The position numbers and the translations under genes are program-made. From an uncultured Bacilli bacterium (lineage in GTDB: Bacteria > Bacillota_I > Bacilli_A > RF39 > UBA660), in the NCBI GenBank assembly GCA_904374795.1, contig CAJFEV010000005.1, positions 1 through 36,791 on the forward strand: DNA of 36,791 nucleotides. Reading direction: 5' to 3'. The notes beneath the pieces are model-generated. The model made no database searches. It worked only from the letters and a program-made list of their open reading frames with translations, and was not told the origin of the DNA. Below are positions 1 to 36,791 of the stretch, piece by piece. Position 1 is the first letter of the stretch. Each line of letters starts with the position of its first letter.

Positions 1-52
1 AAATAGATTAGTTGCACTGAACTAATTTATTTGTATAACTGCCTGTCGTACA

Positions 53-82
53 AAAAAGACTGTCATTACTGACAATCTTTTT
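53..82 (+). terminator. Hairpin terminator near the window start
   Basis: A 13-bp stem with one mismatch (53-65 against 70-82) closes a four-base loop. The left arm begins with five A and the right arm ends with five T, so it could work in both directions. It probably ends a transcript that enters from outside the window. Confidence 0.6.
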
Positions 83-281
83 GGTAAATTACTATTTATC
101 TGTCTGGTAATATTATACCATGAAAAGTAAATTAGAAATCATCTTTAATTAATTTGTTTAATTATTAATCATATCGTTGTAACAGCTATCTTAATTTTAC
201 ACAAGGTGAAATTAAACTTATATCGATAATAGATATAATATTATACACTTTACACCTTTTTCTTAACTTGGTCTAAATTTG

Positions 282-310
282 TTGCAAACACACATCAAAT
301 ATGCTATTAT
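282..310 (+). promoter_or_regulatory. Sigma-A promoter of the small RNA
   Basis: A -35 box TTGCAA (282-287) and a -10 box TATTAT (305-310) are separated by exactly 17 bases. The predicted start near 317 falls just before the first hairpin of the RNA feature. No protein gene follows on this strand until 1143. Confidence 0.65.
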
Positions 311-316
311 TATATT

Positions 317-417
317 GTTAGATGACACAAGTGCAGTATAGTAGTATCGTGTTTATCTGATTCAACCGAAGTTTGGTTGAGTAGTAGATCGTCTGCTAGT
401 ATAGGGACGATTTTTTT
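317..417 (+). ncRNA. Three-hairpin small RNA with intrinsic terminator
   Basis: About 100 nt of predicted transcript starts at a good sigma-A promoter and ends in an intrinsic terminator. Hairpin 1 (320-359) pairs AGATGACAC with a matching 3' arm. Hairpin 2 (362-380) pairs TCAACC with GGTTGA. Hairpin 3 (388-411) pairs ATCGTC with GACGAT and is followed by seven T. The unpaired parts repeat a TAGTA motif: in loop 1, between hairpins 2 and 3, and in loop 3. It does not lead into a gene on its own strand, so it is more likely a free small RNA than a leader. Its place in a mobile element suggests control of replication, transfer or copy number. I do not recognise the family. Confidence 0.6.
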
Positions 418-470
418 GTGATAAAATTTCTTTATTTATATATAGTTTAGGGTGGCACTACTAATACATA

Positions 471-1016
471 TTAATTACTACTTTTTAAATCTTTTTCATA
501 CTTATCTTTCCATTGATAGTATGAGATACTTTCTGATATAGCAAAATATCTTAAAGCAATCCACATAAGAGTATCATAGAATTGCTCTTCTCTTAAATCA
601 GTTGAAAAGCAATACTTTTTTAATATATCAACATCTATTGGCAATTCTAATTTTCTATCGTGATGTCCTATAACTTTAAATAAGATGTCATTTGCTACAT
701 TATCTCCCTCTTCAACAACTGCATCAAAACCATCTCTTTTACTTGAATAATAATCTGTAAGTTCATCAACATTTCTTGAAACTTTACAATATATATCCAT
801 AGTTAAAGATTTTTTTAACTTTTCCAGTTGTTTATTGATAATCAAACTTAAAACTTTGTCTTTCTTATCATTTGGAAGGCTGTCAACTACGTCAACTAGA
901 TTTTTTAAATCTAAATCTAGCACCTCTTGAATCTTAACTAAATCATTTTCCATTGTTTTAGAAATTGATTCTGCCAATTCTTCTTCTTTTACTTCTTCAT
1001 TAATATTTTTTTTCAT
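471..1016 (-). CDS. Unknown acidic, helix-rich protein of the mobile element
   Basis: A 181-residue protein with no motif I recognise. The first half is charged and helical (many E, K and D, with leucine spacing that could form a coiled coil). The second half has aromatic residues around a segment with YCFSTDLREEQFYDTLMW. There is no signal peptide or membrane segment. The start is supported by AAGGAG eight bases before the ATG. It is divergent from the double-HTH regulator, and the palindrome at 1098-1125 lies between them, so that regulator may control it. Function unknown. Confidence 0.6.
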   Translation of the reverse strand: MKKNINEEVKEEELAESISKTMENDLVKIQEVLDLDLKNLVDVVDSLPNDKKDKVLSLIINKQLEKLKKSLTMDIYCKVSRNVDELTDYYSSKRDGFDAVVEEGDNVANDILFKVIGHHDRKLELPIDVDILKKYCFSTDLREEQFYDTLMWIALRYFAISESISYYQWKDKYEKDLKSSN

Positions 1017-1097
1017 AAATTTAGCTCCTTCGTTATATACCCTAAACTACAATCATAATTATATCACGTTTTTATAAAATGACCCAGAGTTTTGCTA

Positions 1098-1125
1098 ATA
1101 ATTTTCATATTAATGTGAAAATTAT
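1098..1125. promoter_or_regulatory. Palindromic operator between divergent genes
   Basis: A perfect inverted repeat of 10 bases (ATAATTTTCA, 1098-1107, and TGAAAATTAT, 1116-1125) with an 8-base spacer lies just upstream of the double-HTH regulator and faces the divergent gene at 471-1016. Position and symmetry fit an autoregulatory binding site for that regulator. This is inferred from layout only. Confidence 0.5.
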
Positions 1126-1142
1126 ATTGGGTGATTTTTAGA

Positions 1143-1568
1143 ATGATGAATAATAATCTCAAATTTTGTAGAGAAGAACTTGAAATGACACAAAAGGAAC
1201 TAGGTAATGTATTTGGTGTTTCTTTTAAAACAGTTGCTGGATGGGAAAATAGTCATGATACCATGCCTTTAACTAAATTAGTAAAATTTTGTAATTTATA
1301 TAAGTTTTCAATAGATTATGTAACTGGATTATCAAAAGTTAATAATTATGTAGAACTAGATAAATTAGACCGAGTAAAAATTGGTAACAAACTAAAAAGA
1401 ATTAGACAAAAATTTGGACTAACACAAGAAACTATTGCTTCAGAATGTATGATTTCTCAAGCAACTTATAGTGGCTATGAAAATGGAAAATATTTAATAA
1501 CTTCACTATGTCTATATACAATTTGTTATAGCCACAAAATATCAATGAATGACATATTAAAAAAATAG
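1143..1568 (+). CDS. XRE-family regulator with two HTH domains
   Basis: A protein of about 141 residues made of two Cro/CI-type helix-turn-helix domains joined by a short linker. The first HTH has MTQKELGNVFGVSFKTVAGWEN and the second has LTQETIASECMISQATYSGYEN, both classic HTH_3 patterns. A GTG in the same frame at 1131 is possible, but GGGTGA at 1129-1134 sits eight bases before the ATG at 1143, so I prefer 1143. Such two-domain repressors are common switches of integrative elements. It probably represses itself and the divergent 471-1016 gene through the palindrome at 1098-1125. It runs convergently into the gene ending at 1570. Confidence 0.75.
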   Translation: MMNNNLKFCREELEMTQKELGNVFGVSFKTVAGWENSHDTMPLTKLVKFCNLYKFSIDYVTGLSKVNNYVELDKLDRVKIGNKLKRIRQKFGLTQETIASECMISQATYSGYENGKYLITSLCLYTICYSHKISMNDILKK

Positions 1569-1569
1569 T

Positions 1570-2346
1570 TTATCTATCAATATCATAGAAACTATCAAAT
1601 AAGTCATCTTCTCCCCATAGATCTTCTATATCTTGGTTTAATTTGTTTATATTACTAATAATAGAATTTTTAAAATAACCAAATTTATTTTTTATTATAT
1701 TACCATCTTCATCTCTAAAGCCTCTTTTAACTACTCTAGGAACAATATAATGGACAATTTGTATCAAATCCTTATATGAATTATTTTCTTCTAATAACTT
1801 GTTAAACAAATCATCATAGTAAAATATTTGTATATCATTTTCGTTTATATATCCACTATCTATTAATTCTAATGTTAGTCTATTATGTTCTTCAGCAACA
1901 AAAAAAGATGATAATTTCGTTTTATCATCTTTATCTATTTGTTTTTTAGTATTTATTATATTAGTATTTATTTGTGTAGGCTCTTCCACATCTGGAATAT
2001 CCAGGTGTGGATTTTCCGTATCTGGATATTCTTTATCATTTTCTAGTTCAACAAAGTGTGGTATTTCATAAATTAAGTAATTATATTCAAAATAACCTTT
2101 TTCTCCTCTAACTTTTTCTATTTCTAAATAATGATACTCTTGCAATTCCTTTAATATGGATCTAATTCCATCTCTACCCTCTTTACTTATAGAACAAAGA
2201 CCTGCCAAAGAATAATCCCAATCTTCTGGCAAACTTAACATAAACGATAATAACCCTTTAGCTTTATACGATAAATTTTTATCTCTTAAGTGATAATTAG
2301 ACATAACAGTATAGTTATTATTTTTTTCTATTTTAAAAACTGACAT
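1570..2346 (-). CDS. Replication-initiator-type HTH protein of a mobile element
   Basis: A protein of about 258 residues. The N-terminus (MSVFKIEKNNNYTVMSNYH, then LSYKAKGLLSFMLSLPEDWDY and a winged-helix region) matches the helix-turn-helix domain seen in replication initiation or replisome-organiser proteins of Firmicute plasmids, phages and integrative elements. The C-terminal half is charged, without a recognised domain. The GGAGGT box directly before MSVFK places the start at 2346 rather than at the in-frame codon at 2364. It is the last gene of a minus-strand run from the recombinase. A role in element replication is inferred from the family; a transcriptional role is the alternative. 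Confidence 0.65.
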   Translation of the reverse strand: MSVFKIEKNNNYTVMSNYHLRDKNLSYKAKGLLSFMLSLPEDWDYSLAGLCSISKEGRDGIRSILKELQEYHYLEIEKVRGEKGYFEYNYLIYEIPHFVELENDKEYPDTENPHLDIPDVEEPTQINTNIINTKKQIDKDDKTKLSSFFVAEEHNRLTLELIDSGYINENDIQIFYYDDLFNKLLEENNSYKDLIQIVHYIVPRVVKRGFRDEDGNIIKNKFGYFKNSIISNINKLNQDIEDLWGEDDLFDSFYDIDR

Positions 2347-2371
2347 ATTTACACCTCCAAACAAAAAACAA

Positions 2372-2572
2372 CTATAAAGTTGTCTTTAATTCATTATACT
2401 TTTCTTTTGCATTTTCTAACTTATTAAATTCTTCGCTATAAATTAACTTTATATTGTCTTTACTTACAATACATTTTTCTACAATAAATTTATTACCTTT
2501 TTTAACAATTGAAATAATAATACAATTGTTACCTATAATCATTTCATAAACATCAATTAATAATTCTTTCAT
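2372..2572 (-). CDS. Small unknown protein between recombinase and replication gene
   Basis: A 66-residue protein with no recognised domain. It has a short hydrophobic beta-like stretch (IIGNNCIIISIV) followed by charged segments. It starts three bases after the stop of the recombinase gene, with AGGTAGG in front, and ends 26 bases before the next gene. The tight spacing argues for a real cotranscribed gene. It could be a recombination directionality factor, as these are small and often sit near serine recombinases, but nothing in the sequence shows it. Confidence 0.5.
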   Translation of the reverse strand: MKELLIDVYEMIIGNNCIIISIVKKGNKFIVEKCIVSKDNIKLIYSEEFNKLENAKEKYNELKTTL

Positions 2573-2575
2573 ATC

Positions 2576-4039
2576 CTACCTCTTAAATTCTACACTTTTA
2601 ATAATTATCTTATCAGTTAATTTATCAACTTTAATAACCTCCACAAAACGTTCTAAAAACTGTTGTTTTTCCTTATTTGTTAAATATCCCCAATTTAATT
2701 TTATATTAGTTACAATATCTTTAATATCATCATAAGAATACGAATCATTGCTATCCTCAATTATTTCATCTAGTTCTAAGATTTTTGACTGTTGTATATT
2801 CTGTTGTTTTTGTATTTCCTCAGTAATTTCATGATATTCATTTACATCTATCAAATCGTTAATAAACTGACTCCTAATAATTTTTTTCTTGTTTTCTAGT
2901 TTTTCAATTTTTTTATTAATTTCTTGTTTCTTTTTTTCAGAATTAATTATTTTTTTTCTTTTCTCCATAATGCTCTTATCAGGAACCATATTCTCTAAAG
3001 TATCTAAATATTCTAAAAATGCTTTTTCCATTGTCTTATGCGAAAAGCCTCCACATTTACAAAAACCTCTACTAGAATTATTACACCTATACGTAATATA
3101 TAATTTGCCACTCTGAGTTTGTTGCCTAGCAGAAATATTACCTCCACAATTTGCACATTTTATAATATGAAAATAATATGAATTTTCACTTGGATAACGT
3201 CTGACACAATATTGCTTTCTTGTTGCAATTATATTATTTGCTAATTTCCATTTTTCTTCATCAATTATTGGTTCTATGTCATTTCCATCCACAGTAAAAG
3301 ATCTATCTTTATTTTTCTCTTGCACTCCATATCTTACTTTACCAACATACAATGGGTTATTAATTATTGATTTTATTGTAGATGAAGCCCAATGTCCACC
3401 TCTCTTTGTAGGAACGTTTTCTTCATTAAATAAATGGGCAATTTTAAAATAAGACTTACCATCTATATATAAATCGAAAATTCTATTAACTAAATCTTTT
3501 TCTTCTTCATTTACAATTATTTTTTTCTCTCCTACAATATAATCGTACCCATAAACACCATTAGTATTAGTATAATTACCTTCTCTAGTTTTTTGTTCAT
3601 AACCAAAAGATACTCTTTCAGCAAGATTTTCCCTTTCAAACTCTGCAAAAATACCAATAATTTTTACAAACATTCTACCCACAGCATTAGATGTATCAAT
3701 TTTTTCGGTTTGAGAATTAAAAGTGCAACTGTGTTTTTCAAACAACTCTATTAAATAAATTAAATCTCTCACGCTTCGTGTTAATCTATCTAGTTTATAT
3801 ATTAATATATTATTTATTTTCCCATCTTCCACATCTTTAAGCAATCTAGTTATTTCAGGTCTATCTTCTAAATTTTTACCACTTATTCCATCATCAACAT
3901 AGTAATCAAAAATATCCCAATCGTTTGCCTCAGCATACTTGGTTAATTTTTCTCTTTGTGCATGAATTGAGAAACCATCTTTTGCTTGATCCTCTGTTGA
4001 AACACGAATATAAATTCCTGTAACTATTTTTTCTTCCAC
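2576..4039 (-). CDS. Large serine recombinase (site-specific integrase)
   Basis: A 487-residue large serine recombinase that catalyses integration and excision between attachment sites. Residues 5-150 are the resolvase domain: the nucleophile is Ser14 in IRVST, followed by YVDDGISGK and YKLDRLTRS. Residues about 160-270 form the recombinase DNA-binding domain. A zinc ribbon follows (CANCGG, then two more cysteines near CNNSSRGFCKCGG), and then a long coiled coil (about 355-425) as in phiC31-type integrases. The start is GTG with GAGGAG upstream. The gene lies about 300 bases from the point where the dacF-like gene breaks off, so it is very likely the enzyme that inserted the element there. 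Confidence 0.93.
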   Translation of the reverse strand: MEEKIVTGIYIRVSTEDQAKDGFSIHAQREKLTKYAEANDWDIFDYYVDDGISGKNLEDRPEITRLLKDVEDGKINNILIYKLDRLTRSVRDLIYLIELFEKHSCTFNSQTEKIDTSNAVGRMFVKIIGIFAEFERENLAERVSFGYEQKTREGNYTNTNGVYGYDYIVGEKKIIVNEEEKDLVNRIFDLYIDGKSYFKIAHLFNEENVPTKRGGHWASSTIKSIINNPLYVGKVRYGVQEKNKDRSFTVDGNDIEPIIDEEKWKLANNIIATRKQYCVRRYPSENSYYFHIIKCANCGGNISARQQTQSGKLYITYRCNNSSRGFCKCGGFSHKTMEKAFLEYLDTLENMVPDKSIMEKRKKIINSEKKKQEINKKIEKLENKKKIIRSQFINDLIDVNEYHEITEEIQKQQNIQQSKILELDEIIEDSNDSYSYDDIKDIVTNIKLNWGYLTNKEKQQFLERFVEVIKVDKLTDKIIIKSVEFKR

Positions 4040-4062
4040 AATATCTATCTCCTCTATTCTGC

Positions 4063-4167
4063 CTAAATAGATTTGATATTTGACTCTAAAATTCTAGGAA
4101 TGCTTGTATTCAAGAAAAATTTCATAATTTCAATTTGTATTTTTCTAGGTATAATATTGTCAATCAT
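4063..4167 (-). CDS. Short ORF just upstream of the serine recombinase
   Basis: A 34-codon ORF (begins MIDNIIPRKIQIEIMKFF) with a GTGGGG box about six bases before its ATG. It ends 23 bases before the recombinase start on the same strand. The spacing and ribosome binding site suggest it is translated with the recombinase, either as a leader peptide or as a small element protein. No homology can be claimed. Confidence 0.4.
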   Translation of the reverse strand: MIDNIIPRKIQIEIMKFFLNTSIPRILESNIKSI

Positions 4168-4268
4168 TGTTATCCCCACTTTCTAATAAAGTATAGATAA
4201 CAGCATTTTAATTTATGCAGTTTAATGTAAAACTTAAATTGACACTATTCGTACAAACATATAAAACT

Positions 4269-4348
4269 ATTGCAAAATATAAATACAAGTCTAATTGTAT
4301 TTACGTTTAACAATAATTGATTTTATTGCAAAATATAAACACGACTTT
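4269..4348. other. Element/chromosome junction (candidate attachment site half)
   Basis: The dacF-like reading frame follows its family up to WLVNTNK, encoded down to about 4346, and then changes to an unrelated 12-residue tail. The break is therefore near 4343-4350. Element-side DNA next to it holds two imperfect direct repeats beginning ATTGCAAAATATAAA (4269-4288 and 4325-4344) and an inverted repeat AAATACAA/TTGTATTT (4281-4288 and 4295-4302). These are plausible binding sites for the recombinase encoded at 2576-4039. The exact crossover bases cannot be fixed without the other end. Confidence 0.55.
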
Positions 4349-4981
4349 ATTGGTATTGACAAGCCATATACTTGAGCCATCATTTTTTTGTAAATAATCT
4401 TCATAAATACTTGTGTATTCCAATATCGTGGGATGTTTTAATAACTCGGATGCCATTAAAGCCATATCATATGCTGTAGTATAATGATCCTCAGCATCTA
4501 AGCCATGAGGATTTACAAAATGCGTGTTTACTGCTCCAAGCTCTTTAGCTCGTTCATTCATTCTAGCAACAAAATCACTTACCGTACCAGAGATTTTTTC
4601 GGCCATTGCCACTACTGCATCATTACCACTTGCTACAGCAATTCCTTTTAAAAGTTCTTTGACTTTATAAGTTTCTCCCGCTTGCAAATATACTTGACTT
4701 CCTCCCATATTTGCAGCATTTTCACTAATTGTAACATCATCTTCTAGACTTAAACTACCATTATCTATAGCTTCCATAATTAAAAGCATGCTCATTACCT
4801 TCGTCATTGATGCAGGGGCAAGCTTTTCCTGTTCATTTTTCTTAAACAAAATCGTATTCGTAGTTGCATCTAACAAAATAGCGCTCTTGCTATTTGGAGC
4901 TAAGTCACTACTTACTTCTTCAGCAGCAACTGAAGGAATAAATAAACTTAACAAAAGTAAAAAACAAATTATTTTTTTCAT
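4307..4981 (-). pseudogene. D-Ala-D-Ala carboxypeptidase (dacF-like), 3' end removed by insertion
   Basis: The product starts as a serine-type D,D-carboxypeptidase (peptidase S11, penicillin-binding protein 5/DacF type). It has a signal peptide (residues 1-20), the catalytic SMTK motif (ASMTKVMSM) and SGN (VASGNDAVV). After residue about 212 (WLVNTNK) the family sequence stops. The KTG motif and the C-terminal domain are missing, replaced by 12 residues read from element DNA. AGAGGTG precedes the start codon. Without the KTG box the fragment should be inactive unless excision of the element restores the gene. The gene is divergent from vanY, another carboxypeptidase. Confidence 0.88.
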
Positions 4982-5058
4982 TGTACACCTCTAGTAAAAA
5001 AGTATGTTAAGTATATATAAATATACCAAAAAATGCTATACTAATAGTAGGTGGTTAT

Positions 5059-6060
5059 ATGAAAAAAGACAAAAAGATTTTAATTATCTTACTATCCATT
5101 TTTCTTATTCTTTGTGTTGCTGGAGTTACTCTTCATTTTACAAAAGACCTTTTTTTCTCAGAAAAAAATATAGAGACTGCAAAAACAGAAAGTCAACTTT
5201 TAGAAGAGAAAGGTGTTGTTTTAGTCAATCGTGAAACCTTTATAAAAGAGGCAAATTCTCTTTTAGAAAAAGGATATTCATCAGAAGAAATCAATAATAT
5301 TTATGAATATATGAGTGAAAAAAATATCCAAAGTATTCTAGCTAACGAATACGTAGATTTAAAAGATTTTTATCAAATTTCTAATTTTGATTTTTCAAAA
5401 ATTGATAGATACAAAGCTTATCAAACTTTAGAAAATATCGAAATGAAAGATGCTGTTACGTGGGTAAATTTAAATTTAGATGAACCTTTCTATCAAACTG
5501 TGGAAACCATTGAAGATCCAGATGCTATTACTGTATTGGTAAACAAAAGTCATGCTTTACCTAGCGACTATGTTCCGGATGATTTAGTAGCAATTCCTAA
5601 CTACCCTTCTTTAAAAATCAAAGACGACGCTGCCCAAGACTTTGAAAACCTTCTTGCAGCTGCGAAATTAGACAATGTTTATATTATCCCATATAGTACG
5701 TATCGTTCTTATGATTATCAAGAGCGTTTATATAATGGATATCTACAAGATGATCCAGTAGAAGTTGTAGATACCTATTCCGCAAGACCAGGACATTCTG
5801 AACACCAGACAGGACTTGCATTAGATGTAAGAAGTAGCACACATTGGAGTAATTTAACAGATTCTGATTACGAATGGATGCTAAATAATTCTTATAAGTA
5901 CGGATTTATTGTTCGTTATCCAAAAGATAATTCGACCATCACAGGATACAAAGAAGAGCCATGGCACATAAGATACATTGGCATTGAACATGCGACTAAA
6001 GTTCATGAACTGGGAATCACTTATGATGAATATTATGATTTATATTTAACCGAACATTAA
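5059..6060 (+). CDS. VanY/DdcY-type D,D-carboxypeptidase, membrane anchored
   Basis: A 333-residue zinc D-Ala-D-Ala carboxypeptidase of the VanY (peptidase M15B) family, which trims the terminal D-Ala from peptidoglycan stems. An N-terminal membrane anchor spans about residues 7-30. A charged stalk follows, and the catalytic domain begins near residue 165. Zinc ligands are His249 and Asp256 in SEHQTGLALDV and His303 in EPWHIRYIG, with Glu300 as general base. AGGTGG sits before the ATG. It is a single gene closed by the terminator at 6059-6091. It could partly cover for the disrupted S11 enzyme next door (inference). Confidence 0.9.
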   Translation: MKKDKKILIILLSIFLILCVAGVTLHFTKDLFFSEKNIETAKTESQLLEEKGVVLVNRETFIKEANSLLEKGYSSEEINNIYEYMSEKNIQSILANEYVDLKDFYQISNFDFSKIDRYKAYQTLENIEMKDAVTWVNLNLDEPFYQTVETIEDPDAITVLVNKSHALPSDYVPDDLVAIPNYPSLKIKDDAAQDFENLLAAAKLDNVYIIPYSTYRSYDYQERLYNGYLQDDPVEVVDTYSARPGHSEHQTGLALDVRSSTHWSNLTDSDYEWMLNNSYKYGFIVRYPKDNSTITGYKEEPWHIRYIGIEHATKVHELGITYDEYYDLYLTEH

Positions 6061-6091
6061 AAAGTAGCCAAATTAAAATGGCTACTTTTTT
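6059..6091. terminator. Bidirectional terminator between vanY and the bacteriocin operon
   Basis: A 12-bp stem AAAAAGTAGCCA (6059-6070) pairs with TGGCTACTTTTT (6079-6090) around an 8-base loop, with T runs readable on both strands. It ends vanY on the plus strand and the bacteriocin transcript on the minus strand. The stop codon of the last bacteriocin gene (6090-6092) overlaps its edge. Confidence 0.85.
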
Positions 6092-6245
6092 AACAATAAC
6101 TTCCTTTAGTCATTCTAGCAATCGAAGAACCAACCGATTTACCTAAATCAAAAAGGAATTGAAAACCACGAATCACAGCATTTACCAAAGCAGCTGTAAT
6201 CGCACCACCTTCAATTTTACACAATTCTTTTTTTCCTAAAATCAT
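6090..6245 (-). CDS. Bacteriocin precursor peptide B (double-glycine leader)
   Basis: A 51-residue peptide. The leader MILGKKELCKIEGG has the double-glycine form (hydrophobic residues at -4 and -7, GG at -2/-1). The predicted mature peptide has 37 residues, from AITAALVNAVIRGF to a C-terminal Cys. It contains a GxxxG motif (GKSVG, residues 35-39), basic residues and a hydrophobic amphipathic middle. An AAAGGAG box lies five bases before the ATG. It follows peptide A by 30 bases on the same transcript, below a C39-peptidase exporter. Together these point to one half of a two-peptide class IIb-like bacteriocin that would form pores in related Gram-positives. No sequence match to a named bacteriocin is claimed. 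Confidence 0.8.
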   Translation of the reverse strand: MILGKKELCKIEGGAITAALVNAVIRGFQFLFDLGKSVGSSIARMTKGSYC

Positions 6246-6275
6246 ACCTACTCCTTTCTATAGTTTTTCCAAATT

Positions 6276-6407
6276 TCATTCATGACAAGATAAAGGTCTT
6301 ATAAAACCATCAATCACGCCGATAACAAACGTTATTGCACCAGCTACTACTCCAGCAATTAATAACCATCCACCTCCTTGTACTTGAAGTAGTTCATTAC
6401 GATTCAT
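6276..6407 (-). CDS. Bacteriocin precursor peptide A (double-glycine leader)
   Basis: A 43-residue peptide with leader MNRNELLQVQGG, a textbook double-glycine leader (ELLQVQGG). The predicted mature peptide has 31 residues and starts GWLLIAGVVAGA. It has two GxxxG motifs (GVVAG, residues 19-23, and GVIDG, residues 30-34), the helix-helix contact motif typical of two-peptide bacteriocins, and a Cys near the C-terminus. Its ATG overlaps the stop of the upstream gene (TAATG). The only strong Shine-Dalgarno (AGGAGG) is 15 bases upstream inside that gene, so translation is probably coupled. Peptide B follows directly. Confidence 0.8.
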   Translation of the reverse strand: MNRNELLQVQGGGWLLIAGVVAGAITFVIGVIDGFIRPLSCHE

Positions 6408-6838
6408 TACGATAGGGCATCACCTCCTTTCAAGTTTTCCCATAGGATTTGCCAAATATTTTTTTCATCTTTTTGAATAAAAAAGGAAACTGTTTGATTC
6501 TCATAAAAATCTTGTTTAGGAATAATAAAAACAACTTTTTGAAAAGCAACATTATTAATAATTTCTGCATCATAAATTTTAGAAACTTTAAAATCTTGTT
6601 CTTGTTTATTCAAGAAGAATTTTTGTGTATCGTTCATTTTTAAAATATCTGAAACCAAGAAATACGACGTGATCGTACATTCCTTTTTTCCACAAGAATA
6701 TACCCCCTCATAAGTAAGTCCACTTTTAAAAGAAAATTTTGAAAAAAAACATAGCAAGAAAAGAAGAAATCCAAAACTTAAAAAACTTAAAAACTTAATT
6801 TGAGGATTTATTTTTTTTAATGAAAAACGATTATCCAT
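6407..6838 (-). CDS. Membrane-anchored accessory protein of the bacteriocin locus
   Basis: A 143-residue protein with one N-terminal membrane segment (about residues 15-35) and a beta-rich outer part of about 100 residues that includes a CGKKEC pair. It overlaps the end of the exporter gene by 8 bases and the start of peptide A by one base, so it belongs to the operon. By position it could be a very short membrane-fusion (HlyD/LcnD-like) accessory protein, since those are normally over 400 residues and also have one N-terminal anchor. It could instead be the immunity protein. I see no motif that decides between these. Confidence 0.6.
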   Translation of the reverse strand: MDNRFSLKKINPQIKFLSFLSFGFLLFLLCFFSKFSFKSGLTYEGVYSCGKKECTITSYFLVSDILKMNDTQKFFLNKQEQDFKVSKIYDAEIINNVAFQKVVFIIPKQDFYENQTVSFFIQKDEKNIWQILWENLKGGDALS

Positions 6839-8867
6839 TGGATAGATTCACCACTCTTTCAAACATTTTAGAATGATCTCGATGACTTATATAAATTAAA
6901 GTTTTATCTTGCAAATACTTGCGAAGATTTTTAATAATTTTCTTTTCTAATCGTTCATCTACTTCACTTAAACATTCATCAAGCAAATAAATTTCTCCTT
7001 TTTTTAATAAAGTTCTAGCAAGCAATACTCTTTGCTTTTCTCCACCAGACAAATTTTCTTCATGAATAATTGTTTCGTAGCGTAATGCCCTTTTACAAAC
7101 GACACTCTCCAGTTCACAAATTTCACAAATTTCTTGAAAATCTTCAACCGAAAAATCTGAATAAAAGGCAATATTTTCTTTAATCGATTTTTTTAATAAA
7201 GGTTCCTTCTGACTTAAATAAACAATATTCTCACGAATTGTCGCCAAATTATAATCTTTTAAGTTTTGGCCTCCTATTAAAATCGTACCTGTATATTCTT
7301 CTACTTCCCTAATAAGCAAACGACATATTGTACTTTTACCTACGCCACTAGGCCCTTTTAAAAAAACATGTTCATGATTTTCTAAATCTATAGAAAGATG
7401 TTCTAAAGAAGGAACAATTGGCGTATAAGAAAAAGTAACATCCTTAAACGTTATCGAAGTATCTACCATTTTTATAATTGGATCATCTATATTCTCTTCT
7501 ACTAAAGCCATATATTCACTAATTTTACTTAAAACTCCTTTTAAATAATAAAATTTTGGTAAAACATCCATAAATTCTTTTAAAGGTGTTAATAAATAAG
7601 TGTATAAACTTTGAAAAGTCAAAAAATTTAAACCGGAAAGACTTCCTTGAAAATATAAATACATCCCATAAGTTAAAAGAATAAAACCAAGTACTTCTAA
7701 TCCAAAATTTTTAAAAATTTCAATTCTCTCTACTTTTACTTGATAACCTAACTTTTCTTTTATATGATGAGCCAAACCTTCTTCTAAACTCCTAATATGT
7801 TTGTTAGATGCATGTAGATGCTTTACCGGTTCAAACAAACGAATCCCTTCTAATAAATGTTCTTGCCATATACTTTCTTGTTCCATATGCATAAGTATGA
7901 TTCGGTATAAAGCTTTAGAAAATAAAAATCCAACGAGAAAATATACGCCTACACCAATACTTAATACAAGCAAGAGTTCTTTACTTAAAAAATATAAAAT
8001 AAAGAAAGACGAAAAGCCAAGAAAGGAATTTAAAGCAATGGATACAAAGACATCAGCAAAAATTTCTTTAATTTCTCTTGCTTCGGCTATTCTAGTAAGT
8101 ACTTCTCCAGTCTGATAACTTTTAAATTTTAATAAAGGAATTTTAAAAATATGAGCTAAAAAAGAATACATATAATCTATCTCAATATCCTTACTTAAAT
8201 AAAGCCTACACATTTCCTTAAGATAGAAAAATACGGAACGTAAGACAAGTAAACTTCCAAAAAAGAAAACCATATACCAAAACGTTTTATCCCAAACGAT
8301 ATTTTGATATTGATGTAAACTTACTTTTAAATAAAAACTTTCTAAAATAGGTAAAACAGAAAGCAAAAAACTTAAAAAGATAAGAAAGAAAACTTTTCTT
8401 TTATACATAAAAAGAATATTTTTTAAAAAAGTAACAACACTCTTTTCCTTAGGCATCTTTAGAATCATACCCTGAGGAATAACTTCTAAAACAATCCCAT
8501 CCCATTGTTCTTTAAAAGTTTCCAAAGACATCTTTCTTTTACCAACAGCTGGATCCATTAAAAGAATTTCTTTTTTATGAACCTTTTGTATAATCATAAA
8601 ATGCTCTAAACCATTTTTTAAACGAAAATGTCCAATTGCCGGAAACATGCATTTTTCTAATTCTTCTAATGAGACTTTTTTTCCTACAGCATCAAAACCA
8701 TATTTTTTTAATGTTTGAACTAAAAAATAGGCATTTGTTCCATTATGCGTTGTAAAAGTATCTTCTCGTAACTTTTCCATAGGAACGAATCCACCGTAGT
8801 ACTGGATAAGATAAGACAGGCAAGTTACTCCACAGTCTTTCGCGTCCCATTGTCTAATTTTCTTCAC
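6831..8867 (-). CDS. Bacteriocin ABC exporter with C39 leader peptidase
   Basis: A peptidase-containing ABC transporter that cleaves double-glycine leaders and exports the mature peptide. The real start is the GTG at 8867, eight bases after AAGGAG; the in-frame codon at 8897 would add ten residues. Counting from the GTG, the C39 domain has Cys12 (AKDCGVTCLSY), His89 (LEHFMII) and Asp105 (MDPA). Membrane segments fill about residues 155-420. The ATPase domain has Walker A GPSGVGKST, signature LSGGEKQR, Walker B IYLLDE and H-loop SHRD. Length (678) is normal for the family. It heads the operon exporter, accessory protein, peptide A, peptide B. Confidence 0.93.
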   Translation of the reverse strand: MKKIRQWDAKDCGVTCLSYLIQYYGGFVPMEKLREDTFTTHNGTNAYFLVQTLKKYGFDAVGKKVSLEELEKCMFPAIGHFRLKNGLEHFMIIQKVHKKEILLMDPAVGKRKMSLETFKEQWDGIVLEVIPQGMILKMPKEKSVVTFLKNILFMYKRKVFFLIFLSFLLSVLPILESFYLKVSLHQYQNIVWDKTFWYMVFFFGSLLVLRSVFFYLKEMCRLYLSKDIEIDYMYSFLAHIFKIPLLKFKSYQTGEVLTRIAEAREIKEIFADVFVSIALNSFLGFSSFFILYFLSKELLLVLSIGVGVYFLVGFLFSKALYRIILMHMEQESIWQEHLLEGIRLFEPVKHLHASNKHIRSLEEGLAHHIKEKLGYQVKVERIEIFKNFGLEVLGFILLTYGMYLYFQGSLSGLNFLTFQSLYTYLLTPLKEFMDVLPKFYYLKGVLSKISEYMALVEENIDDPIIKMVDTSITFKDVTFSYTPIVPSLEHLSIDLENHEHVFLKGPSGVGKSTICRLLIREVEEYTGTILIGGQNLKDYNLATIRENIVYLSQKEPLLKKSIKENIAFYSDFSVEDFQEICEICELESVVCKRALRYETIIHEENLSGGEKQRVLLARTLLKKGEIYLLDECLSEVDERLEKKIIKNLRKYLQDKTLIYISHRDHSKMFERVVNLSNG

Positions 8868-8916
8868 AAAAAAACTCCTTTCTACTAATACATTCAAGAA
8901 AAGAGTTCAATTTCCT

Positions 8917-9657
8917 TTATTTTTTGTGAATTTTTTTCATTTTTTTATTTTTTTTCTTTTTTTCCTCAATTTTCTTCATTATTTCAAATTCTTTAGGGTG
9001 ACTTTTCCATAAAGTAGGAAAGGCTTTTAACAAACGTTTAGGAAACTTTTTCATTCCTTTTACTCGGCTTGTCAACATTCTTTCAAACATCCCAGGAATT
9101 TTAGAAAGTTTTTCATTTTTTAAATCTTCAACCACAATCAAACGATGACGAAGGTTATAAGCTACGACACAAGAATAAGTAACATCTAACAAGAAAATAA
9201 TAAAAAGAATAACACTTGTCCAAATTAAAGTAGCGTTTTCAAATTGAATTAAAAAATCCGTCATATAAGGATTTAAAATATAGAGAATAATTGGTCCTCC
9301 AAGTCCAAATAAAATCGTGTTTTTTAAACAAATACGCCCATGAAGATTAAATTTTTCTTTACTATAATCCCACCATTTATTATGAAAAATTTTCTCTAAA
9401 GCATAACCAGTAAAATATTCAATGGTTGTAGTAATAAACATACTAAGTAATATTACTAAAAAAATATTTTCTTTAAAGGGTTCTAAAATCCAAATAAGAA
9501 GTAAGCTTCCTACTCCATAAATAGGGATAATTGGCCCACAAAAAAAACCACGATTAGCAATTTTTTTATCTACAATTGCACACATAATCATTTCCACAAC
9601 GTAACCAATCATGCTAAATAAAAGAAATTTCATAAAAAGTAAACAAATTTGATACAT
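8917..9657 (-). CDS. CmpB-family membrane protein (putative ABC permease)
   Basis: A 246-residue protein with about five membrane segments in the first 170 residues (for example GYVVEMIMCAIVD, FFCGPIIPIYGVGSLLLIW and NTILFGLGGPIILYIL) and a very basic, lysine-rich C-terminal tail. The pattern with NRGFFCGPIIPIYG matches the family annotated as putative ABC-transporter type IV permease (CmpB), found widely in Firmicutes. The function of this family is not established. It lies 49 bases upstream of the bacteriocin exporter on the same strand, so it may be cotranscribed, but it is probably a neighbour and not part of the system. Confidence 0.75.
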   Translation of the reverse strand: MYQICLLFMKFLLFSMIGYVVEMIMCAIVDKKIANRGFFCGPIIPIYGVGSLLLIWILEPFKENIFLVILLSMFITTTIEYFTGYALEKIFHNKWWDYSKEKFNLHGRICLKNTILFGLGGPIILYILNPYMTDFLIQFENATLIWTSVILFIIFLLDVTYSCVVAYNLRHRLIVVEDLKNEKLSKIPGMFERMLTSRVKGMKKFPKRLLKAFPTLWKSHPKEFEIMKKIEEKKKKNKKMKKIHKK

Positions 9658-9678
9658 AACTCACTTCACCATATTTTT

Positions 9679-9687
9679 ATTATAGCA
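9679..9687 (-). promoter_or_regulatory. Extended -10 promoter before the CmpB-family gene
   Basis: Read on the minus strand, TGC is followed directly by TATAAT (9684-9679), an extended -10 box. It lies about 20 bases before the start codon at 9657. No clear -35 box is visible. It may also drive the bacteriocin genes downstream. Confidence 0.5.
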
Positions 9688-9759
9688 TAATCCGCGATAA
9701 ATCATGTAATAAAATTTTGTAATATTCATATGATGTGATAGATGCTTAGGAGGAATATT

Positions 9760-10263
9760 ATGATTAATAAACAAAGTGTATGGTTTGTAACTCTATTTAG
9801 TCTTATTTTAGTTTTATCGATTTATTATGTCACCATGAAGGATAGTAGCTTGGCAGCTATTTTAGAAAATACGGATTCTACTACAAGTGTTCCAGTAAAT
9901 GTAGATGTTGAAGAAAGTAGCCTTTTAGTTTCTCTTAGAGTCAGCGAAGACGAAAGCGTTTTAAAAGAAATGGAAAACTATCAAGCTATATTAATGGATA
10001 CAACAAAAACAACCGAAGAAAAAAATAATGCGTACAATTCATTAATGGCTTTGCAAAACAAAAAAAGTGATGAAGAAAAAATTGAGAAAAAAATTAAAGA
10101 AACCTATCAATTAGATAGTTTTGCTAAAATTAGTAAAGACACCATAAGTATTGTTATTGCTAGCACCGATCATTCAAATACACTTGCAAATAATATTATT
10201 AGAACTGTTCAAGAATTATTTGATGAGGAAAAATACATTACTGTAAAATTTCAAAATGCATAA
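9760..10263 (+). CDS. spoIIIAH: SpoIIIAH-like sporulation channel protein
   Basis: A protein of about 167 residues: a short cytoplasmic N-terminus, one membrane segment (about residues 7-25), a low-complexity linker, a coiled-coil middle and a C-terminal domain of the YscJ/ring-building type, as in SpoIIIAH. In the family this mother-cell protein binds SpoIIQ across the forespore envelope. AGGAGG before MINKQSVW places the start at 9760, not at the in-frame ATG at 9742. Unlike in B. subtilis, no other spoIIIA genes are nearby. It is followed by gerE and gerM, and GerM supports this same channel in B. subtilis. The assignment rests on the overall pattern. Confidence 0.75.
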   Translation: MINKQSVWFVTLFSLILVLSIYYVTMKDSSLAAILENTDSTTSVPVNVDVEESSLLVSLRVSEDESVLKEMENYQAILMDTTKTTEEKNNAYNSLMALQNKKSDEEKIEKKIKETYQLDSFAKISKDTISIVIASTDHSNTLANNIIRTVQELFDEEKYITVKFQNA

Positions 10264-10329
10264 GACACCTCTTTTCTTTCTTATCATAAAATACTATAAG
10301 TAGGTTTATGGAAAAGAAAGGGTGATGAC

Positions 10330-10536
10330 ATGAAGCAAAAAATACTTACACCGCGAGAAAAAGAGATTTTTGAAAAGTTAATTCAAAATTATACAACCAA
10401 AGACATTGCAAAAGATTTAAACATCAGTGAAAAAACTGTTCGCAATCATATTTCAAATGCAATGCAAAAATTAGAAGTTAAAGGTCGTGCAAGCGCCGTC
10501 GTAGAGCTTCTGCGTTTAGGTGAGATATCAATTTAA
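10330..10536 (+). CDS. gerE: GerE, LuxR-type regulator of late sporulation
   Basis: A 68-residue protein that is a single LuxR/GerE helix-turn-helix domain. It has LTPREKEIFEKLIQNYTTKDIA, then ISEKTVRNHISNAMQKL and VKGRASAVVELLRLGEI. The last parts are nearly identical to B. subtilis GerE (74 residues), the last mother-cell regulator, which acts with sigma-K on coat genes. The stretch CATAAAATA at 10285-10293, with ACACC 15 bases before it, fits a sigma-K-type promoter (weak evidence). A terminator follows immediately at 10535. The gene lies between spoIIIAH and gerM. Confidence 0.9.
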   Translation: MKQKILTPREKEIFEKLIQNYTTKDIAKDLNISEKTVRNHISNAMQKLEVKGRASAVVELLRLGEISI

Positions 10537-10564
10537 GAAAGTTTTTAAAGACTTTCTTTTTTTA
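10535..10564 (+). terminator. Terminator after gerE
   Basis: A perfect 8-bp stem AAGAAAGT (10535-10542) / ACTTTCTT (10551-10558) is followed by a T run. It begins on the gerE stop codon and lies before the true gerM start, so gerM is at least partly on its own transcript. Confidence 0.75.
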
Positions 10565-10612
10565 GTTCTTCTTTCTTTTTCTTTATCATATTCTTTATTA
10601 GGTGATTTATCG

Positions 10613-11518
10613 ATGATTAAAAATTGCGTCAAAAGAAAACTCATTATCACAACTTTTGCCTTACTTATTTTTTTAATCACATTAACATTTCCTAGAACCG
10701 AAGAAGAAATAAAAAATGTAACCATAACATATACAGAAGCAAAACCCTCACCTATTTATTTATTAAACAATGAAGAATTTGTTTCGAGAACGGATGTTTC
10801 TATAAAAAGTGAAACTACTATAGATCAAGCAAAAGAAATACTAGAAATCCTGACAATTGATAATGCTAAATCGGCTTATATTCCTAATTTTTTCTCACCT
10901 ATTTTACCTAAAAATACAAAAATAATAAGCATAGATATTCAAGATACAACTTTAAAAATAAATTTTAGTAAAGAGTTTTTTAGTATTCCAAAAGGTTACG
11001 AAGAAAAAGCTTTAGAATGTTTGGTATATTCCCTAACGGAACTTGATGGTATTGATGGAATTATTCTTTATGTTGATGGGAGTATGCTAGAAACACTACC
11101 AAATAGCAATAAGAAACTACCTCCTCTATTAACAAGAGATATTGGTATTAATAAAGTTTATGATTTATCCGGATTAAAAAATGTAACCAAAACAACGACT
11201 TATTACATAGCTAAAGAAGAAGATACGTCTTATTATATTCCAGTAACGTTACTTGAAAATACCGAAAAAGATAAAGTAGAAATTATTATTGAACGCTTAA
11301 AAACAAATCCAAGTATTCAAACAAATTTAATTAGTTATTTAACAGCTAATACTGAACTTACTAATTATGAAATTTTAGAAAGTGAAATCAAATTAAGTTT
11401 TAGTCCTTTACTTTATGAAGGACTAGCTTCACAAGATATTGAAGAAGAAGTAAAATACTCGATATCTTTATCCATGCAAGATACTTTAAATGTAGAAAAT
11501 GTTACCTTTGTTGAATAG
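10613..11518 (+). CDS. gerM: GerM-like sporulation/germination lipoprotein-type protein
   Basis: A 301-residue protein with an N-terminal membrane segment (about residues 9-25) and two GerMN domains in tandem. The first includes INFSKEFFSIPKGYEEKALECLVYSLTEL with GIILYVDG, and the second has LSFSPLLYEG and EEVKYSISLSMQD. In B. subtilis GerM helps assemble the SpoIIIAH-SpoIIQ channel. The start at 10613 is chosen because AGGTGA (10600-10605) precedes it; the longer frame from 10520 would run through the gerE terminator. I see no lipobox cysteine, so the anchor is probably the membrane segment itself. Confidence 0.8.
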   Translation: MIKNCVKRKLIITTFALLIFLITLTFPRTEEEIKNVTITYTEAKPSPIYLLNNEEFVSRTDVSIKSETTIDQAKEILEILTIDNAKSAYIPNFFSPILPKNTKIISIDIQDTTLKINFSKEFFSIPKGYEEKALECLVYSLTELDGIDGIILYVDGSMLETLPNSNKKLPPLLTRDIGINKVYDLSGLKNVTKTTTYYIAKEEDTSYYIPVTLLENTEKDKVEIIIERLKTNPSIQTNLISYLTANTELTNYEILESEIKLSFSPLLYEGLASQDIEEEVKYSISLSMQDTLNVENVTFVE

Positions 11519-11554
11519 AAAAAATGAATACTTAATTATGTATTCACTTTTTTT
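11519..11554 (+). terminator. Terminator after gerM
   Basis: The stem TGAATAC/GTATTCA (11525-11531 and 11540-11546) is extended by an A run on the left and seven T on the right, with one mismatch. It starts right after the gerM stop codon. Confidence 0.8.
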
Positions 11555-11572
11555 CTTTAATTGAAATTTTAG

Positions 11573-11619
11573 TTATAAATTTAATAGACACATTTAAATT
11601 TAATCAAATGCTTCCATAT
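11573..11619 (+). repeat. Leader-like repeat, copy 1
   Basis: A TATAAA-type -10 sequence is followed by the 33-base core (11587-11619) that starts GACACAT and ends TGCTTCCATAT, with a weak internal hairpin (CATTTAA against TCAAATG). The same layout recurs at 12171-12216 on this strand and at 12396-12421 on the other strand. A transcript here would end in the T-rich sequence near 11646-11670. No gene follows on this strand. Confidence 0.5.
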
Positions 11620-11648
11620 ATACTTTAATATGTAAAAAATATATTTTT

Positions 11649-11996
11649 TTAATTAAATTTTTTTTCTAAATTTCTTTGATACTCATCTATTTTATTTTGA
11701 TACTTATTAAATTCAATTTTATATTCCTCTTCAAAATAACAATTGCTTAAATTGTAAGTTTTTTCTAGAGTTTTTGTATAATTTTCATTGTAAGATATCG
11801 AAACATATCTTAATACATCTTGTTCTATGAAGTTTTTATAAAAATTCATAAGATAATTGTATCTACTTAAATCATAAGACTTATCTTTATTTAATTGAAG
11901 AACGATTATTTGGACGTTTTCTCCTCTTTTTTTCCATTTATTTTGAACATCATAAGGTCCTGTTTGAATTATCTTACTTTCATACTCCATATTCAT
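11649..11996 (-). CDS. Unknown 115-residue protein, weakly supported
   Basis: A lysine-, asparagine- and tyrosine-rich soluble protein with no motif I recognise and no membrane segment. No good ribosome binding site precedes ATG at 11996 or the next ATG. It lies between repeat copies 1 and 2, about 600 bases apart and in the same orientation, so it could be an inserted or decayed gene. The reading frame is long for such AT-rich DNA, which is the main reason to list it. Confidence 0.35.
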   Translation of the reverse strand: MNMEYESKIIQTGPYDVQNKWKKRGENVQIIVLQLNKDKSYDLSRYNYLMNFYKNFIEQDVLRYVSISYNENYTKTLEKTYNLSNCYFEEEYKIEFNKYQNKIDEYQRNLEKKFN

Positions 11997-12182
11997 TTTC
12001 CAAACACACTTAAAATGTATCGTATTTAATCGTATTTGAAAATATATATTTATTCAAATTGATTGACACTTATATTCATACTCAACTTCTAGAATTCTTT
12101 GAAAAATTCTTAAAAATGAATAGAAATATCATTATATATGATACAATAGTATATATCAAAGAAATTTGATTATAATTTTAAT

Positions 12183-12271
12183 GGACACATTTGAATCTAA
12201 TCAGATGCTTCCATATTGTTTTTTGGTTAGCACCCGACTCAACTGTTGTTGATTAAGGTGCTTATTTTTTT
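12183..12271 (+). ncRNA. Candidate antisense RNA with strong terminator (leader repeat copy 2)
   Basis: TATAAT at 12171-12176 predicts a start at the G at 12183, right at GGACACAT. The RNA first forms a 7-bp hairpin CATTTGA/TCAGATG and then carries TGCTTCCATAT. It ends in a two-part stem AGCACC...GGTGCT (12229-12262) enclosing TCAAC/GTTGA, with a run of seven T to 12271. Its end overlaps the 3' end of the minus-strand gene at 12270-12359. The likely minus-strand transcript would be complementary to it if it reads through. Role as an antitoxin RNA is inference. Confidence 0.5.
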
Positions 12272-12359
12272 ATCTAAAAATTAGTATAAATAATAACCCA
12301 AAGATTATTACTAATAAATGATAAATTATACGATATAGGTATTTTTCTCTTTTTCGCAT
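12270..12359 (-). CDS. 29-residue hydrophobic basic peptide, type I toxin-like
   Basis: The peptide starts MRKREKYLYR and continues as one long hydrophobic helix ending in Arg: a basic N-terminus followed by a membrane segment, the shape of type I toxins and other tiny membrane peptides. The ATG at 12359 lies nine bases after GAGGGG; an ATG at 12368 is also in frame but touches that box. A strong promoter lies upstream (12430-12458). In the 60-base leader, CCTCTTT can pair with the AAAGAGAGG that contains the ribosome binding site, so translation may be controlled. The candidate antisense RNA converges on its 3' end. Function is inferred from shape and layout only. Confidence 0.5.
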   Translation of the reverse strand: MRKREKYLYRIIYHLLVIIFGLLFILIFR

Positions 12360-12395
12360 AATAATCATCCCCTCTCTTTATTCTTTAAAAAAAGA

Positions 12396-12421
12396 GGAAG
12401 CACCTGAAACGTGGATGTGTC
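12396..12421 (-). repeat. Leader-like repeat, copy 3 (5' end of the small-peptide mRNA)
   Basis: Read on the minus strand this is GACACAT, ten diverged bases, then GGTGCTTCC. It shares the ends and spacing type of copies 1 and 2 but is shorter. It lies at the predicted 5' end of the transcript for the 29-residue peptide, just as copy 2 lies at the 5' end of the convergent RNA. Confidence 0.45.
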
Positions 12422-12429
12422 TGTTTATT

Positions 12430-12458
12430 ACTATAGCATACTAAATTTAGCTTTGCAA
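12430..12458 (-). promoter_or_regulatory. Promoter of the small hydrophobic peptide
   Basis: On the minus strand, TTGCAA (12458-12453) and TATAGT (12435-12430) are separated by 17 bases, with TGC directly before the -10 box (extended -10). The start is predicted near 12423, at the beginning of leader repeat copy 3. Confidence 0.65.
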
Positions 12459-12462
12459 ATTG

Positions 12463-12495
12463 CAAAAAAAAGAAATAGATTTTTTAATCCATTTC
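12463..12495 (-). terminator. Terminator of the ABC exporter operon
   Basis: The minus-strand stem GAAATGGAT/ATCTATTTC (12495-12487 and 12480-12472) is followed by eight T. It overlaps the last codons of the exporter gene ending at 12484. Confidence 0.8.
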
Positions 12496-14340
12496 TATAG
12501 CGCCGGTATATAGACCATAGTACGTACCTTTTAATTTAATTAATTCTTCGTGATTTCCTCGTTCGATAATATGTCCATGATCTAATACCATAATTAAATC
12601 TGAATTTTTAATTGTAGAAAGCCGATGAGCTATAACAAAAACCGTTCTTCCTTTCATTAATTTATCCATACCTTCTTGAACGATTTTTTCTGTTCTCGTA
12701 TCAATACTTGACGTTGCCTCATCTAAAATAAGTACTGGTGGATTATTTAAAGCAGCACGAGCAATCGATAAAAGTTGTCTTTGACCTTGAGATATAGAGG
12801 AAGCATTTCCTTCGATAACAGTATCATAACCATCTGGTAAATTCCGAATAAACTCATCTGCATTCGCAAGTTTTGCTGCTTCATACACCTCTTCATCTGT
12901 AGCATCTAACTTTCCATAACGAATATTTTCTCTAATCGTTCCACTAAACAAACTTGTATCTTGTAAAACCATTCCTAAAGATCTACGAAGATCTTCTTTT
13001 TTTATTTTTTCAATATTAATTCCATCATAACGAATTTTCCCCTTTTGAATATCATAAAAACGATTAATTAAATTCGTAATAGTCGTTTTACCAGCACCTG
13101 TTGCACCGACAAAAGAAACCTTTTCTCCCTCATGAGCTACTAAGGAAATATCGTGTAAAACAATCTTGTTTGGAGTATAACCAAATTCTACATCTACAAA
13201 TTCGACTTCACCACATAATTTTTTATAAGTAATCGTTCCATCTTGATGTTTATGACGCCATGCCCAAGAACCAGTTCTTTCCTTTGTTTCAACAAGATGT
13301 CCCTCTTCTTCCCTGACATTAACAAGGGTAACATATCCTTTATCTTCCTCAGATTTTTCATCAATAAGTTCAAAAATTCTTTCCGCACCAGCTAAAGCCA
13401 TAACAATTGAATTCATTTGTTGAGATACTTGACCTAATGGATTTGTGAAAGCTTTAACATATTGTAAAAACGCTGCGATGCTTCCAATAGAAAGAATTCC
13501 ATTTACGGATAAAATTCCACCGATTACAGCAACTAAAACATAACCAAGATTACCAATATTCATAATACAAGGCATGAGCATATTGGCAAATGCATTTGCC
13601 TTTGTCATACTTTCACATAGTTCATCATTTAATTTATCAAAAGCTTCTTTGTTTTGATCTTCATAATTAAATACTTTAACAACCTTTTGCCCTTCCATCA
13701 TCTCTTCAATATAACCATTTACTTTACCAATATCTTCTTGTTGACGGACAAAATATTTTGAACTATTTCCTCCTAAATATTTAATAACAAAAATCATTAA
13801 AACAACCATTGCTAAAACAACGAATGTTAAATAGACGTTTGTATAAAACATGGCAAGCAATACTGAAAACATAGAAACAAGAGAAGAAAAAACTTGAGGA
13901 ATACTTTGGCTTAACATTTGTCTTAAGGTATCCACATCATTCGTGTAAGTACTCATAATTTCTCCATGGCCTTTTTGGTCAAAATAACGTATAGGAAGAC
14001 TTTGCATATGAGTGAACATATCTTCACGAATTTCTTTTAATACACCTTGAGAAATATTAATCATTAATCGATTGTAAATATATGTACAAATCACACCTAC
14101 TAAATATATCAAAGCCATAATAAAAATCATTTGAAGAAGTGGTGCGAAATCTTTTACTTCACTTTGAAGCAATGGGGTAATCACATCATCAATTAAATAT
14201 TTGATAAATTGTGCCCCTAAAACACCTACTAAAGCACTGATAATAATACTTACTAAAACAACAAATAATTGGAATTTAAAGTTTTTGGTAACATATTTTA
14301 ACAATCTCTTAATGGTTTTTCCTTGATTTTTTTTCTTCAT
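12484..14340 (-). CDS. Heterodimeric ABC exporter, subunit 2 (active Walker B)
   Basis: A 618-residue half exporter: six membrane segments (about residues 20-330), then an ATPase domain. Walker A is GATGAGKTT, Walker B ends LILDEATSS with the catalytic Glu, and the switch is AHRLS. The signature reads ISQGQRQ instead of LSGGQ. About 45 extra residues with several charged and tryptophan positions (near EEEGHLVETKERTGSWAWRH) sit between the two domains. The partner gene has the opposite set of changes, so the pair forms one normal and one degenerate ATP site, as in BmrC/BmrD and TM287/288. ATG at 14340 is preferred over GTG at 14349 because of AAGGAAG spacing. Substrate unknown; multidrug export is usual. 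Confidence 0.88.
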   Translation of the reverse strand: MKKKNQGKTIKRLLKYVTKNFKFQLFVVLVSIIISALVGVLGAQFIKYLIDDVITPLLQSEVKDFAPLLQMIFIMALIYLVGVICTYIYNRLMINISQGVLKEIREDMFTHMQSLPIRYFDQKGHGEIMSTYTNDVDTLRQMLSQSIPQVFSSLVSMFSVLLAMFYTNVYLTFVVLAMVVLMIFVIKYLGGNSSKYFVRQQEDIGKVNGYIEEMMEGQKVVKVFNYEDQNKEAFDKLNDELCESMTKANAFANMLMPCIMNIGNLGYVLVAVIGGILSVNGILSIGSIAAFLQYVKAFTNPLGQVSQQMNSIVMALAGAERIFELIDEKSEEDKGYVTLVNVREEEGHLVETKERTGSWAWRHKHQDGTITYKKLCGEVEFVDVEFGYTPNKIVLHDISLVAHEGEKVSFVGATGAGKTTITNLINRFYDIQKGKIRYDGINIEKIKKEDLRRSLGMVLQDTSLFSGTIRENIRYGKLDATDEEVYEAAKLANADEFIRNLPDGYDTVIEGNASSISQGQRQLLSIARAALNNPPVLILDEATSSIDTRTEKIVQEGMDKLMKGRTVFVIAHRLSTIKNSDLIMVLDHGHIIERGNHEELIKLKGTYYGLYTGAIEMD

Positions 14341-16072
14341 GTTCTTCACTTCCTTTCATTTGAGTTTCATATACTTCACGATATATTTGATTTGTTTTTA
14401 ATAATTCTTCATGAGTTCCAATTCCATCAATTTTACCATTATGCATGACAATAATCCGATCTGCATCCATGACAGAACTAACACGTTGAGCAATAATAAT
14501 TTTTGTTGTGTTTGGAATATTTTCTTTAAAAGCTTTTCGTATAAATGCATCCGTTTTTGTATCCACAGCACTTGTCGAATCATCTAAAATCAATATTTTA
14601 GGCTTTTTAAGTAAAGCTCTAGCGATACAAATTCTTTGCTTTTGACCACCAGAAACGTTCGTTCCACCCTGATCTAAAACCGTTTCATATTTACTTGGAA
14701 ATTCTTCAATAAAACTATCAGCTTGAGCAAGCTTACAAGCTTCTTTTAACTCTTCATCTGTCGCATCTTTATTTCCCCAACGCAAATTCTCAGCAATTGT
14801 TCCTGAAAATAACACGTTTTTTTGTAAAACCATCGACACTGCATCCCGAAGTACATGAATATCATAATCCTTAACATTCACTCCTCCAACACTTACACTT
14901 CCATGCGTTACATCATAAAGTCTTGGAATTAATTGAACAAGTGAAGACTTAGAACTTCCAGTTCCGCCAATGATACCAATTGTTTCACCCGATTTTATCT
15001 TAAAATCAATATTTTTTAAAGCATATTTATTCGAATCTTTCTCATCACTATAAACAAAATCAACATTTTTAAATTCAATACTTCCGTCCTTAACGTCTTT
15101 TACAGTTTGCTTTTTATTTTTTATAGCAGGAATCTCTTCAATAACTTCTAAAATTCTTTCAGCCGAAGAAGTTGCCATGATAATCATTACAAAAACCATA
15201 GATAACATCATTAGACTTGCAAGAATTTGCCAAGCATACGTAATCACACTAGAAAGTTCACCCGTTTGCATTGACCCACCTACAATAAGATTAGCTCCAA
15301 TCCATGAAATAAGTAAAATACAAGTATAAATAGTTATTTGCATGACAGGACTGTTAAAAGCCACAATTTTTTCTGCACGTTTAAAATTACTATAAACATC
15401 ATCATTTACTTTTTTAAATTTTTCTTCTTCAAAATCTTCACGAACATAAGCTTTTACAACTCTTATGGCTGACACATTTTCTTGAACTACTCGATTTAAA
15501 GAATCATATTTTTTAAAAACACGTTCAAAATTAGGATGCGCTTTTATAGCAATAAAAAATAAAATCCCGCCCAAAATAGGTATAGCAATTAAAAAGATAA
15601 ATGAAAGACGTACATTGATTGAAAGAACCATAATAAGTGCAAAAATCATCATAATTGGTCCTCTAACTAAAATACGAATAATCATTTGAAACGCCATTTG
15701 AACATTTGTAACATCAGTTGTCATACGAGTAACTAAACTAGACGTCGAAAACTTATTAATGTTTTCAAAAGAATAATCCTGTACTTTATAAAACATTGCC
15801 TTTCTTAAGTTTTTGGCAAATCCAGCACTTGCCTTGGCAGCAAACTTTCCAGAAAGCATACCAAAAATCAAAGATAAAATGGCACAAAGAATTAAAATGG
15901 TTCCCATTTGAATAATATAAGAAACATTTCCTCCATGAATTCCAACATCAATAATTTTAGCCATCAAAAAAGGAATTAATACTTCCATGATAACTTCAAA
16001 AATCACGAATATCGGAGTTAAAATAGCACTAGATTTATACTCTTTAACATATTTTGATAATTTTTTTACCAT
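14309..16072 (-). CDS. Heterodimeric ABC exporter, subunit 1 (degenerate Walker B)
   Basis: A 587-residue half exporter with six membrane segments (about residues 15-300) and an ATPase domain: Walker A GGTGSSKSS, intact signature VSGGQKQR, Walker B LILDDSTSA with Asp in place of the catalytic Glu, and Gln in place of the switch His (AQRVS). These are the usual marks of the non-hydrolysing half of a heterodimeric exporter. AAGGAGG lies before the ATG, and a strong promoter is at 16118-16147. Its end overlaps the start of the partner gene by about 30 bases, which suggests coupled translation. Confidence 0.88.
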   Translation of the reverse strand: MVKKLSKYVKEYKSSAILTPIFVIFEVIMEVLIPFLMAKIIDVGIHGGNVSYIIQMGTILILCAILSLIFGMLSGKFAAKASAGFAKNLRKAMFYKVQDYSFENINKFSTSSLVTRMTTDVTNVQMAFQMIIRILVRGPIMMIFALIMVLSINVRLSFIFLIAIPILGGILFFIAIKAHPNFERVFKKYDSLNRVVQENVSAIRVVKAYVREDFEEEKFKKVNDDVYSNFKRAEKIVAFNSPVMQITIYTCILLISWIGANLIVGGSMQTGELSSVITYAWQILASLMMLSMVFVMIIMATSSAERILEVIEEIPAIKNKKQTVKDVKDGSIEFKNVDFVYSDEKDSNKYALKNIDFKIKSGETIGIIGGTGSSKSSLVQLIPRLYDVTHGSVSVGGVNVKDYDIHVLRDAVSMVLQKNVLFSGTIAENLRWGNKDATDEELKEACKLAQADSFIEEFPSKYETVLDQGGTNVSGGQKQRICIARALLKKPKILILDDSTSAVDTKTDAFIRKAFKENIPNTTKIIIAQRVSSVMDADRIIVMHNGKIDGIGTHEELLKTNQIYREVYETQMKGSEEHEEKKSRKNH

Positions 16073-16117
16073 ATCTTTTTCCTCCTTTTTCTTAAAAAAA
16101 ATTCTATAGACTTTAGG

Positions 16118-16147
16118 ATTATAGTACTTTTTTTCCTTTTAAGTCAA
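16118..16147 (-). promoter_or_regulatory. Sigma-A promoter of the ABC exporter operon
   Basis: On the minus strand, TTGACT (16147-16142) and TATAAT (16123-16118) are separated by 18 bases. The start codon follows about 45 bases downstream. Confidence 0.75.
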
Positions 16148-16294
16148 GAGTTTTTTATTCAAAAATTCTATACAAATATTTTAAAAGAAAAAAGATATTT
16201 CACAAAAAAGTTTTTTTTATCATCCAAATTTAATAAAGCAAAAAACTTTCTAATATTTTTAATAAAAATTTTAAAATAAACATTTTTAACACAA

Positions 16295-16324
16295 GAAAAA
16301 ACTTGGAATTTTAAAATTCCAAGT
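16295..16324 (-). terminator. Terminator after the tRNA
   Basis: The perfect palindrome at 16301-16324 (arms ACTTGGAATT / AATTCCAAGT around TTAA) is followed on the minus strand by six T. It sits 12 bases after the 3' end of the tRNA and ends the yceD-rpmF-tRNA transcript. The stretch from 16150 to 16295 is AT-rich and shows nothing else. Confidence 0.8.
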
Positions 16325-16336
16325 CTAATTTCAATC

Positions 16337-16413
16337 TGGTGTCCTGGGCGAGATTCGAACTCACGACCGATCGCTTAGAAGGCGATTGCTCTATCCAGCT
16401 GAGCTACCAGGAC
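16337..16413 (-). tRNA. tRNA-Arg (anticodon TCT)
   Basis: A 77-base cloverleaf on the minus strand: acceptor GTCCTGG pairs with CCAGGAC, followed by discriminator A and an encoded CCA. The D arm is AGCTCAGCTGGATAGAGC. The anticodon stem ATCGC/GCGAT encloses CTTCTAA with anticodon TCT, which reads AGA. The T loop is GTTCGAATC. It follows rpmF on the same strand. Confidence 0.95.
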
Positions 16414-16461
16414 GTCTAAAGAAATTATAATACATTTTTATTATAATTTCAATTCCAAAAA

Positions 16462-16671
16462 TTATTCCTCTTCTTTTTTAATATGTAGAACATCTTCATT
16501 TTTATAATATCCACATTTTGCACATGCACGATGTGGTCTTAAATTTGCTCCACATTTTGGACAAGTACTAATTGCTCCTACTTCTTTTTTCAAATGAGTA
16601 CGACGCATTCTTTTCTTTGTCTTACTAGTTCTTCTAAATGGAACAGCAAATAATTGAAGGTTAAGTTTCAT
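16462..16671 (-). CDS. rpmF: Ribosomal protein L32 with an L27-like N-terminal leader
   Basis: A 69-residue L32. From residue 9 it is ordinary: AVPFRRTSKTKKRMRRTHL, then a zinc ribbon CPKC...CAKC. In front is MKLNLQLFA, which replaces the usual start (M)AVPFRR. This is close to MLKLNLQFFA, the leader of Firmicute L27 that the protease Prp removes. The ATG at 16671 is chosen because AAGGAG lies eight bases before it; the in-frame GTG at 16680 touches that box. It is cotranscribed with yceD (6-base gap), the usual arrangement. The C-terminal tail is somewhat long and acidic. The leader is discussed as a finding. Confidence 0.93.
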   Translation of the reverse strand: MKLNLQLFAVPFRRTSKTKKRMRRTHLKKEVGAISTCPKCGANLRPHRACAKCGYYKNEDVLHIKKEEE

Positions 16672-16676
16672 TTTTC

Positions 16677-17171
16677 TCACTCCTTTTTCTTATCTAGAAG
16701 CTCCATCAACGGAGCTAGTCTTGGATCGATTGATTCATCATCCTCTTCGCCAACCACACGCCATCCAGCATTATCTTTAGGATTTTCTAAAGAATCACAC
16801 TCAGTATAGCTAATGGGGTTTTCCAGTACAATATTTTCCCATAAAATTGCCATAATATCAAGTGTATTTTGACAATTTTCTAAAAATCTTCCACACATTT
16901 CACTCTCTTCATCGATTTTTTCTTCAAATTCAAATTGAAAAGGATAAAAAACAGGCTTTAAATCTCGGGCATCCTGCAACAGAAATTTTCCTGTACAAAC
17001 CAAATGCATAATATTATCTTGATCCATATTTTTATAAATCTCAAAGTTCACATGAACATTTTGAATATCTAGAATATCCATATTTTCATAATAGTTTTTA
17101 GGTATAAGCACTTCTCCATCATAATTCATAGCCCGAATCGGTACTTTAGTTAAATCTAAATCCATACACAT
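16677..17171 (-). CDS. YceD/DUF177 family protein
   Basis: A protein of about 164 residues of the DUF177 (YceD, B. subtilis YlbN) family, which nearly always sits directly before rpmF and has been linked to 23S rRNA metabolism. It starts MCMDLDLTKVPIRAMNYDGEVLIP, has the central VCTGKFLLQDARDLKPVFYPF-type core with one Cys, and ends in an acidic tail. The strong promoter at 17181-17209 places the transcript start at about 17174, so the mRNA would be nearly leaderless. The in-frame upstream codons overlap that promoter and cannot be used from it. ATG at 17171 or 17165, or GTG at 17174, are all possible starts. Confidence 0.8.
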   Translation of the reverse strand: MCMDLDLTKVPIRAMNYDGEVLIPKNYYENMDILDIQNVHVNFEIYKNMDQDNIMHLVCTGKFLLQDARDLKPVFYPFQFEFEEKIDEESEMCGRFLENCQNTLDIMAILWENIVLENPISYTECDSLENPKDNAGWRVVGEEDDESIDPRLAPLMELLDKKKE

Positions 17172-17180
17172 CACAAACCA

Positions 17181-17222
17181 ATTATAGTACAAATTGCAGG
17201 ATATTTCAATCTATGTTATAGT
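17181..17222. promoter_or_regulatory. Overlapping divergent promoters of yceD-rpmF and tmcAL
   Basis: On the minus strand, TTGAAA (17209-17204) and TATAAT (17186-17181) are 17 bases apart and serve yceD-rpmF. On the plus strand, TTGCAG (17194-17199) and TATAGT (17217-17222) are 17 bases apart and serve tmcAL. The two promoters interlock within 42 bases, so they probably compete for RNA polymerase. Confidence 0.7.
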
Positions 17223-17239
17223 TTAGATAGGTGGTTTTT

Positions 17240-18370
17240 ATGCAAAAAATTGGAATCATTGCTGAATACAATCCTTTTCACAACGGTCACATTTATCATA
17301 TAAAAAAAATAAAAGAACTGTATCCCGATTCTCTACTCATTCTTATCTTAAATGGTTACTTCCTTGAACGAGGAGAAATAAGTGTTTTATCAAAAGAAGC
17401 AAAAACAAAACTAGCTTTAAAATATAATGTAGATATCGTTTTAGAACTCCCTGTAATCTTTGGAACACAATCTTCAGATACATTTGCCGAAATAAGCATA
17501 AAAATATTACAAAATTTTCAAGTAGAAGAAATTGTCTTTGGTAGCGAATCAACAAACATCGAAAAAATTCAAAAATTAGCAAAAGAACAACTAGAAAAAA
17601 GATTTATTTTAGAAAAAAAAGATAAAACCCAAAACTACCCCACTTTACTTGCGAAAACCTTACACATTGAAAAAGCTATTCCTCCAAACGATTTGCTAGC
17701 CATAAGTTATACAAAAGCCATTTTAAAAAATCATTATCCTATAAAAACAACGCCCATTTTAAGAACAAGTTCCTATCACAATATTACTTCAACCGATACA
17801 GTCATTAGTGCGTCAAACATCAGACACAAAAGAAAAAATCATGAAGATATACATAAATATTTGCCTACAGAAGCCTTAAACAATTGGCAAAAAGTAGATA
17901 CTCAAAAACTTTTTGAACTTTTAAAATACCGGATTTTAACAGACAGCCATTTAGATACCTATATCGATGTTACCGAAGGACTAGATTTTAAAATGAAAAA
18001 AGAAATTAAAAAAGCCAAAAACTATGAAGAATTTCTTCACTCTTTAAAAAGCAAACGCTACACGTTTAATCGTTTAAATCGCATGCTTATTCATGTTTTA
18101 TTAGGTCACTCAAAAAAAATAGCCAACATACCTCTTTCTTATATAAAAATTTTGGGTTTTTCAAAACAAGGACAAGAATATTTAAAAGAAATCCGAAAAA
18201 ACATCCAAATTTCTCTAACTCCAATTAAAGATTCCATTCAATATCAAGAAGAAAGAAAAGCTGCTCTACTCTATGATATGCTTACAAATTCCCATAGTAG
18301 TTTTTTTGATATTCAAAACAAACCCATTATTTATACAAAAGACGCTTCCAAAGAATCCAACCAAAAATAA
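17240..18370 (+). CDS. tmcAL: tRNA(Met) cytidine acetate ligase (TmcAL, YlbM)
   Basis: A 376-residue nucleotidyltransferase-fold enzyme that makes N4-acetylcytidine at the wobble base of elongator tRNA-Met from acetate and ATP. The N-terminus IGIIAEYNPFHNGHIYHI carries the HIGH-like motif of the family. LNGYFLERGEIS, LPVIFGTQSSDTFAE and the SASNIR segment follow in the expected order. AGGTGG before the ATG at 17240 fixes the start; the GTG at 17231 is in frame but overlaps that box. It is divergent from yceD-rpmF as in B. subtilis. Its last 40 bases overlap the end of sirA on the other strand. Confidence 0.92.
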   Translation: MQKIGIIAEYNPFHNGHIYHIKKIKELYPDSLLILILNGYFLERGEISVLSKEAKTKLALKYNVDIVLELPVIFGTQSSDTFAEISIKILQNFQVEEIVFGSESTNIEKIQKLAKEQLEKRFILEKKDKTQNYPTLLAKTLHIEKAIPPNDLLAISYTKAILKNHYPIKTTPILRTSSYHNITSTDTVISASNIRHKRKNHEDIHKYLPTEALNNWQKVDTQKLFELLKYRILTDSHLDTYIDVTEGLDFKMKKEIKKAKNYEEFLHSLKSKRYTFNRLNRMLIHVLLGHSKKIANIPLSYIKILGFSKQGQEYLKEIRKNIQISLTPIKDSIQYQEERKAALLYDMLTNSHSSFFDIQNKPIIYTKDASKESNQK

Positions 18371-18756
18371 TCTTTTTCAGCAAAATCACAAATAAAAAAA
18401 TTGGATTTTTTTCGTAATTCTTCTAAAAATCTAGGTTTAATAACATTGGTTTCTAACTTAATATAAGTTTTATTTAAAGTTAATGTTGTATTCTCTTTTC
18501 GATATACATCATGCATACTGTGTACATTGCGATATTTCATATAAAAATAATTTTCTTTATATTTTTTAAATAACAAAACATCCAAATCTTTTATTGGTAT
18601 CGGTTCAATAATTTGTTTTAAAAACATATACCCTAGCTTAATATCATCAGGTTCACGATAGTAAATAGTCTCTAAAGTACGAAAAAGCGTATAAGGATTT
18701 TCTTTGGTAATCTTTTCCAAATCTTTTTTAATCAAAAAAACATAAAAAACGCGCAT
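18331..18756 (-). CDS. sirA: SirA-like sporulation inhibitor of replication
   Basis: A 141-residue protein. The start MRVFYVFLIKKDL, the middle IIEPIPIKDLD, and the C-terminus FFICDFAEKDYFWLDSLEASFV match the shape of B. subtilis SirA (YneE), which binds DnaA domain I and blocks new rounds of replication when sporulation begins. The position directly after tkt is the same as in B. subtilis. AGGGTGATAG before MRVFY sets the start at 18756; the longer in-frame codon at 18786 has no such signal. The 3' end overlaps convergent tmcAL by 40 bases. Confidence 0.78.
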   Translation of the reverse strand: MRVFYVFLIKKDLEKITKENPYTLFRTLETIYYREPDDIKLGYMFLKQIIEPIPIKDLDVLLFKKYKENYFYMKYRNVHSMHDVYRKENTTLTLNKTYIKLETNVIKPRFLEELRKKSNFFICDFAEKDYFWLDSLEASFV

Positions 18757-18805
18757 TCTATCACCCTTTTTAGGATAACAAAACAAATGCGCATTTTTTG
18801 TCGAA

Positions 18806-20785
18806 TTATTTCATTAAATTTTCAATTTTTAATTTTAAACTATCATAATCAAATTCCATTTTTTGTAGTACTTCTAACGGATTACCTGAATAAGCAAAAT
18901 CAGAAATACTTAAAATATAATCCTCATTAGTTGCAAAACGATACCATAAGTCTTCCTTACCTGCTTCAATAACTGCTGTTTTAACATTTTTAGGAAGAAT
19001 TTGTTCAATATAGTCATTTCCCATTAATAAAAATGTATCTAAAGATGGCATAGAAACAACCCGAAGATCAATTCCATTTTTTTGTAAATCAAAAGCAATT
19101 TGCATCGCACTTACTACTTCACTTCCTGTAGCAATTATAACCCCATCTAACTTTTGAACTTCTCTTTTAATGATATAACCACCCTTTTTTACTTCCTTAG
19201 CATTAGAACCTGGAAGCTTTGGAATACTATTGGTACTTATAACCAACGCACTTGGCTTGGCGTTCTGTAAAATAGTCTCCCAACATCCCATGAGTTCCAT
19301 AATATCAGCTGGACGATACACAATAAAATTAGGAATAAGTCGTAACATGGAAAGCTGTTCAACAGCCATTCTTATAGGTCCTTCTTCACTATTATAAACA
19401 CTATCATGAGTAAAAATATAAGTTACAGGTACATTCATTAAAGCACTTTGTCTAATACCGCTAATCATCTCACTTGAAAAAGCTAATTTAGTCGAACCGA
19501 AAACTCGTAAACCCAACAGACTCATTCCATTTAAAATATAACTCATAGCCCTTTCTCTTGGACCAAATCGAATATTTCTAGCCAAAGGATTTGACGATTC
19601 TTGATAATTCGTCCCACCAATCAAAGTTTGACAAGACAAACTAAGAGATGCACTTCCTCCCAAAAACAACTCAGTACGCGGAGCTATTAAATTCATAATT
19701 TTATAATTAGATTCTACTAAAGATTCTCGATATCCGTCATTAATTTTATAATTAGCCGAATCAAAATTACTAACAAAAGAACTATTCTCTAGTAAATTTA
19801 AAAGAGCATTCAAAAAAGGACTATTAATATTTCTAACTCTAGCATAAGATTCATCAAAACGTTGTTTTAATTTATTAGTTCGAGTAGTGATTTGGGTTTC
19901 GATATGTAAAATTGAATCTTTAGAAATTTCAAAAGGTGGTAAAAATAAATTATATTTTCTTTTTAAAGCACTGACATCATCAAAAGATAAAATACCTGAA
20001 TGGATAATATTCTTTCCAGCATTAAAAGAATCTTTTCCAATGACATTTCTAAAAATAATCAAAGAAGGCTTACGAGATTTTTTAGCGGTTTCTATTGACC
20101 TAGCAATCTCCTTAACATTTGAAGAATCTTTTAAACTATCTACATAAAAGCCCTTATTTTGAAATCTTTTGAACACATCTTCTACTGATACTTGATTCAT
20201 AGGCCCTTCTGCCATCATTTCATTCGCATCATATAAAAAGATTAAATTTTCTAATCGTTGTACCCCGGCAAAAGAAAAAGCCTCTTCACTTGCTCCACTA
20301 ATAATATCAGCATCACTTAAAAAACAGTATGTTGTAAAATCCAAAAGATTTACTTTTTCATCCTCTCTTTTAATTAACTTATCAATATATCTTCTACCTA
20401 AAGCAATCCCAACAGCATTGCCAACTCCATCTCCTGCTAATCCAGTAGATGATTCAACCCCATAAGGATTATGCAACTCAGGCATTCCTGGAGTACTATA
20501 ACCAATACGTCGAAAATTCATTAAATCTTCCTTAGAAATAGGATATCCAGACATATAAAGCATTGCATAATATAATGGAGCTATATGTGCAGATGATAAA
20601 ACAATACGATCTCGATTAAAAAAACTTGAAGCTTTAGGATACACATTAGCTACTTTAGCAAACAATGTATACATTACCGCGGCCATATCCAAACAAATTC
20701 CAGGATTGCCACTACCTGCCTTGTTAATCATATCAATGGAAAGCATTTTTAATTCATTTACTGCTTGAATATCACTTTGATTCAT
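18806..20785 (-). CDS. tkt: Transketolase, divergent active site
   Basis: About 659 residues with the full transketolase layout (thiamine-diphosphate domain, pyrimidine-binding domain, C-terminal domain), in the B. subtilis position between the yneA-like gene and sirA. Numbering below is from the in-frame ATG at 20794. Several invariant positions are changed: SGHPG is SGNPG (Asn30), the GHPE His is Met104, GDGD..EG is SDADIISG (160-167), and THQP after the catalytic Glu is IRMA. Kept are His70, Asp161 and the Asn of YDANEM (metal ligands), His265, Glu470 and YRPAD. It may be active with altered specificity, or may not be a working transketolase. ATG at 20785 has better spacing from AAGGGG than 20794. 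Confidence 0.82.
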   Translation of the reverse strand: MNQSDIQAVNELKMLSIDMINKAGSGNPGICLDMAAVMYTLFAKVANVYPKASSFFNRDRIVLSSAHIAPLYYAMLYMSGYPISKEDLMNFRRIGYSTPGMPELHNPYGVESSTGLAGDGVGNAVGIALGRRYIDKLIKREDEKVNLLDFTTYCFLSDADIISGASEEAFSFAGVQRLENLIFLYDANEMMAEGPMNQVSVEDVFKRFQNKGFYVDSLKDSSNVKEIARSIETAKKSRKPSLIIFRNVIGKDSFNAGKNIIHSGILSFDDVSALKRKYNLFLPPFEISKDSILHIETQITTRTNKLKQRFDESYARVRNINSPFLNALLNLLENSSFVSNFDSANYKINDGYRESLVESNYKIMNLIAPRTELFLGGSASLSLSCQTLIGGTNYQESSNPLARNIRFGPRERAMSYILNGMSLLGLRVFGSTKLAFSSEMISGIRQSALMNVPVTYIFTHDSVYNSEEGPIRMAVEQLSMLRLIPNFIVYRPADIMELMGCWETILQNAKPSALVISTNSIPKLPGSNAKEVKKGGYIIKREVQKLDGVIIATGSEVVSAMQIAFDLQKNGIDLRVVSMPSLDTFLLMGNDYIEQILPKNVKTAVIEAGKEDLWYRFATNEDYILSISDFAYSGNPLEVLQKMEFDYDSLKLKIENLMK

Positions 20786-20856
20786 AAAGTTCATTCCCCT
20801 TTTCGATCCTATGAAAAGTATAGCAAATTTTCTTTAGATAGTAAATTAAAAATACA

Positions 20857-20991
20857 CTATTTGGAATACTCCACTTCGCTCTGATAAGATTGATTTAACA
20901 AGCGGATCCTTTCATTAAGTAACAATATACCTCCTACAATTACTAAATAAAGTAAAAAAATAATTCCATATTTTTTTAAAATTTTTTCCAT
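20857..20991 (-). CDS. Small SOS-regulated membrane protein (YneA position)
   Basis: A 44-residue protein: a short basic N-terminus (MEKILKKYG), one membrane segment (about residues 9-25) and a polar tail (NERIRLLNQSYQSEVEYSK). It has no LysM domain, unlike B. subtilis YneA. The promoter TTGACA-17-TAAAAT (21045-21017) has a LexA box in its spacer, and the gene is divergent from lexA and upstream of tkt and sirA, exactly where YneA lies in B. subtilis. It is therefore a good candidate for an SOS division inhibitor (inference). The upstream in-frame codons to 21045 are promoter sequence, so 20991 is the start. Confidence 0.65.
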   Translation of the reverse strand: MEKILKKYGIIFLLYLVIVGGILLLNERIRLLNQSYQSEVEYSK

Positions 20992-21016
20992 TTTTCTCAA
21001 CCTACTTTCTAAAAAC

Positions 21017-21045
21017 ATTTTATTATAAACATTTGTTCGTGTCAA
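21017..21045 (-). promoter_or_regulatory. LexA box inside the promoter of the small SOS gene
   Basis: On the minus strand, TTGACA (21045-21040), 17 bases, then TAAAAT (21022-21017). The spacer holds CGAAC-AAAT-GTTTA (21039-21026), matching the Firmicute SOS box CGAAC-N4-GTTYG well on the left half and in part on the right. Confidence 0.75.
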
Positions 21046-21054
21046 TGCTTTTTA

Positions 21055-21068
21055 AAAACTTTCGTTCG
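21055..21068. promoter_or_regulatory. Second LexA-like box between lexA and the small SOS gene
   Basis: On the minus strand CGAAC-GAAA-GTTTT (21068-21055): a perfect left half and a weaker right half, 15 bases upstream of the -35 box of the small SOS gene. It could strengthen LexA binding there. Confidence 0.5.
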
Positions 21069-21252
21069 CTATTTACGCATTAAAAGTAAATAAAAAATCA
21101 AAGCGTTTGATAAAGTTCATTTTTTATCCATCCTTGATTTTATTAATCTTTAAAATCAAAACTAAAGGTTATACTTTTTCCATCTTTTTCGCTACTTATA
21201 TTATTTAGCTATCAAAAAAGCAGGTTTATATAATTTCTTCAAAATTTTCCAA

Positions 21253-21292
21253 TGAACAATTGTTTGACATTTTACACATACCATGTTAAGAT
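21253..21292 (+). promoter_or_regulatory. lexA promoter with overlapping LexA box
   Basis: TGAAC-AATT-GTTTG (21253-21266) overlaps the -35 box TTGACA (21264-21269). The -10 box TAAGAT (21287-21292) follows after 17 bases. This is the expected layout for LexA autoregulation. Confidence 0.75.
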
Positions 21293-21311
21293 GATTATGG
21301 AGAGTGATTCT

Positions 21312-21941
21312 ATGATAAAAGAAAAAAATGAATTAACCAAAAAACAAACTGAAGTTCTTAATTTCATCAAAAAATACATTGCCGAACATGGATATCCCCC
21401 TGCCGTAAGAGAAATTGGAGCATCTCTCGGATTATCAAGTCCTGCAACTGTTCAAGCTCACTTAAACAAACTAAAAGAAGCTGGAGTGATAAAAAATTCT
21501 TCAAATAAATTTAGAACAATAGAATTACTAGTAGAAAATGAATATCTCGAACAAGAAGAAGACGTAATAAAAGTTCCTCTACTTGGAAAAATTACTGCTG
21601 GAAACCCAATAGAAGCAATTGAAAGGCCTAACGAATACTTTAATTTACCAGCAGCTATTGTACCAAATAACGAAACAGTTTTCACTCTTGAAGTTAGTGG
21701 AGAATCCATGATTAATAAAGGAATTTTTGACGGAGATTATGTCATAGTAAAAAGGCAAAATACAGCAAGAAACGGAGATATCGTTGTAGCAATGACAGAA
21801 GAAAATGAAGTAACACTTAAAACATTTTATAAAGAAGATGATCATATTCGCTTACAACCAGAAAATGATACTATGAAACCATTTATATTTAAAAATGTAA
21901 CAATTCTAGGAAAAGCCATAGGTTTATATCGAACATTTTAA
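21312..21941 (+). CDS. lexA: LexA repressor
   Basis: A 209-residue SOS repressor. The winged-helix N-terminus (KKQTEVLNFIKKYIAEHGYPPAVREI, then LSSPATVQAHLNKL) binds the SOS box. The C-terminal S24 domain has the self-cleavage site Ala96-Gly97 (GKITAGNPI), the nucleophile Ser132 (SGESM) and the base Lys170. Cleavage is stimulated by RecA filaments. GGAGAG seven bases before ATG at 21312 sets the start; the longer frame to 21252 covers the promoter. It is divergent from its likely target at 20857-20991. Confidence 0.95.
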   Translation: MIKEKNELTKKQTEVLNFIKKYIAEHGYPPAVREIGASLGLSSPATVQAHLNKLKEAGVIKNSSNKFRTIELLVENEYLEQEEDVIKVPLLGKITAGNPIEAIERPNEYFNLPAAIVPNNETVFTLEVSGESMINKGIFDGDYVIVKRQNTARNGDIVVAMTEENEVTLKTFYKEDDHIRLQPENDTMKPFIFKNVTILGKAIGLYRTF

Positions 21942-21971
21942 AATCGGATCCAAAATGAATCCGATTTTTTT
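21941..21971. terminator. Terminator between lexA and the convergent rhomboid gene
   Basis: The stem AAATCGGAT (21941-21949) pairs with ATCCGATTT (21959-21967) and is followed by a T run. The A-rich left arm makes it usable for the convergent rhomboid transcript too. Confidence 0.8.
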
Positions 21972-23112
21972 ATCTAAAAAAAACTAAATAGATTAAAAAA
22001 ATGAAATATATACCAAAAGTAATTATACCATTAATTTTATCTTGCTTTCCTTCTCGCTTTTGTACGCCTAAAGCCATAGAAATCAAAAGCCCACCAATTA
22101 ATCCACCTAAATGAGCAGCATTATCTATACCACTTACCATAAAGCCTAATAACAAGTTAAATAGAATTAGAGGAATAATTTGATTTCGTAAAACGCTACC
22201 CAAATACAAGCGATAATGATATCCAAAATATACTAAAGCACCGAGGAGACCAAAAATTGCTCCTGAAGCTCCAACACTTACAGAATTAGGACTCATCACA
22301 CAACTCATTAAACTAGCTGTGATCATACTACAAAAATAAATAACTAAAAATTTCCATTTTCCCACAAAATTTTCAATCTGTGTCCCAATAATATATAAGG
22401 AATACATATTAAAGAGTAAGTGAAATATACCACCATGTAAAAAACCAGCAGTAACTAATCGCCAAAACTCTCCATTTTGAACAAGAACGCTATTTAATGC
22501 TCCATAACGCAAAAGATGTAAAACATTTAAATTTGCTCCAGAAAGAGCAAAAGTCACAAAAAACACAAGAACATTTATAACAATCAAAATATTTGTTACC
22601 ACTATCTTTTTAGGTCTAAAAATACTTTCATACACTTTATTTTCTTGATCCGTTTTCTTATTAATATCATTAGTAACATCTATCATCAAATCTAAGCCTT
22701 TTTCATTTAAAAGCATTTTATGATTAATATCTGGAAATGTATCTAATACCTTTTTAGACTTAATTAATGCTCCATTTTTTAAAGCAACAGATGCTATGTT
22801 TTTCTTCTCGTCTAAATGAACATCTTCATTCACATCAAGCAAAATATTTAAAGCATTCATTGACCATGAAAGTGTTTTTCTTTTCACTTGCTTCATTACA
22901 TTTCTAAGTTTTAATATGTCAAATTCATATTGTTCTTTATTATGAATATAATTCGCATTGATTCGAATGATTTTATAAGGTCCTTCTTGATTTTGAAGCC
23001 AAATTTCATCTTTGACACCATTAACAACAATGGGACTATAATTCTCTTCAGTAATAAAATAATGTACCAAACGCATGATCATTTCATCTTTTTTATCCAT
23101 TGTTACTGCCAT
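21970..23112 (-). CDS. Rhomboid-family intramembrane serine protease (GluP/YqgP-like)
   Basis: A 380-residue protein. The first 165 residues are a soluble domain as in B. subtilis YqgP (GluP). About seven membrane segments follow. The rhomboid signatures are HLLFNMYSLYIIG in membrane segment 2, the catalytic Ser283 in GASGAIFG, and the catalytic His334 in DNAAHLGGLIGG. It cleaves membrane proteins within the bilayer; YqgP acts on magnesium transporters with FtsH, but the substrate here is not known. GGAGGGTG before MAVTMDKK puts the start at 23112; the in-frame codon at 23127 overlaps that box. Confidence 0.88.
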   Translation of the reverse strand: MAVTMDKKDEMIMRLVHYFITEENYSPIVVNGVKDEIWLQNQEGPYKIIRINANYIHNKEQYEFDILKLRNVMKQVKRKTLSWSMNALNILLDVNEDVHLDEKKNIASVALKNGALIKSKKVLDTFPDINHKMLLNEKGLDLMIDVTNDINKKTDQENKVYESIFRPKKIVVTNILIVINVLVFFVTFALSGANLNVLHLLRYGALNSVLVQNGEFWRLVTAGFLHGGIFHLLFNMYSLYIIGTQIENFVGKWKFLVIYFCSMITASLMSCVMSPNSVSVGASGAIFGLLGALVYFGYHYRLYLGSVLRNQIIPLILFNLLLGFMVSGIDNAAHLGGLIGGLLISMALGVQKREGKQDKINGIITFGIYFIFLIYLVFFR

Positions 23113-23176
23113 AAATACACCCTCCACGCATAATATTATAACCTAAAACATAAAATTAGTAAAGAAGGTGAATACC

Positions 23177-23512
23177 ATGGCTTTTTTACTAACATTTCTA
23201 CTCATTTCCTTGCTTTTAATTGGAATACCAATCACAAAAACTTTTCTAAAAAAAGAAGAAATTAACAATCTTCTATTTTTAGTATTTTCTAACGGAGTTT
23301 TCATTCTTTCTACGCTAATTTTTGGCTTTCATCTAGAAGAAGTATTCCTAACAGTTTGTTCTTCTTTTTTCTTGACTTGCTACAGCTTATTCTTAATTTT
23401 AGAACTCAAAAAAGAAAATAAAAAATTCCACATACTAGAAGTTCCATATTTTCTTTTTACACTATGTTTATTTTCATGTTTTTTATATAAATTTTTACTC
23501 CAAATTCTCTAA
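23177..23512 (+). CDS. Small integral membrane protein, unknown
   Basis: A 111-residue protein with four hydrophobic segments (starting MAFLLTFLLISLLLIG) and a short charged loop (ELKKENKKFH). No recognised family. AAGGTG before the ATG at 23177 supports this start; a GTG at 23168 is in frame. It is divergent from the rhomboid gene, and its last 18 bases overlap the end of the convergent rluD-like gene. Confidence 0.55.
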   Translation: MAFLLTFLLISLLLIGIPITKTFLKKEEINNLLFLVFSNGVFILSTLIFGFHLEEVFLTVCSSFFLTCYSLFLILELKKENKKFHILEVPYFLFTLCLFSCFLYKFLLQIL

Positions 23513-24385
23513 AAATTCTGCAAACTCTTTTGGTAACGGAGAAGTAAAATGCAAATGTTTTTTACTAAATGGACTCACAAAATCGATCTCGCTAGAATGA
23601 AGAAATTGGCCAAAAGGAGTAGCTGAATGATTATTATAAACCGGATCATTATATATAGGATAACCTATATAAGACAAATGAACTCTTATTTGATGAGTTC
23701 TACCCGTTTCAAGTTCACAACTAACTAAAGTATAATCTTTATATCGCTTTAAAACGGTCACATGAGTAATAGCATTTTTACTATTAACATCTGTAACAGC
23801 CATTTTCTTACGATTGTTTACATCTCGCCCTATCGGAGCATCAATCGTAATATGATTATGTTTTAACACACCTTTTACTAAAGCAATATATTTTCTTTTC
23901 ACTCTTTTATGAGCAAAATCATCGGCTAAAATAGCATGAGCTTGATTATTTTTAGCAACCAATAATAATCCCGAAGTATCCTTATCAATTCGATGAACAA
24001 TACCAGGCCTAGCAGTCCCATTGCAATCACTCAAATTCTTTGTATAGTATAATAAAGCATTAACTAACGTATGATGAAAATTTCCACTTCCAGGATGCAC
24101 AACCATACCTGAAGGTTTATCTATAAGTAATACATCATCATCTTCATAAACAATATGTAAAGGAATATTTTCTGGAGTAATATTTTCATCATCTGTAAAA
24201 TTTTCCAAAATGGTAATCCAATCACCTTTCATAACCTTATAAGAAGATTTCACCGGCTCATCATTTACAAGCACAAGATTTTGTTCCAGCATTTTTTGAA
24301 TATAAGCTCTAGAATAATCTAATCTCTCACTTAAATATTTATCAATTCTTAAACTTTTTTCTTCGAGCACTTCGAACTTGTCCAT
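23495..24385 (-). CDS. RluA/RluD-family 23S rRNA pseudouridine synthase
   Basis: A 296-residue enzyme with an N-terminal S4 RNA-binding domain (RIDKYLSERLDYSRAYIQKML) and a pseudouridine synthase domain with the catalytic Asp134 in HRIDKDTSGLLLVAK. LETGRTHQIRVHL follows as expected. It probably modifies U1911/1915/1917 of 23S rRNA as RluD does, though the exact target within the family cannot be read from sequence. It overlaps the end of lspA by 44 bases, so the two are translationally linked. The lspA-rluD order is common in Firmicutes. Confidence 0.88.
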   Translation of the reverse strand: MDKFEVLEEKSLRIDKYLSERLDYSRAYIQKMLEQNLVLVNDEPVKSSYKVMKGDWITILENFTDDENITPENIPLHIVYEDDDVLLIDKPSGMVVHPGSGNFHHTLVNALLYYTKNLSDCNGTARPGIVHRIDKDTSGLLLVAKNNQAHAILADDFAHKRVKRKYIALVKGVLKHNHITIDAPIGRDVNNRKKMAVTDVNSKNAITHVTVLKRYKDYTLVSCELETGRTHQIRVHLSYIGYPIYNDPVYNNHSATPFGQFLHSSEIDFVSPFSKKHLHFTSPLPKEFAEFLENLE

Positions 24386-24833
24386 AACTACTCTCCTCCT
24401 TTAAAACTGCGATTATAAACAAAATCGCACCAACAACAATAAAAACATCTGCCAAATTAAAAACTGGAAAATGATATCCAAAAAACATAAAACTTAAATA
24501 ATCTTTAACATATCCAAAAACAATGCGATCCACTAAATTGCCCAAAATACCAGCATATAAAAAAGTAGCCGCAAAAAATTTCCATTTGCTTTCTTTTATG
24601 GTATTTTTTATTATACTTAAAAATATCAAGCAAAGCAAACTAACAATAATCAAAAAAAATGTTTGATTCTCAAAAATACTCCACGCAGCACCTTTATTTT
24701 CTAACCATTCTAAAGAAAAAAAGTTAGGAACAAGGACAATACTTCCATTCATCAAAAAATTTTCCATCAAAAATTTAATTCCCTGATCTAAACAAAACAA
24801 TAAAACAATAAATAAAATTTCCTTTTTTTTCAT
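24342..24833 (-). CDS. lspA: Lipoprotein signal peptidase (signal peptidase II)
   Basis: A 163-residue membrane aspartyl protease that removes lipoprotein signal peptides. Four membrane segments are visible. The catalytic pair is Asp102 in GNLVDRI and Asp129 in FNLADVFIVVG, and Asp16 and Asn46 lie in the conserved LDQGIKF and ENKGAAWSI boxes. A short basic tail follows the last membrane segment, read through the start of the rluD-like gene. AGGGAT precedes the ATG. Confidence 0.93.
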   Translation of the reverse strand: MKKKEILFIVLLFCLDQGIKFLMENFLMNGSIVLVPNFFSLEWLENKGAAWSIFENQTFFLIIVSLLCLIFLSIIKNTIKESKWKFFAATFLYAGILGNLVDRIVFGYVKDYLSFMFFGYHFPVFNLADVFIVVGAILFIIAVLKEESSYGQVRSARRKKFKN

Positions 24834-24858
24834 AAATATCCCTAACTATTATATCAAA

Positions 24859-25494
24859 TTATACTAATTCTTCATAAATTTCTTTTACAATTTGTAAATT
24901 TTCTTCCTTTTCTAACTTTTTAATTCCATCCTGACTATTTAAAAAAGAATTTAATTCATCTTCTAAAAATTTAACTTTATTGGCAATAGAATAATGATAA
25001 TTTTTAACATTATGAGCCAAAAAATTTATAGCCTCAGATAAAGAAAATTCCGATTTATTTGAAGACGATAAATGATACTCTAATTTATGTTGATTAAATC
25101 CTAAATCCATAACAACTTTTTCTAAACATTCCTTAGAAACTAACACATTTTTTTTAAACAAAACCATATCACCATGACTCATTTCTAGCTGAAAATCAGC
25201 CAAAACTTCATAAGGCAAAGAAATTTTTACAGCATATAAAGTTGGCAAAGCCGACAAATTCAAGCAAATATCTTCAAAACTAGGAATACCAGCAAATACA
25301 AAAAGATTTCCCCTTCTATCATTTTCTTCCTCATTTAAAAAAGCATCTACAGTTCGTTCATTCGATATAAAATACAATCCTTCATTATACGCCTTTTTTA
25401 TAACTTCTCTAGAAAGCAAAAAAGGATCTTGAAAAGGATTTTCCCCAAACATAAATTTCAAAAGATAGCTTGTTAAAATAATTTGTATATTCAT
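24859..25494 (-). CDS. Unknown 211-residue soluble protein
   Basis: No family recognised. The first half is mixed and includes GLYFISNERTVDAFL and GNLFVFAGIPSFEDICLN, with some similarity in shape to small nucleotide- or ADP-ribose-handling folds, but not enough to claim. The second half is helical and charged. It lies 25 bases upstream of lspA on the same strand. The promoter at 25526-25554 predicts a start of transcription near 25519. The ribosome binding site at 25494 is weak; an ATG 14 codons later (MFGENPFQDPF) is an alternative start. Confidence 0.6.
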   Translation of the reverse strand: MNIQIILTSYLLKFMFGENPFQDPFLLSREVIKKAYNEGLYFISNERTVDAFLNEEENDRRGNLFVFAGIPSFEDICLNLSALPTLYAVKISLPYEVLADFQLEMSHGDMVLFKKNVLVSKECLEKVVMDLGFNQHKLEYHLSSSNKSEFSLSEAINFLAHNVKNYHYSIANKVKFLEDELNSFLNSQDGIKKLEKEENLQIVKEIYEELV

Positions 25495-25525
25495 AGCCTA
25501 CACTCGTTTCTATGTTATATATATA

Positions 25526-25554
25526 AGTATAAACGAAAAAAATAGAAAAAACAA
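25526..25554 (-). promoter_or_regulatory. Promoter upstream of the unknown gene and lspA-rluD
   Basis: On the minus strand, TTGTTT (25554-25549) and TATACT (25531-25526) are separated by 17 bases. It could drive the whole run 25494 to 23495. Confidence 0.5.
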
Positions 25555-25704
25555 CCAAGAATCCTGTAAATATTCCTTTAAAAAAGGAACAGAACAATTT
25601 CATTTGAATAAATCACAGGAAAGAAAGATTCCTGCTTAAAAGCTTTTTAAAATTCCTAACTATTAATAACGGTTTATAGAAAAGTACAAAATTCAAAAAC
25701 ATGA

Positions 25705-25745
25705 AAAAAAAGTTATCTATAAAAAACATAAGACAACTTTTTTAT
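25705..25745 (-). terminator. Terminator after the YlmC/YmxH gene
   Basis: On the minus strand AAAAAGTTGTC (25743-25733) pairs with GATAACTTTTT (25718-25708), with one G-T pair and more T after it. It overlaps the stop codon region of the gene ending at 25742. Confidence 0.7.
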
Positions 25746-25969
25746 ACTATTTGATCAACCAAAATTACATCTGTTCCAATTTTTTTGATTTGATCTATTG
25801 TTATCGTAATTTCACCTGCAGACTTCCAAAATTTCCAAAATTTATGATCCATCACAACAAAAAATTCAATAATTCCTTTTTCATTAATTGCTGCATCAAT
25901 AATTTTTCCCAATCTTTTGCCGCTTTCTATATTAATGACATCTTTTCTTTGTAAATCGGATAAATTCAT
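25742..25969 (-). CDS. YlmC/YmxH-family PRC-barrel protein
   Basis: A 75-residue single PRC-barrel domain. It starts MNLSDLQRKDVINIESGKRLGKI and ends with DQIKKIGTDVILVD, the usual form of the YlmC/YmxH family, which is common in endospore formers and expressed in sporulation. The exact role is unknown. GGGGTGATAG before the ATG supports the start. It is a single gene with its own terminator. Confidence 0.85.
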   Translation of the reverse strand: MNLSDLQRKDVINIESGKRLGKIIDAAINEKGIIEFFVVMDHKFWKFWKSAGEITITIDQIKKIGTDVILVDQIV

Positions 25970-26003
25970 ACTATCACCCCTACTATTTTATGTTAAAAAA
26001 AAG

Positions 26004-26026
26004 AAAAAAGCCCATTAAAGCTTTTT
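26004..26026 (-). terminator. Terminator of sufS-sufU
   Basis: On the minus strand AAAAAGC (26026-26020) pairs with GCTTTTT (26011-26005), followed by more T. It overlaps the stop codon of sufU. Confidence 0.7.
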
Positions 26027-26431
26027 ATCTAAAATTTTCTTTAATCCCTTATAAGGAAGATAAGCACAGGATTTTCTATTTCCTTGTTTAACAATTTCTT
26101 TAAATACAGCTGTTTCATGTAATTCTTCTTCATTATAAGGATATTCATAAATCATATTTTCAAAATTTTTAATAAAATCCTTTACTTCATTCAAATCTTT
26201 ATTTATACAATTATCAAGAAGGATAGAACAAGAAGAAGTGGCAATCGCACATGCCTCTCCTTCAAAACAAGCATCCACAATTTTATCTTCTTCTATTTTT
26301 ACAAATATATCTAAATGATCAATACATGAATCACTTTGAGTTGTCACTTTTTGATAGCTCTTATCAAGATTTTTGCTTTTTTTATAGGGAGAAGAGGTAT
26401 AGTGATTCATAATGACTTCTCTACTTTCCAT
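26015..26431 (-). CDS. sufU: SufU-like iron-sulfur assembly / sulfur acceptor protein
   Basis: A 138-residue SufU-type protein, the zinc-dependent sulfur acceptor for SufS in Gram-positives. Ligands are present: Cys36 and Asp38 in SDSCIDH, Cys61 in GEACAIATSS and Cys122 in RKSCAYLPY. The first box is changed from the usual NPxCGD. Its ATG overlaps the stop of sufS by one base (TAATG), with GAGGGG eight bases upstream, so the two are coupled. No other suf genes (B, C, D) lie in the window. Confidence 0.9.
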   Translation of the reverse strand: MESREVIMNHYTSSPYKKSKNLDKSYQKVTTQSDSCIDHLDIFVKIEEDKIVDACFEGEACAIATSSCSILLDNCINKDLNEVKDFIKNFENMIYEYPYNEEELHETAVFKEIVKQGNRKSCAYLPYKGLKKILDKKL

Positions 26432-27627
26432 TAAAGCATCCCCTCTACAATTTTTTCTTTATTATTTAGTAATTCAACTAGATTATCTATATCACTTTCA
26501 GTATTATAAAAATATAGACTAACACGTAAACTATTTTGAACGCCAGTTTCTTTTTTCAATATCTTTGCACAATGATTTCCTGCACGTACACAAATCTTAT
26601 ATTTATTCAAATAATAAGCAACATCTTGACTAAAAACATCAGTAACATTAAATGAAATAATCCCACTATCTGATTCAATATTTAAAATATCTAAATGAGG
26701 TATACAAATAAGTTTAGAAATAGCATAAGCACGAAGTTTCTTTTCATAGTCTTCAATCTTATCCATTCCAATACTTTCTAAATATTTTATAGCTTCTCCA
26801 AGACCTATAGCACCTGCAATATTAGGTGTACCAGCCTCCAATCTAGTTGGCAAATCTTTTAAATAAACTTCATTTGGACTATCAAAGGACTCATTCATTC
26901 CCCCACCTACATTTTGGGGCTCCATTTCTTCTAAGAGTTCTTTTTTTCCATAAAGAATGCCTATACCTGTTGGCCCGCACATTTTATGTCCTGAAAAAGC
27001 AAGAAAATCAACGTCTAAATCTTGAACATCCGTTTTACGATGTGGCACAGATTGAGCACCATCCATAACAACAAAGATATTATTTTTATGAGCAAACTCA
27101 CATATTTCTTTAATAGGTCTTTCATCACCAATAACATTTGTAATGCTAGCTAGAGAAATAACTTTAGTATTTGGGGTGATGGATTTTTTTACATTCTCTA
27201 AAGTCACATAGTGATGCTCATCTAAAGGAATATATTTTACGACAACTCCTAGTTTCATTGAAAGCCGAAACCAAGGTAAAACATTTGAAGCATGTTCACT
27301 TTGTGTAATCAAAATCTCATCATTAGGTTCAAGAAATTTTCCAAAAAAGCCATTTGCAATCATATTTAAAGATTCAGTAGTTCCACTTGTAAAAACGACT
27401 TCTTCTTTATACTTAGCATGAATAAAATTTCGAACAATTTCTCTAGCCTTTTCATATTCCTGATCCACCTTAAAAGAAATATCATAATCTCCACGATGAG
27501 CATTAGCTGAATATTTTGTATAATATTCAGTAATCTTATCAATTACACATTGAGGTTTTAAAGTTGTTGCTCCATTATCTAAATAGATTAAATCTTCTTT
27601 TAACATAGGAAAGTCTTCTATATTCAT
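26431..27627 (-). CDS. sufS: Cysteine desulfurase SufS
   Basis: A 398-residue PLP enzyme of the group II (SufS/CsdA) type that takes sulfur from cysteine for iron-sulfur clusters. Key parts are YLDNGATTLKP, TSGTTESLN, the PLP lysine Lys215 in FSGHKMCGPTG, and the active-site Cys353 in RAGNHCAK, where RAGHHCA is usual. AAAGGAG precedes the ATG. It is first of the two-gene operon with sufU. Confidence 0.94.
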   Translation of the reverse strand: MNIEDFPMLKEDLIYLDNGATTLKPQCVIDKITEYYTKYSANAHRGDYDISFKVDQEYEKAREIVRNFIHAKYKEEVVFTSGTTESLNMIANGFFGKFLEPNDEILITQSEHASNVLPWFRLSMKLGVVVKYIPLDEHHYVTLENVKKSITPNTKVISLASITNVIGDERPIKEICEFAHKNNIFVVMDGAQSVPHRKTDVQDLDVDFLAFSGHKMCGPTGIGILYGKKELLEEMEPQNVGGGMNESFDSPNEVYLKDLPTRLEAGTPNIAGAIGLGEAIKYLESIGMDKIEDYEKKLRAYAISKLICIPHLDILNIESDSGIISFNVTDVFSQDVAYYLNKYKICVRAGNHCAKILKKETGVQNSLRVSLYFYNTESDIDNLVELLNNKEKIVEGML

Positions 27628-27720
27628 TCTATCACTCCTTTCTTCTCATTTTTTTCCTGTGCTTACTATAATGTATTCATTTTTCTACTTTTAGCATATA
27701 ATATTAACCCAAAAAATAAA

Positions 27721-27752
27721 AAACTTCAAGTGTATTGTAGCACAAGAAGCAT
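27721..27752 (-). terminator. Probable terminator after the FGE-fold protein gene
   Basis: On the minus strand CTTC..GTG pairs with CAC..GAAG around an 8-base loop, with a two-base internal mismatch, followed by a T-rich run. The rest of the gap 27628-27893 shows only AT-rich sequence and the sufS ribosome binding site. Confidence 0.45.
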
Positions 27753-27893
27753 ATTTTTTAAAGTGTGACCTAGCAAAAATCACTTGACGCTACGCACTCA
27801 TAAATAATGTAAATAACTGTAGATACCACTATACAAATAAAGTATAGCAAAAGACTTCAGCTGCATATTTTTTGAGTATCTTTTATTTTAAAT

Positions 27894-29534
27894 TTATATT
27901 ATACCTTCAATTGGTGTTAGAACAATACGAAAGCCTGTAACATCAGTTTCTACTCCCGAAGCTCCCAAAAAAATAAACATACCTGCACTATTTCCAAAAC
28001 GTGCCTCATAACTTCGAACAAACAATGGATTTTCATTTGTAATAAACCATCCATCATCATTGTACCAACTGCTTGAATTTCTATTGACCGACCCTGGCGG
28101 AGTTACAATAAAAAATGGGCCCGCCTCTCCAGTAAAATCTCCTAATATACGTGCTTGATAATTCCGATCACTTGTATTATAGATATATTTATCATAATAT
28201 TTTTCTTCTGGCCAATCATAACCACTTGTAATTACCCCACCATCTCCTAATGCTCCTTTGAATCCTGAATAAGATTGACTATTTCCACCAGAAAGTAAAT
28301 TACCATCACTATCAGTCATAGCTCCCATAACATATTCATGAGCTCCTCCACTCATATCATAAATACCGGATATATTTCCAGTTGTACTAGCAAGAACACT
28401 ATTTGGATAAGCTCTATTACATGTTCCATCATCGCAATATCGATTACATTCAAGATTAGTTCCTGTCCATCCACACGTTGGCTCTTCATTTGCTTGATAT
28501 CCTGTTAAATATGAAGAATAGTTATTAATTCTCACACTTGTTGCACTTCCATATTTACTATGTTGCAGATATGCTACGGCTCCCCACTCTGTATTTTTTA
28601 TAGCATGACTATCTAAATCTCGTTGATAATTATAAGAAGTAAAATGAATATTAGCCAAATTAATATTTCTCCAACTATATGCATTGGGTTTAACTATAAT
28701 TTTACTGGAATCATTTACATTTTGTTCGGCTTCTGTTGTACTTGTTGCACCATTATATCCCGTTTCAAATTTGCCTACCCAAAAACCAGTAGATGGAATA
28801 GATAAAAATGCGGGATGGGTCATATAATCTCCTATTTGACAATTTCCTGTTGCTCCAGATTCCATCGTTGTCGTACATTCACCACTCACATTATCACTTG
28901 TATTATAATCTCCAAAGATAATTGGTATTTCATGAACTTTAGAAGTATCAATACTTGTTAAACTGTCGTATAATCCTAAATCCCATAATTGATACCTGTA
29001 TTTTGGGATCCATACAAAATAACTTTCTATCTCACTTTCTGGTATTACTTCTCCTGCTAAATAGTCTTTGCTTTCATCAAAAAGTATGACGGCATTTGCC
29101 CACTCCTTATTTTCATAACTATACCAGGCACTTCCGATATCTGCTTTTTTTACTGTTCCAGCTTTATCTATCGTAATAGGTATTAATGGTTCTTTTAATA
29201 CTGGATCCATTCCATTTAAAATACTCTCTTTATATCCTGTTTTAAAATAAAGTTCACATGTAGTTTTATATTCACTCATATTTTTTATTATTGGACTCCA
29301 TGATTCATAATCCCATATGATATAAGCTCCATTTGTACAACTACTTCTTGTTTCATCATATATATTTCCTTCTTTTGAAGGTATGGCGTTTGTTTCTTCA
29401 TCATTTATATAGATTGCTAATTCAATATCTTCTTGATATAAATATATTTCAATTTCATTTTCTTTTTGAAATAAACTTATGAAACATACAGATATACATA
29501 TACATAATAAAAAAAGAATAAAATGTTTTTTCAT
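27894..29534 (-). CDS. Secreted or anchored protein with a formylglycine-enzyme (C-type-lectin-like) fold
   Basis: A 546-residue protein with an N-terminal hydrophobic segment (residues 4-22). The region 165-540 has the order of motifs seen in sulfatase-modifying-factor/FGE-like proteins: FVWIPKYRY (173-181), GFWVGKFE (250-257), NTEWGAVAYLQ (314-324), IYDMSGGAHEYVMG (391-404) and the final GFRIVL (534-539). Several cysteines (66, 93, 220, 232, 354, 363, 367, 372) could form disulfides outside the cell. It lacks the two-cysteine active site I would expect of a working FGE, so a binding or surface role is more likely. Expression may be affected by the homopolymer upstream. Confidence 0.7.
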   Translation of the reverse strand: MKKHFILFLLCICISVCFISLFQKENEIEIYLYQEDIELAIYINDEETNAIPSKEGNIYDETRSSCTNGAYIIWDYESWSPIIKNMSEYKTTCELYFKTGYKESILNGMDPVLKEPLIPITIDKAGTVKKADIGSAWYSYENKEWANAVILFDESKDYLAGEVIPESEIESYFVWIPKYRYQLWDLGLYDSLTSIDTSKVHEIPIIFGDYNTSDNVSGECTTTMESGATGNCQIGDYMTHPAFLSIPSTGFWVGKFETGYNGATSTTEAEQNVNDSSKIIVKPNAYSWRNINLANIHFTSYNYQRDLDSHAIKNTEWGAVAYLQHSKYGSATSVRINNYSSYLTGYQANEEPTCGWTGTNLECNRYCDDGTCNRAYPNSVLASTTGNISGIYDMSGGAHEYVMGAMTDSDGNLLSGGNSQSYSGFKGALGDGGVITSGYDWPEEKYYDKYIYNTSDRNYQARILGDFTGEAGPFFIVTPPGSVNRNSSSWYNDDGWFITNENPLFVRSYEARFGNSAGMFIFLGASGVETDVTGFRIVLTPIEGII

Positions 29535-29568
29535 AATCTCATCTCTGCTTCTATTATGGTTTATTAGG

Positions 29569-29611
29569 AGTCATTATACTCATGACTTATTATGTCAATA
29601 GGCATTATGCC
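29569..29611 (-). promoter_or_regulatory. Putative promoter with two palindromes before the FGE-fold gene
   Basis: On the minus strand, TTGACA (29598-29593) and TATAAT (29578-29573) are only 14 bases apart; TATTGA with a 16-base spacer is the better-spaced reading. The -10 box lies inside the inverted repeat AGTCAT/ATGACT (29569-29574 and 29582-29587). The palindrome GGCATTATGCC (29601-29611) lies just upstream. Both could be operators. Confidence 0.45.
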
Positions 29612-29628
29612 ATTTTTTTTAGAGACAC

Positions 29629-29658
29629 AAAAAATTATCATAGTTTCCCTATGATAAT
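29629..29658 (-). terminator. Terminator of the six-gene operon
   Basis: A perfect 10-bp stem ATTATCATAG/CTATGATAAT (29658-29649 and 29643-29634 on the minus strand) with a 5-base loop is followed by six T. It closes the operon that ends at 29752. Confidence 0.8.
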
Positions 29659-29690
29659 TCTATCACATTTTTTCCCCCCCCCCATGTCAA
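29657..29690 (-). promoter_or_regulatory. TTGACA with a ten-base G tract in the spacer
   Basis: On the minus strand, TTGACA (29690-29685) is followed by T, ten G, six A and then TGTGATAGAAT. The G tract lies exactly where a promoter spacer would be: TGATAG is 19 bases and TAGAAT 22 bases from the -35 box. A change in tract length would alter the spacing. The operon terminator starts at once downstream. Confidence 0.4.
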
Positions 29691-29730
29691 TTTTTATTTA
29701 TTGAGAGTTTATAATTTAAAATCGTCCTTT

Positions 29731-29754
29731 TTATTATTATTATTATTATTATTA
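29731..29754. repeat. TTA trinucleotide microsatellite, eight units
   Basis: Eight perfect TTA units. On the minus strand they read TAA eight times, starting with the stop codon of the aminotransferase-like gene, so the gene ends in eight consecutive in-frame stops. Confidence 0.9.
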
Positions 29755-30711
29755 TTTTACTCTTTTTAATATATTCTCTACATTATTAGCAATATAATTC
29801 ATTGTTTCCTGATTATATCTTTGATCTATAGGTAATAACAACACATTAGAAGTTAAATATTTTTCATAATCATTAGATTGATTATATAACACATTTGGCC
29901 ATAATTGCATTACATAAACGCCTAATTCTCCCAAACAATTTCTGACTAGATTTCCTGAATCTACCAAAAGAGGATACATATACGTTAAAGAGGATAAATT
30001 TTTAAACTTGTTATATTTCTGAAGTCTCAAATCTAACGTTATAAAATTTTGTGTACGTTGGCATAATATACGTTCATAATTTATAGCATTGATACAGCTT
30101 CTTGTAAAATTTGACATATAACATAACGATTCATCTTTAAAATATCTATCAGCTTCTTCAAAAGATGAATAATGAAAAAATTCTCCAGTTTCATCTCTCG
30201 ATACTAATTCAAAAATTTTATCTAAACTTTTTCCTATTTCATAATTATTATTTTTTTCAAGAGATGGACTAGCAATACAAGAACCGTCTGGTACTCCAAA
30301 ATATTTCCTGTAATTATATATTGAATCCGCGTTATACATAATTTCATTGAAAAAATCATGAGTATTATCAACAATTACGTTTTTATAAATTGAGATCATT
30401 TTAGGAATTTGTTCTCTCAACATGCCATAATAATTTACAAAATATAAATAAGAGTTTTTATCCAATCTTTTAGGTTCTACATCTGGAAGAAATTTGTCTG
30501 TTATATGATAATAAATAATTTCAACATTTTCTTTAATGGCAGCCTCTGATACGGTTTCGCATAGAAAATAAGGTAAATATAGCACTTTAATGTTTCTTTC
30601 TCTAATTATATAACGTAATGAGTTTCTTCCAGAACTAAAAAACAAATTTGTTTTATGGTAGGGATTACCTTCAAAATATTCAAAACCAAAATGACAGCCA
30701 ATATCTTTCAT
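29752..30711 (-). CDS. PLP-dependent aminotransferase-like protein (DegT-like)
   Basis: A 319-residue protein of the fold-type I aminotransferase kind. It has FFSSGRNSLRYII near the N-terminus, VIVDNTHDFF (113-121, with Asp115 expected to hold the pyridine nitrogen), and YNYRKYFGVPDGS with Lys136 as the probable PLP lysine. This RK-x-F-x-x-PDG form occurs in DegT-like enzymes of capsule and antibiotic loci. Length is a little short for the family. It is the last gene of the operon, starting six bases after the Ham1-like gene. Substrate unknown. Confidence 0.65.
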   Translation of the reverse strand: MKDIGCHFGFEYFEGNPYHKTNLFFSSGRNSLRYIIRERNIKVLYLPYFLCETVSEAAIKENVEIIYYHITDKFLPDVEPKRLDKNSYLYFVNYYGMLREQIPKMISIYKNVIVDNTHDFFNEIMYNADSIYNYRKYFGVPDGSCIASPSLEKNNNYEIGKSLDKIFELVSRDETGEFFHYSSFEEADRYFKDESLCYMSNFTRSCINAINYERILCQRTQNFITLDLRLQKYNKFKNLSSLTYMYPLLVDSGNLVRNCLGELGVYVMQLWPNVLYNQSNDYEKYLTSNVLLLPIDQRYNQETMNYIANNVENILKRVK

Positions 30712-30717
30712 TAGTCA

Positions 30718-31278
30718 TTATTCCTCAGACTTTTTTAAATATTCAGCTAATTCATGATAAGCATCGGTATTCCATACCAAGCATCTTTCTTCATCTGGGT
30801 AGTTTCCCATTGTTTTATCTTTTCCTTCTGGAATAAAAATAAAATCCCAACTCCAACCATAGGTACCTGACTTTTCTTTAGCAATTGTTCCTTTTGTAAT
30901 TGATTTAAAAACAACTGGTTCTTTACCGTATTCGCAGTAAGCGAAAGCCTCTATAAAACAAGCATTTCTGTTTTCTTCATTTTCAAGTAATTTTAATATT
31001 CCATCTTCTCCAAGTCTTTCATCTACATAATGTGTATATGGTCCTGGAAAACCATTTAATGCTTCAATAAATAAACCCGTATCATTTTTTAAAACAGCAC
31101 ATTTTAGTTTATCACTTGCTTCTTTTGCAGAATGAATCGCTACCTCTTCTACAGTATCAGCTTGAATTTCAGTAGTTTCCATTTTAATGTTATCGACTTC
31201 AATTCCTAATGGTTCTAAAATGTTTTTTGCACTCATTATTTTTGACCAATTTCCTGTTACATATACAATTTTTTTCAT
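30718..31278 (-). CDS. Ham1/RdgB-like nucleoside triphosphate pyrophosphatase
   Basis: A 186-residue ITPase-fold protein. It has VTGNWSKIMSAKNIL (the TGN..K phosphate site), TVEEVAIHSAKEA, LKNDTGLFIEALNGFPGPYT (the usual form is EDTGL, so the Glu is Asn here), and YGWSWDFIFIPEG. Normal housekeeping RdgB removes dITP and XTP. Placed in this operon and with altered motifs, it more likely acts on a dedicated nucleotide (inference). GAGGAG precedes the ATG. Confidence 0.8.
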   Translation of the reverse strand: MKKIVYVTGNWSKIMSAKNILEPLGIEVDNIKMETTEIQADTVEEVAIHSAKEASDKLKCAVLKNDTGLFIEALNGFPGPYTHYVDERLGEDGILKLLENEENRNACFIEAFAYCEYGKEPVVFKSITKGTIAKEKSGTYGWSWDFIFIPEGKDKTMGNYPDEERCLVWNTDAYHELAEYLKKSEE

Positions 31279-31309
31279 TTAATCACTCTCCTCTTTCATT
31301 ATAATATAT

Positions 31310-32617
31310 TTATTCAAATTTATCATCTTTTTGGATAACAAATAGCCAAAATGCATTAGGTTTAAACCATTTTTTATATTCTAATAATCTTCTTATTTTA
31401 TTATAATAGTGAAAATCGTCCTGTTCAATTACTCTCCCACCAGCTTTAAAAATTAAATTTTTCCATTCTTGTATAGTTAAGCCTCTTTCGTTACCTAACA
31501 TTTTTTCATTCATGTTAAAATATGTACTAGGTATTCCAAATATAACATATTCAGAAATCTTCATTTGTTGCTTTAGGGTATCTACGATATCTTCATCATT
31601 AAAGTGTTCCAAAACTCCATTACTATAACTAACATTAAATGTGTTTGTCTTATATTTTAGATTTAATATATCTCCTTTTTCATATTTACAAGGCTTAATT
31701 ATATTTGATTTCTCAGCAACTTCTTTTGCATAATCTAATACCTTTTGGCTTAAATCAAGTGCTGTCACATCTAAACCTTGTTTGGATAAATAACCAGCTA
31801 CTAAACCTGTGCCACAACCCATCTCTATAACTTTTCCATGATTAGCATATTTTATAATTTTTTGAATAAATTTTCTTTTATATTTTAACTTATAGCTTAT
31901 ATAATCATCTGGAGTTGGGAATTCTTCAACATCTATTTTATACAATTCATACCATTTGTCTTCCTCATTTTTTTTCTTATCTTCAATAATTTCATCAATT
32001 TTACAAGAAATTTTATTTACAATTTCATTTTCGGCATCTTTTTTGCCTATGACTAATAATTTAAAATCACTATTATTATAACGAATTACATCTCTTAATT
32101 TATCATTAAAATGTTTCAATGTCTTCTTCTCTAAAGATGTAAACTTTCTTTTATCTCGTTTTTCAGCTCGTCTAATACTTACATTAAAATCTGGCTCAAA
32201 AAATACAAGTAAATCAATTCCTTTTTCTCCATGTTTCATACATTCTAAAACAAAATTCATAAATTTTTCAGAATCTTCTATAGCTTCATTTGCCAAAACA
32301 GATTGGTATGAAAAAATCGAGAAATAATTTCTATCAAAAAAATTAATATCATTATTTTGGGAATATAATTTTTCGCGCAAATAAAGATAATCTGCAGCTT
32401 GAACTAAAGTTTCATAGCGTACCGTATTAAATTCTTCTTTTAAAGATACAAGCACATTCTCTTGAAACATACCATTTATAATCGGATATAAAGGCGTAGA
32501 TTCATCGATATCATTTGTATATCCAACTTTATATTTTTTAGCATATTTTTCTACTAATTGTTTAATTGTTGTTGTTTTCCCTGCACCAGTTGGACCTTCA
32601 AAAACTATATTAATCAT
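31310..32617 (-). CDS. Fusion of a thymidylate-kinase-like domain and a SAM methyltransferase
   Basis: A protein of about 435 residues with two domains. Numbering is from an in-frame TTG at 32620. Residues 3-210 resemble dTMP kinase: P-loop FEGPTGAGKTTT, the DR-type motif FFDRNYFS (94-101) and a basic lid RRAEKRDKRKF. Residues 250-430 are a class I methyltransferase: motif I VIEMGCGTGLVAG (264-276), acidic LDLS after strand 2, and SNGVLEHFNDED. The ATG at 32617 is preferred because GGAGGG lies seven bases before it. It overlaps the FemAB-like gene by 8 bases. It could phosphorylate and methylate the same nucleotide-like compound. No known protein of this make-up comes to mind. Confidence 0.75.
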   Translation of the reverse strand: MINIVFEGPTGAGKTTTIKQLVEKYAKKYKVGYTNDIDESTPLYPIINGMFQENVLVSLKEEFNTVRYETLVQAADYLYLREKLYSQNNDINFFDRNYFSIFSYQSVLANEAIEDSEKFMNFVLECMKHGEKGIDLLVFFEPDFNVSIRRAEKRDKRKFTSLEKKTLKHFNDKLRDVIRYNNSDFKLLVIGKKDAENEIVNKISCKIDEIIEDKKKNEEDKWYELYKIDVEEFPTPDDYISYKLKYKRKFIQKIIKYANHGKVIEMGCGTGLVAGYLSKQGLDVTALDLSQKVLDYAKEVAEKSNIIKPCKYEKGDILNLKYKTNTFNVSYSNGVLEHFNDEDIVDTLKQQMKISEYVIFGIPSTYFNMNEKMLGNERGLTIQEWKNLIFKAGGRVIEQDDFHYYNKIRRLLEYKKWFKPNAFWLFVIQKDDKFE

Positions 32618-33602
32618 CAATTATCCCTCCTGAAAAATCAATTGTAATATCTGGAACAATATCAATAAATCCTTTATAACAATATCCTTTTTTAAAATTA
32701 TATAAGCCAAAATCTTTATTGTCTACATCATTTTCTTCACAAAAAACACCACCAAAATCATATTTTGGTATTTTATTTTTTATACAAAATTTAATTGCTT
32801 CCCACTGCAAATTATACATTCCAAGAAGATTACGATTTGTAGAAGAGCTAACTCCATATAAATAAATTAATTTATTATTATATATTATATCTATACTCAT
32901 AGCTAAAGGTAGATTGTTATACCATACCTCAATAAAAATCAAATTATTTTTAAAATAATTGTATATATCATAAAAGTATTCTATAGCATGTGGTCGAAAG
33001 GCATGTCGTTCAGCAGTTTCTAAATACAATTTATAAAAGTTTTGAAAGTCAATAGTATTTGATATACGAGAAGTGAGATTTTTACGATAAGATCTCCTTG
33101 TGTTTTGCCGAAATTTGCTAGGCAAGCAAGATAGCATTTTTTCTTCATCATAAATTATGTCCATTATTGCTAATTTGCAAGAATCTAATAATCGTTCATA
33201 ATCATTTTTCTGTGTGATGGTATATTTATAAGCATTAGGAAAATTTATTAATTGCCTTTTTTCAATACAGGGATTAATTATTAATTTTTTATAATTATGT
33301 TCTCTAGCCCAAATTTCAATACTTTTTAAAAATCTATTTATTAACTCGGAATTGTTGTAATCTAATACTGGACCCCGCGAGGCATATATTATATTTTCGC
33401 CATCAATATTTTTTTCTAATAAACTACACGTCCAAATAATATTGCCTTTTTCGTTCTTTTCAAATAAATAATATTTTCGTTTTTCTGTTCTAATAATATT
33501 CCATTCAATAGATTGGTTATATTCTGAATAGTCTTGATGAGCCAAAAATGATTTTATTTCTAAAACTATTTTTAAATCATTATAATTTAACTCTTCAATC
33601 AT
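32610..33602 (-). CDS. FemAB-like aminoacyl transferase (tandem GNAT fold)
   Basis: A 330-residue protein with the two-lobed acyltransferase layout of the FemA/FemB/FemX family: IIYASRGPVLDY in lobe 1, LSCLPSKFRQNTRRSYRKN between the lobes, and LLGMYNLQWEAIKFCIKNKIPKYDFGGV in lobe 2. Family members move amino acids from aminoacyl-tRNA to lipid-linked peptidoglycan precursors, or in antibiotic clusters to other acceptors. AGAGGTAG precedes the ATG. Its place among nucleotide enzymes suggests a soluble nucleotide-like acceptor here (inference). A cell-wall role is the alternative. Confidence 0.8.
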   Translation of the reverse strand: MIEELNYNDLKIVLEIKSFLAHQDYSEYNQSIEWNIIRTEKRKYYLFEKNEKGNIIWTCSLLEKNIDGENIIYASRGPVLDYNNSELINRFLKSIEIWAREHNYKKLIINPCIEKRQLINFPNAYKYTITQKNDYERLLDSCKLAIMDIIYDEEKMLSCLPSKFRQNTRRSYRKNLTSRISNTIDFQNFYKLYLETAERHAFRPHAIEYFYDIYNYFKNNLIFIEVWYNNLPLAMSIDIIYNNKLIYLYGVSSSTNRNLLGMYNLQWEAIKFCIKNKIPKYDFGGVFCEENDVDNKDFGLYNFKKGYCYKGFIDIVPDITIDFSGGIIDD

Positions 33603-33619
33603 TTCACTACCTCTTATTT

Positions 33620-34220
33620 CTATTTATAAAAATTTTTAATAAAATCTTTATTTCTTGCTAAAACCATTTTACTTTTTTGATAATCATTCTTTTGTTCAAC
33701 AATATTCATAAAGTCTTCATAAGTTCCTTTTAAATTATCAGTTTGCGATAGGAGCAAATAGTCAAACTTTTCTGCATTATTTACTGTTTCTTCGATGCCT
33801 AATAAATATCTCTCATATCCTCTATCCCCTAGTCTTCTAAGTAATTCTTCTTTATTAGGTGGTAATAAATAAATCATAAAAGTACTTTTTTGCATTGACT
33901 GAATTACTTGAGCAGAGGAATATCCAACATTAAACATGACATATCTTTCCCTTAATTTTTCCAACTCACTTTTAAGAACTCCATAATAATTATTTCTGTA
34001 TATGCAGTATTCAATTAACAAATTTTTATCAATAAGTTGTTCAAATTCGTCATGACTAATAAAGTACATTTTACCGGTTTCATTTTCTCTCTTTTCTCGA
34101 GTAGTTGCACCATATGCTTCAATGAATAATGGATTATTTTGTTCAATATATTCAATCAAAACACTTTTACCAGAACCACTCGGACCAGTTATAACAATTG
34201 GTGAATATGGATAAATTCAT
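33620..34220 (-). CDS. Guanylate-kinase-like protein, frame broken near the start
   Basis: The main frame encodes a P-loop kinase: PIVITGPSGSGKSVLIEYIE (P-loop at 34163-34186), ATTREKRENETGKMYFISHDEF as in guanylate kinase, and VMFNVGYSSAQVIQ. The expected ATG (34218-34220) directly follows the stop of the upstream gene and has GGAAGTG before it, but it is in another frame and would stop after 17 codons. The kinase frame upstream of the P-loop has only a TGA, then ATT. One surplus base between 34190 and 34218 would explain it. So this is a recent frameshift, a sequencing error, a shift during translation, or an ATT start. Family call is firm; substrate unknown. Confidence 0.7.
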
Positions 34221-34763
34221 TTATATCACTTCCTTCAAATCTACTTCCCAAAAAAAGTATACCCAATCATCTTTTGGAATTTCATATACATAATTAATAG
34301 GTATTATATTGTTTTTTTCTTTAATCTTCTTAAAATCCTCATCAATAATTAATGAATAAACAGCTAACACATTTTTACCCTTATTTTTCAACAATTCAAT
34401 AACACCATTTGTCGTTTTGCCCTTGTATATAATATCTTCAAATAGAATACAGTTTTTTTTATTTGGAACTAAATTGTCGCTAATGTAACGTAGGTCTCCA
34501 TAGTCATGACAATTGTCAGAATTACTCATCTGCGTTTGTATCATTGAAACTCTTCTTATACCTAATAAATGCGATAAAGTAACTAACATTGGCAATCCGC
34601 CTCTGGCTAGTCCTATAATTTCTATATCATCTAAATCATATTTACTTTTAATACTGCTAGCAATAAGCTTACAAGCAAATATATATTCATCATAATTAAA
34701 TTTAATTATGCCTTTATTTGAATGCAATTTATAATTTGTAGAATTTTCTAATCTTTTCAACAT
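34221..34763 (-). CDS. Phosphoribosyltransferase
   Basis: A 180-residue type I phosphoribosyltransferase. The PRPP loop reads CILFEDIIYKGKTTNGVI, where the usual form is VLLVDDVIxTGxT, so the first Asp is Glu. IIGLARGGLPMLVTLSHLLGI is the pyrophosphate-binding part, as in xanthine/hypoxanthine enzymes. The core and C-terminus look adapted to an unusual base or acceptor. GGGGTG precedes ATG at 34763. It is the first gene of the six-gene operon, after an extended -10 promoter at 34790-34798. Confidence 0.8.
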   Translation of the reverse strand: MLKRLENSTNYKLHSNKGIIKFNYDEYIFACKLIASSIKSKYDLDDIEIIGLARGGLPMLVTLSHLLGIRRVSMIQTQMSNSDNCHDYGDLRYISDNLVPNKKNCILFEDIIYKGKTTNGVIELLKNKGKNVLAVYSLIIDEDFKKIKEKNNIIPINYVYEIPKDDWVYFFWEVDLKEVI

Positions 34764-34789
34764 ATAATTACACCCCACATTTCAAAATG

Positions 34790-34798
34790 ATTATAACA
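34790..34798 (-). promoter_or_regulatory. Extended -10 promoter of the six-gene operon
   Basis: On the minus strand TGT-TATAAT (34798-34790) is an extended -10 box about 27 bases before the start codon at 34763. There is no good -35 box, which suits a promoter that needs an activator, possibly the WYL regulator upstream. Confidence 0.55.
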
Positions 34799-34825
34799 CA
34801 CAATATATGTAATATTTTGTACCAT

Positions 34826-34855
34826 TAAAAAAATTGTATAAAAATTATACAATTT
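34826..34855 (-). terminator. Terminator after the WYL regulator
   Basis: An 11-bp stem AAATTGTATAA/TTATACAATTT (34855-34845 and 34841-34831 on the minus strand) with a 3-base loop is followed by a T run. It includes the stop codon of the regulator. Confidence 0.8.
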
Positions 34856-35381
34856 TCAAATTTTCGATTTTACTTAAATTTAATGTTTTAATATCATCTT
34901 CATCTATTGAATATCCAGTTATATAAATAAACTCTTTATAATAAGTAAATGAATAAGGTATAAAATTTCTAATTTTTTCATGATAAACAAAATTTAATTT
35001 TTGATTTTTCTCAATTGCTTTTGAGATAATTAAATACTTGTCATTTAAATCTTTTTCATCAATTATAATATTTCTTTTTTCATCAGCTGAATAAATAACA
35101 ATTGAACGTAATTTTTCTAAGGTTATACTAATTTTATTACGTTCTTCTTCATTCAACTTATTTAAAATGCTTTCAATCGCATCTACATCTAAATAATCAA
35201 ATCTAACTTCAAAATTATACGGTTTATGATAATAAATATATCCACCATATCTTCCTTTTATTGTATCTATATATATGCCACATTTTTCTAATTCTTCTTT
35301 ATAAATTTTTACCATTCGTGGCGTTACTTCTAATTTATTTGCAAGTTCAGAAACAGAGTATTTTTTTCCAGTTTCAAGCAT
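34845..35381 (-). CDS. HTH-WYL transcription regulator, disturbed N-terminus
   Basis: A 178-residue regulator: an HTH_11 winged helix (KYSVSELANKLEVTPRMVKIYKEELE), the linker GRYGGYIYY, and part of a WYL domain (YLIISKAIEKNQKLNFVYHEK, then RNFIPYSFTYYKEFIYITGY). WYL proteins sense ligands, often nucleic-acid-like. Upstream, a good ribosome binding site and ATG (35415-35417) start MSKVS, the usual N-terminus of this family. The frame then stops at TAG just before 35381, while the expected SNTLNMLR sits in the next frame. Two small indels would explain this. Translation may restart at 35381. It is likely the regulator of the adjacent operon. Confidence 0.75.
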   Translation of the reverse strand: MLETGKKYSVSELANKLEVTPRMVKIYKEELEKCGIYIDTIKGRYGGYIYYHKPYNFEVRFDYLDVDAIESILNKLNEEERNKISITLEKLRSIVIYSADEKRNIIIDEKDLNDKYLIISKAIEKNQKLNFVYHEKIRNFIPYSFTYYKEFIYITGYSIDEDDIKTLNLSKIENLKIV

Positions 35382-35440
35382 CTAAGCATATTTAAAGTAT
35401 TACTAACCTTACTCATATTTATTTCCTTTTTATTTAATCA

Positions 35441-35968
35441 TTATCTCTTAATGTGTGATGACTGTTCAAGGCCTAAATTTTTGGATTTTATTTCCACAAA
35501 TATATCATTTCCATTTACAGAATAAGAAACTGTTTCACCCACTTTTTTTTGATATACTGCTTTTCCTAATGGACTATTAATTGAAACTTCTGGAATGTCA
35601 GATCGAGTATTTCCTTTATATGCAACCAGCTTAAAATCAAATTCTTCTATATCATCTGGCGCATACATTAAATTAGAATTAACTATATCACCTATATCTA
35701 TAGAATCCATATCATTATGTTTTTCAACTATTACAACTCTTTGTAATTGTTCTTGTTTTAAACGTAACTCTCCAACTAATAAATTATCCACTCTTTCAAT
35801 TTCTTCAAATTCAGGAGAATCCCATCCATCACCAGCTCCGGCATCAAATGCAGCTTTTCTTCCTTTATTGTTTTCAACGATTCTTTTTTTTATGTCTTCA
35901 ATTTCACTTAACAATTCTTGATAGCCTTGCTCACTCATATAAAGTACATTCTCATTTTTTTCTATCAT
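35441..35968 (-). CDS. GreA/GreB-family transcription factor
   Basis: A 175-residue protein with the Gre layout: an N-terminal coiled coil (YQELLSEIEDIKKRIVENN to ELRLKQEQLQ) with an acidic tip region (AGAGDGWDSPEFEEIE), and a C-terminal FKBP-like domain (INSPLGKAVYQKKVGETVSY). The tip differs from GreA (usually DLSENAEY), so it is a paralogue that binds the RNA polymerase secondary channel and may not cleave RNA. GAGGTGAG before ATG at 35968 sets the start. It lies upstream of the WYL regulator on the same strand. Confidence 0.8.
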   Translation of the reverse strand: MIEKNENVLYMSEQGYQELLSEIEDIKKRIVENNKGRKAAFDAGAGDGWDSPEFEEIERVDNLLVGELRLKQEQLQRVVIVEKHNDMDSIDIGDIVNSNLMYAPDDIEEFDFKLVAYKGNTRSDIPEVSINSPLGKAVYQKKVGETVSYSVNGNDIFVEIKSKNLGLEQSSHIKR

Positions 35969-36063
35969 AATCTCACCTCTCAATAAAACTTTAAATATTC
36001 TATCATACTACATTATATAAATCAAATAGTTTTTTCTACTGGTAAAGTTATATTGAATTTAAC

Positions 36064-36109
36064 ATAAAAAAAGAAAGATGATTATATTTACTATTCAAAT
36101 ATAATCATC
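36064..36109 (-). terminator. Terminator after the DUF1016-type gene
   Basis: A perfect 13-bp stem (GATGATTATATTT and AAATATAATCATC) with a 7-base loop that holds the stop codon of the gene is followed on the minus strand by a T-rich run. Confidence 0.8.
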
Positions 36110-36585
36110 TCATATTTTATTAAATTTTCTAATAAATTTTCTTGATTACAATTTCGTTCTTGCTTTAAAAAGATATATTTTTCAAATAGATCACAAACAA
36201 TATAATATCTTAATTTTCGTACATCCCACGAATATTTTTGACAAGCATTTATGTAAAAGGTTCTTTTTTCTACAGATAAAATATTTATTATTACTTTTAC
36301 ACAATCCCATGGAAGTCCTAGTAAATCATTCGGAGGATTATCTGGATATAGCATATATAACTTTTGCATGCAGTATAATTCCTTAACTGAATATTTCTTT
36401 TTAAATGAATCTGGTATTTTTTTTTATCACTTCATTTAAAAACATTTGATTTTTTTGCCATAAATAAATACGCTGATTAAAATAATTCAAATCTTTTATA
36501 TCATCTTTTTCTAAAAATAATCTGGATGTTCTTCAAATATTTCAGGTATTATTTTCATCAAAAAATCATTTATATCATATCTCAT
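36091..36585 (-). pseudogene. DUF1016_N (YhcG-type) protein, frame broken twice
   Basis: A GAAAGGAG box and ATG (36583-36585) start MRYDINDFLMKII. The frame breaks after 24 codons (near 36510), continues in another frame (LFLEKDDIKDLNYFNQRIYLWQ...), and breaks again at a run of nine A (36417-36425). It then runs on to KKYSVKELYCMQKLYMLYPD and LPWDCVKVIINILSVEKRTFYINACQKYSWDVRKLRYYI. The last part has the form of the DUF1016 N-terminal domain, found in YhcG nucleases near restriction systems, but the PDDEXK domain is absent. With one base added and one removed the whole would be about 165 residues. Confidence 0.65.
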
Positions 36586-36673
36586 ACTCTTCTCCTTTCA
36601 AAAAAATTATAACGAGCTTTCTTTTTTTTGTCAGCGTTTAAATTTACTCTGTGATCAATTTTTAATAATATAT

Positions 36674-36791
36674 CTATATAAATAAATTATTTTCTTGAAT
36701 AATTTTTTTTAGAAGTTCATACATTACATTTACAACTATAGAATTTCCAGCTTGCTTATACAATTGAGTTTTACAAACATATTTAGATGCT
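36674..36791 (-). CDS. DNA (cytosine-5) methyltransferase, C-terminal end only
   Basis: The last 39 codons of a gene that begins beyond the window. The sequence KTQLYKQAGNSIVVNVMYEL has the form of the final conserved motif (motif X region) of DNA cytosine-5 methyltransferases, and a short tail follows to the TAG at 36674. It is probably part of a restriction-modification or defence system with the neighbouring DUF1016-type gene. Only family, not specificity, can be read. Confidence 0.75.
   Translation of the reverse strand, partial: ASKYVCKTQLYKQAGNSIVVNVMYELLKKIIQENNLFI

Follow-up and report, generated by a model that had tools for sequence, protein, structure and literature searches.

The window, meaning here the whole 36,791-nucleotide stretch of DNA under analysis, contains on its minus strand a C39-peptidase ABC exporter gene, a 143-aa accessory gene and the genes for two very small peptide precursors, pep1 and pep2, all tightly packed or overlapping (Table 1). 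A reading made from the sequence alone (the sequence-only reading) had described genes of 43 and 51 codons with double-glycine leaders, and both open reading frames were found as described. It had also placed a Cys at or near the end of each mature part, in agreement with the single Cys at position 29 of 31 in pep1 and the single Cys that forms the last residue of pep2. Good Shine-Dalgarno sequences lie ahead of pep1 (AAAGGAGGTGA) and pep2 (AGAAAGGAG). The GTG at 8867 is likewise preceded by a good Shine-Dalgarno sequence (AGAAAGGAG) and is therefore the likely start of the exporter, which fits the end previously given for the locus.

Table 1. Features of the exporter–peptide locus (positions in the window)
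Feature	Position	Strand	Remarks
C39-peptidase ABC exporter	6831..8867	-	678 aa counted from the GTG at 8867; the longest ORF extends to 8897
Accessory gene, 143 aa	6407..6838	-	N-terminal TM helix and extracytoplasmic beta-barrel (model)
Peptide 1 (pep1) precursor, 43 aa	6276..6407	-	start overlaps end of accessory gene
pep1 double-glycine leader MNRNELLQVQGG	6372..6407	-	GG invariant in alignment
pep1 mature part GWLLIAGVVAGAITFVIGVIDGFIRPLSCHE, 31 aa	6279..6371	-	family consensus FxIGVIDGxxRPLxC
Peptide 2 (pep2) precursor, 51 aa	6090..6245	-	30 nt after pep1
pep2 double-glycine leader MILGKKELCKIEGG	6204..6245	-	GG invariant in alignment
pep2 mature part AITAALVNAVIRGFQFLFDLGKSVGSSIARMTKGSYC, 37 aa	6093..6203	-	family consensus LGRSxGSAIRR......C
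PF06541 (CmpB family) membrane protein, upstream neighbour	8917..9657	-	Pfam

Pfam searches assigned Peptidase_C39 (PF03412, E 3e-32), ABC_membrane (PF00664) and ABC_tran (PF00005) domains to the exporter, and its triad positions, read from the sequence, carry DCG, EHF and MDP, bearing out the intact Cys-His-Asp triad that had been claimed for it. Despite the three domains, the protein scores below the cut-off of the bacteriocin_ABC profile TIGR01193 (316.7 vs 523.85 bits). Almost every genome of the window's genus has an orthologue of the exporter. The accessory gene, which the sequence-only reading had not mentioned, has no Pfam or NCBIfam match by sequence, and a sequence search of the peptides and the accessory protein against solved structures gave nothing convincing. 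Its AlphaFold2 model (56 sequences, pLDDT 91.5) has one helix at the N-terminus, then a beta-barrel, and a short helix at the C-terminus. When this model was submitted to VIA-align, 23 of the best 24 rows were membrane-fusion or efflux adaptor proteins (MacA, BesA, AcrA, MexA, CusB, EmrA, ZneB, Spr0693 and one putative adaptor; Z 8.6-7.0), with alignments spanning 76-104 residues; the first unrelated row had a Z of 7.2, and the HlyB/D complex appeared at Z 5.6 over 131 residues. The accessory protein is thus modelled as, and is probably, a minimal membrane-fusion (HlyD/MacA-like) adaptor. Like LcnD, MesE, HlyD and MacA, it has an N-terminal TM helix and a barrel domain and partners an ABC exporter; unlike them, it has only 143 aa, is too short for a lipoyl domain, lacks the alpha-hairpin in its model and matches no sequence profile. 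The gene is missing from some genera.

The mature parts of both peptides were said to contain GxxxG motifs, and this holds well beyond the window: the motif occurs in 166 of 172 pep1 (96.5%) and 171 of 172 pep2 (99.4%) mature sequences, against 53% and 28%, respectively, expected from shuffled composition. Mean pairwise identity, calculated for sets of loci that differ somewhat from gene to gene, was 0.45 for mature pep1 and 0.38 for mature pep2, 0.47 and 0.46 for the corresponding leaders, and 0.34, 0.20 and 0.57 for the exporter, the accessory protein and YqeY; that is, the mature parts are nearly as conserved as the leaders, and more so than the exporter. As a rule the leader of a class II bacteriocin is retained while the mature part diverges; in this pair both are kept. 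Both peptides are under purifying selection, and between the window's pep1 and that of a close relative (G014, locus L113) 12 codons differ, all of them synonymously. Such synonymous-only change, together with conservation across the family, rules out that pep1 and pep2 are chance short open reading frames. A model of the pair as a fusion, with the intergenic stop codons read as glycine, showed two helices (pLDDT 72.8) and served only as an aid; Foldseek returned no match to it.

We compared the peptides with known bacteriocin families. The adjacent pair of different double-glycine precursors and the C39 exporter are what class IIb systems comprise, and pep1 and pep2 both carry the GxxxG or GxxxG-like motif that is a class IIb criterion for the helices of the two peptides (PMC8538875). 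In these respects, and in having an exporter with an accessory protein, the locus resembles those of lactococcin G, plantaricin EF/JK and thermophilin 13; an extra small single-TM gene, found in some loci of this lineage, is a further likeness to class IIb systems. The pep1 precursors also show similarity, leader included, to the profiles TIGR03949 (lactobin A/cerein 7B) and NF038034 (lactococcin G-beta/enterocin 1071B), each matched by 32 of 36 members at E<=1. The window's pep1, however, falls below the curated cut-offs of both (19.9 vs 21.5 bits and 24.3 vs 37 bits), and mature pep1 and pep2 searched alone gave no meaningful NCBIfam match, consistent with the earlier remark that neither mature sequence was recognisable. 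Since the cut-offs are not reached and the mature parts match nothing, we do not file the pair under a known bacteriocin family. The system differs from class IIb bacteriocins in other respects as well: its mature parts are unrelated to theirs by profile, its accessory protein is reduced to a TM helix and a barrel, it has no recognised immunity gene in the window, it is a core, vertically inherited trait of a whole family, and each of its peptides has a near-invariant tail Cys, the two being lost jointly. In thermophilin 13, cysteines occur only in ThmA (PMC10059821).

The family sampled, which from its genus names we take to be UBA660 of order RF39, is uncultured and mostly gut-dwelling, and nearly all of the 150 genera in the sample are known only from assembled genomes. 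Records of relatives are named as uncultured Bacilli, Bacillales, Mollicutes or Tenericutes, or as Candidatus Pelethosoma or Faecisoma; some are labelled only Bacillota, Firmicutes, Erysipelotrichaceae or uncultured bacterium. Relatives of the window's pep1 were found in 265 of 291 family genomes and 144 of 150 genera (E<=1, most below 1e-4). The sample of the window's order, 193 species, falls entirely within this one family, and the pep1 profile found members in the genomes of 182 (E<=0.01). About nine of every ten species in the family encode the pair together with its own exporter. In the class and phylum samples outside the family, matches were weak and nearly all confined to the leader region, and presence there was rejected on these grounds. 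pep1 and pep2 are adjacent and on the same strand in 78 of 80 fetched loci, and the order exporter–(accessory)–pep1–pep2 is fixed across them. In some genera an extra, unrelated double-glycine-leader peptide of 36-43 aa lies near pep1 (loci L035, L127, L294, L302 and L305).

The cluster is lost as a unit. Nine of the 11 order genomes without pep1 also lack pep2 and, by Pfam search, the orthologous exporter; the other two keep exporter and pep2, and one of these has a contig break within the locus. The cluster is also syntenic, follows the genus tree and is vertically inherited. It is mostly single-copy, and in the exporter tree 11 of 12 testable genera were monophyletic, including all 20 genomes used from the window's genus. 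Two upstream neighbourhoods are each common to many genera, one with rsmD and two small genes, the other with divergently oriented genes for SpoIIIAH-, GerE- and Germane-domain proteins, and S21 and YqeY lie downstream in many genera. In the window itself, SpoIIIAH-like, GerE-like HTH (68 aa) and Germane-domain genes occupy positions 9742-11518, divergent from the operon, the place in which they recur in many genera. Next to the exporter, the PF06541 gene (cluster c7) is found in most members of the window's genus and in only a few other genera.

These patterns bear on whether the locus is an ordinary class IIb bacteriocin that became widespread through frequent horizontal transfer within the family. 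Its class IIb-like gene content and the matches of its precursors to TIGR03949 and NF038034 would fit such an origin, but the monophyly of genera in the exporter tree and the kept neighbourhoods (rsmD/S21/yqeY or spore-gene neighbours) do not, and we consider this explanation, already disfavoured, very improbable. A search of plasmid DNA found nothing similar and no relative was confirmed in viral contigs; these results count against horizontal transfer too, and led us to reject a mobile or plasmid-borne bacteriocin. The anatomy of the locus is class IIb-like, as had been described, but to call it a complete bacteriocin locus goes too far. Its being core, mostly single-copy and vertically inherited, with strongly conserved mature parts, is unlike typical bacteriocin loci, and it looks like a core trait of the family rather than a strain-specific bacteriocin.

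The link between the two tail cysteines, which had also gone unmentioned before, was followed in 173 pairs (175 distinct pairs minus two mispairings). pep1 ends in RPLxC(N/H), and pep2 in Cys or in Cys plus one to a few residues. A tail Cys is present in both peptides in about 163 of 173 pairs, in neither in 10, and in one only in 0. Two apparent half-pairs (L035 and L294) were mispaired with the extra double-glycine peptide; the true pep1 has the tail Cys. The ten pairs without a canonical tail Cys are those of G305, G382 and G187 and seven second-type pairs of genus g46, spread in all over four genera. In G081 and G368 (loci L258 and L304, genus g46), a Cys/Cys pair stands in tandem with a pair lacking the tail Cys; G376 (locus L308) appears to be a third such case, although its first pep1 was not found in the fetched stretch. 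The second-type pairs of g46 are a weaker case, because their pep1 carries a Cys at the position of the IDG aspartate, for which pep2 has no constant partner. Exactly one Cys per mature peptide is found in 143 of 172 pairs, the window's included, so that an internal bridge is unavailable in most pairs. A bond between the peptides best explains why the tail cysteines are present or absent jointly in four genera, and this suggests a disulfide-linked pep1–pep2 heterodimer. The joint pattern would also result if both tails shared a modification. Counting against a disulfide are the lack of a thiol-disulfide oxidoreductase in the operon, the rarity of DsbD_TM (in only 9 of 58 family genomes, though the window's genome has one) and the anoxic state of the gut. 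AhpC-TSA occurs in 24 of the 58 genomes, and the window's genome has this domain as well.

Known class IIb immunity proteins are structurally diverse, membrane-associated and usually encoded in the operon. The sequence-only reading had called the locus the full set expected, which goes too far, as the window has no recognisable immunity gene. Some loci from genera other than the window's (about 30 of 78) have, after pep2, a gene for a ~50-aa single-TM protein, pep3, whose C-terminal part repeats a pep2-like LGRxxGTxIR motif, often with a Cys. Neither the window's genome nor three of four other genus members tested gave a match to the pep3 profile, and the match in the fourth (G034) is the pep2 of that genome. 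Orphan copies that might serve as resistance were not found in genomes without the pair, a match in G188 covering the TM half only, and that role was rejected. pep3 could be an immunity protein, an anchor or a receptor. It is comparable in size to CbnZ, a 42-aa protein, also single-TM, that confers immunity to the class IIb carnobacteriocin XY (PMC8538875), which offers a precedent in size.

Our best reading, drawn from sequence features, is that pep1 and pep2 form a membrane-active pair of class IIb-like type, which the lineage retains as a core trait. The C39 exporter, with its miniature adaptor, would cut both precursors after the double glycine, releasing two hydrophobic helical peptides that act together as one unit. 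Their helices would pack in the membrane through the GxxxG motifs, and a disulfide between the C-terminal tails would make the pair a covalent heterodimer. This heterodimer may then insert into or cross a membrane, as do class IIb pairs, which have no covalent bond, and the producing lineage would retain it as a core function. In favour of the mechanism we counted pairing, the GxxxG excess, the coupling of the cysteines, the adaptor-like accessory protein, joint loss and the similarity in size of pep3 to CbnZ, and against it the lack of a recognised immunity gene in the window and of a pep3 profile match in the window's genome; on balance we think the mechanism as a whole rather probable. The most likely single role, held with slightly less than even confidence, is that of a fixed weapon, common to the whole lineage, against competing bacteria, and self- or kin-directed signal or envelope roles are, taken jointly, about as likely. 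The sequence does not tell antagonism, signalling and an envelope role apart.

Instead of being a weapon, the two peptides could be a core signalling or developmental pair, a heterodimer that kin cells perceive or that works on the envelope of its producer (density sensing, sporulation and membrane remodelling are examples). Such a role would account for a near-universal, mostly single-copy and vertically inherited locus, for mature parts conserved nearly as well as the leaders and above the exporter, for the lack of both a recognised immunity gene in the window and orphan pep3 in pair-less genomes, and for an operon divergent from SpoIIIAH-, GerE- and Germane-domain genes in many genera. No histidine kinase, response regulator or receptor, however, is among the annotated genes that recur beside the locus, the spore-gene neighbourhood is not common to all genera, and two hydrophobic GxxxG helices with a possible membrane-tethered pep3 look more like membrane-active peptides. 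We regard this explanation as possible, though somewhat doubtful. We are similarly tentative about a broader proposal, that the locus is a family-defining core secretion system whose disulfide-linked heterodimer serves a physiological role (in signalling, development or the envelope), and that pep3, a membrane-tethered copy of one half, is its receptor, anchor or brake.

A secreted two-peptide system in about nine in ten species would be one of the family's few defining traits, and would raise the question of whether bacteriocin-like pairs can be housekeeping molecules. If the pair is antimicrobial, animal gut communities would contain a widespread factor that has gone unrecognised; the word 'bacteriocin' was not found in a text search of papers on this order. 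Mature pep1 and pep2, of 31 and 37 residues, are directly testable molecules.

Several other features were seen in the window and in the genomes searched. At positions 2576-4981 of the window, a large serine recombinase gene adjoins a D-Ala-D-Ala carboxypeptidase gene of only 224 aa, whose counterpart at the same place in relatives (cluster c10) has about 387 aa; this is probably an integrative element inserted in the carboxypeptidase gene. Loci L246-L252, from Mollicutes-like families (f4 and f15), encode double-glycine-leader precursors that are longer than the window's. They resemble pep2 in the leader and at the start of the mature part, and several share a conserved tail of another kind around 'GNxSFxxD'; these are possibly a second lineage-wide type of exported peptide. 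Finally, another place in the window's genome (L132, G000:C38, positions 4644-5267) encodes a 207-aa protein that is a C39-like peptidase domain standing alone.
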